Assembly: GCA_016194335.1 (NCBI GenBank)
Contig: JACQBR010000009.1
Coordinates: 1-41,207 of the forward strand
Direction of reading: 5' to 3'
Source of the DNA: Microcaldota archaeon
Lineage (GTDB): Archaea; Micrarchaeota; Micrarchaeia; Norongarragalinales; UBA97
Length of the DNA: 41,207 bases
Of this stretch, positions 1 to 41,207 are shown piece by piece. The notes under the pieces are model-generated. The model ran no database searches. It saw only the letters and a list, made by a program, of their open reading frames with translations, and was not told the origin of the DNA. The translations under genes were made by a program, and so were the position numbers. Each line of letters starts with the position of its first letter. Position 1 is the stretch's first letter.

Positions 1-1316
1 ACGACGGCGGCAACCTTCCCCTCGTGCGCCCCGGGCCTGCCACGATTGCACTGCTTTTCAATGTCGCTTGCAAGCTCGTCGCTCTTGCTTCCCTCCCCGT
101 GCACGACGAAGACCTTCTCCAGGCCCTTGACGCTTTTGGCGAATTTCACAAGCTCGTCGTGGTCGCTGTGCGCGGAAAGCGGCGCCTGGGAGACATTCAT
201 CCTCACTTCCACATTCCTGCCTTTAAGCTCGATTTCATCCGCGCCTTCAAGAAGCTTGCGGCCGAGGGTGCCTTCGCCCTGGTACCCAACGAGCACGAGG
301 GCATTTTCCCGGCCCGGGGCAAGCTTTTCCAGATACATCATCGCCGGCCCGCCGGTGAGCATCCCGCTGGTGGCGACAATCACGCACGGCCCGCCCTGCA
401 GTACGTCGCTTCTGTCCTTCTTTTCCGGAACGCGGTAGTTCTCGCTCTTGAACGGGTCGTCGTCGCTGGTGAGGATGCGGCGCTGCACCTCGCGCTTGAG
501 GTAGATTGCGTTGTGGCGGTAGATTCGCAGCGCCTTTTTCACCATGCCGTCGAGATAAATGGGGACTTTTGGGAGCGAGCCGGAGCGCATGAAGCTTTCG
601 AGAGTGAAAAGGACCTCCTGGCCCCTTCCGATTGCAAACGAGGGAACGAGCACCTTCCCGCCCTTCCTGAGCGAATCTCCCACGAGGTTGACGAAGTTTT
701 GCGCAAGCGCCTTGCTTGAAAGGTGGCGGTCGGCCTTCGAGCCGTAAGTGCTTTCCAAAATCAGGCCGTGCGCCTCGACGCCCATCGTCGCGCCGTCAAG
801 CAGGCGCGTCTCGCGCAGGTTGACATCGCCGCTGTAAAGCAGCGTCCGGCCCCCCTGATTCACCTTCACCAGTGACGAGCCGAGGATGTGCCCGCTTTGG
901 AAAAACTCGATTCCGCTCCTGGCGAATTCCCCCCCGTCCTCGAACTCCACGATGCGCGTGGAGGCAAGAAGCTTCGAAACGTCCCTTTCCGAAAACGGCC
1001 GCGTTCCCTTCTCCCCCGCCAGCTTCAAATAATCGGCGTAAAGCAGCTGGATGAGGTCCCTCGTCGGCTTGGTGAGGTAGAGGTCGCGCTTGTAGCCCAT
1101 CCCGTAAATTGCCGGAAAATACCCGGAGTGGTCCAGGTGCGCGTGCGAAAGCACCGCGTGCGAAAGCGAATGCACGTCATTCTTTCCAAGCAGGGGGTGC
1201 TCTTCCTTCTCTCCCAGCTTCACCCCGCAGTCAAGAAGAATCCTCGACTGCCCCTCGTGAAGAAGGAAGCAGCTGCGGCCGACCTCGCGAACACCGCCGA
1301 GAAAATGGATTTTCAA
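1..1316 (-). CDS. beta-CASP metallo-beta-lactamase ribonuclease (aCPSF2-like), 3' end cut off by window edge
   Basis: Reading the minus strand gives about 438 residues running off the left edge. The start is TTG at 1316, with GGAG about 8 nt upstream, giving MKIHFLGGVREVGRS. Visible motifs are the zinc-binding HAHLDH (motif 2), a GH in SGHILGSS (motif 3), SGDVN (motif 4), the beta-CASP acid in ESTYG, the switch segment VATSGMLTGGPA and the C-terminal SAHSDHDEL. This order is that of archaeal CPSF/RNase J-type nucleases, which process or degrade RNA using two Zn ions. No N-terminal KH domains precede the lactamase domain, so it resembles the short aCPSF2 class rather than aCPSF1. It is divergent from the gene at 1480. 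The family assignment is firm; endo- versus exonuclease activity cannot be told. Confidence 0.92.
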   Translation of the reverse strand, partial: MKIHFLGGVREVGRSCFLLHEGQSRILLDCGVKLGEKEEHPLLGKNDVHSLSHAVLSHAHLDHSGYFPAIYGMGYKRDLYLTKPTRDLIQLLYADYLKLAGEKGTRPFSERDVSKLLASTRIVEFEDGGEFARSGIEFFQSGHILGSSLVKVNQGGRTLLYSGDVNLRETRLLDGATMGVEAHGLILESTYGSKADRHLSSKALAQNFVNLVGDSLRKGGKVLVPSFAIGRGQEVLFTLESFMRSGSLPKVPIYLDGMVKKALRIYRHNAIYLKREVQRRILTSDDDPFKSENYRVPEKKDRSDVLQGGPCVIVATSGMLTGGPAMMYLEKLAPGRENALVLVGYQGEGTLGRKLLEGADEIELKGRNVEVRMNVSQAPLSAHSDHDELVKFAKSVKGLEKVFVVHGEGSKSDELASDIEKQCNRGRPGAHEGKVAAV

Positions 1317-1479
1317 ACTTATTGACTCCAGAACATCTAAGAGGCGGGCAAGCTTATTATCTTTACAACATTCGGCAGATCCGGGATTTTGGTTGCAATG
1401 GTTCATCGTGCCATTGGCGGAACCGCCCAATCTTACCTCTAAGAAGGGCCTTTTTATCCAGAGCAAGCACTAATTACTC

Positions 1480-2112
1480 ATGCAGCAAGAGGGGCAGGGC
1501 GCCTCGGAAGCCGGCGGGCTGGGGCTGGCCAAAATCAGGGAGGGCTTCTATAAAATCGTCATCGAGAGATATGCCGAGGCGATAAACGCGGGGGAGGAAA
1601 AGACCGTCCCCGAGCTCAAGGCCCTCGTCAACCCCCTTGACGCGAGCGTGCAGGCGCTAAGGCAGGAAACCGTCTCCAAGATGGATGTTGGCGAATACAG
1701 GTTCGAGAGGGATTTTCTCGCCTACGCCGAACGCGCATTTTCCGCAGTTCAGGGGCTTGCAAAAATCCACAGCGAGGTTTCTCCAAGCTTCTGGCTTGCC
1801 CCGCGCGAAATGCTCCTTCTCGGCGCGGCGGACGCATTCGACCGGTGCATCCTCCTCTGCTCGCTCCTGATTGCGGGGGGTTCTCCGGCCGCGAAAATCC
1901 GCGTTCTGGAATTGGAAGGCGGGGCGCGGCATCCCGTCGTCGTCTTCTCCCACGCCGAAAGGCAGTACCTCCTCGACGCGACGCAGGAATCAAGCGCCCT
2001 CACCCACGCAGGCACGCTGGAGGAAATATTTGCGCAATACACTTCAGGCGGAAGGAAAGTCTCAAAAAGCGCATTTGAGTTCAACAATGAGGAATACGCG
2101 GAATTCGACTAG
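1480..2112 (+). CDS. transglutaminase-fold protein with apparently lost catalytic Cys
   Basis: This is a 210-residue protein. Residues about 112-170 resemble the transglutaminase-like core: a helix ending CSLLIAGG, then a strand with GARHPVVVF (H151) and YLLDAT (D166), which match the His and Asp of the triad. The position where the catalytic Cys sits, in a G-x-C-x-D context, reads Ala119 followed by D121. The domain is therefore probably non-enzymatic or uses another residue. The N-terminal half is predicted helical, with no signal peptide and no TM. A T-rich TATA-like tttttat lies about 28 bp before the ATG, suggesting a leaderless mRNA. An alpha/beta hydrolase follows after 15 bp, so the two are probably co-transcribed. 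The fold call is by eye and moderate; the function is unknown. Confidence 0.6.
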   Translation: MQQEGQGASEAGGLGLAKIREGFYKIVIERYAEAINAGEEKTVPELKALVNPLDASVQALRQETVSKMDVGEYRFERDFLAYAERAFSAVQGLAKIHSEVSPSFWLAPREMLLLGAADAFDRCILLCSLLIAGGSPAAKIRVLELEGGARHPVVVFSHAERQYLLDATQESSALTHAGTLEEIFAQYTSGGRKVSKSAFEFNNEEYAEFD

Positions 2113-2127
2113 CGGCGGCTGAAATTC

Positions 2128-2898
2128 ATGAAGAATGCGACTGAAGTCCATTTTCCCAATTCCAAGGGCGAAAGGCTCTGGGGCAGGCTCTTCAAACCCG
2201 CAGCCACGACCAGCCGATGCGTCATCATCTGCCACGGCTTTGCGGGCAAGAGCAGTTCGAGGAACAAAATCTCCTGGGCGCGGCACCTAAGAAAGCTGGG
2301 ATTTGCAGTCTTGGCATTCGACTTTTCGGGATGCGGCCGCTCGCAAGGCGCGTTTAGGAAAACGAGCCTGGGCAAGCAGGTCGGCGACCTCGAATCGGCA
2401 ATCGCATTCCTGTCCAAGCGCGGCTACTCGGAATTCGGCCTTGCGGGCCACAGCTTCGGCGGAATCGTTTCTCTCGTCGAGGCGGGAGGGGGAAAATGGA
2501 AGAGAAGAATAGGCGCGGTTGCCGCCATTGCATCTCCCTTCCTCATCCACAAATATCCCGACGTGCTGATGGAGAAAGAAGTGGTTAAAAACTGGAAGAG
2601 GACTGGCGCCATCTCCTTCCGCGACGGCGGGTTCGGCTATTCGCTTGACTACTCGTTCAAACTCGACCAGAAGAAATACGATTTTGCAAAAATCATTCGG
2701 GGCGTGAAGGTGCCTATGCTCATCGTGCACGGAACGGCGGATAAGATCATCCCTTCTTATGAGGCGAAAATGATTTTCGGCAAAGCGAAGTGTGGGAAAA
2801 AGCTCCTGCTGGTCAAGGGCGCGGACCACCGGTTTTCGGGGCACGGGAGGGAAATTTGCAATGCGCTGGGAGAGTTCTTTCTCGAAGAGTTAAAATAA
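2128..2898 (+). CDS. alpha/beta hydrolase (serine aminopeptidase S33-like)
   Basis: This is a 256-residue cytosolic hydrolase. The nucleophile elbow is GHSFGG (S109), the acid lies in HGTADKIIP (D205) and the base in GADHRFS (H234). CHGFAG near residue 38 fits the oxyanion-hole segment, and the DFSGCGRS stretch precedes the lid region. This arrangement is typical of small archaeal esterase/acylglycerol-lipase-like proteins of the S33 group. The substrate cannot be deduced. It follows the transglutaminase-fold gene by only 15 bp and is followed by a small regulator gene, so a short operon on the plus strand is likely. Confidence 0.85.
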   Translation: MKNATEVHFPNSKGERLWGRLFKPAATTSRCVIICHGFAGKSSSRNKISWARHLRKLGFAVLAFDFSGCGRSQGAFRKTSLGKQVGDLESAIAFLSKRGYSEFGLAGHSFGGIVSLVEAGGGKWKRRIGAVAAIASPFLIHKYPDVLMEKEVVKNWKRTGAISFRDGGFGYSLDYSFKLDQKKYDFAKIIRGVKVPMLIVHGTADKIIPSYEAKMIFGKAKCGKKLLLVKGADHRFSGHGREICNALGEFFLEELK

Positions 2899-2925
2899 TT
2901 CCGGCTGGTAATTCAATTGGATTCC

Positions 2926-3117
2926 ATGGACAACGGGATAAAGGACCTCCGCGGCCAAAGCGGCATGACACAGGAGGAGCTTGCAAGGCGGGCGGGCGTC
3001 ACGCGGCAGACGATAATCGCGCTTGAGGGCGGGAAGTACAACCCCTCCTTGCAACTGGCATTCAGGATTTCGAAAGTATTCTCAAAAAGCATAGAAGAGG
3101 TTTTCCACCATGGCTGA
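2926..3117 (+). CDS. XRE-family helix-turn-helix regulator
   Basis: This is a 63-residue single-domain HTH protein. It contains a classic Cro/CI-type segment, [18 protein letters not shown] followed by [17 protein letters not shown], and ends in IEEVF as in the small archaeal/bacterial YgzD-type regulators. I chose the ATG at 2926; an in-frame TTG at 2917 would add three residues. The last bases overlap the start of the next gene (3110), a membrane protein of the DUF2178 type. This pairing recurs in other genomes, where the regulator probably controls the pair. DNA-binding is confident; targets are unknown. Confidence 0.85.
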
Positions 3118-3508
3118 AGCCCCCGCTTCACTCGCGGGCGAAGTGAGCGCACTCGGCGGCCTTGCGCTTGTCGGCGTCCTTTTCAACTATTTCCTCCCCC
3201 CGGGGCTGCCGAGGGTGGGGGACGGTTTTGTGATGCTCTCCCTCGCGGGTTTGCTCTACATCTACTTCAGGTACGTCAAGCTCAAGGAAACCGGCGGGAC
3301 GGACGAGAGGGTGGAATACCTCGCGGGCCTCGCGGCGAAGGAAACCCTCAAGTTCGTGGCAACCGCGCTGCTCGCCCTCGTCCTCGTTTCGAACTTCGCC
3401 AGGGGATTCAACCCCAGCTACAAGGACGTCGCGGTCATCCTCTCCTCTCTCACGGCAATGTCGTACGCGGGGTTCTACCTCTACCACGAGAAGAAGCAGG
3501 TAGGCTAA
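3110..3508 (+). CDS. small membrane protein, DUF2178-like
   Basis: This is a 132-residue protein with about four predicted TM segments: [45 protein letters not shown] and the [18 protein letters not shown] region. A short charged loop, [19 protein letters not shown], resembles the conserved loop of DUF2178 proteins. The start overlaps the end of the HTH gene by 8 bp, indicating translational coupling. The function is not known. The association with an XRE regulator is typical of the family. Confidence 0.65.
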
Positions 3509-3510
3509 GC

Positions 3511-3528
3511 CCCCGCCGCCCTGCGGGG
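3511..3528 (+). terminator. GC hairpin after the DUF2178-like gene
   Basis: CCCCGC and GCGGGG form a 6-bp stem directly after the stop codon, followed by TTTAAAA. The TTTAAAA may also serve as the TATA box of the downstream rpoK, so terminator and promoter abut. The hairpin is seen directly; the function is inferred. Confidence 0.4.
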
Positions 3529-3610
3529 TTTAAAAGCCTTCCAGCCACTTAAACATTATCGTCGTTTTCTTAGGCCATCCAATCTCCGGCAAAAGAGCGT
3601 GCTTGAAAAT

Positions 3611-3805
3611 ATGCCCAAAACCCATTCGGAAACCCTCACCCACTACGAACGCGCAAGGCTCGTCGGGGCGCGCGCGTTGCAGCTTGCCATGGGCGCACCT
3701 CCCCTCGTAAAGGCGCCAGGCGGGCTGGTGAGCGCGGTGAAGCTTGCCTTCCTCGAGTTTGAGAAGTCGGCAATACCGCTCAAGGTAGTGCACGACGCGG
3801 CGTGA
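3611..3805 (+). CDS. rpoK: DNA-directed RNA polymerase subunit K (Rpb6/omega homologue)
   Basis: This is a 64-residue protein with the signature YERARLVGARALQLAMGAP followed by AVKLAFLEFEKSAIPLKV. It matches the conserved core of archaeal RpoK, eukaryotic Rpb6 and bacterial omega, which clamp the C-terminus of the largest RNAP subunit during assembly. An in-frame GTG at 3599 would add four residues; ATG 3611 is preferred. The length is normal for archaeal RpoK. It stands alone here between convergence-free neighbours and is not in the common RNAP/ribosomal operon arrangement. Confidence 0.93.
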   Translation: MPKTHSETLTHYERARLVGARALQLAMGAPPLVKAPGGLVSAVKLAFLEFEKSAIPLKVVHDAA

Positions 3806-3819
3806 AGGCCGGAAATCAA

Positions 3820-3846
3820 AGGCCGTTCCCGATAGCGGCCTTCGCA
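3820..3846 (+). terminator. inverted repeat downstream of rpoK
   Basis: AAGGCCG and CGGCCTT form a 7-bp stem about 20 bp after the rpoK stop codon. There is no clear T-run after it, so intrinsic termination is only a possibility. The remaining 125 bp before the next gene are pyrimidine-rich, with no ORF I can support. Confidence 0.3.
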
Positions 3847-3973
3847 CCGCGAGGCTGCATGAGTTTCCCCGGCTCGCTAAACCTCTTTCCCACTTCACCC
3901 CCAAAACCCATTTTTTGTTTCTCTTCTTCCAATAGCCCCTAATTAATTCCATGCGACTACTAATGGTGACGGT

Positions 3974-5050
3974 ATGGAAAAACTTCAGCCGATGAACAAC
4001 CTCGACTACTTCGTCGAGCTGGACGAGATGAAGGTGTTGGAAGGAGGGAGGCTTTCGGGCGTTTACGACGCCGCGAACGGATTCCGCCTGAAGTTCAACG
4101 CGGGGGGCGAGAGGAACGCCACCGTGCAGAACGGGATACGGCTTCATCTCACAAGCCTTGTCGAACCCGCGCCACCGGCGCAATCGAGCTTCGTGCGCCT
4201 GCTTCGAGACAAGCTCGACAATGCGATCGTGGAGAAGGTCGAGCAGGCCAACTTCGACCGCATAGTGCAGATCTCGTTTGCAAAGAAGGAGAAGTTCAGG
4301 CTCGTTCTCGAGCAGTTCGGCAAGGGGAACCTCATCCTCACCGACGGCGAGGGGAAGATAATCCGGCCGATGAGGGGGGAAGAATTCTCCTCAAGAAAAC
4401 TTCGCGTGGGGGAAAAATACGCGGCACCGCCATCGGCCAAATTGCATCCCCGCGAGTTGGATGGAAAGATGCTTGATGAAATTTCCAATTCGGGCGGGGA
4501 CAAACCCGGAATCGTTGCCATCCTGAGTTCGAAAATCAACTTCCCGCCGTTTTACCTCGAGGAGGCGTGCGCGAGGGCCGGAATAGGATTTTCCGCAAAG
4601 GTCGCGCAAATCGAGGGCAAAAAACTCGAACAGCTCGTCTCGTGCATAAAATCGATGGCTGCGGGGGAGGGAACTTCGCCCTGCGTTTTCTACTCTGGCG
4701 GCCAGCCCGTTGCCTTCAGCGCGTTTAAGATGGAGAAATTCGCCCAATATGGCTTTGAACGGAAAGCGTTCGCAACCTTTTCCGACGCGCTTGACGACTA
4801 CTACCGCCACGGCCACGAAACCCGCGCCCGGGAGGAAGGCTCGCAAAAAACCTGCAACGAGCTCTCCAAGCTCGCCCACTCCATTGATGCGCAGAAGGAG
4901 GCGATTGGAAAATTCGAGGGGGAAGAGAGGGAAAACCGGGCCGCGGGGGAGTGGATTTACGAGAATTACGAAAAAGTGGAGAGGGCGTTGGAGGAAGCGA
5001 GAAAAAAGGGGGAGAAAAACGCCGTGATTGACGCCGAAGCCATAAGTTGA
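3974..5050 (+). CDS. NFACT-N domain protein (RqcH/Rqc2-type), lacking the NFACT-R half
   Basis: This is a 358-residue protein beginning MEKLQPMNNLDYFVELDEM. It shows the NFACT-N/FbpA layout: an LDxxxxxxEL-type start, a strand-rich segment with RLHLTS near residue 55, KLDNAIVEKVEQANFDRIV, LEQFGKGNLILTDGEGKIIRP, then the VAILSSKINFPPFYLEEACARAGI helix-hairpin region and a terminal coiled coil. Proteins of this family act at obstructed large ribosomal subunits in ribosome quality control. Full-length homologues are about 550-680 aa with a C-terminal NFACT-R (DUF814) domain; here translation stops inside the coiled coil. The start has GGTGA 5 nt upstream. A twin-hairpin repeat begins about 140 bp after the stop. 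The family call is good; whether it is truncated or naturally split is open. Confidence 0.8.
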   Translation: MEKLQPMNNLDYFVELDEMKVLEGGRLSGVYDAANGFRLKFNAGGERNATVQNGIRLHLTSLVEPAPPAQSSFVRLLRDKLDNAIVEKVEQANFDRIVQISFAKKEKFRLVLEQFGKGNLILTDGEGKIIRPMRGEEFSSRKLRVGEKYAAPPSAKLHPRELDGKMLDEISNSGGDKPGIVAILSSKINFPPFYLEEACARAGIGFSAKVAQIEGKKLEQLVSCIKSMAAGEGTSPCVFYSGGQPVAFSAFKMEKFAQYGFERKAFATFSDALDDYYRHGHETRAREEGSQKTCNELSKLAHSIDAQKEAIGKFEGEERENRAAGEWIYENYEKVERALEEARKKGEKNAVIDAEAIS

Positions 5051-5192
5051 GCGAATCACCTATACCCCCGCCCACCCCCAAAAGCGCGAAATTTCTGGAG
5101 AAGCGGAAAAACTAACCGGCCGGAATCGGAAAATTAAAAAAGAAATGATTGGTGGATTAGGGAGAAATAAGAGTATGGGAAGAAAGGCTGAA

Positions 5193-5289
5193 CTGATAGC
5201 TGATTGCATAAATAATGGAACATTGCCAGCAATCCGCTAGTTGCAAATCGCACTTCTAAAGTTCCAGAATTAATGCGATTTGCTATCAG
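5193..5289 (+). repeat. twin-hairpin repeat, copy A
   Basis: This 97-bp element has perfect 8-bp terminal inverted repeats (CTGATAGC / GCTATCAG). Inside are two hairpins. The first has arms GCTGATTGC and GCAATCCGC (one mismatch, only in this copy). The second has arms GCAAATCGCA and TGCGATTTGC, which are perfect. Loops are about 21 nt, and a short TAGTT joins the hairpins. It is near-identical to copies B, C and D. The stop codon of the minus-strand PRC-barrel gene lies in its right terminal repeat. Between 5051 and 5192 I see no supportable gene. Confidence 0.9.
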
Positions 5290-5546
5290 TTGCCCAGTTC
5301 CCTGCGGTCCACCACCATAACGTCCTTGACGTCAAGCACGCTGGCGTAGGGGATGGTGATGAGCCCGCCGCCCTCCTGGTCCGCGCGCGAGGCGAGGGAC
5401 GAGTCGGGGTTGGGTTCGATAATCACGCGCTCGATCTTCCCGGAAAGCTCGTTCATGTAAAGGTCGACGATGCGGCCGAGCTCCTCCCCGTCGGTGGTGA
5501 TGATCCTCTTTCCGGCCAATTGCTTGGCAATAGCGTATTTCACCAT
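5286..5546 (-). CDS. PRC-barrel domain protein
   Basis: This is an 86-residue, all-beta protein with AKQLAGKRIITTDGEELGRI, VDLYMNELSGKIERVIIEP and GGGLITIPYASVLDVKDVMVV. That is the standard PRC-barrel pattern also found in photosynthetic reaction centre H subunits and RimM. Archaea carry many stand-alone PRC-barrels, often with roles linked to cell division (CdpB) or RNA metabolism. Which applies here cannot be read from sequence. The gene is divergent from 5715, and its stop codon falls inside twin-hairpin copy A. Confidence 0.85.
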   Translation of the reverse strand: MVKYAIAKQLAGKRIITTDGEELGRIVDLYMNELSGKIERVIIEPNPDSSLASRADQEGGGLITIPYASVLDVKDVMVVDRRELGN

Positions 5547-5714
5547 GTCGTGTCTTCACCTGCTCCTCATTCGATGGGTTGAACGTTTAGCGCCCCTTCT
5601 TTGGCGCGCAGTTAAATCAATCTCTCATGAGTCTTTAAATAAGTTTGTTTAAGACGAGCGCAGCCTTTTAAACCACCGTCCGCCTAATGCATCAACTCAG
5701 CAGGTGATTCTCTA

Positions 5715-6023
5715 ATGCCGATGGATTTTCCCTCAAGCAACATGGTGAAGGGCGAGAAGATGAAGGTCTCGGCCGAGGTGGTCAAGACCATAGACGCGCT
5801 GAAAAAGGCGGGCTTCACGCCCGTCGACGCGGTGTTCGAAGGTGCGGTGGGGGTGAAGGAAGACGCCACGCTCGAGTTCATGGACAAGCTCAACGACGGC
5901 CAGCTAGTAACCGGCGTCATCCGGGTGATTTACACCGTGGGCGAGGACCAGGTGCGCTTTGTCGAGATTCCCGTGGGCCAGCAGCAGCCGCCCGAAGAGG
6001 GAATGCCGGAAGGCGGCAGGTAA
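5715..6023 (+). CDS. hypothetical small conserved-looking protein
   Basis: This is a 102-residue soluble protein that I do not recognise. It is mixed alpha/beta (VSAEVVKTIDALKKAGF, then AVFEGAVGVKEDATLEFMDKL, then a strand run to RFVEIPVG) and ends in a Pro/Gly/Gln-rich tail. Good translation signals support it: a TATA-like CTTTTAAAC at about 5667 and AGGTGA about 8 nt before the ATG. It is divergently arranged with the PRC-barrel gene. Confidence 0.7.
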   Translation: MPMDFPSSNMVKGEKMKVSAEVVKTIDALKKAGFTPVDAVFEGAVGVKEDATLEFMDKLNDGQLVTGVIRVIYTVGEDQVRFVEIPVGQQQPPEEGMPEGGR

Positions 6024-6183
6024 AGCGCCGGGAATGCTTCCGCCAATTTAGTTTTTCAACAAGCCACACCATTCGTTGGGTGACGAAAACTTTTTTCGCC
6101 GGCGCGGGCTTTAAATTCGTAATTTCCCAAATTTTTTCTTATCGTTCTTCCAATCATAGTCTAACAAAATTGAGGTGGTTCGC

Positions 6184-6573
6184 TTGGCAAGGAATGAATC
6201 AATGTCGGGAATGGTGGGCAAGGGAAGCTTCTGGCCCGTCATCGGCGCGTGGGCTTTTCTCATCGGCCTCGTGGTTGCCGTGCTGGCAGGCGTCTTTGCG
6301 CCCGGCTCGGCGATGGTGGGGCTGGTGCTCGGGGTAATCGGCGTCGTAATCGGCCTGGTCAACGTGACTGAAGGCGAGGCGGTGACGTTCCTCGTTGCCG
6401 CCATTGCGTTCGTCGTGTCGTCCAGCAGCCTCGTGGCCGTGATAACCTCCCTCACGCCGGGAGTGACCGGCGCGTGGCTCGCGGGAATCCTCAGCTACGT
6501 CAACGTAGTGGTTGCGCCCGCAGCCGCCGTGGTTGCCATCAAGGCAATCTACGGGGTTTCAAGAAGCCAATAA
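6184..6573 (+). CDS. small polytopic membrane protein, hypothetical
   Basis: This is a 129-residue hydrophobic protein with about four TM spans (WAFLIGLVVAVLAGVF, MVGLVLGVIGVVIGLV, VTFLVAAIAFVVSSSSLVAVI and VNVVVAPAAAVVAIKAI). I chose TTG 6184 because GAGGTGG lies about 7 nt upstream; GTG 6175 is in frame but overlaps that site. The TATA box is CTTTAAAT at about 6109. A strong hairpin terminator follows the stop codon. The family is not recognised. Confidence 0.65.
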   Translation: MARNESMSGMVGKGSFWPVIGAWAFLIGLVVAVLAGVFAPGSAMVGLVLGVIGVVIGLVNVTEGEAVTFLVAAIAFVVSSSSLVAVITSLTPGVTGAWLAGILSYVNVVVAPAAAVVAIKAIYGVSRSQ

Positions 6574-6581
6574 GACAAATT

Positions 6582-6612
6582 GGGCCTTCGGGCCCCTTCT
6601 TCTTTTCTTAAT
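6582..6612 (+). terminator. intrinsic-type terminator
   Basis: GGGCC-TTCG-GGCCC forms a 5-bp GC stem with a UUCG tetraloop, followed by a long pyrimidine/T-rich tract, 9 bp after the stop codon of the membrane-protein gene. Confidence 0.7.
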
Positions 6613-6684
6613 TTCCTTAACTCCAGTAACCGCAAACTCACTTTCCTTCAGGCCGCAACAATTCCGTATCGCCACAGGATAAGC

Positions 6685-7182
6685 CTACTGCTTGTAACCC
6701 CTTATGCGCTCCTTCTCGTTCACCCGCTTTACCCACCTGCCGCTTGCGGTGTTGGTCATCTTTTCGCCGAACGCGTGCGCCCTGACTAAGTCGCTTTCGG
6801 TAAGTTCCCCCCTGCCGAGGTAGGTGAGGATGCCTTTTGTCCTTATGGAAAGCGTTCCGAGCACTACCCCGCCTTTCTTCTCAACGGTTTTCGAGAGGTT
6901 CCCGACCGCCTTCTTTCCGGCGTGGGAGTAGGTGCAGAAAAAGGCGGCTTTCCTGCCGCCGGACCAGTCGGCCTTTTCGACAATGGAACGGATTGAGGGG
7001 TCGGCGTGCAGGGCGTACACCCCGCTTCCTATGAATGCGAGGTCATACGCTGAAAGGTTGGGCTTCTTGTCGGTTGTGACCAGCTCCGCCTGCGCGCCAG
7101 TCCCGGCCGCTCCCGAAAGGATTTCAAGCGCGAGCCTTTGGGTCACGCCGGCCTTGGGAGGATGGAGAACTAGCACCAGCAT
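6685..7182 (-). CDS. flavodoxin-like domain protein
   Basis: This is a 165-residue protein starting MLVLVLHPPKAGVTQRLA, which fits the first strand and phosphate-loop of flavodoxin folds. It continues with DLAFIGSGVYALHADPSIRSIV, then KAAFFCTYSHAGKKAVGNLSKTV and GVVLGTLSIRTKGI, the usual strand-loop order of flavodoxin/HemG-like proteins. ATG 7182 is preferred over an upstream ATG at 7209 because the fold begins here and GGGTGT lies upstream. The gene is divergent from the lipoprotein gene and shares a symmetric TATA element with it. A redox role with FMN is inferred. Confidence 0.75.
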   Translation of the reverse strand: MLVLVLHPPKAGVTQRLALEILSGAAGTGAQAELVTTDKKPNLSAYDLAFIGSGVYALHADPSIRSIVEKADWSGGRKAAFFCTYSHAGKKAVGNLSKTVEKKGGVVLGTLSIRTKGILTYLGRGELTESDLVRAHAFGEKMTNTASGRWVKRVNEKERIRGYKQ

Positions 7183-7225
7183 TTGAAAGGGACACCCGTA
7201 GAAAAACAATTGCCCGAATATACGG

Positions 7226-7233
7226 TTTTAAAA
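7226..7233. promoter_or_regulatory. symmetric TATA box shared by two divergent genes
   Basis: The palindrome TTTTAAAA sits about 33 bp from the lipoprotein start (7266) and about 45 bp from the flavodoxin start (7182). It can be read as a TATA box in both directions. It is the only TATA-like site in the 83-bp gap. Confidence 0.55.
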
Positions 7234-7265
7234 GCAGAGTCGATATTAATCAGTCGGGTCGTTTG

Positions 7266-7832
7266 ATGGACTGGCAAAAATTCATTTTTCTAGCCGCACC
7301 CATTGCCGCAGCGCTGGTCCTTGCGGGATGCCTCTCGGGCACGAACAATGCTGACCTCGCCTCGTCCAAGGCCGCGGTCGCACAGCTTAACGATAAGTGC
7401 AACGCGCTGGAAGGGAAGAACGCCGAACTCCAGCAATCGCTCGCCCAATCGCTCAACAGGGAAGGCGACTGCGACAAGAGGATAACCGCGGCAAAGGCGG
7501 AAACGGCCCAAGCCAGGCAGGAATATGCTGACGGCCTGCAGGCAATCCGCGCCTCCATCGTCGCCTCAAAAGTCGATCCGCTCAACTCCAGCCGCGCGAA
7601 CGCGGAGGCGAAATACGCCGACATAAGCGCGCTCGCGTGCCGTTATTACCTCGGTTACGGCGGCTGGCTCACCGGCTCGAATGTCACCGTGCCCAACGGC
7701 TGCGCCCTCTACCTCGACGCGTACATCAACGCGAGCAACTTCTACATCCAGCAGGTCAAGGCTCAGGCCGCCACCCCGGACGCGACGCTTGCACTCATTG
7801 ACAACCTCACCGCGTCTGCAAACGGCGGTTGA
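7266..7832 (+). CDS. secreted lipoprotein with coiled-coil segment
   Basis: This is a 188-residue protein with a signal peptide (FIFLAAPIAAALVLAGC) ending in a lipobox LAGC, so it is probably lipid-anchored on the outer face of the membrane. Residues about 30-85 form a heptad-like Ala/Gln/Glu/Lys coiled coil. The C-terminal part contains CRYYLGYGGWLTGSN and several Cys that could form disulfides. An in-frame TTG lies immediately upstream (7263). The family is not recognised. The 95 bp after it, before the repeat copy B, show nothing. Confidence 0.75.
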   Translation: MDWQKFIFLAAPIAAALVLAGCLSGTNNADLASSKAAVAQLNDKCNALEGKNAELQQSLAQSLNREGDCDKRITAAKAETAQARQEYADGLQAIRASIVASKVDPLNSSRANAEAKYADISALACRYYLGYGGWLTGSNVTVPNGCALYLDAYINASNFYIQQVKAQAATPDATLALIDNLTASANGG

Positions 7833-7926
7833 ACCGGCTTCTTCGCCAAGACCAACGCGCGCCATCCCTCCCCTGCGCCTAGGTTCTTTCGAGAGTTCGC
7901 GCCGCCCCTCTTGGATTATTGCCTGA

Positions 7927-8023
7927 CTCATAGCAAATCGCATTAATTCTGGAACTTTAGAAGTGCGATTTGCAACTAGCGGATTGCTGGCAATGTTTCA
8001 TTATTTATGCAATCCGCTATCAG
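7927..8023 (-). repeat. twin-hairpin repeat, copy B
   Basis: This is the same 97-bp element as copy A in opposite orientation. Hairpin arms GCAAATCGCA/TGCGATTTGC and GCGGATTGC/GCAATCCGC are perfect. The outer ends are CTCATAGC and GCTATCAG (one mismatch). It differs from copy A by one loop base (GAAAC versus GGAAC) and by the intact stem 1. It lies between the lipoprotein gene and arsR and does not overlap a gene. Confidence 0.9.
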
Positions 8024-8051
8024 TTTAGCTGCGGACCGTGTTGGGATAATG

Positions 8052-8079
8052 ATATTTAAATATTAGAATGTTTTAATAT
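8052..8079. promoter_or_regulatory. TATA box and likely ArsR operator
   Basis: A 12-bp palindrome ATATTTAAATAT (8052-8063) acts as TATA box. It overlaps an inverted repeat ATATTA-N8-TAATAT (8060-8079), just before the arsR ATG at 8085. The placement suits autoregulation by the encoded HTH protein. Confidence 0.5.
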
Positions 8080-8084
8080 GTGTC

Positions 8085-8399
8085 ATGGATAAGGAGCTTT
8101 ACAAGAACCATTCCGAAGTGTGCAAGGTATTCTCCAACCCGGCCAGGCTGGAGATTTTGGACTTGCTTAGGGGAAAGGGGGCGTCCGTTTCCGAGCTTAC
8201 CAGAAGGACAGGACTGAGCCAGGCCAACGTTTCACAGCACCTCTCGATAATGAAGTCCAAGGGCATCGTGTCTTACCGGCGGAAGGGAAAGAACATCTAT
8301 TACGCGATTTCAAACCCCAAGGTCGTCAAGGCGTTCGACTTGATGCGAGAAGCGCTGGTAGAGAACCTCGGCAGGCGCTTTATGGGAATGGGTGGCTGA
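8085..8399 (+). CDS. ArsR-family winged-helix regulator
   Basis: This is a 104-residue protein with the ArsR core: VFSNPARLEILDLL, then SVSELTRRTGLSQANVSQHL (recognition helix), then KGIVSYRRKGKNIYYAI (wing). The metal-binding ELCVC motif is absent and the helix reads SVSELT. A lone Cys (CKVFSN) in the first helix could allow redox sensing, but that is speculative. It heads a run of genes for a SHOCT membrane protein, a DsrE-like protein and an OsmC-type peroxidase, so it probably regulates a redox/sulfur response. Confidence 0.88.
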   Translation: MDKELYKNHSEVCKVFSNPARLEILDLLRGKGASVSELTRRTGLSQANVSQHLSIMKSKGIVSYRRKGKNIYYAISNPKVVKAFDLMREALVENLGRRFMGMGG

Positions 8400-8473
8400 A
8401 ATGGCGAAGCTGGCAGTGGCAATAGCGGCTCTAACGAACTTGATGAGAGAGTAATGCTTGGCCGGGGGATGGC

Positions 8474-9079
8474 GTGAGGATATTGTTTTTGGCCGTGGTA
8501 ATTGCGTCGCTTTCGCTTGCAAATGCCCAGCCGGATGAGTTTGCCGCTGCAAAACAGCTCGTGGAATCCAAAGCGGACTGCGGCACGCTGAGCGACGCAC
8601 AGCTTGAGCAGATAGGCGATTATCTGATGGAACGGCTGCACCCAGGCGCGGCTCACGGGAGGATGGAGGCGATGATGGGTGGGGAAGGGTCGGAGAGCCT
8701 GAAAAGGGCGCACATACAGATGGCGCAGGCCCTCTACTGCGGCAGGAGCGACACGCCGCTCACCTACGGCGGCATGATGGGAATTGCGCCGATGATGGGT
8801 CGGTTTGGCGGCTATGGCCCGGGAGGGTTTGGGGGCGGCATGATGAATTACGGGAACATTATGGGATATGGAGACGGTGGTTGGGCTTTCGGCCTTCTTT
8901 TTCGGATGCTTGCCTTCATCGCGTTGGCACTCCTCGTTTACTGGCTTTATCGCAGCATCAGCGGCGGGGGGCAGGGGGTTTCTGCTGTCGATGTGCTGGG
9001 GCAAAGGTATGCCAAGGGCGAGATATCAAAGAAGCTACATGCGGGGATGAAAAAGTCTGGAATCATAGGCGCGTGTTGA
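8474..9079 (+). CDS. exported SHOCT-domain membrane protein with Met/Gly-rich stretch
   Basis: This is a 201-residue protein starting at GTG 8474. It has a signal peptide (ILFLAVVIASLSLANA). A helical domain with two conserved-looking Cys follows (residues about 20-85), then a Met/Gly/Tyr-rich segment (about 90-135). After one TM (FRMLAFIALALLVYWLY) comes a C-terminal SHOCT motif (AVDVLGQRYAKGEISKK). The Met-rich, externally located part resembles Cu/metal-handling proteins, but this is inference. It lies in a row with arsR, dsrE-like and osmC genes. Confidence 0.75.
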   Translation: MRILFLAVVIASLSLANAQPDEFAAAKQLVESKADCGTLSDAQLEQIGDYLMERLHPGAAHGRMEAMMGGEGSESLKRAHIQMAQALYCGRSDTPLTYGGMMGIAPMMGRFGGYGPGGFGGGMMNYGNIMGYGDGGWAFGLLFRMLAFIALALLVYWLYRSISGGGQGVSAVDVLGQRYAKGEISKKLHAGMKKSGIIGAC

Positions 9080-9082
9080 AAA

Positions 9083-9403
9083 ATGAAGCTCGGCATTATC
9101 CTGAACACCAGCGAGCCGGAAGCGGCATGGAATGCTTTCAGGCTTGGCATGGCCGCGTTGAGGGAAGGCAATGGCGCAAGCGTTTTCTTGCTTGGCAAGG
9201 GCGTGGAGTGTGAAGCAAGCAAGGACTGGAATTTCAACGTCCAAGCCGAGCTTACCTCGTTTAAGGAAAACGGCGGCAGGCTGCTTGCGTGCGGAACGTG
9301 CCTTCACTTGCGAAAGCAGAAAACACGCGTTTGCGCCGTCTCCTCGATGGACGAGTTGCTTGCGCTAGTAAGCGAGTCGGACAAGGTAGTTTCGTTTGGT
9401 TGA
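9083..9403 (+). CDS. DsrE/DsrF-like sulfur-relay family protein
   Basis: This is a 106-residue protein. MKLGIILNTSEPEAAWNAF, then MAALREGNGASVFLLGKGVE and GGRLLACGTCLHLRKQ, follow the DsrE fold with the conserved Cys in a CGTC motif (about residue 70). Family members carry persulfide or take part in sulfur transfer. It starts 3 bp after the previous stop and overlaps the longest reading of the next frame, so it is co-translated with its neighbours. Confidence 0.82.
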   Translation: MKLGIILNTSEPEAAWNAFRLGMAALREGNGASVFLLGKGVECEASKDWNFNVQAELTSFKENGGRLLACGTCLHLRKQKTRVCAVSSMDELLALVSESDKVVSFG

Positions 9404-9419
9404 GGGGGCGGGTGGTAAA

Positions 9420-9938
9420 ATGAAGGTAAACAACGTTTCGCTCGATGCCGTGAAGAACTTTGCGGATGAAGTGCAGAGGGACGGCAGCAGTGCAATCAAG
9501 ACAAAGCGGGTCGAAGGGGAATGGGTTTTCGTTGAGGGCAAGCCGCAGTTCACGGCGCTGGTGAACCACGGCGCTTCAGCAAGTTCCCTCGAAGCAGACG
9601 CTCCGGACTTCCTGGGAGGCGGCGGCATGAAGCCCGATCCCGTGCAGTACTGCCTGTTTGGATTGGCGGCTTGTTTCGCACAAACTTTTGCTTCAATCGC
9701 GGCGGAAAAAGGCGTGAGGCTCACCCGGCTGAAGGTAGCGGCAGAAAACAAGGTTAATTTGACAAAGCCGCTTGGGCTGGGTGACGCGCCAATCGTAGAA
9801 AGCGTCAAACTCACGGCGGTTGCTTCCACTGAAGGCGAAAACTCCCGACTAACGGAAATAGAGAGGGAAGCGAGAGAACGATGCCCGGGCATCTACTGCC
9901 TGACCCATCCGATAAGACTGGAAACCGAATTGGTATAG
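9420..9938 (+). CDS. OsmC/Ohr-family peroxidase-like protein
   Basis: This is a 172-residue protein. The start at 9420 follows GGGTGGT closely. It carries the two family cysteines: one in FGLAACFAQTF (C85), the other in ERCPGIYCL near the C-terminus, followed by HPI. OsmC/Ohr proteins reduce organic or inorganic hydroperoxides with a Cys pair. Together with the ArsR, SHOCT and DsrE-like genes upstream, it suggests an oxidative or reactive-sulfur stress operon. The exact substrate is unknown. Confidence 0.87.
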   Translation: MKVNNVSLDAVKNFADEVQRDGSSAIKTKRVEGEWVFVEGKPQFTALVNHGASASSLEADAPDFLGGGGMKPDPVQYCLFGLAACFAQTFASIAAEKGVRLTRLKVAAENKVNLTKPLGLGDAPIVESVKLTAVASTEGENSRLTEIEREARERCPGIYCLTHPIRLETELV

Positions 9939-9994
9939 GCCGTCTCGCGCCACAAGCCTTAAACGGAACGCATTTCTTTAACCGGCGCAAAAAA

Positions 9995-10147
9995 ATGATG
10001 ATGGCAATCACTAAGGGAAACTCCTACGAGTGCAGTGAATGCAAACTTCGGTACGGAGATAAGGCCACGGCCGAGAAGTGCCGGAAGTGGTGTTCGGCCC
10101 ATCACTCCTGCAACCTGGAAATAATAAAACACGCAATAAAGTCCTGA
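9995..10147 (+). CDS. small Cys-rich zinc-binding protein
   Basis: This is a 50-residue protein with YECSECKLRYGDKATAEKC, then KWCSAHHSCNLEIIKHAI. A CxxC pair, a KC-x2-WC pair and HHSC suggest one zinc site. Very similar short proteins occur widely in archaea; I know no assigned function. CCTTAAAC about 40 bp upstream is a TATA candidate, so it may be transcribed apart from osmC. Confidence 0.72.
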   Translation: MMMAITKGNSYECSECKLRYGDKATAEKCRKWCSAHHSCNLEIIKHAIKS

Positions 10148-10231
10148 ACCGGCATAACCTGCCCCGGGTTCTAGCGAGTTTCTGGAGCCGTTCCTCCCCC
10201 TGCATTACGCCCTCTACCCCCGTTCGCAGCC

Positions 10232-11080
10232 CTACACCCCCGCCAGTATCCTGAGTGCGTCCCGCATTCCCGGCGCGAGGCCGAATATCGTGATTAGAAG
10301 GAGCACGAATGCCCTTTGGCCTTCTTTTTGGGAGAGTTCGGATTCTATCGCCTCCACGACGATGAATGCGAAAATGATTTTGAGGATGAGGAAAAGCAAC
10401 GGCGTGCCCACGCCGAAGACGTAGTTGGCAACAACGTGCTGCTCGCTGTAACCAAGGAGGGAAACGCCGACGAAAGTCGCCCCGCCGTCGAGGCATTGGC
10501 CGAAAACCGCGAGGCGGTGCATCAGCCCCCTCTTTCTGCTGGTGAAAATGCAGAAGGCATGGTAGGCAAGCAAGCCCGCCGATGCGATTGCAATGATGAA
10601 CAGGAAGTAGTAAAAGTTGCGGAAGAGGGGAAGCAGGCGCAGCAGGGCGGTCGCGGCGAGGAGCCAGCCGAGGGAGGAAACGGTTTTTGAAAAATCCATT
10701 TTAGCAACCTTCCCAAGGACGAATGCGACGGCCATTGACGCGGCTGCGAGCGCAAAAATGAGGATGTAGATTCCGGGAGTGACGAAAGGATAGAGCGTGG
10801 TTCCGCCTACCACAATCGCGCGTGGAAGCGCGCCGGCATCCGTAACCACCCTCATTGCGCTGCCCAGGAGGATGAACGGCACTATCGCGCGGTAGAACCG
10901 CTGGTCAATCGCGATTCCCAGGCGCCCAAGCCCCCTGTAGATGAGATATGCGGCCGCAAGCGCGGCAAGGGCAAACGCCGCGGTGTTCACGGGATTGTAC
11001 GGGGGATATTTGTCGGGATACGCCAGCGGGTTGACGAAATACTCCGTAATGGCGCTTGAAAGCCATTGAGCGGGGTCCAT
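10232..11080 (-). CDS. DUF63-family membrane protein
   Basis: This is a 282-residue, strongly hydrophobic archaeal protein with about eight TM spans. It has the hallmark YNPVNTAAFALAALAAAYLIY, then FYRAIVPFILLGSAMRVVTD, and later GQCLDGGATFVGVSLLGYSEQHVVANY. These match DUF63, an archaea-specific family of unknown function. Spacing and length are normal. It is divergent from trm5 with only about 48 bp between the starts. Confidence 0.85.
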   Translation of the reverse strand: MDPAQWLSSAITEYFVNPLAYPDKYPPYNPVNTAAFALAALAAAYLIYRGLGRLGIAIDQRFYRAIVPFILLGSAMRVVTDAGALPRAIVVGGTTLYPFVTPGIYILIFALAAASMAVAFVLGKVAKMDFSKTVSSLGWLLAATALLRLLPLFRNFYYFLFIIAIASAGLLAYHAFCIFTSRKRGLMHRLAVFGQCLDGGATFVGVSLLGYSEQHVVANYVFGVGTPLLFLILKIIFAFIVVEAIESELSQKEGQRAFVLLLITIFGLAPGMRDALRILAGV

Positions 11081-11128
11081 AAAACAAGATAAAACGGCAG
11101 GAGCCTAATTATCCCCGAGGGTTTGAAG

Positions 11129-12187
11129 ATGAAAGATATGGAACGGGTTACGATAACGGCGAGGGTGGAGCTCAAAGACGCCGAGCGCGCAAAGAACGCG
11201 CTTCTCAAGCTGGGGATTGTCGACTCGGGCAGGGAAATGGCGAGGGAAGGAAATCATTTTCTCATCCCATTGGTTCTCAAACCGCCCGCGAAGCTGTCCT
11301 GGATTGAAATTGCCCGCAAAAGGCTCCCATTGCGGAAGAAAGCGCAAACTTTCCAAGAGGCTCTTGCCAAAAGGAAGATACTTACTGCAAGCGAAGCCCA
11401 AAGGCACAAGGTGTCCTTTGACATTGTGGGGGACATTGCACTAATCGAAGTGCCGGAAGAACTTTCGCAAAAGGAACGGGCAATTGCGGGGGAATTGCTC
11501 AAGTTCCTCCGGCCCAGAATCAGGACGGTTGCCAAAAAGACGGTGACTTCCGGCGAGTACCGCGTGAGGAAAATCGCAGTCCTTGCCGGTGGGAGAAAAA
11601 CGGCGACCGATTACGCCGAAAGCGGATGCGTTTTTGGGGTCGACCTGAACAGGGCCTACTTCAACCCCCGCCTGTCCTACGAGCGGGAGAGGATTGCTTC
11701 GCTTGTGAAAAAGGGGGAAAACGTGCTCGTGCTCTTCGCGGGCGTGGGACCTTTCCCAGTCGTGATTGGAAAGAAAAACCCGCAAACCAAAATCATCGCC
11801 ATCGAGATCAACCCCGACGCGGTTGAGGAAATGAGGGGAAATGTGGAGCGCAACGGGATCCAGAATGTCGAAGTGATTGAAGGGGACGTGAAGAGAATCC
11901 TTGGGGGGAGAAGGTTTTCCAGATGGGCAGACCGGGTGGTGATGCCCCTGCCGCACAACGCGGTTGATTTCCTGCCAGAGGCAATATGCGCGGCAAGGAA
12001 GGGAGGAACGATTCACCTCTACTCGTTCGCAAGCGAGTTGGAGAAAGACATGTTTTCAGTATTGAAGATGGTTGCGAAGGGGGAGTGCGAAAGGCAGGGG
12101 AGAAAATCCGCCTTCCTCTCGGCGCGCAAGGTCCTCTCCTACGCACCGCGCGTTGCGCAGATCGTGGTTGATTTCAAGGTGGATTAG
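11129..12187 (+). CDS. trm5: tRNA (guanine37-N1)-methyltransferase Trm5
   Basis: This is a 352-residue class I SAM methyltransferase. The N-terminal D1/D2 region (to about residue 150) is followed by FGVDLNRAYFNPRLSYERERI, the SAM loop VLVLFAGVGPFPVVIG, the acidic IIAIEINPDAVEEM, VIEGDV and the catalytic MPLPHNAVDFL. These are the archaeal Trm5/TYW2-family motifs. The short D1 and the NPRLSYER signature favour Trm5 (m1G37, reading-frame maintenance). ATG 11129 has GAGG 8 nt upstream; TTG 11123 is an alternative. Confidence 0.9.
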   Translation: MKDMERVTITARVELKDAERAKNALLKLGIVDSGREMAREGNHFLIPLVLKPPAKLSWIEIARKRLPLRKKAQTFQEALAKRKILTASEAQRHKVSFDIVGDIALIEVPEELSQKERAIAGELLKFLRPRIRTVAKKTVTSGEYRVRKIAVLAGGRKTATDYAESGCVFGVDLNRAYFNPRLSYERERIASLVKKGENVLVLFAGVGPFPVVIGKKNPQTKIIAIEINPDAVEEMRGNVERNGIQNVEVIEGDVKRILGGRRFSRWADRVVMPLPHNAVDFLPEAICAARKGGTIHLYSFASELEKDMFSVLKMVAKGECERQGRKSAFLSARKVLSYAPRVAQIVVDFKVD

Positions 12188-12194
12188 CGAATAG

Positions 12195-12615
12195 ATGGAA
12201 AACGGCAAAACCAATCAAATGCCGCTCGTAGGCGTCGGCGTGATAATCACGCGGGGGCGCAAAGTCCTTCTTGGAAAACGGAAGGGCACCCCCCCACGGC
12301 GCTGGCGACTGGTCGTTTCCCGGGTGGCATCTCGAATGGGGCGAGGGCCTCGAGGAATGCGCGGTGAGGGAAGTGCGCGAGGAGACGGGTTTGGAAATAG
12401 CGAAAGTGAGGCCCGCCGCGTTCACCAACGACATTTTCCAAGAAGAGGGAAGGCACTACGTCACGCTATTCATGATTTGCGAATGGAAGTCGGGCGAGGC
12501 GGAAGTGAAAGAGCCTGAAAAATGCGAAAAGTGGGGGTGGTTCGAGTGGGAATCCCTTCCCCAGCCGAGGTTTCTTCCGTTGAGGAATTTGATTGAATCA
12601 GGTTGGAGGCCATAG
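12195..12615 (+). pseudogene. Nudix hydrolase, frameshifted in a C7 tract
   Basis: Frame 1 gives MENGKTNQMPLVGVGVIIT, then KVLLGKRKG. Frame 2 resumes with HGAGDWSFPGWHLEWGEG, then EECAVREVREETGLEI and continues to 12615. Together they make an ordinary Nudix pyrophosphohydrolase of about 139 aa. The break coincides with seven Cs at 12289-12295; six Cs would restore the frame. The first glycine of the Nudix box is also Trp (PGWH instead of PGGH), which argues for genuine decay or altered activity. A simple assembly error in the homopolymer cannot be excluded. Confidence 0.8.
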
Positions 12616-12660
12616 AGAAAACCTGGCGGAAATTTCCTAATTGCAGAGTGAACGTTTATA

Positions 12661-13299
12661 ATGCGCAAGAAGGAAGGAATATCCGGTGATTTTGTGGAAG
12701 TGATAGCAAAAGAGATTCAACGGGGGCTGAAGGCCAACTTGGAACTTGGGCCTGCATTTGCCGATTCAACTGTTTCCATCAGGGGGCACCAAATCAGAAT
12801 CAGGGGGGTTGACGCGGGCAAGATTCGCCTTGATAAACGGAAGGGCGGCCTTCCAAATCGGGAAATGGCCCGGCACCTTGTCGCGCAGCATCTGATGGAA
12901 ACCTATCAGCCCGCTTACTTGTCGCCGTGGTTGAGGCTAAATGCCCCCAGAAGCAGCGAATCATCCCTGGAAGGCGGCCGCTATCCGTTCGTCACCCGCA
13001 TTTCGCGTGACGGCCGGACATTATCGATATATGTCAACTCCCGCCCGTTGCTCGAATCTGCGGAAATCCTGGCGAAAAACCAGGCCATAAAAAGAGGGGG
13101 GATTTGGATGAACATTCCCTGGCGATACAAACGCTCCCGTACTGCACACGCTGCCAAGTCGGCCAGCGCAAGCCTCTCTGGCAAAACTAATGCCTATTGG
13201 GCGGCAAGGCTGAAGGGAATTGCCGGGATGGCGGAAAAATGGCGGAGGAATTACCGCAGTCTGGACTCAAGAATTGGGCGGCTCCTGCGCGGCGGATGA
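12661..13299 (+). CDS. hypothetical basic protein
   Basis: This is a 212-residue, Arg/Lys-rich protein that I do not recognise. It has no signal or TM. The middle part (about 85-150) alternates strands and contains PWLRLNAPRSS and YVNSRPLL. The C-terminal 60 residues are helical and strongly positive, suggesting nucleic-acid contact. A good TATA box (CGTTTATA) ends directly at the ATG, so transcription would begin inside the frame. The true start may be GTG 12694, which has GGTGA just upstream. Confidence 0.55.
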   Translation: MRKKEGISGDFVEVIAKEIQRGLKANLELGPAFADSTVSIRGHQIRIRGVDAGKIRLDKRKGGLPNREMARHLVAQHLMETYQPAYLSPWLRLNAPRSSESSLEGGRYPFVTRISRDGRTLSIYVNSRPLLESAEILAKNQAIKRGGIWMNIPWRYKRSRTAHAAKSASASLSGKTNAYWAARLKGIAGMAEKWRRNYRSLDSRIGRLLRGG

Positions 13300-13327
13300 A
13301 AAAAAAGGAAGCGTGTGGAACTTGTTC

Positions 13328-13600
13328 CTACCGCTCTGCCTTTATCAGCTCGACAAGCCCGTCCACCCTCTTCTCAAGGTATTGCGCGTCAATCTTGTCG
13401 TTGAGGTCGACTGACAGGCCGTCCATGTCCTTGCGGAGCTTGAGCGCCGACGCCTCCAGGTCGTCGATGCGGTCGTGCAAATGCTGGGAGTGCTTGTGGA
13501 CGCCGTGGCGCACCTGCATGCCCAGCCGGACAATCCAGGCGAATGCCGCAAGGGTGATGAGCGCGAATGCGGCGGTTGTTGGGCTTAGGATGTCGGGCAT
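13328..13600 (-). CDS. small TM plus coiled-coil protein
   Basis: This is a 90-residue protein with one N-terminal TM (TAAFALITLAAFAWIV) and a long charged helix with heptads (LHDRIDDLEASALKLRKDMD and on). It follows a second protein of the same layout on the same strand (13636-13941). It has the topology of a membrane-anchored scaffold or coiled-coil partner. No family is recognised. Confidence 0.6.
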   Translation of the reverse strand: MPDILSPTTAAFALITLAAFAWIVRLGMQVRHGVHKHSQHLHDRIDDLEASALKLRKDMDGLSVDLNDKIDAQYLEKRVDGLVELIKAER

Positions 13601-13635
13601 TTTTTTGATTCACCTGTAGGGGTTTTGTTGAAGCG

Positions 13636-13941
13636 TCATTTCTTCTTTTGCCTGACCGTGCTTTTCGCCTTCTTCTCCTCTTCCATGGCGGTGAGCAGCT
13701 CGGCAATGGCCTTGGAAATCTTTGCCTCGGCGTGGTGCACGCTCACCTTGTTCTTCAGCTCCCTGCGCGCGTTGATTACCATGCCGTCCGCCTCCCTCAG
13801 GAGCGACTCGGCGTGGCGTATCCGCGCGTCGGCGCGGGAGAAGTGGTCGTCCGCCTTGGTGGAGTAGTAATGCAGGGCAAGGGCGAGAAGCGCGCTGCAG
13901 GCGAGAACCGACCCTAGTCCGAAGACGATGATTTCTTCCAT
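13636..13941 (-). CDS. small TM plus long-helix protein
   Basis: This is a 101-residue protein starting MEEIIVFGLGSVLACSALL. It has one TM, then a polar helix (ADARIRHAESLLREADG and on) and a Lys-rich C-terminus. CTTTTATA about 35 bp upstream is a clear TATA box, which supports ATG 13941 over the much longer upstream-extended frame. It is followed 35 bp later by the similar 13328-13600 gene, so the two probably act together. The function is unknown. Confidence 0.6.
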   Translation of the reverse strand: MEEIIVFGLGSVLACSALLALALHYYSTKADDHFSRADARIRHAESLLREADGMVINARRELKNKVSVHHAEAKISKAIAELLTAMEEEKKAKSTVRQKKK

Positions 13942-14091
13942 GCGACTTACGGAATGAATAAGCGCCGTGAGTATAAAAGTCTTTTCAGGCGTCGAGTGGG
14001 CGGGATGGGAATGGGAGACGCTGCGGGAAAAATATTGGGTGGAAAACGCACGCAAGCGGAAAGGCCCAAGGCTTGCGCTATGGGATGAAAA

Positions 14092-14214
14092 AGTGCCAGC
14101 AGCAACGGGCTTTCCCAAGCAGAGCTTAGTACTCGCCGCGTCGTGAAGGGGCTTAACTTCCGTGTTCGAGACGGGAACGGGTGTGACCCCCTTCCTATGA
14201 CCGCTGTACGCACT
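14092..14214 (-). rRNA. rrf: 5S ribosomal RNA
   Basis: On the minus strand a 123-nt sequence carries the 5S hallmarks: the CCCGTTCCCGTCTCGAACAC core, GGAAGTTAAGCCCC, and GAGTACT in the loop-E region. Helix I pairs AGTGC at the 5' end with GCACT at the 3' end. A TATA box (TTTAAAAA, around 14233-14240) lies about 22-25 bp before the 5' end, and a T5 run follows the 3' end. No 16S or 23S gene is nearby, so 5S is unlinked from other rRNA genes within this window. Confidence 0.95.
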
Positions 14215-14277
14215 TATTATGGTTCAACAAAGTTTTTAAACCCGGCTTCCGTGCTACTAGCGCAAAGGTGATTTCAA

Positions 14278-14610
14278 TTGGCTGATGACAACAGGATAAT
14301 CGCGGTATTGGCTTACTTCTTCACGATTCTGGGGGGAATAGCCGTTTACCTCTGGAAGAAGGACGATGCGTTCCTGCGCTTCCACGCGATGCAGTCGATT
14401 TTATTCACCATTGCCGGCATAGTGGTGGCAGTCGTGCTCGGCATCCTGGGAGTGGTTCCGGTCGTAGGAATAATGGTTGCCGCAGGGCTGGGTTTCGCAG
14501 CTATGCTGGCGTTCTTCGGCATTTGGGTTTACCTGATGTACCGCGCGCTTCACGGCGACAGGTTCGGCCTGCCGGTCATCGGGCCCATGGCGGAGAAATA
14601 CTCGGCGTAG
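14278..14610 (+). CDS. DUF4870-like small membrane protein
   Basis: This is a 110-residue protein starting at TTG 14278, with AGGTGA about 8 nt upstream. ADDNRIIAVLAYFFTILGGI, then DDAFLRFHAMQSILFTIAG, then two more TM spans and a C-terminal GDRFGLPVIGPMAEKYS, fit the DUF4870/Tic20-like small membrane proteins. The role is unknown. A pyrimidine-rich tract after the stop probably ends transcription. Confidence 0.75.
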   Translation: MADDNRIIAVLAYFFTILGGIAVYLWKKDDAFLRFHAMQSILFTIAGIVVAVVLGILGVVPVVGIMVAAGLGFAAMLAFFGIWVYLMYRALHGDRFGLPVIGPMAEKYSA

Positions 14611-14669
14611 GGCATAAAACCCTCTTCGCTCGATTCTTCTTTTTATTCTCTCCTTTTTCTCAATACGCC

Positions 14670-15737
14670 CTAGCTTATTTTCCCAAGCGCTTCGAGCAAT
14701 TCCTGCAGCCGCAACTCGTCGAACCTTCCCATGTGCCCGATGCGCAGGAGCTTGTCCTTGTAGTCCTTGAAGCCCGCGCCGATTTCAAACCCGGCTTGCA
14801 GGAGGGCCTGCTTTTTTGCCTGTGCGCCTTCGGCCCAAAACGCGGTAAGGGTGTTTGAGCGGTAGCCCTCCTCCGCAAACAACTCGTAGCCCAGTTCGGC
14901 CACGACCTTGCGCACGGAGTCAGCCGCTTTCGCGTGGCGGGCGAAGCTGCTCTCCAGCCCCTCGGCGTGGAGCTCCTGCAGGGCGACGTCGAGGGCGAAT
15001 GCCGGGGAAATTGCGGGGGTGAACGGAGTTTCGGCAACCGTTGTCCAGAAGCGCTCGTAGCGTGGGAGGTTGAAATAGAAAGTGGGAATGGATTTTCTCG
15101 CGGCGATTTTTTCCCACGCCTCGTCGCTCACCGCAAGGAAGGAGAGCCCGGGCGTTCCGCCAATGCATTTCTGCGCGGCACTCGCGCACGCCCCGATTCC
15201 CCACTCGTCAAAACGCAAGTCCGCCCCTCCGAGACTGGAGACGGAATCGACAACCACCAGGGCGCCAGCGGCCTTTGCCGCGAAGGAAATTTCCTTCACG
15301 GGGTTTTGCACGCCGGTTGAAGTGTCGTTCTGCACTACGGTAACAATGTCGGGCTTGAACGAATCAATCCTCTCCGCCACCTTATCCGCGTGGGCGCCCG
15401 CGCCCCAGCCGAAGTCGAGAACCTCCACGTTTTGCGAATAAAGCTTGGACTGCTCGCAAAGCCTCTGGCCGAACTCGCCGTTGGAGACGCAGAGCACGCG
15501 GTCGTCAGGCCCTATGATGTTCGCAAGGGCCGCCTCGTTCGCCCCCGTGCCGCTGGAGGAAAGGAGAAAAACGCGCTGCTTCGTTTGGAAAATTCCTTGG
15601 AGGTTGCCGTGCAGGCAAGCAAGAACTTCCTTGAATGCCTTGCCCCTGTGGTTTTCCATCCGGTGCTCCTGCGCAGCAAGGACGCTTGCTTCCACCTCAA
15701 CGGGGCCGGGAATGAAAAGGGTAGGGCCGTTTTCCAT
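14670..15737 (-). CDS. class V aminotransferase (alanine/serine-glyoxylate or aspartate type)
   Basis: This is a 355-residue PLP enzyme of fold type I, class V. It has FIPGPVEVEASVL at the N-terminus, SSSGTGANEAALANII (phosphate-binding), DSVSSLGGADLRFDEWGIG (PLP Asp) and ASAAQKCIGGTPGLSFL with the Schiff-base Lys. The order and length match the serine-glyoxylate/alanine-glyoxylate/archaeal aspartate aminotransferase group. The specific donor cannot be fixed. The only TATA-like sequence in the right place (CTATAAGTA on the minus strand) is formed at the edge of repeat copy C. Confidence 0.87.
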   Translation of the reverse strand: MENGPTLFIPGPVEVEASVLAAQEHRMENHRGKAFKEVLACLHGNLQGIFQTKQRVFLLSSSGTGANEAALANIIGPDDRVLCVSNGEFGQRLCEQSKLYSQNVEVLDFGWGAGAHADKVAERIDSFKPDIVTVVQNDTSTGVQNPVKEISFAAKAAGALVVVDSVSSLGGADLRFDEWGIGACASAAQKCIGGTPGLSFLAVSDEAWEKIAARKSIPTFYFNLPRYERFWTTVAETPFTPAISPAFALDVALQELHAEGLESSFARHAKAADSVRKVVAELGYELFAEEGYRSNTLTAFWAEGAQAKKQALLQAGFEIGAGFKDYKDKLLRIGHMGRFDELRLQELLEALGKIS

Positions 15738-15762
15738 CTTTCAATCACAACCGCCCTAATTC

Positions 15763-15771
15763 ACTACTTAT
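15763..15771 (-). promoter_or_regulatory. TATA-like box at the repeat C junction
   Basis: Read on the minus strand, the repeat end GCTAT continues into AAGTAG, making CTATAAGTA about 30 bp before the aminotransferase ATG at 15737. The spacing fits an archaeal TATA box with a near-leaderless transcript. The insertion may therefore supply part of the promoter; this is inference. Confidence 0.4.
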
Positions 15772-15860
15772 AGCAAATCGCATTAATTCTGGAACTTTAG
15801 AAGTGCGATTTGCAACTAGCGGATTGCTGGCAATGTTTCATTATTTATGCAATCCGCTAT
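15770..15860 (-). repeat. twin-hairpin repeat, copy C
   Basis: This is the 91-bp core (ATAGC...GCTAT) of the same family in the copy B orientation. Both hairpin stems are perfect. Flanks beyond the core differ from the other copies (ACTT before, TATTG after), defining the core boundary. The nadM stop codon abuts the right end at 15860-15862. Confidence 0.9.
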
Positions 15861-16399
15861 TATTGCTCTTCGTACCTGTCCTTCTCTACGAGCTTAATCC
15901 GCTCAATCCCGCCGTTGGAAATGAGCCAATTCGCAACCGAGGGGGGAACCAACTTCTCCCACTTCCCGCCATCAAGCATCTCCGACCGGATTCGCGTGCT
16001 GTTGTAATCATCCCGTTCAAAAAACGGGAAGGATTTCGTCGCAATTCCCCAGCGGGAGAACACGTCGGCAATGATGCCCCTGTTTGTGAATATGGCGTCA
16101 AACGGCGGGCAGACGAGCATGAGGTTGTTGGCAGTCTGTTCGTAAGACCCAACCGCGTCGGGAACCTGGACTATTACCGCCTTGTCCAACAAGCCCGCTT
16201 CCCCCAACATTGCCTTGAGCATCAGGAGCCTCTCGCCGCCGGTGAAGGGGTTGCGGGGAGTGTGGGAGGAAAGCGCGCTGCCTATTGCTATCACAAGCTC
16301 GTCACACCCATTGGCAAGGAGGTGCTCGATGACTTTAATGTGGCCGTTGTGGGGAGGGTTGAAACGCCCCCAATAAACGCCGCGGTGGACCTTTGGCAT
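15860..16399 (-). CDS. nadM: archaeal nicotinamide-nucleotide adenylyltransferase
   Basis: This is a 179-residue nucleotidyltransferase making NAD from NMN and ATP. It has RGVYWGRFNPPHNGHIKVIE with the HxGH-type ATP motif near the N-terminus, VIAIGSALSSHTPRNPFTGGE, and YNSTRIRS as the ISSTxxR-like C-terminal motif. Length and order match archaeal NadM. I start at ATG 16399; the frame stays open upstream, but GGTTAAAT about 27 bp before this ATG fits a leaderless transcript. The final codon and stop sit at the border of repeat copy C. Confidence 0.9.
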   Translation of the reverse strand: MPKVHRGVYWGRFNPPHNGHIKVIEHLLANGCDELVIAIGSALSSHTPRNPFTGGERLLMLKAMLGEAGLLDKAVIVQVPDAVGSYEQTANNLMLVCPPFDAIFTNRGIIADVFSRWGIATKSFPFFERDDYNSTRIRSEMLDGGKWEKLVPPSVANWLISNGGIERIKLVEKDRYEEQ

Positions 16400-16504
16400 G
16401 AAAGAATTCAGCGGGAAGGAAGGATTTAACCACTGGCCTTCGGTTCGAAACTGATTTAAACTGCCCCCCCAAAGTTGTAGCGGGTGGTTGCGTTGGCATT
16501 CAGG

Positions 16505-16836
16505 ATGGCGGACGAAAAGATTGGCAGGAAAGTTGCAAAGACGGTTTTTGGAGAAAGGTATGGCATCGCTCCATTCGCTGATGGCACGCGGCCGCAACGG
16601 ACAGTTTTGGCGGTCCAAAAACGCCTCTGGCCGGCAGGAGCGAGAAATCCGCTATATGCTTTGGGATTCCATTTGGGCAGCGAACCCCTGGGGAAAAAAC
16701 GCCTAAAGCGACTGCACTGGACAAACACGTGATTGTTGGGAAGATAGTGCACCATTACAAACCGCTTTCTCCAGTTGCAATGGAGTTATTCAACGGAATC
16801 GCAAACATCAAAGGCAAAGCCATACGTTGGCTGTAG
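16505..16836 (+). pseudogene. decayed region with an EF-Tu domain-II-like remnant
   Basis: This stretch between nadM and pyrG holds broken frames. The clearest piece is GTG 16729 to TAG 16836, 35 codons, reading VIVGKIVHHYKPLSPVAMEL and then ending early. VGKIxHYxxxxxVAxxEL is the opening of the small archaeal 'translation elongation factor-like' (EF-Tu domain II) proteins of about 80-95 aa. The remaining two thirds are missing. Upstream, ATG 16505 opens a 75-codon frame of no recognised family. I read the region as relic coding DNA convergent with pyrG. Confidence 0.4.
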
Positions 16837-16837
16837 T

Positions 16838-18442
16838 TCACTCCGCCCTTCCCTTCGCAGCCTTTACGAACCCGTAGTAGAGAGGCTCGGGCTCTTCGAG
16901 GCGAGAGTCGAATTCTGGGTGTGCCTGCGTGCCCATGAAAAACGGATGGTCTTTCAGCTCTCCGATTTTCATTATTTCCCGCTCGGGGTCCTTTCCGCTA
17001 AAGACCCAACCCGCCTCTTCAAACTGCTTTACGAATTCCGGGTTGATTTCATAGCGGTGGCGGAAGCGCTTGGTGATCTTTTCCGATTTGTAAAGCTCAA
17101 ACGCCTTGGTCCCCTTGAGAACGAGGACTTGCTTTGCGCCCAGCCTCATCGTCCCGCCCTTTTCAGTCACCGTCTTCTGCTCGGGAAGGATGTCGATGAC
17201 TGGATGCTTCGTGTCGGGCTCGTTTTCAGTTGTGTTCGCATCCTTAAAGCCGAGGAGGTTTCTGCCGCTTTCGATGACTGCAAGCTGAAGACCGTAGCAA
17301 ATTCCCAAGTAGGGAACGCCGTTCTCGCGCGCGAATTTCACCGCCGCAATCTTTCCCTCGACGCCGCGGCCGCCAAAGCCGCCGGGCACGAGGATGCCTT
17401 GGAATTCCGAGAGGTTGGCCTTTCCTTTCTCCAACGCCTCGCTGTCGATAAGAGACGCATCTACGTGAACGTCGTTGTGAACCCCGGCGTGAAGAAGTGA
17501 TTCGAAAACGCTCATGTACGCGTCCTTCGCGCCCGTTGCATACTTGCCAACCACGCCTATCTTCACCGTCGGGCCTTTCTCGCGCAGTTCCTTGAGCCTG
17601 CCCACGAGTTTCTTCCACTCGTCAAGCTTGCCGTCCTCGAACTTGACGTGCATCCTTTCGCAAATGCGCTGCGCAACCCCCTGCTTCTCCAGAGTCAGGG
17701 GCAGTTCGTAAACAGAATCGAGAGTGGGGGATGTGAAGACATTCTCTTCCCGGACATTGCAGAACAGGGCGATCTTTTCCTTCACAGGGTTGGTGAGCAT
17801 CGAGTCCGCGCGGGCGACGAGAAAGTTTGGGGTGATTCCCCTTGCAAGCAGGGCCTTGACCGAGTGCTGCATGGGCTTCGTTTTCGCCTCGCCCGTCGTA
17901 ATGGTGGGGACGAGCGCGAGGTGCACGAACGTGACTGCCTCGGGCGGCTCCTCGAAATTCATCTGCCTCGCGGCTTCAAGCACCACTTCGCTCTCCAAGT
18001 CGCCCACCGTCCCGCCGATTTCCACGATGAGGACGTCGGCGCCGGTGACCTTGGCGCAACTGCGGATGCGGGCCTTCACCTCGTTGGTCGCGTGGGGAAT
18101 GAGCTGGATTGTCTTGCCGAGGTAGTCGCCGCGGCGCTCCTTGTCAATCACCGCCTTGTACACGCTTCCCATCATGAGGTTCTGCTCGTGGACGGCAAAC
18201 TCGTTGAGAAAACGCTCGTAATTCCCCACGTCAAGGTCGCATTCGAACCCGTCGCGCGTGACGAAAACCTCGCCGTGCTCAAACGGGTTGAGAGTGCCAG
18301 CGTCGCAATTTAGGTAAGGGTCAATCTTCATCACGCTCACCTTCACCCCCCCTTCCTTGAGGAGCTTGGCAAGCGACGCTGCGAAGCTCCCCTTCCCCAG
18401 GGACGAAAGCACCCCGCCGGTGACGAAAACGAACTTCGACAT
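16838..18442 (-). CDS. pyrG: CTP synthase
   Basis: This is a 534-residue enzyme converting UTP, ATP and glutamine to CTP. The N-terminal synthase domain shows KFVFVTGGVLSSLGKG, then KIDPYLNCDAGTLNPFEHGE, and VEIGGTVGDLES. The C-terminal class I glutaminase domain has the nucleophile in GICYG (commonly GICLG) and a catalytic HPEF. The length is standard. An in-frame TTG precedes the ATG by one codon. The gene is complete, without inteins. Confidence 0.97.
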   Translation of the reverse strand: MSKFVFVTGGVLSSLGKGSFAASLAKLLKEGGVKVSVMKIDPYLNCDAGTLNPFEHGEVFVTRDGFECDLDVGNYERFLNEFAVHEQNLMMGSVYKAVIDKERRGDYLGKTIQLIPHATNEVKARIRSCAKVTGADVLIVEIGGTVGDLESEVVLEAARQMNFEEPPEAVTFVHLALVPTITTGEAKTKPMQHSVKALLARGITPNFLVARADSMLTNPVKEKIALFCNVREENVFTSPTLDSVYELPLTLEKQGVAQRICERMHVKFEDGKLDEWKKLVGRLKELREKGPTVKIGVVGKYATGAKDAYMSVFESLLHAGVHNDVHVDASLIDSEALEKGKANLSEFQGILVPGGFGGRGVEGKIAAVKFARENGVPYLGICYGLQLAVIESGRNLLGFKDANTTENEPDTKHPVIDILPEQKTVTEKGGTMRLGAKQVLVLKGTKAFELYKSEKITKRFRHRYEINPEFVKQFEEAGWVFSGKDPEREIMKIGELKDHPFFMGTQAHPEFDSRLEEPEPLYYGFVKAAKGRAE

Positions 18443-18517
18443 CAATACCGCACCCTAAACGCTAAAACAAAATACAATACGAAACGAGACTAAGCCGAAG
18501 AAGGCTTTTAAGGATTC

Positions 18518-18607
18518 TTAATGGTCCAGCCAGGTGGGGAAGATGGCCTCCGCCACGTGGAAGAGGACGAAGCCGATTCCGATGCCGAAAAGGACGTCTG
18601 TGAACAT
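18518..18607 (-). CDS. 29-residue single-TM microprotein
   Basis: ATG 18607 to TAA 18518 encodes MFTDVLFGIGIGFVLFHVAE followed by nine residues (AIFPTWLDH), almost entirely one membrane helix. AAGGTAA lies about 6 nt upstream, and a TATA-like CTATAATT lies farther up. It is too short for standard annotation and no family is recognised. Support comes from the translation signals and the clean hydrophobic helix. Confidence 0.5.
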   Translation of the reverse strand: MFTDVLFGIGIGFVLFHVAEAIFPTWLDH

Positions 18608-18723
18608 GCGATTACCTTAGTTAGATTCCTGACAAATTATAGCGATTTTATCATAATATGTCATAAAAGCAAAGGCTTAAATTTCTTCGGCTCCCAATAG
18701 AATCACCCAAGGAGGTGGTGCGA

Positions 18724-18954
18724 GTGGAGTATGTAAGAGAGATTGCGGCGGAGGAGAGCGGCAAGCATTTCGTCAACGCATTGCTTCTCGCTTTCGCGCT
18801 GATCGCGTTCCTCGTTGGCGAAAACCTCGTGGGCGCTGCCGGCATTTCCATCCTGGCAATCAACTCCATCCATTTCGGGACGGAAACCCGGAAGGAAACC
18901 GACTATTCCCTGCACGCCTTTTCTCCCGCGCTGCTGGCCTTTTTCCCGGTATGA
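18724..18954 (+). CDS. small membrane protein, hypothetical
   Basis: This is a 76-residue protein. GTG 18724 is chosen because GGAGG lies 8 nt upstream; GTGs at 18715 and 18718 overlap that site. YVREIAAEESGKHFVNALLL leads into two hydrophobic spans. A TTAAATTT element at about 18677 is the likely TATA box. The family is not recognised. Confidence 0.55.
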   Translation: MEYVREIAAEESGKHFVNALLLAFALIAFLVGENLVGAAGISILAINSIHFGTETRKETDYSLHAFSPALLAFFPV

Positions 18955-19194
18955 ATCCTGGCCTCCCTAATCTTTTTTAAACCCCAAACCTAAACGCAGC
19001 TTCCCGATTCCTTTTTCTCCACGGTGGGCTCCGAGGATTCTTTCGAACCCAAGGCGCGTTGGCCCCCGAGCCAACGAAGTTTCTTTCTTTACGCGACGAG
19101 CGAAGCTTTCCGTAAACGCTTTTCGATCAGGGGTAGAGGAGCACGGGCAATTCGGCGAGGAGCCTGATGCGACGAGTGAATTGCGACGCCCCCC
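18955..19194. other. hairpin-rich intergenic region, possible structured RNA
   Basis: There is no credible ORF in these 240 bp, but several inverted repeats are visible. CGTTGGC/GCCAACG is a 7-bp stem around 19058-19077. GGGTTC-GAAA-GAATCC on the minus strand is a GNRA tetraloop hairpin with one G-U pair, around 19032-19047. TTTACG/CGTAAA and GCAATTC/GAATTGC pair further right. TTTTTTAAAC near 18973 could be a plus-strand TATA box. I could not fit a tRNA, SRP or RNase P consensus. Confidence 0.4.
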
Positions 19195-19500
19195 CTAGTG
19201 GCCGTACATGACCTTCCTTGCCGAGGCGAGGCGGCTTTCGCGCTGTCGCACGAGCTGGAAGAAGTAGGCCGCACCCGCGAGGGAGATGACGGAGATTGCG
19301 GGCGCGCTGGCGATGAAGTAGATTGCCACGCCGATGAGGACGTAGATGTAGAGGTGGAAGCGGATGAGGTCCTTCCAGAGGGGGAAGTAGTTGGACATGT
19401 ACGCCCAGCGGGTGGTGCGGCCGACTAGGGGCTTGGAAAAGTCCTGGATGACCGTGGTCTCCCCGATGGCAGGTTGCGGTGTGAAGTGCGCGTCGCTCAT
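19195..19500 (-). CDS. paralogous two-TM protein P1 of a six-gene cluster
   Basis: This is a 101-residue protein, last in the cluster transcribed from 21352. After a polar N-terminus comes the cluster signature TRWAYMSNYFPLW (TRxx[YF][LM]x6W), then two hydrophobic spans (LYIYVLIGVAIYFIAS and ISVISLAGAAYFF) and a basic tail. The same motif and topology recur in P3, P5 and P6. No known family is recognised. A small membrane-complex subunit is the simplest reading. Confidence 0.7.
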   Translation of the reverse strand: MSDAHFTPQPAIGETTVIQDFSKPLVGRTTRWAYMSNYFPLWKDLIRFHLYIYVLIGVAIYFIASAPAISVISLAGAAYFFQLVRQRESRLASARKVMYGH

Positions 19501-19514
19501 TTCAGTTTTTCACC

Positions 19515-19976
19515 CTATAGCGTGTAAGTCATGCTCTTTCCCTTGTACCACGCGATTCCCCACGCGGCGTTGAGTATGCGCTCGCTGTAGAAGTGGCCTG
19601 CGAGGTAGGCGCAGCCCGCGGCCACCCAGACGTTGAAGAACGCGGTGACGAGCGTGGCGAGAGCGAAGAAAACTGCAAGGACGTACGCCTTGTAGATTGC
19701 GGCGAAGTTTCCGCTGCGCATGCTCGCGTCGAGATTGTCGTTGAGCATGTCGCCACGGGTCACGATGTCCGCAACGTGGGTGGGAACACTTTTTCCGCGG
19801 CAGATTATCATGTCCGCGCCGGGCGCCCTGCCCATGGGCATGAAGACGGGCACGAAAGTCTTCTCGCTTTCCGCAGCGCCGTGGCTGTCGCCAGGGCCTC
19901 CTGCGTGGCTATTGCTCGTGGCACCGGGCTTGTGGGCCAGGTTTTTCTTCAGTTGGGAGATTCCGATCATGTTCAT
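19515..19976 (-). CDS. paralogous two-TM protein P2 of the cluster (diverged)
   Basis: This is a 153-residue protein with a long Gly/Ser/His-rich N-terminus, a segment FVPVFMPMGRAPGADMII that resembles FTPVPMFLPTRTFGNN of P6, then TRGDMLNDNL in the place of the cluster motif (the Trp is replaced), and two TM spans. It ends with a Trp/Tyr-rich tail. P2 and P6 thus form a subgroup within the cluster. The gene is 14 bp from P1. The function is unknown. Confidence 0.65.
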   Translation of the reverse strand: MNMIGISQLKKNLAHKPGATSNSHAGGPGDSHGAAESEKTFVPVFMPMGRAPGADMIICRGKSVPTHVADIVTRGDMLNDNLDASMRSGNFAAIYKAYVLAVFFALATLVTAFFNVWVAAGCAYLAGHFYSERILNAAWGIAWYKGKSMTYTL

Positions 19977-19982
19977 TGCCTT

Positions 19983-20279
19983 TTAGAGGTCGGCGCCGAC
20001 CAGCTTCCTGTCGAGGTGGAGGTGGTGGGTGCTCAGAAGCGACTTTTGGTAGAAGTATGCGGCGAGGGCGAGCGCCGGGACGGCAAGGGGCGGGAAGCGG
20101 AAGAGCATCACCACTCCCGCAATCGCGAGGCCTATGGCGTAAGTGCGGAATTGGAACTGGCCGCGCCAGTGGGGGATGAAGTGCTCGAGGTAGCTAAGGC
20201 GGGTCTGGTCGCGCATGAATGCGTGGCCGTGGTCGCCAAAGACGCTCGAATGCTGCAACTGCGCTTTCTGTACGTCCAT
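19983..20279 (-). CDS. paralogous two-TM protein P3 of the cluster
   Basis: This is a 98-residue protein. TRLSYLEHFIPHW carries the shared motif at residues about 26-38. It is followed by RTYAIGLAIAGVVMLF and LAVPALALAAYFYQ, and a basic C-terminus. The AAYFYQ end of the second span is nearly the same as AAYFFQ in P1, so P1 and P3 look like the closest pair. It is separated from P2 by 6 bp. Confidence 0.7.
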   Translation of the reverse strand: MDVQKAQLQHSSVFGDHGHAFMRDQTRLSYLEHFIPHWRGQFQFRTYAIGLAIAGVVMLFRFPPLAVPALALAAYFYQKSLLSTHHLHLDRKLVGADL

Positions 20280-20283
20280 CTTT

Positions 20284-20547
20284 CTACACCAGCTTGAGCT
20301 TGATTGCCGAATATGCGAGGCTGAAGAGGATTGCCGACCACACCATCCAGTCGGGGGCGATGAAGCTGATTGCCGTGCCGTTCATTGCCACGGGGAAGGG
20401 AACGTGCGCCTCTTCGGGAAGCGCGATTTTCACGATGCCGAAGTCCTCGAGAAGCGAGCCGAAGGCTGCGATGGGGTCGGGCCTGATGGCGTGGGGGAAT
20501 TTCTTGGCTGCGTTATTGTCTGCGAAAATCCACATTTTTTGCACCAT
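20284..20547 (-). CDS. single-TM protein P4 within the cluster, not a paralogue
   Basis: This is an 87-residue protein lacking the TRxx[YF] motif. The N-terminal 60 residues are soluble (DNNAAKKFPHAIRPDPIAAF and so on) and probably fold on one side of the membrane. A C-terminal TM (WMVWSAILFSLAYSAIKL) anchors it. The gaps to its neighbours are 4 and 15 bp, so it belongs to the same operon and presumably the same complex. No family is recognised. Confidence 0.6.
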   Translation of the reverse strand: MVQKMWIFADNNAAKKFPHAIRPDPIAAFGSLLEDFGIVKIALPEEAHVPFPVAMNGTAISFIAPDWMVWSAILFSLAYSAIKLKLV

Positions 20548-20562
20548 TTTCTTAAATTTTTT

Positions 20563-20970
20563 CTAATCCACAAGCACCAGCGACCTGTGGTTGCCGAACT
20601 TGTGCACGATGAGGTTGTACCACCACGCGAGGTCGAAGAAACGCGCGGAAACCGCAATCATCAGGAGCGCGCCGGGCGTGAACACCTCCAGCGTGAGGAT
20701 GCCGAGCGCAAGAAGCGCCACCGCGAGGATGCGCGTGACGTGCTCGTACTTCCAGTACCCGACGAATTCCTCGAGGTATTCCCAGCGGGTCCAGTTGCGC
20801 ATGTTGGGCGGCAGGTCCGGCTTGCTTTCCGCCGGGAGCATGGTATTGTGCTGCTCTTCGGCAAACTGGCCCGCGGCCATGCGCCTCATCTGCTGCGCGC
20901 CCGCGTTGAAGTCGTGGCCGCCTGCGGCTGCAGAGAAGCTCACCGGAACGCTGAAACCTTCTGAAGCCAT
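20563..20970 (-). CDS. paralogous two-TM protein P5 of the cluster
   Basis: This is a 135-residue protein. A 60-residue polar N-terminus is followed by RNWTRWEYLEEFVGYW, the clearest copy of the cluster motif, then two hydrophobic stretches (ILAVALLALGILTLEVF and ALLMIAVSARFFDLAWWY) and KFGNHRSLVLVD. The N-terminal extension differs from those of P1 and P3. Paralogues with different soluble extensions suggest specialised subunits of one assembly. Confidence 0.7.
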   Translation of the reverse strand: MASEGFSVPVSFSAAAGGHDFNAGAQQMRRMAAGQFAEEQHNTMLPAESKPDLPPNMRNWTRWEYLEEFVGYWKYEHVTRILAVALLALGILTLEVFTPGALLMIAVSARFFDLAWWYNLIVHKFGNHRSLVLVD

Positions 20971-20980
20971 TTTTCATCCC

Positions 20981-21352
20981 TTATGTCGATTCGAGCAGGC
21001 GCCTCTTCCCGAGCAGCTGCGTGACGTAGAACTGTTCCCAGATGAACTTTCCGTAAAACCAACCGGCGCCAAGCCCCGCGAGGGCGGAGAGGTAGACGTT
21101 GCTGAAGAGCAGAATTATTGCAGCGCCGCTGAGGGCGTACGCGATTATCTTGTTCACCCTCCAGGCAATCCAGTGGCTGATGTTGGCGTCGAGAAACTTC
21201 TGACGGGTCATCACCGTCACGACGTTGTTGCCAAACGTGCGGGTGGGCAGGAACATTGGGACGGGGGTGAACTTGGGATGGGCAGCGTGCGGCTCGCTGG
21301 AGGGCTTGAGGCCCATTTGGCGAATCTCCGACACGCTAAGCTTTTCAACCAT
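20981..21352 (-). CDS. paralogous two-TM protein P6, first gene of the cluster
   Basis: This is a 123-residue protein starting at ATG 21352, with AAGGGAG upstream. It has a cytosolic-looking N-terminus, FTPVPMFLPTRTFGNN shared in outline with P2, the motif TRQKFLDANISHW, and spans IIAYALSGAAIILLF and LSALAGLGAGWFYGKF. It is the promoter-proximal gene; all six genes follow with gaps of at most 15 bp. Confidence 0.7.
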   Translation of the reverse strand: MVEKLSVSEIRQMGLKPSSEPHAAHPKFTPVPMFLPTRTFGNNVVTVMTRQKFLDANISHWIAWRVNKIIAYALSGAAIILLFSNVYLSALAGLGAGWFYGKFIWEQFYVTQLLGKRRLLEST

Positions 21353-21385
21353 CGTTGCTCCCTTAGCAATAACTATGGAGTTCGT

Positions 21386-21396
21386 TATATTTAAAC
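21386..21396 (-). promoter_or_regulatory. TATA promoter of the six-gene membrane-protein operon
   Basis: GTTTAAATATA on the minus strand lies about 35-45 bp before the P6 ATG. It is the only strong TATA box upstream of the six tightly packed genes, so one transcript is likely. Confidence 0.6.
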
Positions 21397-21538
21397 TTAT
21401 CAGTAGTAACAAACTGCAAGCCCGCTTTCCTGCCATAAATGGCGCCAACGGCGATTGACGAAGAAAAGGTCGGGAACGCAAGCGCGCCTCTGGGAAGAAA
21501 TGGGACTATTTATACGCCGCAACCCCCTTACTCTCCCC

Positions 21539-22975
21539 ATGAACGAAATTGAGAGCCGGGTGCTTGAGGCCAACGCCGCTTATCTTGGAATTTCGCGGAT
21601 GCAGATGATGGAGAACGCCGGGAGGGAAACCGCGCGTTTTGTTGAGGAGAACTTTCCAAAGGCGAAACACGTTGGGATATTCTGCGGGCTTGGCAACAAT
21701 GGAGGCGACGGGTTTTGCGCAGCGCGTTTCCTCCTCACGGCAAAAAAGGAGATTACAGTCATCCTCGTCGGAAGCCCGAAATCCATTGCTACCCTTGAGG
21801 CGAGGGAAAACTGGAGGGCGATTGAGCCCCTTCAGCCAATCAGGAAAATCTTAATTTCAGACTCGAAAGAATTTGATGCTTGCTGGATGGAACTAAAAAA
21901 ATTCGAGGTCGTGCTTGACTGCATTCTTGGCACCGGGCAGTCGGGGGAGTTGCGCGAGCCGGTGAGGAGCGCGGTTGGGAAAATCAATTCGCTTACGCCC
22001 AAGGCGGCAATCATCGCCGTAGACGTTCCAACGGGTTTTGGCACCCGCACCCAAGTGAAGGCCGGCCATACGGTTTCGTTTCATTATCCTAAAACCCCTC
22101 GTGCAACTGCGCTGTCGATTGGGATCCCCGAGCAATTCGAAGAACTCGTAGGGCCGGGCCACGTTCAGGCGCTTTCGTTCTCAGATTCGAACCCCAAAAG
22201 CCACAAGGGGCAGAACGGCGTGCTTTTGGTTGTCGGCGGTGGGCGCGAGTACCACGGCGCGCCGATAAGCGCGGTGAAAGCCGCAAGCAAAATCGTTGAC
22301 CTCGTTTACTTCGCGGGCACACCGGCAAACAACGAGCTTGTGAAGAAAATGAAAATCGAATGCGCTGATTTCATGGCGCTTGAATGGGCCGGGATTACCG
22401 AAACTCTAAAGAGGGCAGATTGCACGCTTGTCGGGCCGGGGATGGACATTGATGCGAATGCAAAAAGCATAGTGAACAGCCTGCTCAAGGCAGTCTCGAA
22501 GTCGAATGGGAAGAAGAAAATCGTGCTTGACGCAAGCGCGCTGAGGATGGCGGACAAGCGGCTTCTTTCCCCCGCCGTGTGCGTCACCCCCCACGCTGGC
22601 GAGTTCGAGGCGCTTTTCGGCATTGAGGCCACAGGCGAAAATGCAAGGGAAATGGCCAAGAGGCACGATTGCGCAATCCTGCTCAAGGACAAGGGGAACA
22701 GCGGCTTTGACTGGATTGCCGAATCTGGAGGCGGAAAGCTCGTCAAGAACTCCAACGGCAACGAGGGCATGACCAAAGGAGGGACGGGCGACGTGCTTGC
22801 CGGCCTCACCGCGGCGTTCGCTTGCAAGAACGGCTTGTTCCACAGCGCGTGCGCGGCCGCGTTCGTCAACGGTCTTGCGGGCGATTTGCTAAAGGAAAGG
22901 GCGGGCGTGAACTATTCCGCAAGCGACCTTGCCCAAGAGCTGCCGCGCGCGATAAAGCTGGCGAGGGAATTTTAA
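21539..22975 (+). CDS. nnr: bifunctional NAD(P)H-hydrate repair enzyme (epimerase plus dehydratase)
   Basis: This is a 478-residue fusion. The N-terminal YjeF_N domain (about 1-205) includes GISRMQMMENAGRE and GLGNNGGDGFCAARFL and epimerises S/R NAD(P)HX. The C-terminal ribokinase-like domain (about 215-478) has KGQNGVLLVVGGGREYHGAP, VTPHAGEFEALF and the GGTGDVLAGL signature of ADP/ATP-dependent NAD(P)HX dehydratase. Together they repair damaged NAD(P)H. TTTATA about 27 bp before ATG 21539 indicates a leaderless mRNA, favouring this start over longer upstream readings. Confidence 0.93.
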   Translation: MNEIESRVLEANAAYLGISRMQMMENAGRETARFVEENFPKAKHVGIFCGLGNNGGDGFCAARFLLTAKKEITVILVGSPKSIATLEARENWRAIEPLQPIRKILISDSKEFDACWMELKKFEVVLDCILGTGQSGELREPVRSAVGKINSLTPKAAIIAVDVPTGFGTRTQVKAGHTVSFHYPKTPRATALSIGIPEQFEELVGPGHVQALSFSDSNPKSHKGQNGVLLVVGGGREYHGAPISAVKAASKIVDLVYFAGTPANNELVKKMKIECADFMALEWAGITETLKRADCTLVGPGMDIDANAKSIVNSLLKAVSKSNGKKKIVLDASALRMADKRLLSPAVCVTPHAGEFEALFGIEATGENAREMAKRHDCAILLKDKGNSGFDWIAESGGGKLVKNSNGNEGMTKGGTGDVLAGLTAAFACKNGLFHSACAAAFVNGLAGDLLKERAGVNYSASDLAQELPRAIKLAREF

Positions 22976-22988
22976 GCCAATCCGGCCT

Positions 22989-23081
22989 ATAGCGGACTCG
23001 GAAAGTTGTGCAGGTGATTTGCCGAGCCCGCTAGTAGCAAAACAGGAATTGCATTTTCGCAAGACTTTCCTGTTTTGCTGT
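22989..23081 (+). repeat. diverged twin-hairpin element, copy E
   Basis: This 93-bp element has the same architecture as copies A-D but mostly different sequence. Hairpin 1 arms are AGCGGACTCGG and CCGAGCCCGCT (one mismatch). Hairpin 2 arms are AGCAAAACAGGAA and TTCCTGTTTTGCT (13 bp, perfect), joined by AGT. Bases shared with A-D sit at the stem feet: ATAGCGG, CCGCTAGT, GCAAA and TTTGCT. The distal stems and 18-20 nt loops differ yet still pair. It fills most of the gap between nnr and the 23098 gene. Confidence 0.75.
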
Positions 23082-23097
23082 AATCCGGCTTCTAAAG

Positions 23098-23463
23098 ATG
23101 CCAGCAAAGTTCATCGACGCGATAGGCCGCAGGTTCCGGCGCAGGGACGAACATTACCCCAGCGATGGGACGCTGAAGCGGGCTGCGGAAGGGATCGAGG
23201 CGGCAGTCAACGCCAGAGTGAATGAATTTGTGAGTAAAAGGCCAGGCCTCGCGGTAATTCTTGCCAAGGTCTTTAAAGAGACGGACCCTTCACTGAAGAA
23301 AGAACTGCTTTCTGAAAATACCCCAGTGCTCGAAGAAATCCAGCATGCCGTTAAAGACTCCCTGCTTCTCCACTCCAACCACGCGGCGAACAGGCTGGTT
23401 ACCGAATATGCCCTGGACAAGGCCGGCATGGATGATTTGATTGATAGCGGATTGCATAAATAA
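23098..23463 (+). CDS. hypothetical protein, C-terminus created by repeat copy D
   Basis: This is a 121-residue, mostly helical, charged protein (KFIDAIGRRFRRRDEHYP at the start; KVFKETDPSLKKELL in the middle). No family is recognised. The last few codons and the TAA lie inside copy D, so the natural C-terminus has probably been replaced. The frame after the repeat (from about 23535) continues with similar helical, Arg-rich composition, suggesting one original gene of about 200 codons. It lies between two twin-hairpin elements (E and D). Confidence 0.55.
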   Translation: MPAKFIDAIGRRFRRRDEHYPSDGTLKRAAEGIEAAVNARVNEFVSKRPGLAVILAKVFKETDPSLKKELLSENTPVLEEIQHAVKDSLLLHSNHAANRLVTEYALDKAGMDDLIDSGLHK

Positions 23464-23534
23464 TGGAACATTGCCAGCAATCCGCTAGTTGCAAATCGCA
23501 CTTCTACAGTTCCAGAATTAATGCGATTTGCTAT
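23444..23534 (+). repeat. twin-hairpin repeat, copy D
   Basis: This is the 91-bp core in copy A orientation. Both stems are perfect, and there is a single loop difference from A-C (CTTCTACAG instead of CTTCTAAAG). It supplies the stop of the 23098 gene and separates it from the open frame that follows. Confidence 0.9.
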
Positions 23535-23801
23535 GAGAGGCGGGAAATCCATTCCCTTACCAAACGATTAATTGAAAGGGAATTGGCGCAATTCGGGCTT
23601 ACCGGGCGTACAAACCGAAGGGACATCGTGATAAGAAACCTTGAAAGCCAAATCAGGGGATACTCCAAAGGAAGAGTCCTCAGGCATTATCGGGTGAAAT
23701 TCAGCTCGGTGCGAAGGATTTGGAAACGCGCCTTAAAGATGTGGAACTCAACCTTTAGGGAAAAACGGGAGCCCGCCATCGCAATCGCGGCTATTGGGTA
23801 G
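23535..23801 (+). pseudogene. C-terminal fragment of an interrupted gene
   Basis: Immediately after copy D an open frame continues: GAG AGG CGG GAA... giving ERREIHSLTKRLIERELAQF and on to a basic tail (RRIWKRALKMW and so on) with a stop at 23801. The frame is open back into the repeat, where the first ATG (23463) lies, but no own start signals precede the unique part. It is most simply the separated 3' part of the 23098 gene. An independent gene starting in the repeat cannot be ruled out. Confidence 0.45.
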
Positions 23802-23842
23802 CCAATACGAATGAATAAAGATAGTGGCAGTCCAATATTTCT

Positions 23843-24151
23843 ATGGCCCCCAAGCACTCCGGCGTCTGCGACATGCGCGGATTCCTCTCTTTTCTCATTT
23901 TATGGCTGCTTTCAAAAAAGCCCATGAGCGGGGCGGAACTTGCCCGCGAGATGGAGAAGAGGAAAGGATGCCGGCCCAACCCGGGAACAATTTACCCCGC
24001 ACTCAAGGAGCTTGCACGCAAGAAGGCGATTGTCGCGCACGCGAAGGAGGGGAAGGAAAAGACCTATTCCCTCACGCCTATGGGCAAGGAGCAGTTGGAC
24101 GCCTGCGCCAACTCGTTCTGCAAAATCTTCTACGACGTCTTCACCCGCTGA
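23843..24151 (+). CDS. PadR-family transcriptional regulator
   Basis: This is a 102-residue winged-helix protein. FLSFLILWLLSKKPMSGAEL, GCRPNPGTIYPALKELARK and EGKEKTYSLTPMGKEQLD follow the PadR pattern exactly. It is a short single-domain form (no C-terminal dimerisation extension beyond one helix). Three Cys (CDMRG, GCRPN and the NSFCK region) are noticeable. Targets are unknown. It converges on the 24228 gene across a strong hairpin. Confidence 0.88.
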   Translation: MAPKHSGVCDMRGFLSFLILWLLSKKPMSGAELAREMEKRKGCRPNPGTIYPALKELARKKAIVAHAKEGKEKTYSLTPMGKEQLDACANSFCKIFYDVFTR

Positions 24152-24179
24152 AAACCCATTTCAGAAAGGCGAAATAAGC

Positions 24180-24196
24180 GGAAAAAAGTTTTTTCC
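24180..24196. terminator. bidirectional terminator hairpin
   Basis: GGAAAAAA-G-TTTTTTCC is a perfect 8-bp inverted repeat with T-runs on both strands. It lies between the convergent PadR gene and the minus-strand 24228 gene. Confidence 0.6.
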
Positions 24197-24227
24197 AGCG
24201 CCATGCAGAATCTGAAAAAATTTTGTT

Positions 24228-24449
24228 TTATTGAAACGACAATTGTAAAGTTTGCTCACACTCGAAAAACAAATTGGCTCTTTCTCTTTCGTTGAGATTC
24301 CAAAAAATTGAGAAAACCGCGCCCGTGGTGACTACTGCACGCCCAAACGCACCCAAAGTAATTGAAAGAATGGAAAACACGAGAAAACCCGCTAAAACAC
24401 TAGAAAGATTAGTGCGAAAATTTGAACCACGATTCGGAAATCTATTCAT
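24228..24449 (-). CDS. small membrane protein, translationally coupled
   Basis: This is a 73-residue protein with two hydrophobic spans (NLSSVLAGFLVFSILSITLG and VVTTGAVFSIFW) and charged ends. Its ATG overlaps the stop of the preceding 42-residue ORF as ATGA, a strong sign that both are translated. The function is unknown. It lies in an AT-rich stretch downstream of a vapBC pair. Confidence 0.45.
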   Translation of the reverse strand: MNRFPNRGSNFRTNLSSVLAGFLVFSILSITLGAFGRAVVTTGAVFSIFWNLNERERANLFFECEQTLQLSFQ

Positions 24450-24574
24450 TCTTCCTCGCGCTTTCTACGTTTTCTTTCACCGCATAGGAGCGCTGCCCCG
24501 CCTATGCCACCTACACCCGCGCCAATTTTTTGCACCAGCAATGACGGTTTTAGCATCTTCTCCAGGGCGTTCAT
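24446..24574 (-). CDS. 42-residue Gly-rich single-TM protein
   Basis: ATG 24574 encodes MNALEKMLKPSLLVQKIG, a Gly-rich membrane helix (AGVGGIGGAALLCG) and a positively charged RKRRKREEE tail. The stop overlaps the next start (ATGA). The Gly-zipper-like helix with a basic tail resembles small pore-type or toxin peptides, but nothing proves this. Confidence 0.42.
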   Translation of the reverse strand: MNALEKMLKPSLLVQKIGAGVGGIGGAALLCGERKRRKREEE

Positions 24575-24642
24575 AATCAAAATAGTTGCGCACTGCGGGG
24601 TCTAACTCCCTTTGAAGAGGACGAAGTTCGGATGAGTATGAA

Positions 24643-25014
24643 CTATGTTACTAATTCTACCCCCGGTAGTTTTTTGAAATCGCCGGCATCACGCGTAACG
24701 AGAATTAATTTCTTTTCCCTGGCAGTGGCGTAGATAATCGAGTCAGCCAACGCCAAGTGTTTGTTTACCGCGAGCCGCGCTGCGTTTTCCGAAATCTCTT
24801 GCGTCAAAGGAATCACTTCAAGTCCAGCCAGCTCAGCGCGATAATCATTCCACTGCCTCGCTTTCCCCGCCAAGTGAAAATAGCGGCAAGCCTCACAAAA
24901 CGTGATTATCGAGATAGACGCACGCCTGCCCAACAGCGATTCAACTCCCTCCCTGCTGAGTTCCTTTCGCAGCAAGGCGATAACTATCGAAGTGTCAATC
25001 AAAACGTCGCTCAA
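24643..25014 (-). CDS. vapC: PIN-domain toxin (VapC family)
   Basis: This is a 123-residue PIN ribonuclease with the acidic set intact: D7 (VLIDTS), E41 (TFCEACRYF), D91 (LADSIIYA) and D109 (VTRDAGDF). VapC toxins cleave tRNA or rRNA and are neutralised by the upstream VapB. The start overlaps the antitoxin's end by 20 bp, so the pair is coupled. Confidence 0.92.
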   Translation of the reverse strand: MSDVLIDTSIVIALLRKELSREGVESLLGRRASISIITFCEACRYFHLAGKARQWNDYRAELAGLEVIPLTQEISENAARLAVNKHLALADSIIYATAREKKLILVTRDAGDFKKLPGVELVT

Positions 25015-25192
25015 GCTTATCCCTCACAAAAGGAGGTGCGTCCTTTAAAACTCCTTCGAACTTCAAGAGTCCCCGGATATCCTTGCGCGCAAGAACGCGC
25101 AAAGTTTCATCGTACGTCTGCAAGCCAAACTCTTCCTTCCTCTCGTCAATCAAAAGCTTCGTGCCCCTCTTCACCGGAATGGTAACGTACAT
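24995..25192 (-). CDS. vapB: VapB-type antitoxin
   Basis: This is a 65-residue protein. MYVTIPVKRGTKLLIDERKE gives a beta strand and helices of the kind seen in archaeal ribbon-helix-helix/VapB antitoxins. The C-terminal half would wrap the toxin. ATG 25192 is preferred, with GGTG about 6 nt upstream; ATG 25204 is in frame. Inverted repeats over the start region suggest autorepression. Confidence 0.82.
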   Translation of the reverse strand: MYVTIPVKRGTKLLIDERKEEFGLQTYDETLRVLARKDIRGLLKFEGVLKDAPPFVRDKLERRFD

Positions 25193-25221
25193 TACAATCA
25201 CCATTGTAACTTATTTTACAA
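25192..25221. promoter_or_regulatory. likely operator of the vapBC pair
   Basis: TTACAAT-CACC-ATTGTAA is a perfect 7-bp inverted repeat (25192-25209) overlapping the vapB start. A third half-site TTACAA at 25216-25221 forms another inverted pair with TTGTAA. An AT-rich TATA region follows upstream of vapB. Confidence 0.55.
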
Positions 25222-25339
25222 CCAATATTTATTCCTTCTTTTTCTAGTAGCTAAACTTAGGTGCCAAAAAATGGTTCGCAAGGCATCCCACACGGACTTG
25301 CCAAAATGCTGGAGAAACTGGCCCCAGCCAGGCGCGTAA

Positions 25340-25432
25340 TCAATGGAGTAAGGCGCGAAATACAAAAAAAGCTCGCTGGTATTCATCCCACGCCTCTTCC
25401 TCGGACAGGTACTTGATCTTTCCAAGTTTCAT
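25340..25432 (-). CDS. short ORF, possible gene remnant
   Basis: ATG 25432, preceded by GAAGGG, encodes 30 residues beginning MKLGKIKYLSEEEAWDEYQR. Its acidic/helical composition looks coding. The frame ends abruptly, and another frame (from ATG 25386 to 25216, 56 codons, Trp-rich) overlaps its end. The region may be a frameshifted small gene. No family is recognised. Confidence 0.3.
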   Translation of the reverse strand: MKLGKIKYLSEEEAWDEYQRAFFVFRALLH

Positions 25433-25440
25433 TTTTCCCT

Positions 25441-25980
25441 TCAGCCATAATTTTTTCGGACCACCAAAGAATCCTCATTCGCTTGTTTAGTGCTCTTTGT
25501 ACAGCGGTCCTTGCAATTGCAATCCCGGTAGGACTCGCATTTCTCACACCAAGCGAACTTGCAGTCCTTACAGGGACATCCGGCAACCCGGATATGGCAT
25601 TTGCATTTCTTGATTTCCCTCGAAAATGCGTGCTTTTTCCTCGATATTGAATGAACTTCTTGATTCAACCGGTTTGCCCTGCCAACATCGATTTCTTTCT
25701 TAGTAGCCCAAAAACTGGTTTCGCACTTTTCATTTGCACAAGAAACATCAACTTCGTCAGCATTCTTGTCCCAGAGCATCACTAGCGGCCTGCCGCACCT
25801 GCATTTCTCCCAAGGCATTGGTTTGAAGGGTTGGCAATCTACGGGCTTTCCGAGAAACGGGTTCTGGGAGAGCTTCTTGAATGCCGCCTCAAGCATTTTG
25901 CGGTCTTTTTTGCTCACTTTATTCAACTGTTTTTTGACTTGTTTTGAAAGAACGACTTTGTATTTCGGAGTTTTTTCCAT
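25441..25980 (-). CDS. RelE/ParE-like domain with extensive Cys-rich extension
   Basis: This is a 179-residue protein. Residues about 6-45 (YKVVLSKQVKKQLNKVSKKD, then LEAAFKKLSQNPF) look like the first strand and helices of RelE/ParE toxins. The following sheet (VDCQPFKPMPWEKCRCGRPL, then VMLWD) carries Cys. From residue 80 on, about 14 Cys appear in CxxxxC, CxC and CxxC patterns (KCKCH, CPCKDC, CEKC, CNCKDRC), implying several zinc or metal sites. It overlaps the upstream zinc-ribbon gene by 58 bp. A metal-containing toxin-like nuclease is possible; the function is not established. Confidence 0.55.
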   Translation of the reverse strand: MEKTPKYKVVLSKQVKKQLNKVSKKDRKMLEAAFKKLSQNPFLGKPVDCQPFKPMPWEKCRCGRPLVMLWDKNADEVDVSCANEKCETSFWATKKEIDVGRANRLNQEVHSISRKKHAFSREIKKCKCHIRVAGCPCKDCKFAWCEKCESYRDCNCKDRCTKSTKQANEDSLVVRKNYG

Positions 25981-26213
25981 TTTGAAACCCCCTTGGTTAA
26001 TTGTTTTTTCCTCACGATGAGTTCAACCCATTCGTTGCACGATTCGCACGAGGTATGCATTTCAATCGTTTCTCTGCTTCCGTCAAGAGAGGAGAGGCGA
26101 TTCCATTTGTACGAATCAAGCGCGCATTCAAGGCCCTTGGTCTGAAAGTCACTTGTCTTCTTGCCGCAATAAGGGCAGAAGAAATTCCCGTAAATCGTGT
26201 CGAACATTCCCAT
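25923..26213 (-). CDS. zinc-ribbon protein, hypothetical
   Basis: This is a 96-residue protein. MGMFDTIYGNFFCPYCGKKT supplies CxxC, and TSCESC supplies the second pair, giving one zinc ribbon. The C-terminus is Lys-rich. AAGGTGG about 7 nt upstream supports the start. It precedes and overlaps the RelE-like Cys-rich gene, so the pair may form an antitoxin/toxin-like or adaptor unit. This is inferred only from position. Confidence 0.6.
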   Translation of the reverse strand: MGMFDTIYGNFFCPYCGKKTSDFQTKGLECALDSYKWNRLSSLDGSRETIEMHTSCESCNEWVELIVRKKQLTKGVSKWKKLRNTKSFFQNKSKNS

Positions 26214-26274
26214 TCAAACCACCTTTAACTCTTTTAACCGACACGAGCAGCTGAATGTAAAAAGAAAAGAAGGT

Positions 26275-26291
26275 GAGGGGAAAAACCCCTC
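26275..26291 (-). terminator. radA terminator
   Basis: GAGGGG-TTTTT-CCCCTC on the minus strand, flanked by T-rich DNA on both sides, lies 10 bp after the radA stop codon. Confidence 0.65.
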
Positions 26292-26300
26292 GAAAAAAAG

Positions 26301-29300
26301 TTACTCGTCCAAGTCGCCGATGCCGTTTTCCGACACGGTGAAGATGCACTCGCCATCAGGCATGTTGGGAGAGTCGACGAGCTTGGCGATGCGCCGCGTT
26401 TCCTTGCTCCTGCGCAGGTAGATGCGGTATGTCGCAAGGTGGGCAATGATGTTGCCGCCCACGGGGGCAGTGGGGTCGCCGAATAGGATGTCGGGCCGGT
26501 CCATCACCTGGTTGGTGAGGTACACTGCGAGGTTGTAAATGTCCGCCAGCCTCTGCAGCGCGTGAAGGTGCTTGTTGAGCTTTTGCTGCCGCTCGGCCAA
26601 CTCGCCTCTGCCGGTGTAGTCGCTCCTGAATGCGCTCATGAGCGAGTCGACGATGACCAACTTGACATTGTGCTTCTGGATGAAGTCCTCGGCCTTCTCC
26701 GCAAGGAGCACTTGGTGGTCGGAGTTGTATGCCCTCACGTAAAAGATGTTCTTGAGGATTTCATCTGGGTTCAAGCCCTTCGCAGTCGCGATTTGGGCGA
26801 CTCTCTCTGGACGGAAGGTGTTGTGAACGATTATGCCGCCGGTGCCGGCGACGAAGTTCTCCACTTCCTTGCCATCGGGCATCACCTCAAAGTCGTAAGT
26901 CGTTTCCTCGCCGACTTTCTCTATGGAAATTACTTGATCAAACCAGAGCTCGCTGTTCACGAGCTTCCTCAACTTGCTCACTGAAGGCGTTTCCTTTGGG
27001 AACTTGTCTAAGATTTTAGACAGCTTACTCCGGCTGAATTTCTTGAAGCGGCCGACTTCAAGGTTGGAAATCGTGCCAGCCAGCCCGTTGAGGCAAACGT
27101 CCGTCTCCCTCAAACCCTGTTCAGCCCTCGCACGCTTGAGCAGACCTCCAACCTGAAGCGAGTCGTTGGGAAGCAACTCAAGCGTCCTGTCCTTCACGTT
27201 TTTGGGAACCCAGTGGATGTTGAACGAATCCCGAGGCCCGATGCCTGAAGACGCATTCATCCTGTGCGTCAGCTGCATTCGCGCGGGCACGCCAAGGGAC
27301 GCCATGAGGTAGAGCAGCCCGCTTGCGAGTTCGGCACTCACGGTGTCGGCATTCTGAGTGTTGAGCTGGGCGTTGAAAGACCCGTCCCCGGCGAGATAAC
27401 CTCGCAGGAAATCTTCCCGCGCATCAAAATCCGCGTTGAATATCCGTTCTGGAATGCGCTTGTGGTGCGCGTCGTATTTCGTTCCGGTGTAGCACTGCTT
27501 GAGTTCTTCAGTGAGGCCCTTGGAATAAATCTTCAGGTCACAATTGTTCCTATGACATTTGAGCCCCCTGGCGTCCGCAAACCTCCTGACCATGGGCGCA
27601 ACCTGCTTCTGTTCCGTGGCGGTGACTATGGCCAGGTAATGGCCGGTTCCGTAGCGGTTGTCGGGAATCATGCTGCCGTCGGCAACGTAAGCACCCAAAA
27701 ACTCGGCCTCTTCCTGCGGCAAGGCTTCGGTCGCAACTTCTGGAATTTTGGCCGGAACGGGGACGAAGCTTCCGACCTTGAGGTCGTTAAGATAGGTGGG
27801 TACCAAGTCGGCCCCGGAGTTGAGGGTGAAGAAATTGTGGTATTTAGTCGTCTTCACGCTGCGGCCGCTTGCAAGCTTAACCTCAAAAACCTCCTTCTTT
27901 GGATGGCGCATGAAACCGGTGGGCTTGAAGAACTTCATCTTGTAATCGTCAGGATCGAACGAAACCACTTCAATCCCAAGGGGATTTTCGGCCGAAGAGG
28001 TGGTGCCATGCAGCTCGCTTAGCGCCGTGCTTTTTTCAAGCGTCTTTTCAACAACCTCGCCGATTTTCCTGAATGAAAGCCTCCCGTCGGCCTTCACCAA
28101 AACGACTTCATCGTAAGGCAGGCTGTTTTCAGTGTCGATGAAAATCACGCTCCCCCCAAGCCCGCCCTTTTCCACGGGCTGCTGGGCATTCACGCAAAGC
28201 TGGAACGCCAGTTGGGTGTTGTGCATCAGTGTTGGGGTGTTTCCGCCTACGAACGTGTGGCCATCAGGGACGACGAAGTCGTAGACGAAGTCGTTGTAAT
28301 CCAACACTTGCCCTTGTTTCACTTCATCCCAGCGGAAGAGCGCGACTATCTTGAGTTGCTCGATTCCTTTCTTGAGGTTTTCAAGCTTGGCGTGGAGTTC
28401 CTGCATTTTTTTTGCATCGGACGAATCCGTCTGGCTTAGGCGTTTTTCAAGATGGGGTGCAAATTCCTTGACCAGGAAGTTTATCGCTTGAGCAAGACGT
28501 GCGTCAGTCAATTTATCGAGCGGCTTGCCCGCAAACGGTTTGCCGGCTGAAGCGCCCCTATAAATGCGGTTGATCAGCGAGAGAACTTCGGCAGGGCAAG
28601 TGGCTTGAGCCGCGTTGTCGTCGGAAGTGAAATATTTGAAAAACGCGTCGTCCTCGCTATAGCCGGACTGTTCCTGCGTTGGGGAAATGCTTCTGGGGCA
28701 CGCTATGCTTTCTCCCCGAGCAATTTCGCCCGCCTGTTTCCACACGAGGCCCTGTTTTGAGAGGGTGAGGAGCCGGTGGGGAAGCGTTAGCCTTAGTTCC
28801 TTGCCCCTCTTGGTGGTTAGTTGGACTATCTTGCCGGCCTTTTCCTTGTAAATGTGGGGGGCTTTCACCACGGTCATGCCACTGTTGGTAAGGCCGAAGA
28901 CACTCACGCAAGGCACGTCAACCACGAAACCAGAGTCGTGCGGCCTCTCGCCGTAAGTCGTGGCGTACTTGTCGTAGGTCTCTTCAATGTTCTCAAGGTG
29001 AAAATGCTCGTCGTTAAGGTAGGCAACGGGCGTGTCTTTAGCAATGCACTTCCCGCTCGAATATTTGCCGAATGCCTCGGTTATCGACTGGGTTTCAACA
29101 CCGCCGCCGATAAGCGCGTCCAACTCCTTGCTTCCGGTGGTGATGCGGCCTATTGTCTTCCTCCGTTCAAACACCTGGTCCCCGGTTTCGAAACCCAGCT
29201 CGAGGGCCTCGCGCGCGGCGTTGATGATTTTCGCGGCGGTGGGTTCGCCCAATCCCGCCACTTCGGCAAGTTCCGCAGCCATTGCGTACGCCACCTGCTG

Positions 29301-29510
29301 GAGCGAATCGTAGCCCGCGTCCTTCAGCTTCTGAGCGGTGGTCTCCCCAACGCCGGGAAGCTCTTCGACAGCGGTTACCTTCTTCTTTTCCCGCCCCTTC
29401 TTCTCTTCCTTCACGAAACCCTCGGGAACCGAGAGCACGGGGACGTTTGCCTCTTCCATTGCAGCAGCCTCCATCACTGGGGCATTTTCGCCTTCCATCT
29501 TCCTAGCCAT
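26301..29510 (-). CDS. radA: DNA repair/recombination ATPase RadA containing two inteins
   Basis: The precursor is 1069 residues from ATG 29510 (GGGTGA upstream; GTG 29522 is four codons earlier). The exteins total about 357 aa, normal for archaeal RadA. They comprise an N-terminal HhH region (VEELPGVGETTAQKLKDAGY), Walker A FGKYSSGK, Walker B LVIVDSLMSAF, loop segments with DPTAPVGGNIIAH and a C-terminal NMPDGECIFTV. RadA forms filaments on ssDNA for strand exchange. Intein 1 interrupts the P-loop after its Lys; intein 2 interrupts FIDTEN|TFRPERV 31 residues later. Both must splice for activity. Confidence 0.96.
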   Translation of the reverse strand: MARKMEGENAPVMEAAAMEEANVPVLSVPEGFVKEEKKGREKKKVTAVEELPGVGETTAQKLKDAGYDSLQQVAYAMAAELAEVAGLGEPTAAKIINAAREALELGFETGDQVFERRKTIGRITTGSKELDALIGGGVETQSITEAFGKYSSGKCIAKDTPVAYLNDEHFHLENIEETYDKYATTYGERPHDSGFVVDVPCVSVFGLTNSGMTVVKAPHIYKEKAGKIVQLTTKRGKELRLTLPHRLLTLSKQGLVWKQAGEIARGESIACPRSISPTQEQSGYSEDDAFFKYFTSDDNAAQATCPAEVLSLINRIYRGASAGKPFAGKPLDKLTDARLAQAINFLVKEFAPHLEKRLSQTDSSDAKKMQELHAKLENLKKGIEQLKIVALFRWDEVKQGQVLDYNDFVYDFVVPDGHTFVGGNTPTLMHNTQLAFQLCVNAQQPVEKGGLGGSVIFIDTENSLPYDEVVLVKADGRLSFRKIGEVVEKTLEKSTALSELHGTTSSAENPLGIEVVSFDPDDYKMKFFKPTGFMRHPKKEVFEVKLASGRSVKTTKYHNFFTLNSGADLVPTYLNDLKVGSFVPVPAKIPEVATEALPQEEAEFLGAYVADGSMIPDNRYGTGHYLAIVTATEQKQVAPMVRRFADARGLKCHRNNCDLKIYSKGLTEELKQCYTGTKYDAHHKRIPERIFNADFDAREDFLRGYLAGDGSFNAQLNTQNADTVSAELASGLLYLMASLGVPARMQLTHRMNASSGIGPRDSFNIHWVPKNVKDRTLELLPNDSLQVGGLLKRARAEQGLRETDVCLNGLAGTISNLEVGRFKKFSRSKLSKILDKFPKETPSVSKLRKLVNSELWFDQVISIEKVGEETTYDFEVMPDGKEVENFVAGTGGIIVHNTFRPERVAQIATAKGLNPDEILKNIFYVRAYNSDHQVLLAEKAEDFIQKHNVKLVIVDSLMSAFRSDYTGRGELAERQQKLNKHLHALQRLADIYNLAVYLTNQVMDRPDILFGDPTAPVGGNIIAHLATYRIYLRRSKETRRIAKLVDSPNMPDGECIFTVSENGIGDLDE
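26820..28124 (-). mobile_element. RadA intein 2 (435 aa) with LAGLIDADG homing endonuclease
   Basis: The intein begins with Ser (SLPYDEVVLV) after FIDTEN and ends IIVHN before Thr. Splicing block B is GRSVKTTKYHNFF. Two dodecapeptide blocks, FLGAYVADGSM and FLRGYLAGDGSF, mark a DOD endonuclease. A helix-turn-helix-like stretch (LLKRARAEQGLRETDVCL) follows and may contact DNA. The endonuclease looks intact. Confidence 0.93.
28218..29048 (-). mobile_element. RadA intein 1 (277 aa, no endonuclease motif)
   Basis: The intein begins with Cys (CIAKDTPV) directly after Walker A and ends LMHN before Thr. Block B shows LTTKRGKELRLTLPHRLL (TxxH) and block F shows FVVPDGHTFVGGN. The 140-residue centre is helical and Gln/Lys-rich, without LAGLIDADG blocks. 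It is either a mini-intein or one with an eroded endonuclease. Confidence 0.9.
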
Positions 29511-29817
29511 ATCTTGTCTCACCCTTGTTTTTACCCTTTCCGCCCTGCAGAGAAAGCGGAGAAGGGATTATCGTGAAAACAGGAAGCGGGGGGTTGTGCC
29601 GAAGGTAATAAAAGCGGGGAACTTCCAGACTTGTTGTGGCGCAACTGCCGGGAAGGAACCTGGCGCTTTTTTCTCTCTTTAAACCATAAACCCTGTCCGA
29701 CACCCCTCGACTTCCTTGTTGGAAAAAGAGTTCCGCTTGGGTAGTATTTAAGCGAGGGAGGAGGTGGCTTGCCAGCCTTGCCGCCCCCTAAGTGTTCTGT
29801 AACGTTTCTGCGGTAAA

Positions 29818-30272
29818 CTACTGGAATGCAGCCCGGCCGCTGAGCAACCGGTAGATTCCCGTAGTAGCCCAAATCCTTATTGTGAATTCTTTCGCGAACT
29901 CCGCGCGCTTTTTTGTAAAGTGGGGGTCGTTTGTCCAAATGCCGCATTCAAATTCGGCATTAAGGGCGATCGCAGCTGCTGAGAAAGGAAAATCTTCCGG
30001 GTCCTCCAGAATCCCCCGAGCGTCGAATAGGTGTTTGGAAAACGGGGCGGGGCCAGCAACTCAACGACGCTCGCGATATCGGCAGCGACAGAATCAAACT
30101 CGGCCAAAGAGAAGCTGGCTTTTTTGGCAATCTCTTCTCCGTGCTCACGCAACTCCTCAATCAGGTAGGTTGGAGAAAACAACTCCAACGCGGGGTGAAA
30201 CATGAGCCTCCGTGTGAGGGAATCGCGGATGATTGCCGCCATGGCGATGTTGGAGTCGACAACCAGCCTCAC
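29818..30272 (-). pseudogene. PIN-domain toxin (VapC-like), frameshifted
   Basis: Frame 1 from ATG 30272 gives MRLVVDSNIAMAAIIRDSLT and on to VVELLAPP. Frame 2 then continues KHLFDARGILEDPEDFPFSA, then AAIALNAEFECGIWTNDPHF, and ends at TAG 29818. Joined, this is a standard PIN domain of about 150 aa with its C-terminal acidic residues (DPEDF, TNDPHF). The frame changes in the G/C-run region at about 30040-30055 on the plus strand. It overlaps its antitoxin gene by ATGA. It could be a dead toxin or an assembly slip. Confidence 0.75.
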
Positions 30273-30499
30273 TTCACCAACCCTAAACGCCGGGCCATGC
30301 CGTGCTTAATCCGCGCTCCAATCTCCAAAGCGTCCTTTTCAGTAAGCTTGCTCTTGCTCGCAATAGCCTCTATTCGCTCCAACGTCTCGACCCGTTCGGA
30401 AATGGCGCGCCTTGCAACCTCGCTCCACCTAATTTCCGGGAATCCCCTCATCTTCTCGTAAACTTCATCCGTAATCGACAGCGTGATGTTATGGGACAT
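30269..30499 (-). CDS. antitoxin partner of the frameshifted PIN gene
   Basis: This is a 76-residue protein. MSHNITLSITDEVYEKMRGF followed by EIRWSEVARRAISERVE is the ribbon-helix-helix pattern of archaeal VapB antitoxins, with a charged C-terminal tail. GAGGTGG lies before the ATG. The last bases overlap the PIN start (ATGA). The antitoxin itself is intact. Confidence 0.82.
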   Translation of the reverse strand: MSHNITLSITDEVYEKMRGFPEIRWSEVARRAISERVETLERIEAIASKSKLTEKDALEIGARIKHGMARRLGLVK

Positions 30500-30509
30500 T
30501 CGACCACCT

Positions 30510-30523
30510 CACATAAATATGTG
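30510..30523. promoter_or_regulatory. inverted repeat at the antitoxin promoter
   Basis: CACATA-AA-TATGTG lies 10 bp before the antitoxin ATG, followed by AACATATTTAAG, a TATA-like region. The placement fits an antitoxin operator. Confidence 0.45.
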
Positions 30524-30680
30524 AATTAACATATTTAAGGATGCGGGAGGCGCCGATGATTTTTCACGCAAAAGGAAAAAGGCACTCCGAACAGCTTTAA
30601 AGCTTGGTCAAGTAGTTTGCCGGCCTTGCCGGGCCGTCTGCAAAAGGGTTATCAAGCCGCTTTCGCCCTAATCACTGCTT

Positions 30681-31522
30681 ATGCCTGCGGAGCCTCCGAA
30701 ACTGGTTTTACGACTTCTCAATAGCATGGGCCTGCAGCCCGGCGCAACTCACGACGATGTGAAGATGAGATACCGCCAGATGCCCAGAAACATCCATCCC
30801 GACACCAAGCCCAACGCCCCCCGAGAGGCTGAAACTCGAGGAGGCGTTCAAGAGGTTTAACGCGTGGAAGGAAATTCTTGACGCCCATTTTGAGGAAAAC
30901 CCAGACTTGCCTAACATCGCCAAGAGAAACAGGGAGGAAGAAAAGCAGCGCACGCTGGTAATGAAGCTGCACGAAGCGAGTTACAAAAACGACGCGGAAG
31001 AAATCGAACGGCCGGTAAAACAAGAGGGGGTTGACGTCAACGCCGCGTGGGCGGGAGCGAGCGCGCTGCACAGGGCGGTAGAGCACGGCAATATGGCGGC
31101 AGCCGAGAAACTCCCTTGCCCTCTGAGCAAAAGTGAATCAAAAAGACTCCAGCGGAAGGATGCCCCTGCATCTGGCGATGGACTTTGATGTCAATCCGGG
31201 AGTTGCGGAACTTCTTCTCCGGAAGGGAGCGCGGGTTAACGTAAAAAATGAAGAGGGCCTCACGCCATTGAACCTGCTGTGGATTGGCCACGTCTCGGCG
31301 GCACCCGACGAAGAGTTACAAAAGACCAAAGCTCTTGTTTCCAAAGGCGCGGTCATTCGCAATTACTCCACCATCCGCCGTTCAATCGAAGAATATGAGA
31401 AGTGGTCACGAGAGCTTTACGCCAATGAATCTTCGCATTATCATGAAGAAGCCCTCAAACTAGCCAAGGAATTGCGCGAGCTGATTGCCAAGGCGAGGGA
31501 AAAAAGGCTTGGGCTTGAATGA
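30681..31522 (+). pseudogene. J-domain plus ankyrin-repeat protein, broken by frameshifts
   Basis: Frame 1 starts MPAEPPKLVLRLLNSMGLQP and reaches RNIHPDTKPNAP, with the HPD motif of DnaJ domains. After a C6 run (30817-30822; five Cs restore the frame) frame 2 continues ERLKLEEAFKRFNAWKEIL and into ankyrin-like repeats (LHEASYKNDAEEIE, SALHRAVEHGNMAAAEKL). Another shift near 31110-31130 leads to frame 3: NQKDSSGRMPLHLAMDFDVN, then LLLRKGARVNVKNEEGLTPL, to 31522. The whole would be about 280 aa. A J-domain fused to ankyrin repeats is unusual in archaea. Confidence 0.75.
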
Positions 31523-31525
31523 AAT

Positions 31526-31921
31526 TTATGCCTTTGCTTCCTTTCCCACCAGCTGGCTAAAAGTCATTCCGGTCACCAAATCCCCCTCGCCCACCACGTA
31601 GCTCATTGGCGTTTCGCGCAGGGCGGAGAGGGGGAAGAAGCGCCATTCCTTGCGGAACACTTTCCACGCGACGTAGTAGGGAATGCCCGAAGTTTTTTCC
31701 CACTCGAGCATCTGGGCGAAGCGCACGCGTTCGACGTAGACGCTTGCGTTCCAGGCCTTGCTTTCGATTGCGAACTTGCGCGTGGTGCTCAAGACTATTA
31801 AGTCGGGAGTGTCACCTGCCACGCCCGAGCCGGCCGCGCGCACGACCTTGAAACCGGCGTACTCAAACCGCTTTTGGAGATCGCGCTCGAATGCGGCGCC
31901 CTTGTTGTAGTGGAACGGCAT
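31526..31921 (-). CDS. hjc: Holliday junction resolvase Hjc
   Basis: This is a 131-residue nuclease with the archaeal Hjc core: NKGAAFERDLQKRFEYAGF, VVRAAGSGVAGDTPDLIVL and FAIESKAWNASVYV. Catalytic residues E12, D40, E53 and K55 are present. Hjc cleaves four-way junctions during recombination, acting in the same pathway as RadA encoded about 2 kb away. It is divergent from the AbrB-type antitoxin gene. Confidence 0.94.
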   Translation of the reverse strand: MPFHYNKGAAFERDLQKRFEYAGFKVVRAAGSGVAGDTPDLIVLSTTRKFAIESKAWNASVYVERVRFAQMLEWEKTSGIPYYVAWKVFRKEWRFFPLSALRETPMSYVVGEGDLVTGMTFSQLVGKEAKA

Positions 31922-32005
31922 CTTACAAACCCTGATTTTAGCTTACTACCTTAGTTAAAGTAAGCCTTAAATGGTTTTAGAATTACTAGTAATGAGGTGA
32001 TTTGC

Positions 32006-32251
32006 TTGCTGCATTCGGTCACGGCGGAGGCGACCGTGAGTTCCAAGGGACAGATTGTGCTCGCCAAGGAGGTTAGGAACCAGCTAGACCTAAAGCCTGG
32101 CGACAGGATTGTCGAAATAGTTTCGGGAAGGACGATTTTTCTCGTGCCCGTGGGAAAGAACCCCGCGTTGGCGATGAGGGGGATGATGAAAGGCACTAGA
32201 TTCAGCGCGCAGGAAATCGAGGACTGGCTTGACCAGGGAGAGGCGGACTGA
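32006..32251 (+). CDS. SpoVT/AbrB-type antitoxin
   Basis: This is an 81-residue protein starting at TTG 32006, with GAGGTGA 5 nt upstream. TVSSKGQIVLAKEVRNQLDL, then KPGDRIVEIVSGRTIFLVPV, is the swapped-hairpin AbrB fold. The C-terminal tail (FSAQEIEDWLDQGE) would bind the PIN toxin encoded 4 bp downstream. Confidence 0.9.
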   Translation: MLHSVTAEATVSSKGQIVLAKEVRNQLDLKPGDRIVEIVSGRTIFLVPVGKNPALAMRGMMKGTRFSAQEIEDWLDQGEAD

Positions 32252-32255
32252 ATTC

Positions 32256-32660
32256 ATGCCCAAACCCATCGTAGTCGACACCTACGCGCTCGTCAAGTGG
32301 ATCAACGGGGAAGCGGGATACTCCGGCTACTCTGAATTCCTCACCTCTCCGTCGTGGCAGAGGATAATTACGCCCGTCACCCTCTACGAGCTCAAGCTTG
32401 CGATGCTCAAGAAGGAAGCGGGGCTTGACGAGTGGGTTGCAAGCCTCGCCTTCACCAAGCAAATATGCGAAGTGAGGCCGCTGACCGAATCGGTAATGCT
32501 GCGGGCCGCTGAAATAAAGTTCAAGTACATGGCCGAGTCGAAAATCAACCTATCCATGGTCGACTCCATCTGCGTTTCGCTTGCAGAATCACTCGATGCG
32601 CCAATTCTCACGGGAGACAAAGGGATCAAGCTGGTCGAGGAAGTCCGAGTGCTGCCATGA
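32256..32660 (+). CDS. PIN-domain toxin (VapC family), intact
   Basis: This is a 134-residue protein from ATG 32256. The PIN acids are visible: D8 (VVDTYAL), E45 (LYELKL), D103 (SMVDSICVS) and D121 (LTGDKG). It is paired with the AbrB-type antitoxin just upstream. It is the third antitoxin/PIN locus in 8 kb. Confidence 0.9.
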   Translation: MPKPIVVDTYALVKWINGEAGYSGYSEFLTSPSWQRIITPVTLYELKLAMLKKEAGLDEWVASLAFTKQICEVRPLTESVMLRAAEIKFKYMAESKINLSMVDSICVSLAESLDAPILTGDKGIKLVEEVRVLP

Positions 32661-33085
32661 TTTCGCCGGATTACGCCCATTGCCGTAGGGAAGTTCGTCT
32701 TTGCTCAAAAGCCTTTTATAGAACTTGGCAGTTTAAACTTATTCGTGCAGACAGTAAGTCAAGGTCTGGCAGGGAAAATACTGCATTGAAAACAACGCTT
32801 GTGACCATAAATTGCGCTTGGAATTACACGCCCGGCGCTACAGGGGGGAAATTACGCTCCCAATGGAATTCCGCCAAGAAGGCGGGAATGGAATTGATGG
32901 CCATAGACACGGCAAAGACTGAAGGGAGAAAATAGCCGGAAAGCTATTTTGAAATGCTGGAACCTTGTTTGACTGTCTCCCGCCCTTCATTGCCGCAGAC
33001 GCGTTGCTCCTAACCGGCGGAAGCTGAATGGGGGGCAGCCGGCTTGTTTTCAACGCAGGCAGCGCCAGCCAAGGGAACGAAAGGA
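32661..33085. other. gene-free stretch with orphan promoter and hairpins
   Basis: CCTTTTATAG (about 32710-32719) is a good plus-strand TATA box without a convincing gene after it. Downstream lie a hairpin ATTCCGCC/GGCGGGAAT (about 32869-32889) and a perfect 8-bp hairpin AAAATAGC/GCTATTTT (32929-32950), the latter terminator-like. A 92-codon frame (32657-32935) overlaps the PIN stop but has unconvincing composition. A non-coding RNA of about 200 nt between promoter and hairpin is possible. The last 130 bp lead to the Toprim gene. Confidence 0.35.
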
Positions 33086-33472
33086 ATGAAAAACGCAAAG
33101 TGGAAGGGAAAGGCCCTGGCGAACCTCGTCGGGAACCTCTGCCAAACCACGGTTCTCGTGGAAGGGAGGAGGGACGAGGAAGCTCTCGCACGCCTTGAAA
33201 TAGGGGCAGTTGCGTGCAGTTCGAGAAAACCATCATCGATTGCCGGCGGCGTGGCCGCAGGGAAGAAAGTCGTGCTTCTCTTCGACTTCGACGCCGAGGG
33301 GGAGAGGAAGAATGAGCAGTTTGCCCGAGCGCTGCAGGAAGAGCACGGGCTGGAAGTGGACCGAAACGCGAGAAGGGCGTTCAAGGCGCTTTTCGGGGTG
33401 AAGACGATTGAAGAGGCGCCGTGGGCGCACCAAAGATTGATTGAAGAGATTGAAGGTGGGCATTATGGGTAA
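33086..33472 (+). CDS. small Toprim-domain protein
   Basis: This is a 128-residue protein. TVLVEGRRDEEALARLEIGA has the Toprim Glu (E26), and KVVLLFDFDAEGERKNEQFA has the DxD (D67, D69). The C-terminal 50 residues are helical. It resembles the archaeal small primase-like/ribonuclease M5-like Toprim proteins. It overlaps dnaG by 8 bp, so two Toprim proteins are co-expressed. The exact role (RNA processing or replication) is unknown. Confidence 0.8.
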   Translation: MKNAKWKGKALANLVGNLCQTTVLVEGRRDEEALARLEIGAVACSSRKPSSIAGGVAAGKKVVLLFDFDAEGERKNEQFARALQEEHGLEVDRNARRAFKALFGVKTIEEAPWAHQRLIEEIEGGHYG

Positions 33473-34994
33473 GACTTACGTGGATGTGGTGAAATACCTC
33501 ATCAAGGCAAACCTCGAAGTCAACGGCATCGTTGAAAAGCCGGACATTGTCGGGGCGATTTTCGGCCAGACTGAAGGCCTCCTCGGCGACGAGCTTGACC
33601 TGCGCGAGCTGCAGAAAAGCGGCCGCATCGGAAGGATTGAAGTTGAAACCAACGTTCGCGGCGGAAGGTGCGTGGGAAGCGTCACCATCCCCTCGAGCCT
33701 CGACATGGTAGAGACGAGCATTCTCGCCGCGGCGCTTGAAATTGTAGACCGCGTGGGGCCCTGCGACGCGAAGATTGCGGTCCAAAGGATTGAGGACACG
33801 CGCAACCTCAAGAGAAAGCAGGTGCTGGGAAGGGCGCGCGACCTCCTGAGGACGATGGTCACCAGCGAGATTCCGGAGAGCAAGGAACTTTCGGAAATGG
33901 TGCGCGAGGAGATGAAGATTTCCGAAGTCGTTGCATACGGCCCCGAGGGGCTTGCCGCAGGGCCGGGAATCGACAACGGCCCCGACATCGTGGTGGTGGA
34001 AGGCCGTGCCGACGTGCTCAACCTCCTGCGCAACGGCATCAAGAACGTCATCGCAGTCGGGGGGGCCAACGTGGGAAAGACGATTGCCGACCTCTGCCGC
34101 AAGAAGGAAGTGACGGTCTTTCTTGACGGCGACAGGGGCGGGGACATCATCCTGCGCGAGTTGCTCAACGCAACCGAAATAGAGTTCGTCTCCCGCGCGC
34201 CAGCCGGCCACGAGGTGGAGGACCTTTCACGCAAGGAGCTGATTCAATGCCTGCGGCGCAAGGTCCCGACCGAACAGGCGGTTGTGCAGATGGACGCCGG
34301 AACTTCATACAGCCAGTCGCAGCGCGCGCCGATTGAACAGCGCGTTTTTGCGGGAAGGGAAGGTGGCGCGCCCACCACGCGCGAAGGCAGCCCGCAATTC
34401 CGCGATGGGGGAAGGGACGGCGGGCCGCAGTTCAGGGAAGGCCGCGACGAGAGGCGGGGGCGTTTTGAACACCGCCGCGAGCGCACCGACCGCATGGACT
34501 CAAGAGTGCAGCAGTTGGTGGAGCAGATTCAGCCAGCGGGCGGAATGGCACAATCCCAACAGCCAGTTGGCAACGGAATGCCCCAACTCCAGCACGGGCA
34601 CGCCGGAATGCAACAGCCAGCCGGGATGCAGGCACCAAACCAGGCAGGCTCTCCAATGCAGGCGCCAATCGAACCGCCCATGCCGGCAGAGCCTGAAGTC
34701 CCTTCGGAAATCGCCGCTCCGCTCAGGAGTGCGCTGAAGGAATTGGGCGGCTCGCTCAAAGCACGCTTTCTGGGAGCGGACGGCAGCGCGCTTAACGAAG
34801 TTCCCATCCGCGACATAATCGCGGCACTCGGCGAGGCGCAGGGAGTCAACGGCGTGGTGCTCGACGGCATCGTCACCCAGCGCCTGCTCGACCTGTGCGA
34901 AAGCAAGGGAGTGAAGTTCGTATGCGGCATCCGCGCGGGCAACATCACCCGCAAGCCGCCCGGAATAGGGATTGTCACGGGAGAGGGGGCGTAA
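33465..34994 (+). CDS. dnaG: archaeal DnaG primase-like protein
   Basis: This is a 509-residue protein from ATG 33465 (GAAGGTGGG upstream). The N-terminal domain is MGKTYVDVVKYLIKANLEVN and on. The Toprim domain (about 170-260) has VVVEGRADVLNLL (E179) and FLDGDRGGD (D221, D223). A Gln/Pro/Met/Gly/Arg-rich low-complexity linker (about 272-410) is followed by a C-terminal domain (about 415-509). Archaeal DnaG makes short primers in vitro and is a core exosome component that recruits poly(A)-rich RNA. The layout is complete. Confidence 0.95.
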   Translation: MGKTYVDVVKYLIKANLEVNGIVEKPDIVGAIFGQTEGLLGDELDLRELQKSGRIGRIEVETNVRGGRCVGSVTIPSSLDMVETSILAAALEIVDRVGPCDAKIAVQRIEDTRNLKRKQVLGRARDLLRTMVTSEIPESKELSEMVREEMKISEVVAYGPEGLAAGPGIDNGPDIVVVEGRADVLNLLRNGIKNVIAVGGANVGKTIADLCRKKEVTVFLDGDRGGDIILRELLNATEIEFVSRAPAGHEVEDLSRKELIQCLRRKVPTEQAVVQMDAGTSYSQSQRAPIEQRVFAGREGGAPTTREGSPQFRDGGRDGGPQFREGRDERRGRFEHRRERTDRMDSRVQQLVEQIQPAGGMAQSQQPVGNGMPQLQHGHAGMQQPAGMQAPNQAGSPMQAPIEPPMPAEPEVPSEIAAPLRSALKELGGSLKARFLGADGSALNEVPIRDIIAALGEAQGVNGVVLDGIVTQRLLDLCESKGVKFVCGIRAGNITRKPPGIGIVTGEGA

Positions 34995-35067
34995 AACCAC
35001 CCTCCATTCTCTAATTTTTTTTCTTTTTTCTGAATAAGCAGCTTAATGAGTTGCAGGGGGAAGGAAC

Positions 35068-35643
35068 TCAAAACTCCAATCCCATCGCCCGCAGTTGCTT
35101 CGCGGCGTCCGACGCGTTGGTGAAGACGATTCCCTTCATTCCCGCGCGCTTGGCCGCGTCGACGTTGGCGGGAGTGTCGTCGAGGAAAATCACTTCGCTC
35201 CCCCGCGCGGGAAGGTCGCGCAGCACGAACTGGAACCCCGCCAAGTCGGGCTTTTTCACCCCAATTTTGCCGGAGTAATAAACGGCGTCAAAGAGGTTGG
35301 CGAGCCGGTATTTCCTTCCCCACACTTCCCACATTTCAGGCCCCATGTTGGAGAAGAGGGCGACGGTGTAGCGTCCCTGCAGCCGGCGTATGAGTTCCCT
35401 CGTGCCGGGCATTTCGTAAAGAGGCTCGACATAATGGTCGCCGCCGGCGAGCACCCCGCCGAAGTCGAAGAGCATGACGGGGCGGACGAACCTCTTCTTG
35501 AACCAGCGCACGGCGATGTCGGAGCCCCAATACGCGGCGGGAATGACCGCGAGGAAAACCAGCGGGCCGGAAATCAGGTCGCCGAAATATGCGCCTGCAA
35601 CGATTGCAACTGCCACGGGCCAGCGAACGGAATTCCAGTCCAT
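35068..35643 (-). CDS. HAD-like hydrolase with N-terminal membrane segment
   Basis: This is a 191-residue protein. The first 45 residues contain a hydrophobic hairpin (VAVAIVAGAYFGDLISG and VFLAVIPAAYW). HAD motifs follow: MLFDFGGVL (I; the second Asp is Gly, as in some YihX-type enzymes), ALFSNMG (II), GVKKPDLAG (III Lys) and VIFLDDTPANVDAA (IV). It is probably a membrane-attached phosphatase-like protein. The missing general acid/base in motif I leaves activity uncertain. Confidence 0.82.
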   Translation of the reverse strand: MDWNSVRWPVAVAIVAGAYFGDLISGPLVFLAVIPAAYWGSDIAVRWFKKRFVRPVMLFDFGGVLAGGDHYVEPLYEMPGTRELIRRLQGRYTVALFSNMGPEMWEVWGRKYRLANLFDAVYYSGKIGVKKPDLAGFQFVLRDLPARGSEVIFLDDTPANVDAAKRAGMKGIVFTNASDAAKQLRAMGLEF

Positions 35644-35792
35644 GTGAACCCCTTGATCAACTTAAGGCAGAATGTGCGTTTATTGTGGCCGAATCGAAGC
35701 GAGACCCAATTGAACCGGATAACCCACGCACAGGCAATTTCCCAAACGCCAGATTCCGGGTTTTATTAGCCCATCTCCGGCTTATCTTGCTT

Positions 35793-35933
35793 ATGGCACT
35801 GTGGTTCACCGACGGCGAGGCCATCCTGGGGCTTTCGGCAATACTCGGGGCATTCACCCTGGGGCTTGAGAATCTCCTCTTCCTCGCGTTTTTCGCATAC
35901 GCGGCGAGCAAGCTCGTGCACTACCCCGCCTGA
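35793..35933 (+). CDS. 46-residue two-span membrane protein
   Basis: ATG 35793 encodes MALWFTDGEAILGLSAILGA, then a second span ending in KLVHYPA. GGTTTTATTAG about 30 bp upstream fits a TATA box of a leaderless transcript. It is short and unrecognised, supported by hydrophobic pattern and promoter spacing only. Confidence 0.45.
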   Translation: MALWFTDGEAILGLSAILGAFTLGLENLLFLAFFAYAASKLVHYPA

Positions 35934-36011
35934 GCCTATTGGAGCGCTTAGACTGCCTGGGCTTGCACCATTACCAATCAATTAAAATGCGGTTTGGCTC
36001 TTACTCTACTT

Positions 36012-37691
36012 GTGATTCGAACCAGAAGAATTGCGCTTCTCATCGCGTTGCTCTTGGCATTGGCACCCATCGCCCACTCGGATGGGGGCAACCCCTCCTC
36101 GCCGAAGCTCGTGGGGAAAAGCACGGTCCTTCTCAACCTCAACTGGACTCTCGACTTCGGGGAGCGCGTGCCTTCCAATTTCGTCCTGAAGGTGTTCGGG
36201 TTTCCCACCACTGCGTTCCAAAGCGCAAGCATAGATGGGGCGGGAAGGAGCTTCGAAAGGAAGACTGACGATTTCGGGAACGTGGTTTTGGAGTATTCGT
36301 TCACCCCTGCGGGGCGAAACGACGTGGTTTCGCTCAGGGCGCTTGCGAATGTCGATTATTCCAAGAGGGAGCCTGCCCAAGGCAACCTCTCAGCCTTCCT
36401 GCCCCACACGCCGGTTACCAACAGCAACGACGAGATGAGGCGCAAGGCGGCGGAGCTTACTGCAAACGCGCGGGACGATTTGGAAAAGCTCGCGGTGCTT
36501 TCGGAATTCGTGCACAACCGCGTGCGTTACGACGGGCCGGGGTACGGGAACACTGTCAACGACGCCGCTTGGACCTACCAGAACAAGGTGGGAACTTGCG
36601 ACGAATATTCCCACCTGCTCGTGAGCATGCTGCGCGACGCCAACATTTCAGCAAAGTTCGTCGCGGGATTCGTCTGCAGCGCCAACTGCAGCTCCCCTGG
36701 CCAGTGGGGGCCCCACGCGTGGGTGGAAGCGGCGGTGAATGGCGAGTGGGTGCCTGCGGACCCGACGTTTAACGAGGTGGGCTTTCTCGACGCCACGCAC
36801 GTGAAGTTTGCCGAGGGCCGCGACCAGAACGACATCAAGGAACAGGTCTCCACCGTCGCGTTCAACTACGACATTGCAGGGGTGAAGCTGGACCGGCAGT
36901 GGGTGGCGACGCTTGACGACTGGAGCGAAGCGCAGAGGAATCACGGCCTGTCCCTCCAAGTGCCTGCCGCAAGGGTGGGCGCGGGCTCGATTGAAACGAT
37001 CACCGCGGAAGTGAGCAATCCGGGAAGCGCGCCGATTGCCGTTCCACTCTCGTTGGGCTACCCCGGCGAGCTCAAGAGCACCGACGCGAAGGACGCAGTC
37101 GTTTACCTGGCAGGGGGCGAAAGCAAGAAAAGGGAATGGAGGGTGGCGTTTCCAAACGACCTGACGCAGGGCTTTGTCTACAATTATTCGTTCGCGCTCG
37201 ATTCCGTAGGGGAGCCGGTGCGCGCATACGCAACCGCATCGCTTGAAGGCGAATCCAAGCTGGAGCCCGTGCTTGAATTGCAGGACGTCTCGACAAAACT
37301 TGAGGAGGGAAACCTTGTCTTTACGGTGAGGTTGAAGAACTCCGGAAACAGGGACCTTCCCGGCGCGCAGGTGAAAATCGACACGCCAATCCTTAACGAA
37401 ACAAGGGCGGAAGACGTGCCCGCGGGGGAGACGGTGGAAATAGTTTTCAAAGCCCCGCTTCCCGAAGGGATTGGTGATGTCGAAGGGCTCATCACCGTTG
37501 AAAGCAAGACGCAAAGCATCAAGCAGCCAATAAGCGTGAACCTCAAGGCCGGAGACTCCACCCCAGCCGCGCAAGACCAGCTTCCGGCCGGGTTTGCCAT
37601 AACGCCAATCTACCTCGCGGGCGCCGCCATCGTAATGGTTATAATCCTGGCGGCGGCCGTATTACTTAGGAAGTCCAATTCCGGCAATTGA
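36012..37691 (+). CDS. secreted, membrane-anchored transglutaminase-like protein
   Basis: This is a protein of about 559 residues. A signal peptide follows GTG 36012 (IALLIALLLALAPIAHS); TTG 35994 is an alternative start. The transglutaminase core has VGTCDEYSHLLVSML (Cys), GPHAWVEAAV (His) and WVPADPTF (Asp), all intact. Ig/CARDB-like beta domains follow (about 320-525; for example FTVRLKNSGNRDLPGAQVKI). A C-terminal TM (IYLAGAAIVMVIILAAAVLL) anchors it. It probably acts on surface proteins as a protease or crosslinking enzyme. Confidence 0.88.
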   Translation: MIRTRRIALLIALLLALAPIAHSDGGNPSSPKLVGKSTVLLNLNWTLDFGERVPSNFVLKVFGFPTTAFQSASIDGAGRSFERKTDDFGNVVLEYSFTPAGRNDVVSLRALANVDYSKREPAQGNLSAFLPHTPVTNSNDEMRRKAAELTANARDDLEKLAVLSEFVHNRVRYDGPGYGNTVNDAAWTYQNKVGTCDEYSHLLVSMLRDANISAKFVAGFVCSANCSSPGQWGPHAWVEAAVNGEWVPADPTFNEVGFLDATHVKFAEGRDQNDIKEQVSTVAFNYDIAGVKLDRQWVATLDDWSEAQRNHGLSLQVPAARVGAGSIETITAEVSNPGSAPIAVPLSLGYPGELKSTDAKDAVVYLAGGESKKREWRVAFPNDLTQGFVYNYSFALDSVGEPVRAYATASLEGESKLEPVLELQDVSTKLEEGNLVFTVRLKNSGNRDLPGAQVKIDTPILNETRAEDVPAGETVEIVFKAPLPEGIGDVEGLITVESKTQSIKQPISVNLKAGDSTPAAQDQLPAGFAITPIYLAGAAIVMVIILAAAVLLRKSNSGN

Positions 37692-37777
37692 AGTGCCCGC
37701 CGACAACGCGTTTGGCAAGCGAAACTGCATTCTGGCGGATTGCACTGGATGGAATCTTGGGCATTAGTGATTATTGC

Positions 37778-37848
37778 GCGGCCGTGGTCTAGTGGTATGA
37801 TACCGCCTTGCCAAGGCGGAAATCCGGGTCCGATTCCCGGCGGCCGCA
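37778..37848 (+). tRNA. tRNA-Gly (anticodon GCC)
   Basis: A full cloverleaf fits. The acceptor is GCGGCCG/CGGCCGC with discriminator A; the D arm contains AGTGGTATGA; the anticodon stem CCGCC/GGCGG has loop TTGCCAA (anticodon GCC); the T arm is CCGGG-TCCGATT-CCCGG. CCA is not encoded and there is no intron. The AT-rich ParA/DUF4209 island starts right after it. Confidence 0.96.
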
Positions 37849-37925
37849 CTCAACCCAAGGCTCAGTTCCTACAGGCCCTAGAAAACTTAGTCTCGTCACC
37901 TTGAGTGAGCTTGAAGCTGGAGAAG

Positions 37926-37981
37926 TTTATAAGCACTGCACCGGTTAGGCGATGGACGAAACTAGATCTAAAGCTGCTTAG
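37926..37981 (+). promoter_or_regulatory. orphan TATA/leader unit at the left end of the island
   Basis: TTTATAAGCACT is followed 12 bp later by TTAGGCGATGGACGAAACTA. It resembles the unit upstream of the 39144 gene. A 9-codon reading (MDETRSKAA) starts at the expected leaderless position 37952 and ends at 37981, touching the end of the ParA-like gene. It is probably a duplicated promoter remnant. Confidence 0.45.
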
Positions 37982-38961
37982 AGTTTTTCGATTATTTTTT
38001 TGGCGATTGTAGAATATTCGGTATTGCACGTGTTTACTGATTCTGCGTGCGTACCGAATACGCCGTCACTGGCGGTTAATTCGAATATAGGCTTCCGTGC
38101 AGTTTGAGAAAGTGGGGCTAGACTGTGGTAATTCTTCATATCGCCCAAGAAATAAGTTCCGCCATTTAGTTGCTTAACTAGGGCGGGGTCAACTGCAGAG
38201 AGTTTATTCACGATGTCTGTAGTTATCTTACCTGGTATTTGTTTAGTCCAGGCTTCGTATGCTTGAGTTGGTCTTTGTCGATAGATATTGAACTGAGAAG
38301 TAACGTAACCTGCAAAAGCGGGTTTTCCTTTCTGAATTTTGAATGTTCTTTCAGTCAAGCGACTGGATGCGTCGCTCCAGGTTTTCATCCATTTTATGAA
38401 AGTTGTACCAATGTTGCCTAACCCGCGAATGGAAAACATGTCCGGAATGAGTGGAACTATGAAGTAATCGCAGCCGAGTAGCATTGCTCTGTTTAGTGCA
38501 CCCAAATTAGGGCCCACGTCGATAAGCACGTAATCTATTTGATTAGAGCTAGCCCAGTTTTCAGTTAAACGATATAATGCAGAGGTAACTCTAAAACCGA
38601 CTTCTCTTCCAGCAAGAACATCCACCCAACTCTCTGACAAAAAGTCTTCAAACTCGCTAAGTAGCAAGTCACCAGGATAGAGCCATAGGTTTCGGTTAGG
38701 TATTTGATATGGGGTTATCTCCGTTTTTATGTCTCCTAGACCTCTAACGAGCGGCTGAACGGCCGAATTTATGCTTTTCCCGTTGTCCCAGAACTGGTTG
38801 ATTTGGTCATCTGAGCAAATATACGCCGTCAGATTGCATTGCGGGTCTGCATCTACGAATAGCACCCTCTTGCCTTGACGCTCCAAAGCGTAACCTAGGT
38901 GCTGTATGAAGGTAGTTTTGCCTACCCCGCCCTTGTTGTTGAATAGCACTATCTGTTTCAT
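37978..38961 (-). CDS. ParA/MinD-family ATPase
   Basis: This is a 327-residue P-loop ATPase of the deviant Walker A type, KGGVGKTT at residues 10-17. It continues with VLFVDADPQCNLTAYI (switch/A' region), YVLIDVGPNLGALNRAMLLG (Walker B) and IVPLIPDMFSIRGLGNIG. ParA-like ATPases move plasmids or other cargo, and some act in defence loci. No ParB gene is visible. The low GC content and divergent orientation with the 39144 gene mark both as one acquired module. Confidence 0.9.
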   Translation of the reverse strand: MKQIVLFNNKGGVGKTTFIQHLGYALERQGKRVLFVDADPQCNLTAYICSDDQINQFWDNGKSINSAVQPLVRGLGDIKTEITPYQIPNRNLWLYPGDLLLSEFEDFLSESWVDVLAGREVGFRVTSALYRLTENWASSNQIDYVLIDVGPNLGALNRAMLLGCDYFIVPLIPDMFSIRGLGNIGTTFIKWMKTWSDASSRLTERTFKIQKGKPAFAGYVTSQFNIYRQRPTQAYEAWTKQIPGKITTDIVNKLSAVDPALVKQLNGGTYFLGDMKNYHSLAPLSQTARKPIFELTASDGVFGTHAESVNTCNTEYSTIAKKIIEKL

Positions 38962-39078
38962 ACACTATACCTATGCGGGCAGTGTTTTTTAATCGTATTT
39001 AAATGAACTATTTACGCCACGTTTTGTTGAAAGCCCAGATCCAGTTTCCAAATTCCGGCCACTCTCAAGCGTTAGAGC

Positions 39079-39147
39079 TTTATAAGTACCTCTCAAAGTT
39101 AGTTGATGGATGGAAACAGTCTAGTCTATGGCAGGTATAACGTATGA
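39079..39147 (+). promoter_or_regulatory. TATA box and 13-codon leader ORF of the DUF4209 gene
   Basis: TTTATAAGTACC is followed about 25 bp later by ATG 39106, which opens MDGNSLVYGRYNV and stops at TGA 39145-39147. The stop overlaps the next ATG (39144) as ATGA. A leaderless mRNA would therefore translate a short leader peptide coupled to the main gene. A similar unit lies at 37926. Confidence 0.45.
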
Positions 39148-40907
39148 AAATAATCGACAAAGAACTTGGTGAAGTTCTGGTGGGTTTAGATAAACTTGAG
39201 CTAGAGGAATATTTTCCTTACGAAAAAGAAAAACTACTAGGTGAAGCAGCGAAGACTTTTGATTTAGCTCACAATCAACAAGATCTTGATTTAATTCGAT
39301 TGGAACGGATGCTACTCAACAATACTATTGCTTTAGGTGTTGGCGTCATTTCTGATAAATGGGCGTATATTTCAACGTCAGATAAAATCAATCAAAAGTT
39401 CTCTTTCTGGAAATATGATCAACTCGCCGTAGATTACTTTAAAGAACGGTTGGAAATGCAAATCCCTCCATTAGCTCAAGCTAGAATTAGTTTCTATCTT
39501 TGGACTGCAACAAAGAATTTTGATTATGCAATTGCTGCAATCAATAAGTTCATGGAAGCTATCTATTCGCACGCTGTAACTCCAGGTTTCGAGTTCCAAA
39601 GAACTAGTTTTGAGGTTGGAAAATTCATGCTGCACTTCCTTAAGTGCCTGAACAGAAAATCAGATTTAAAGGCGAGTTATTTGCTTTTGTGCGAAAAAAT
39701 AGTCGAAGAGATACGGAATAAAGAGCCTGGCAGTATTTGGTTAAGAAATTGGATCCAAACGACTTTAACTCTCTACGTATATTTGTGGCCGGATTTTTCT
39801 GATTTAGAAAAAGAAAGCGCTCTCAAACTAATCAATTTTTGTGAATCTAAGGCTGATGGGTGCGTTAGTGCTAAAGAATTTGATGGTGCTATTCAGTGGG
39901 AAGTCCTCGTTGAACATTTTGGAAAAGAAACCAGAAGCCAAGATTTGTTCGAAAAAGCTAGGAGAAATCACTTGTCGTTTCTTATTGCTAAAGCCGAAGC
40001 ACTTCCAGTTTCAATACTTAAATCATCCGCCTATGAATCTGCTATTAGGTATATGAACCTAAATGCGATAAGGGATGAAAAAATAGGAGTTAACCTAATG
40101 CCTGATTTCGAGCGTGCTTCAGAAGCTTCTAAGATAGAATTCAAGGAAGTGAGAACTAGTGTGGAAATACCCCAAGCTAGCGTAGATCAAGAACTGGAAA
40201 GAATATGCGGTAGTACTACTGGGACGGCTTTACTAGAACTTTTAGCAGAATATCTGATTCCTTCCAAATCACAAGTCGAAAAACAAGCTAACCTTTCTGA
40301 AGGTTCTCTTGCTTACATCTTACCTACAGTTATACAGTACGCTGGCCACACGTCAGCTCCAATCACTAGTCTTGAGGATAAACATAGACTTGAAATGTTA
40401 AAATCGGCTTCGCTTATCTTGCAGTTTAATACCGTGATATTGCAAGGGGCAATGGAAAAATATAAAATAACTGATGCCACTTTCAAAACTGAAATAGACG
40501 AATCAAATATAGGTGATAATTCGAAGAGTTTGTTAAAATACGGCGTGGAGAAGCACTTTTCAGGCGATTACGTTTCCTCCAATCACGTTCTAGTTCTGCA
40601 AATAGAAGAACTAATGCGACAAGAAGTTCGAAGGAGAGGTAAGTCAACTAGTAAGTTTAGCTCTGATGACTCTGCAATAAATTTAAAACTATTGGGTGAA
40701 CTCGTAAGCACGCAAGAGATAATAGCCGTATTTGGAGAAGATTTTTGTCATGCAATAGGCGCATATTACTCGAATCCTAGAAACCATAATCTGAGAAACA
40801 GACTCGGTCACGGTGTAATGGAGATAAGTGATTTTAATAGAATAAATTCGTTGGTCACATTATTCGTGATTGTGTTTATTCTCTCAAAAACCAAAGAAAC
40901 TATTTAA
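39144..40907 (+). CDS. DUF4209/HEPN-type protein
   Basis: This is a 587-residue, largely helical protein, AT-rich compared with the rest of the window. The C-terminal 100 residues show NLRNRLGHGVMEISDFNRIN followed by a hydrophobic helix. RNxxxHG is the conserved motif of DUF4209 and matches the R-x4-H RNase signature of the HEPN superfamily. The N-terminal 400 residues are repeat-like helices without a recognised family. It is divergent from a ParA/MinD ATPase. A toxin or antiviral RNase is a reasonable inference, unproven. Confidence 0.7.
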   Translation: MKIIDKELGEVLVGLDKLELEEYFPYEKEKLLGEAAKTFDLAHNQQDLDLIRLERMLLNNTIALGVGVISDKWAYISTSDKINQKFSFWKYDQLAVDYFKERLEMQIPPLAQARISFYLWTATKNFDYAIAAINKFMEAIYSHAVTPGFEFQRTSFEVGKFMLHFLKCLNRKSDLKASYLLLCEKIVEEIRNKEPGSIWLRNWIQTTLTLYVYLWPDFSDLEKESALKLINFCESKADGCVSAKEFDGAIQWEVLVEHFGKETRSQDLFEKARRNHLSFLIAKAEALPVSILKSSAYESAIRYMNLNAIRDEKIGVNLMPDFERASEASKIEFKEVRTSVEIPQASVDQELERICGSTTGTALLELLAEYLIPSKSQVEKQANLSEGSLAYILPTVIQYAGHTSAPITSLEDKHRLEMLKSASLILQFNTVILQGAMEKYKITDATFKTEIDESNIGDNSKSLLKYGVEKHFSGDYVSSNHVLVLQIEELMRQEVRRRGKSTSKFSSDDSAINLKLLGELVSTQEIIAVFGEDFCHAIGAYYSNPRNHNLRNRLGHGVMEISDFNRINSLVTLFVIVFILSKTKETI

Positions 40908-41207
40908 GTGCTTCAGACACTTCTTTCTGTCGCCGCATTCAACTCAAAACAAGAAATCATTAATAACTGGGCTTTGGAGGATTAGTTTTGGTGGTTATAA
41001 CGTTCGGTTTCGGTCTATTATCAAAGTGTGAAATAGGGGCTTCGCCCCTATAACCCCTTCGTCAGTGTTTTGCTCGGCGGCTACTCCCCGCCCCTGTGGC
41101 GGGGCTTCTACGCCGCCTCGCTTAATGCTTTATACGGCATGAAACTCGTCTAGCGCGGTTTGGCGGTGGTCTTGCTTGCGCACGTATTGGCGTACTTGTT
41201 CTGCAGT
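40908..41207. other. structured right-end region without a gene
   Basis: No supportable ORF is seen. ATAGGGGC-TTC-GCCCCTAT (41033-41051) is a perfect 8-bp hairpin. CCCCGCC-CCTGT-GGCGGGG (41086-41104) is nested in an outer GGCGGC/GCCGCC stem (41076-41117). CTTTATAC near 41129 looks like a TATA box pointing right. Base composition returns to GC-rich, so the island probably ends here. Confidence 0.5.

Follow-up and report, generated by a model that had tools for sequence, protein, structure and literature searches.

Closest described systems

The transmembrane (TM) domain of DUF202 (PF02656) and of the yeast VTC polyphosphate polymerase (Vtc1/3/4) is a small hairpin with a cytoplasmic motif and an Arg/Trp-rich entry, and Vtc1/3/4 form a hetero-oligomer of paralogues. 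The ATP synthase c subunit (PF00137) is a small-residue-rich two-helix hairpin, and c subunits pack side by side in a ring. In the caveolin-1 8S complex, a homomeric eukaryotic assembly, each subunit has a short inserted hairpin with both ends in the cytoplasm and contributes a single C-terminal strand to a multi-subunit beta element (PMC10212548). At the level of transcription, archaeal activators usually bind just upstream of the BRE (PMC5512572). The fla (archaellum) operon of Methanococcus maripaludis, a single organelle operon, is controlled in this way by EarA through four 6-bp sites immediately upstream of the BRE/TATA (PMC5512572). Lineage-specific modules of TM-rich hypothetical proteins are also known in archaea (PMC9258230).

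We analyzed a stretch of DNA of 41,207 nucleotides (contig JACQBR010000009.1), here called the window, from an archaeon of the order Norongarragalinales in the phylum Micrarchaeota. It contains an operon of six genes for small membrane proteins that can be compared with these systems. Like DUF202 and VTC, the operon encodes small hairpins with a cytoplasmic motif and an entry rich in Arg and Trp, and a hetero-oligomer of paralogues is suggested for it as well. However, the motif of the operon proteins (the TR motif) is not inside the hydrophobic span but about 17 residues ahead of it, and the hairpin is shorter. The c subunit shares the small-residue-rich hairpin, but it is a separate family with its own gene, has longer hydrophobic helices, and lacks both the cytoplasmic strands and the TR motif; the resemblance implies no homomeric ring. 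Caveolin-1 has no sequence relation to the operon and serves as an analogy only. Where EarA has four sites, the promoter carries a single asymmetric box of 10 bp for which no binding protein is known, and archaellum genes are absent. We found no account of such an operon in the literature, nor any family or system already described that has the same anatomy; our profile searches for homologues spanned the phylum.

Organization of the operon

A previous sequence-only reading of the window had described six minus-strand ORFs, numbered P1 to P6. All six are present, separated by gaps of 4–15 bp, and we name them by position as slots A to F; alpha and beta refer to the two classes of hairpin subunit discussed below. 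Slot A (P6, alpha1; 21352–20981) encodes 123 aa with an N-terminal MFLP segment, a strand, the TR motif, a short hairpin and the C-terminal residues RRLLEST. Slot B (P5, beta1; 20970–20563) encodes 135 aa with the TR motif, two helices and a C-terminal RSLVLVD; a conserved Arg/Lys followed by Asp/Asn lies inside helix 2 or at its edge. Slot C (P4; 20547–20284) encodes 87 aa comprising a cytoplasmic LLED helix and one TM helix. Slot D (P3, beta3; 20279–19983; 98 aa) is an additional copy of the beta class, found in families f1 and f3 only. Slot E (P2, alpha2; 19976–19515) encodes 153 aa with a long variable N-terminus that is His-rich in relatives, an MFVP segment, the TR motif, the hairpin and a C-terminal KGKxLxxT. 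Slot F (P1, beta2; 19500–19195) encodes 101 aa with the TR motif, the hairpin and a C-terminal RKVMYGH. In some genera (L035, L038, L045, L034) slots B and E have N-terminal tails conspicuously rich in His and Gly, for example HGGGHGGHAPHPEIPH, hinting at a possible sensitivity to metal or pH.

There is no enzyme, regulator or cargo gene among the operon's genes that would point to a function. Their GC3 (0.78–0.89) and their fraction of C-ending two-fold codons (0.81–0.95) are at or near the top of the window, a codon bias consistent with high expression, though an indirect sign of abundance. A 79-aa plus-strand ORF downstream (18715–18954) was rejected as a part of the operon, having no relatives in the order, and the long plus-strand ORFs opposite the operon (e.g. 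19593–20297, 20215–20964 and 20591–21394) were taken to be shadows of GC-biased codons. Between the operon and the CTP synthase gene there is also a 29-aa hydrophobic ORF on the minus strand (18519–18608; MFTDVLFGIGIGFVLFHVAEAIFPTWLDH) with an AT-rich upstream region.

Comparison with known families

The sequence-only reading recognized no known family, and our searches agree: none of the six proteins has a significant Pfam or NCBIfam match. A Pfam scan of every aligned member of slots A to F returned isolated single-member matches only. PHROGs gave no match at E≤0.1, and a fold search against viral models (BFVD) had a best E of 1.5, so neither by PHROG nor by viral fold do the proteins belong with phage or viral membrane proteins such as holins; one stray Phage_holin_3_3 match was seen in one of the 25 slot-B members (E=0.033). 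Sequence matches of slots A and F in the PDB (b562-fusion, CTR1) were set aside as weak and directed at engineered helical fusions. The ATP synthase c subunit has its gene elsewhere in 22 of the order's 29 genomes and was never matched at the operon. Likewise, no operon protein matches the S-layer profile (PF05124); only the divergent neighbor in family f4 does.

Distribution and conservation

A search with P6 found relatives in 26 of the order's 29 genomes, the window's own genome included, and none in the remaining class sample. Profile searches gave matches to slot A in 26 of 295 genomes and to slot B in 26 of 301, the latter set covering the whole phylum. All of them are within the order, with none in the 266–272 genomes of the phylum outside it. 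All significant matches fall in this cluster, at a single locus in each genome, and none points to a dispersed copy. The absence from G025 and from G021, two of the three genomes that lack the operon, looks like an assembly gap. The G025 contig ends beside the S-layer gene, at the operon's expected position, and G021 is without the large S-layer gene that neighbors the operon in its family. The third genome without the operon is G008.

Conservation of the cluster in relatives had been proposed as a check, and we retrieved 26 further clusters for comparison. Gene order is shared by 26 of the 29 genomes, with the arrangement A-B-C-E-F invariant among the clusters examined. Slot D is located between C and E, except in L036 where it is between E and F. 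Slot C is present in all clusters examined; in L055 it was missed by the profile, and the gap between B and E contains an ORF with the slot-C signature. The G001 cluster is split over two contigs. A second operon contig in G003 (L053, G003:C41) has the same ORF lengths and scores as that of G017 (L052, G017:C32); it is probably binning contamination, and L053 was excluded from the tree. The operon genes are under purifying selection: pairs of closely related genomes gave dN/dS of 0.04–0.33 across the five shared slots, leaving out comparisons in which dS is saturated. A different known family for each protein, or a lack of conservation in any relative, had been named as the outcomes that would contradict the earlier reading. 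Neither was observed: the proteins are without a match among known families, and the cluster persists throughout the order.

That the genes encode independent small membrane proteins with separate roles, merely kept in one transcription unit after duplication, is very improbable, as all slots are kept together in a fixed order in several families and remain distinct from one another in the tree. A nearly fixed operon across the order that has no homologue elsewhere in the phylum suggests a role in how these cells are built.

The TR motif is spelled TRWAYMSNYFPLW in P1, TRLSYLEHFIPHW in P3, TRWEYLEEFVGYW in P5 and TRQKFLDANISHW in P6, as had been read from the window. The strict form is kept in 14 of 25 orthologues of P6, 9 of 25 of P5, 5 of 24 of P1 and none of 24 of P2. 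In a relaxed form the motif is found in 20 P6, 19 P5 and 20 P1 orthologues of these same sets, and again in no P2 orthologue. Given the gene order kept in 26 of 29 genomes, the profile-profile E-values between slots and the dN/dS values, the joint observation of cluster and motif is more than chance.

Two classes of hairpin subunit

Profile-profile comparison (hhalign) matched slot A (P6) with slot E (P2) at E=6.5e-19 and slot B (P5) with slot F (the P1/P3 class) at E=3.6e-19, and slot A (P6) with slot B (P5) at E=6.8e-12. A maximum-likelihood tree of 102 cores places A+E (100/98) apart from B+F+D (100/98). Within this tree a branch with starred support sets off A, and likewise E; B is set off with weaker support, and F and D do not separate from each other. 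As judged from sequence comparison, the hairpin proteins fall into two ancient classes, alpha (P6 and P2) and beta (P5, P1 and P3). The E-values and the tree together suggest that the ancestor was probably an alpha/beta gene pair that was duplicated before the order radiated. The operon would then probably be a duplicated pair, alpha1-beta1-P4-[beta3]-alpha2-beta2, in which two pairs flank the one-TM P4 and the third beta copy (P3) is optional; slot D is probably a later beta copy. If so, it provides a case of a multi-subunit membrane complex arising through duplication of a two-gene pair.

Paralogues produced by tandem duplication had been proposed before, and this part of the proposal stands. 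The grouping changes, from four copies plus a degenerate one to a duplicated alpha/beta pair: P2 is not a degenerate form but, by profile comparison and in the tree, the sister of P6, and the N-terminal segment that the two were seen to share belongs to this sister relationship. Our tests also support the description of variable N-termini attached to a retained membrane core.

P4 had been regarded as an unrelated one-TM partner, which is correct for most genomes; the general P4 profile shows no similarity to the hairpin slots. However, in one sub-lineage, genera g10 and g17 of family f6, the long slot C has a second hydrophobic segment with a weak likeness to the P1 hairpin. Its score against slot F was 26.9, a value reached by 0 of 100 hydropathy-preserving shuffles, and no such similarity was seen to slots A, B and E. 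Slot C could be a decayed hairpin paralogue.

Predicted structure and possible function

Two AlphaFold2 models were computed from read-through fusions with shallow alignments (41–43 rows); one fusion came from the window and the other from a relative. The P5-P4 model (mean pLDDT 71, pTM 0.58) has two 31-residue helices (62–92 and 98–128) and, next to P5, a confident P4 TM helix (residues 207–224, pLDDT about 96). The alpha2-beta2 (E-F) model from the relative L041 (43 rows, mean pLDDT 80.9, pTM 0.65) has strands at 35–39, 114–118, 147–151 and 218–222; in each subunit one strand directly precedes the TR motif and another coincides with the conserved C-terminus. The alpha2 and beta2 subunits are thus predicted to be strand-helix-helix-strand proteins with a short membrane hairpin between two cytoplasmic strands. 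A C-terminus (RTVMIGH, KGKPLIATK and equivalents) that forms the last strand would explain the strong conservation of the final residues. Basic residues occur on both sides of the hairpin and, by the positive-inside rule, both termini are predicted to be cytoplasmic. The hydrophobic span is about 26–28 residues. DUF202 hairpins from this phylum span about 36, and one ATP synthase c subunit that was extracted has 36 hydrophobic residues. By this comparison the operon hairpins are short, like membrane-shaping hairpins. Neither model has a significant match in the PDB by Foldseek, and a fold without a counterpart there would be a new structure.

DUF202/VTC was considered as a candidate family because the P5-P4 model gave weak Foldseek matches to VTC (best E=1.8–2.3, prob 0.47–0.66). 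It was rejected by a family search, by shuffle-controlled profile tests and by the second model. The DUF202 profile matched 0 of the 6 window proteins at E≤1 and none of the scanned members of slots A, B, E and F. A genome search found DUF202 elsewhere but never at the operon in any genome, profile-profile scores (12.4–17.8) lie inside the shuffle range with 7–33 of 60 shuffles as high, and the L041 E-F model has no VTC match.

The same likeness bears on whether the operon encodes a heteromeric channel or transporter, in which the alpha/beta hairpins and P4 would line a pore and the cytoplasmic strands and tails would act as a gate or docking ring. A hetero-oligomer of two-TM and one-TM subunits is a common channel architecture, the charged and polar positions of slot B lie in or at the edge of helix 2, and the helices are moderately hydrophobic; short, weakly hydrophobic helices also fit pore-lining or tightly packed TM helices. 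However, the weak likeness to VTC pore subunits (prob 0.66, E=2.3 for the P5-P4 model) has no profile support and is lost with the second model, and neither the operon nor its immediate neighborhood offers a conserved pore signature, a selectivity motif, an ATPase or a substrate-binding protein. We consider a channel or transporter unlikely.

Our first choice, held tentatively, is that alpha/beta hairpins and P4 form one dedicated, abundant hetero-oligomeric membrane complex of this order, which would shape the membrane or serve as a structural scaffold in the cell envelope. We infer the hetero-oligomer from the invariant co-occurrence and order of the genes, the separate conservation of the slots and the two-subunit AlphaFold model. 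The scaffold is preferred given that nothing catalytic or substrate-binding lies alongside, the hairpins are short, the cytoplasmic, strand-bearing ends could link subunits, and expression is seemingly high. The building unit would pair an alpha with a homologous beta hairpin subunit. Each would begin with a variable cytoplasmic tail and a short strand, continue with the TR...W helix, which leads into the short hydrophobic hairpin, and end in a C-terminal strand. Subunits would probably be packed side by side via their small-residue-rich hairpins and cytoplasmic strands, with the P4 helix occupying one position in the assembly. The product would most likely be an abundant scaffold with its own promoter and, probably, a dedicated activator. 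A wider claim, which we make with less assurance than the scaffold itself, is that this is a prokaryotic membrane assembly of a kind not previously described. It would be a hetero-oligomer built from duplicated alpha and beta subunits of strand-hairpin-strand form, with a one-TM partner, encoded by a single-copy operon that is fixed in this one order and has its own transcription system, and possibly forming an order-defining structure or organelle-like coat.

The promoter element

We identified a conserved 24-bp element, TGTTACTACTGATAAGTTTAAATA, upstream of slot A (21388–21411, minus strand). The element consists of a 10-bp upstream box, TGTTACTAC[C/T], a BRE-like stretch and a TATA box (TTTAAATA, about 21395–21388); the single TATA box noted earlier is therefore present, as a part of this longer element. 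The consensus upstream of slot A in nearly every genome is TGTTACTACC-N3-AAGTTTATAWA. With up to three mismatches the element precedes all 27 clusters in 26 genomes, a conservation that is partly circular because its columns were picked from these same promoters. The genome-wide specificity is free of this circularity: a stricter pattern at up to two mismatches has 26 sites in 295 genomes, all of them before the operon, with 0 in the reversed control. A slightly looser pattern adds one site (L164, G006:C52:2738–2760), just upstream of an ORF for a VirB11/GspE-like secretion ATPase, which is the only other near-match in the order at up to two mismatches. The element is thus essentially private to the operon, with effectively one site per genome in 25 genomes. 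It is usually 17–45 bp from the first in-frame start codon, and about 350 bp in G006. In L055 (G002) an inverted GTTACT...AGTAAC repeat with a second, reversed copy of the promoter box lies just downstream of the TATA box.

The extra ten bases lie just upstream of the BRE, and by analogy with other archaeal promoters the operon is probably read by a dedicated activator. A conserved box immediately upstream of the BRE/TATA, as EarA-like control would call for, is found at the operon promoter. Being nearly unique, the element makes it testable which factor reads it and when the complex is made.

An element serving a single operon directly upstream of the BRE/TATA, the usual activator place (PMC5512572), is also what might be seen if the archaeon were a symbiont and the operon encoded a device for host contact or for interaction between cells, turned on by an activator of its own much as EarA controls the archaellum operon. 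The genomes of the order are reduced (0.4–1.4 Mb), and lineage-specific archaeal hypothetical proteins are often membrane-associated and possibly interaction-related (PMC9258230). However, the termini are predicted to be cytoplasmic and the outward loop has only a few residues, leaving almost nothing outside the cell, and the operon includes no adhesin or secreted partner. Such a device appears improbable.

Genomic neighbors and other features of the window

In family f4 (L034, L038, L043, L045, L046, L047, L050 and L052) a large S-layer gene (PF05124) is divergent from the operon at a distance of about 300–520 bp. This adjacency speaks for the envelope scaffold; as a key to function, S-layer linkage was considered and rejected, being confined to this family.

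The S-layer gene is relevant to the suggestion that the operon products are accessory (supernumerary) subunits of a larger machine encoded elsewhere, such as the ATP synthase, the translocon, or an S-layer or pilus export apparatus. The operon has no catalytic gene, and the order possesses both ATP synthase c subunits (22/29 genomes) and S-layer proteins (27/29, adjacent in family f4). However, in most families the operon is never located with subunits of such a machine, and its private promoter element argues for separate control. We regard an accessory role as doubtful, somewhat more so than a channel.

A CTP synthase gene lies downstream on the same strand in 12 examined genomes, the window (16838–18445) and 11 relatives. 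It is not universal, and is possibly an ancestral neighbor.

Elsewhere in the window, a minus-strand ORF of 1073 aa (26301–29522) encodes a RadA recombinase that, judging from its translation, is interrupted by two apparent inteins, one at the Walker A region and the other at Walker B. At 37778–40907 a ParA-like ATPase and an ORF of 587 aa come after a tRNA gene; their GC3 of 0.44 and 0.32, much lower than about 0.7, suggests that an element has integrated at the tRNA. An isolated 5S rRNA gene is found on the minus strand at 14094–14208.
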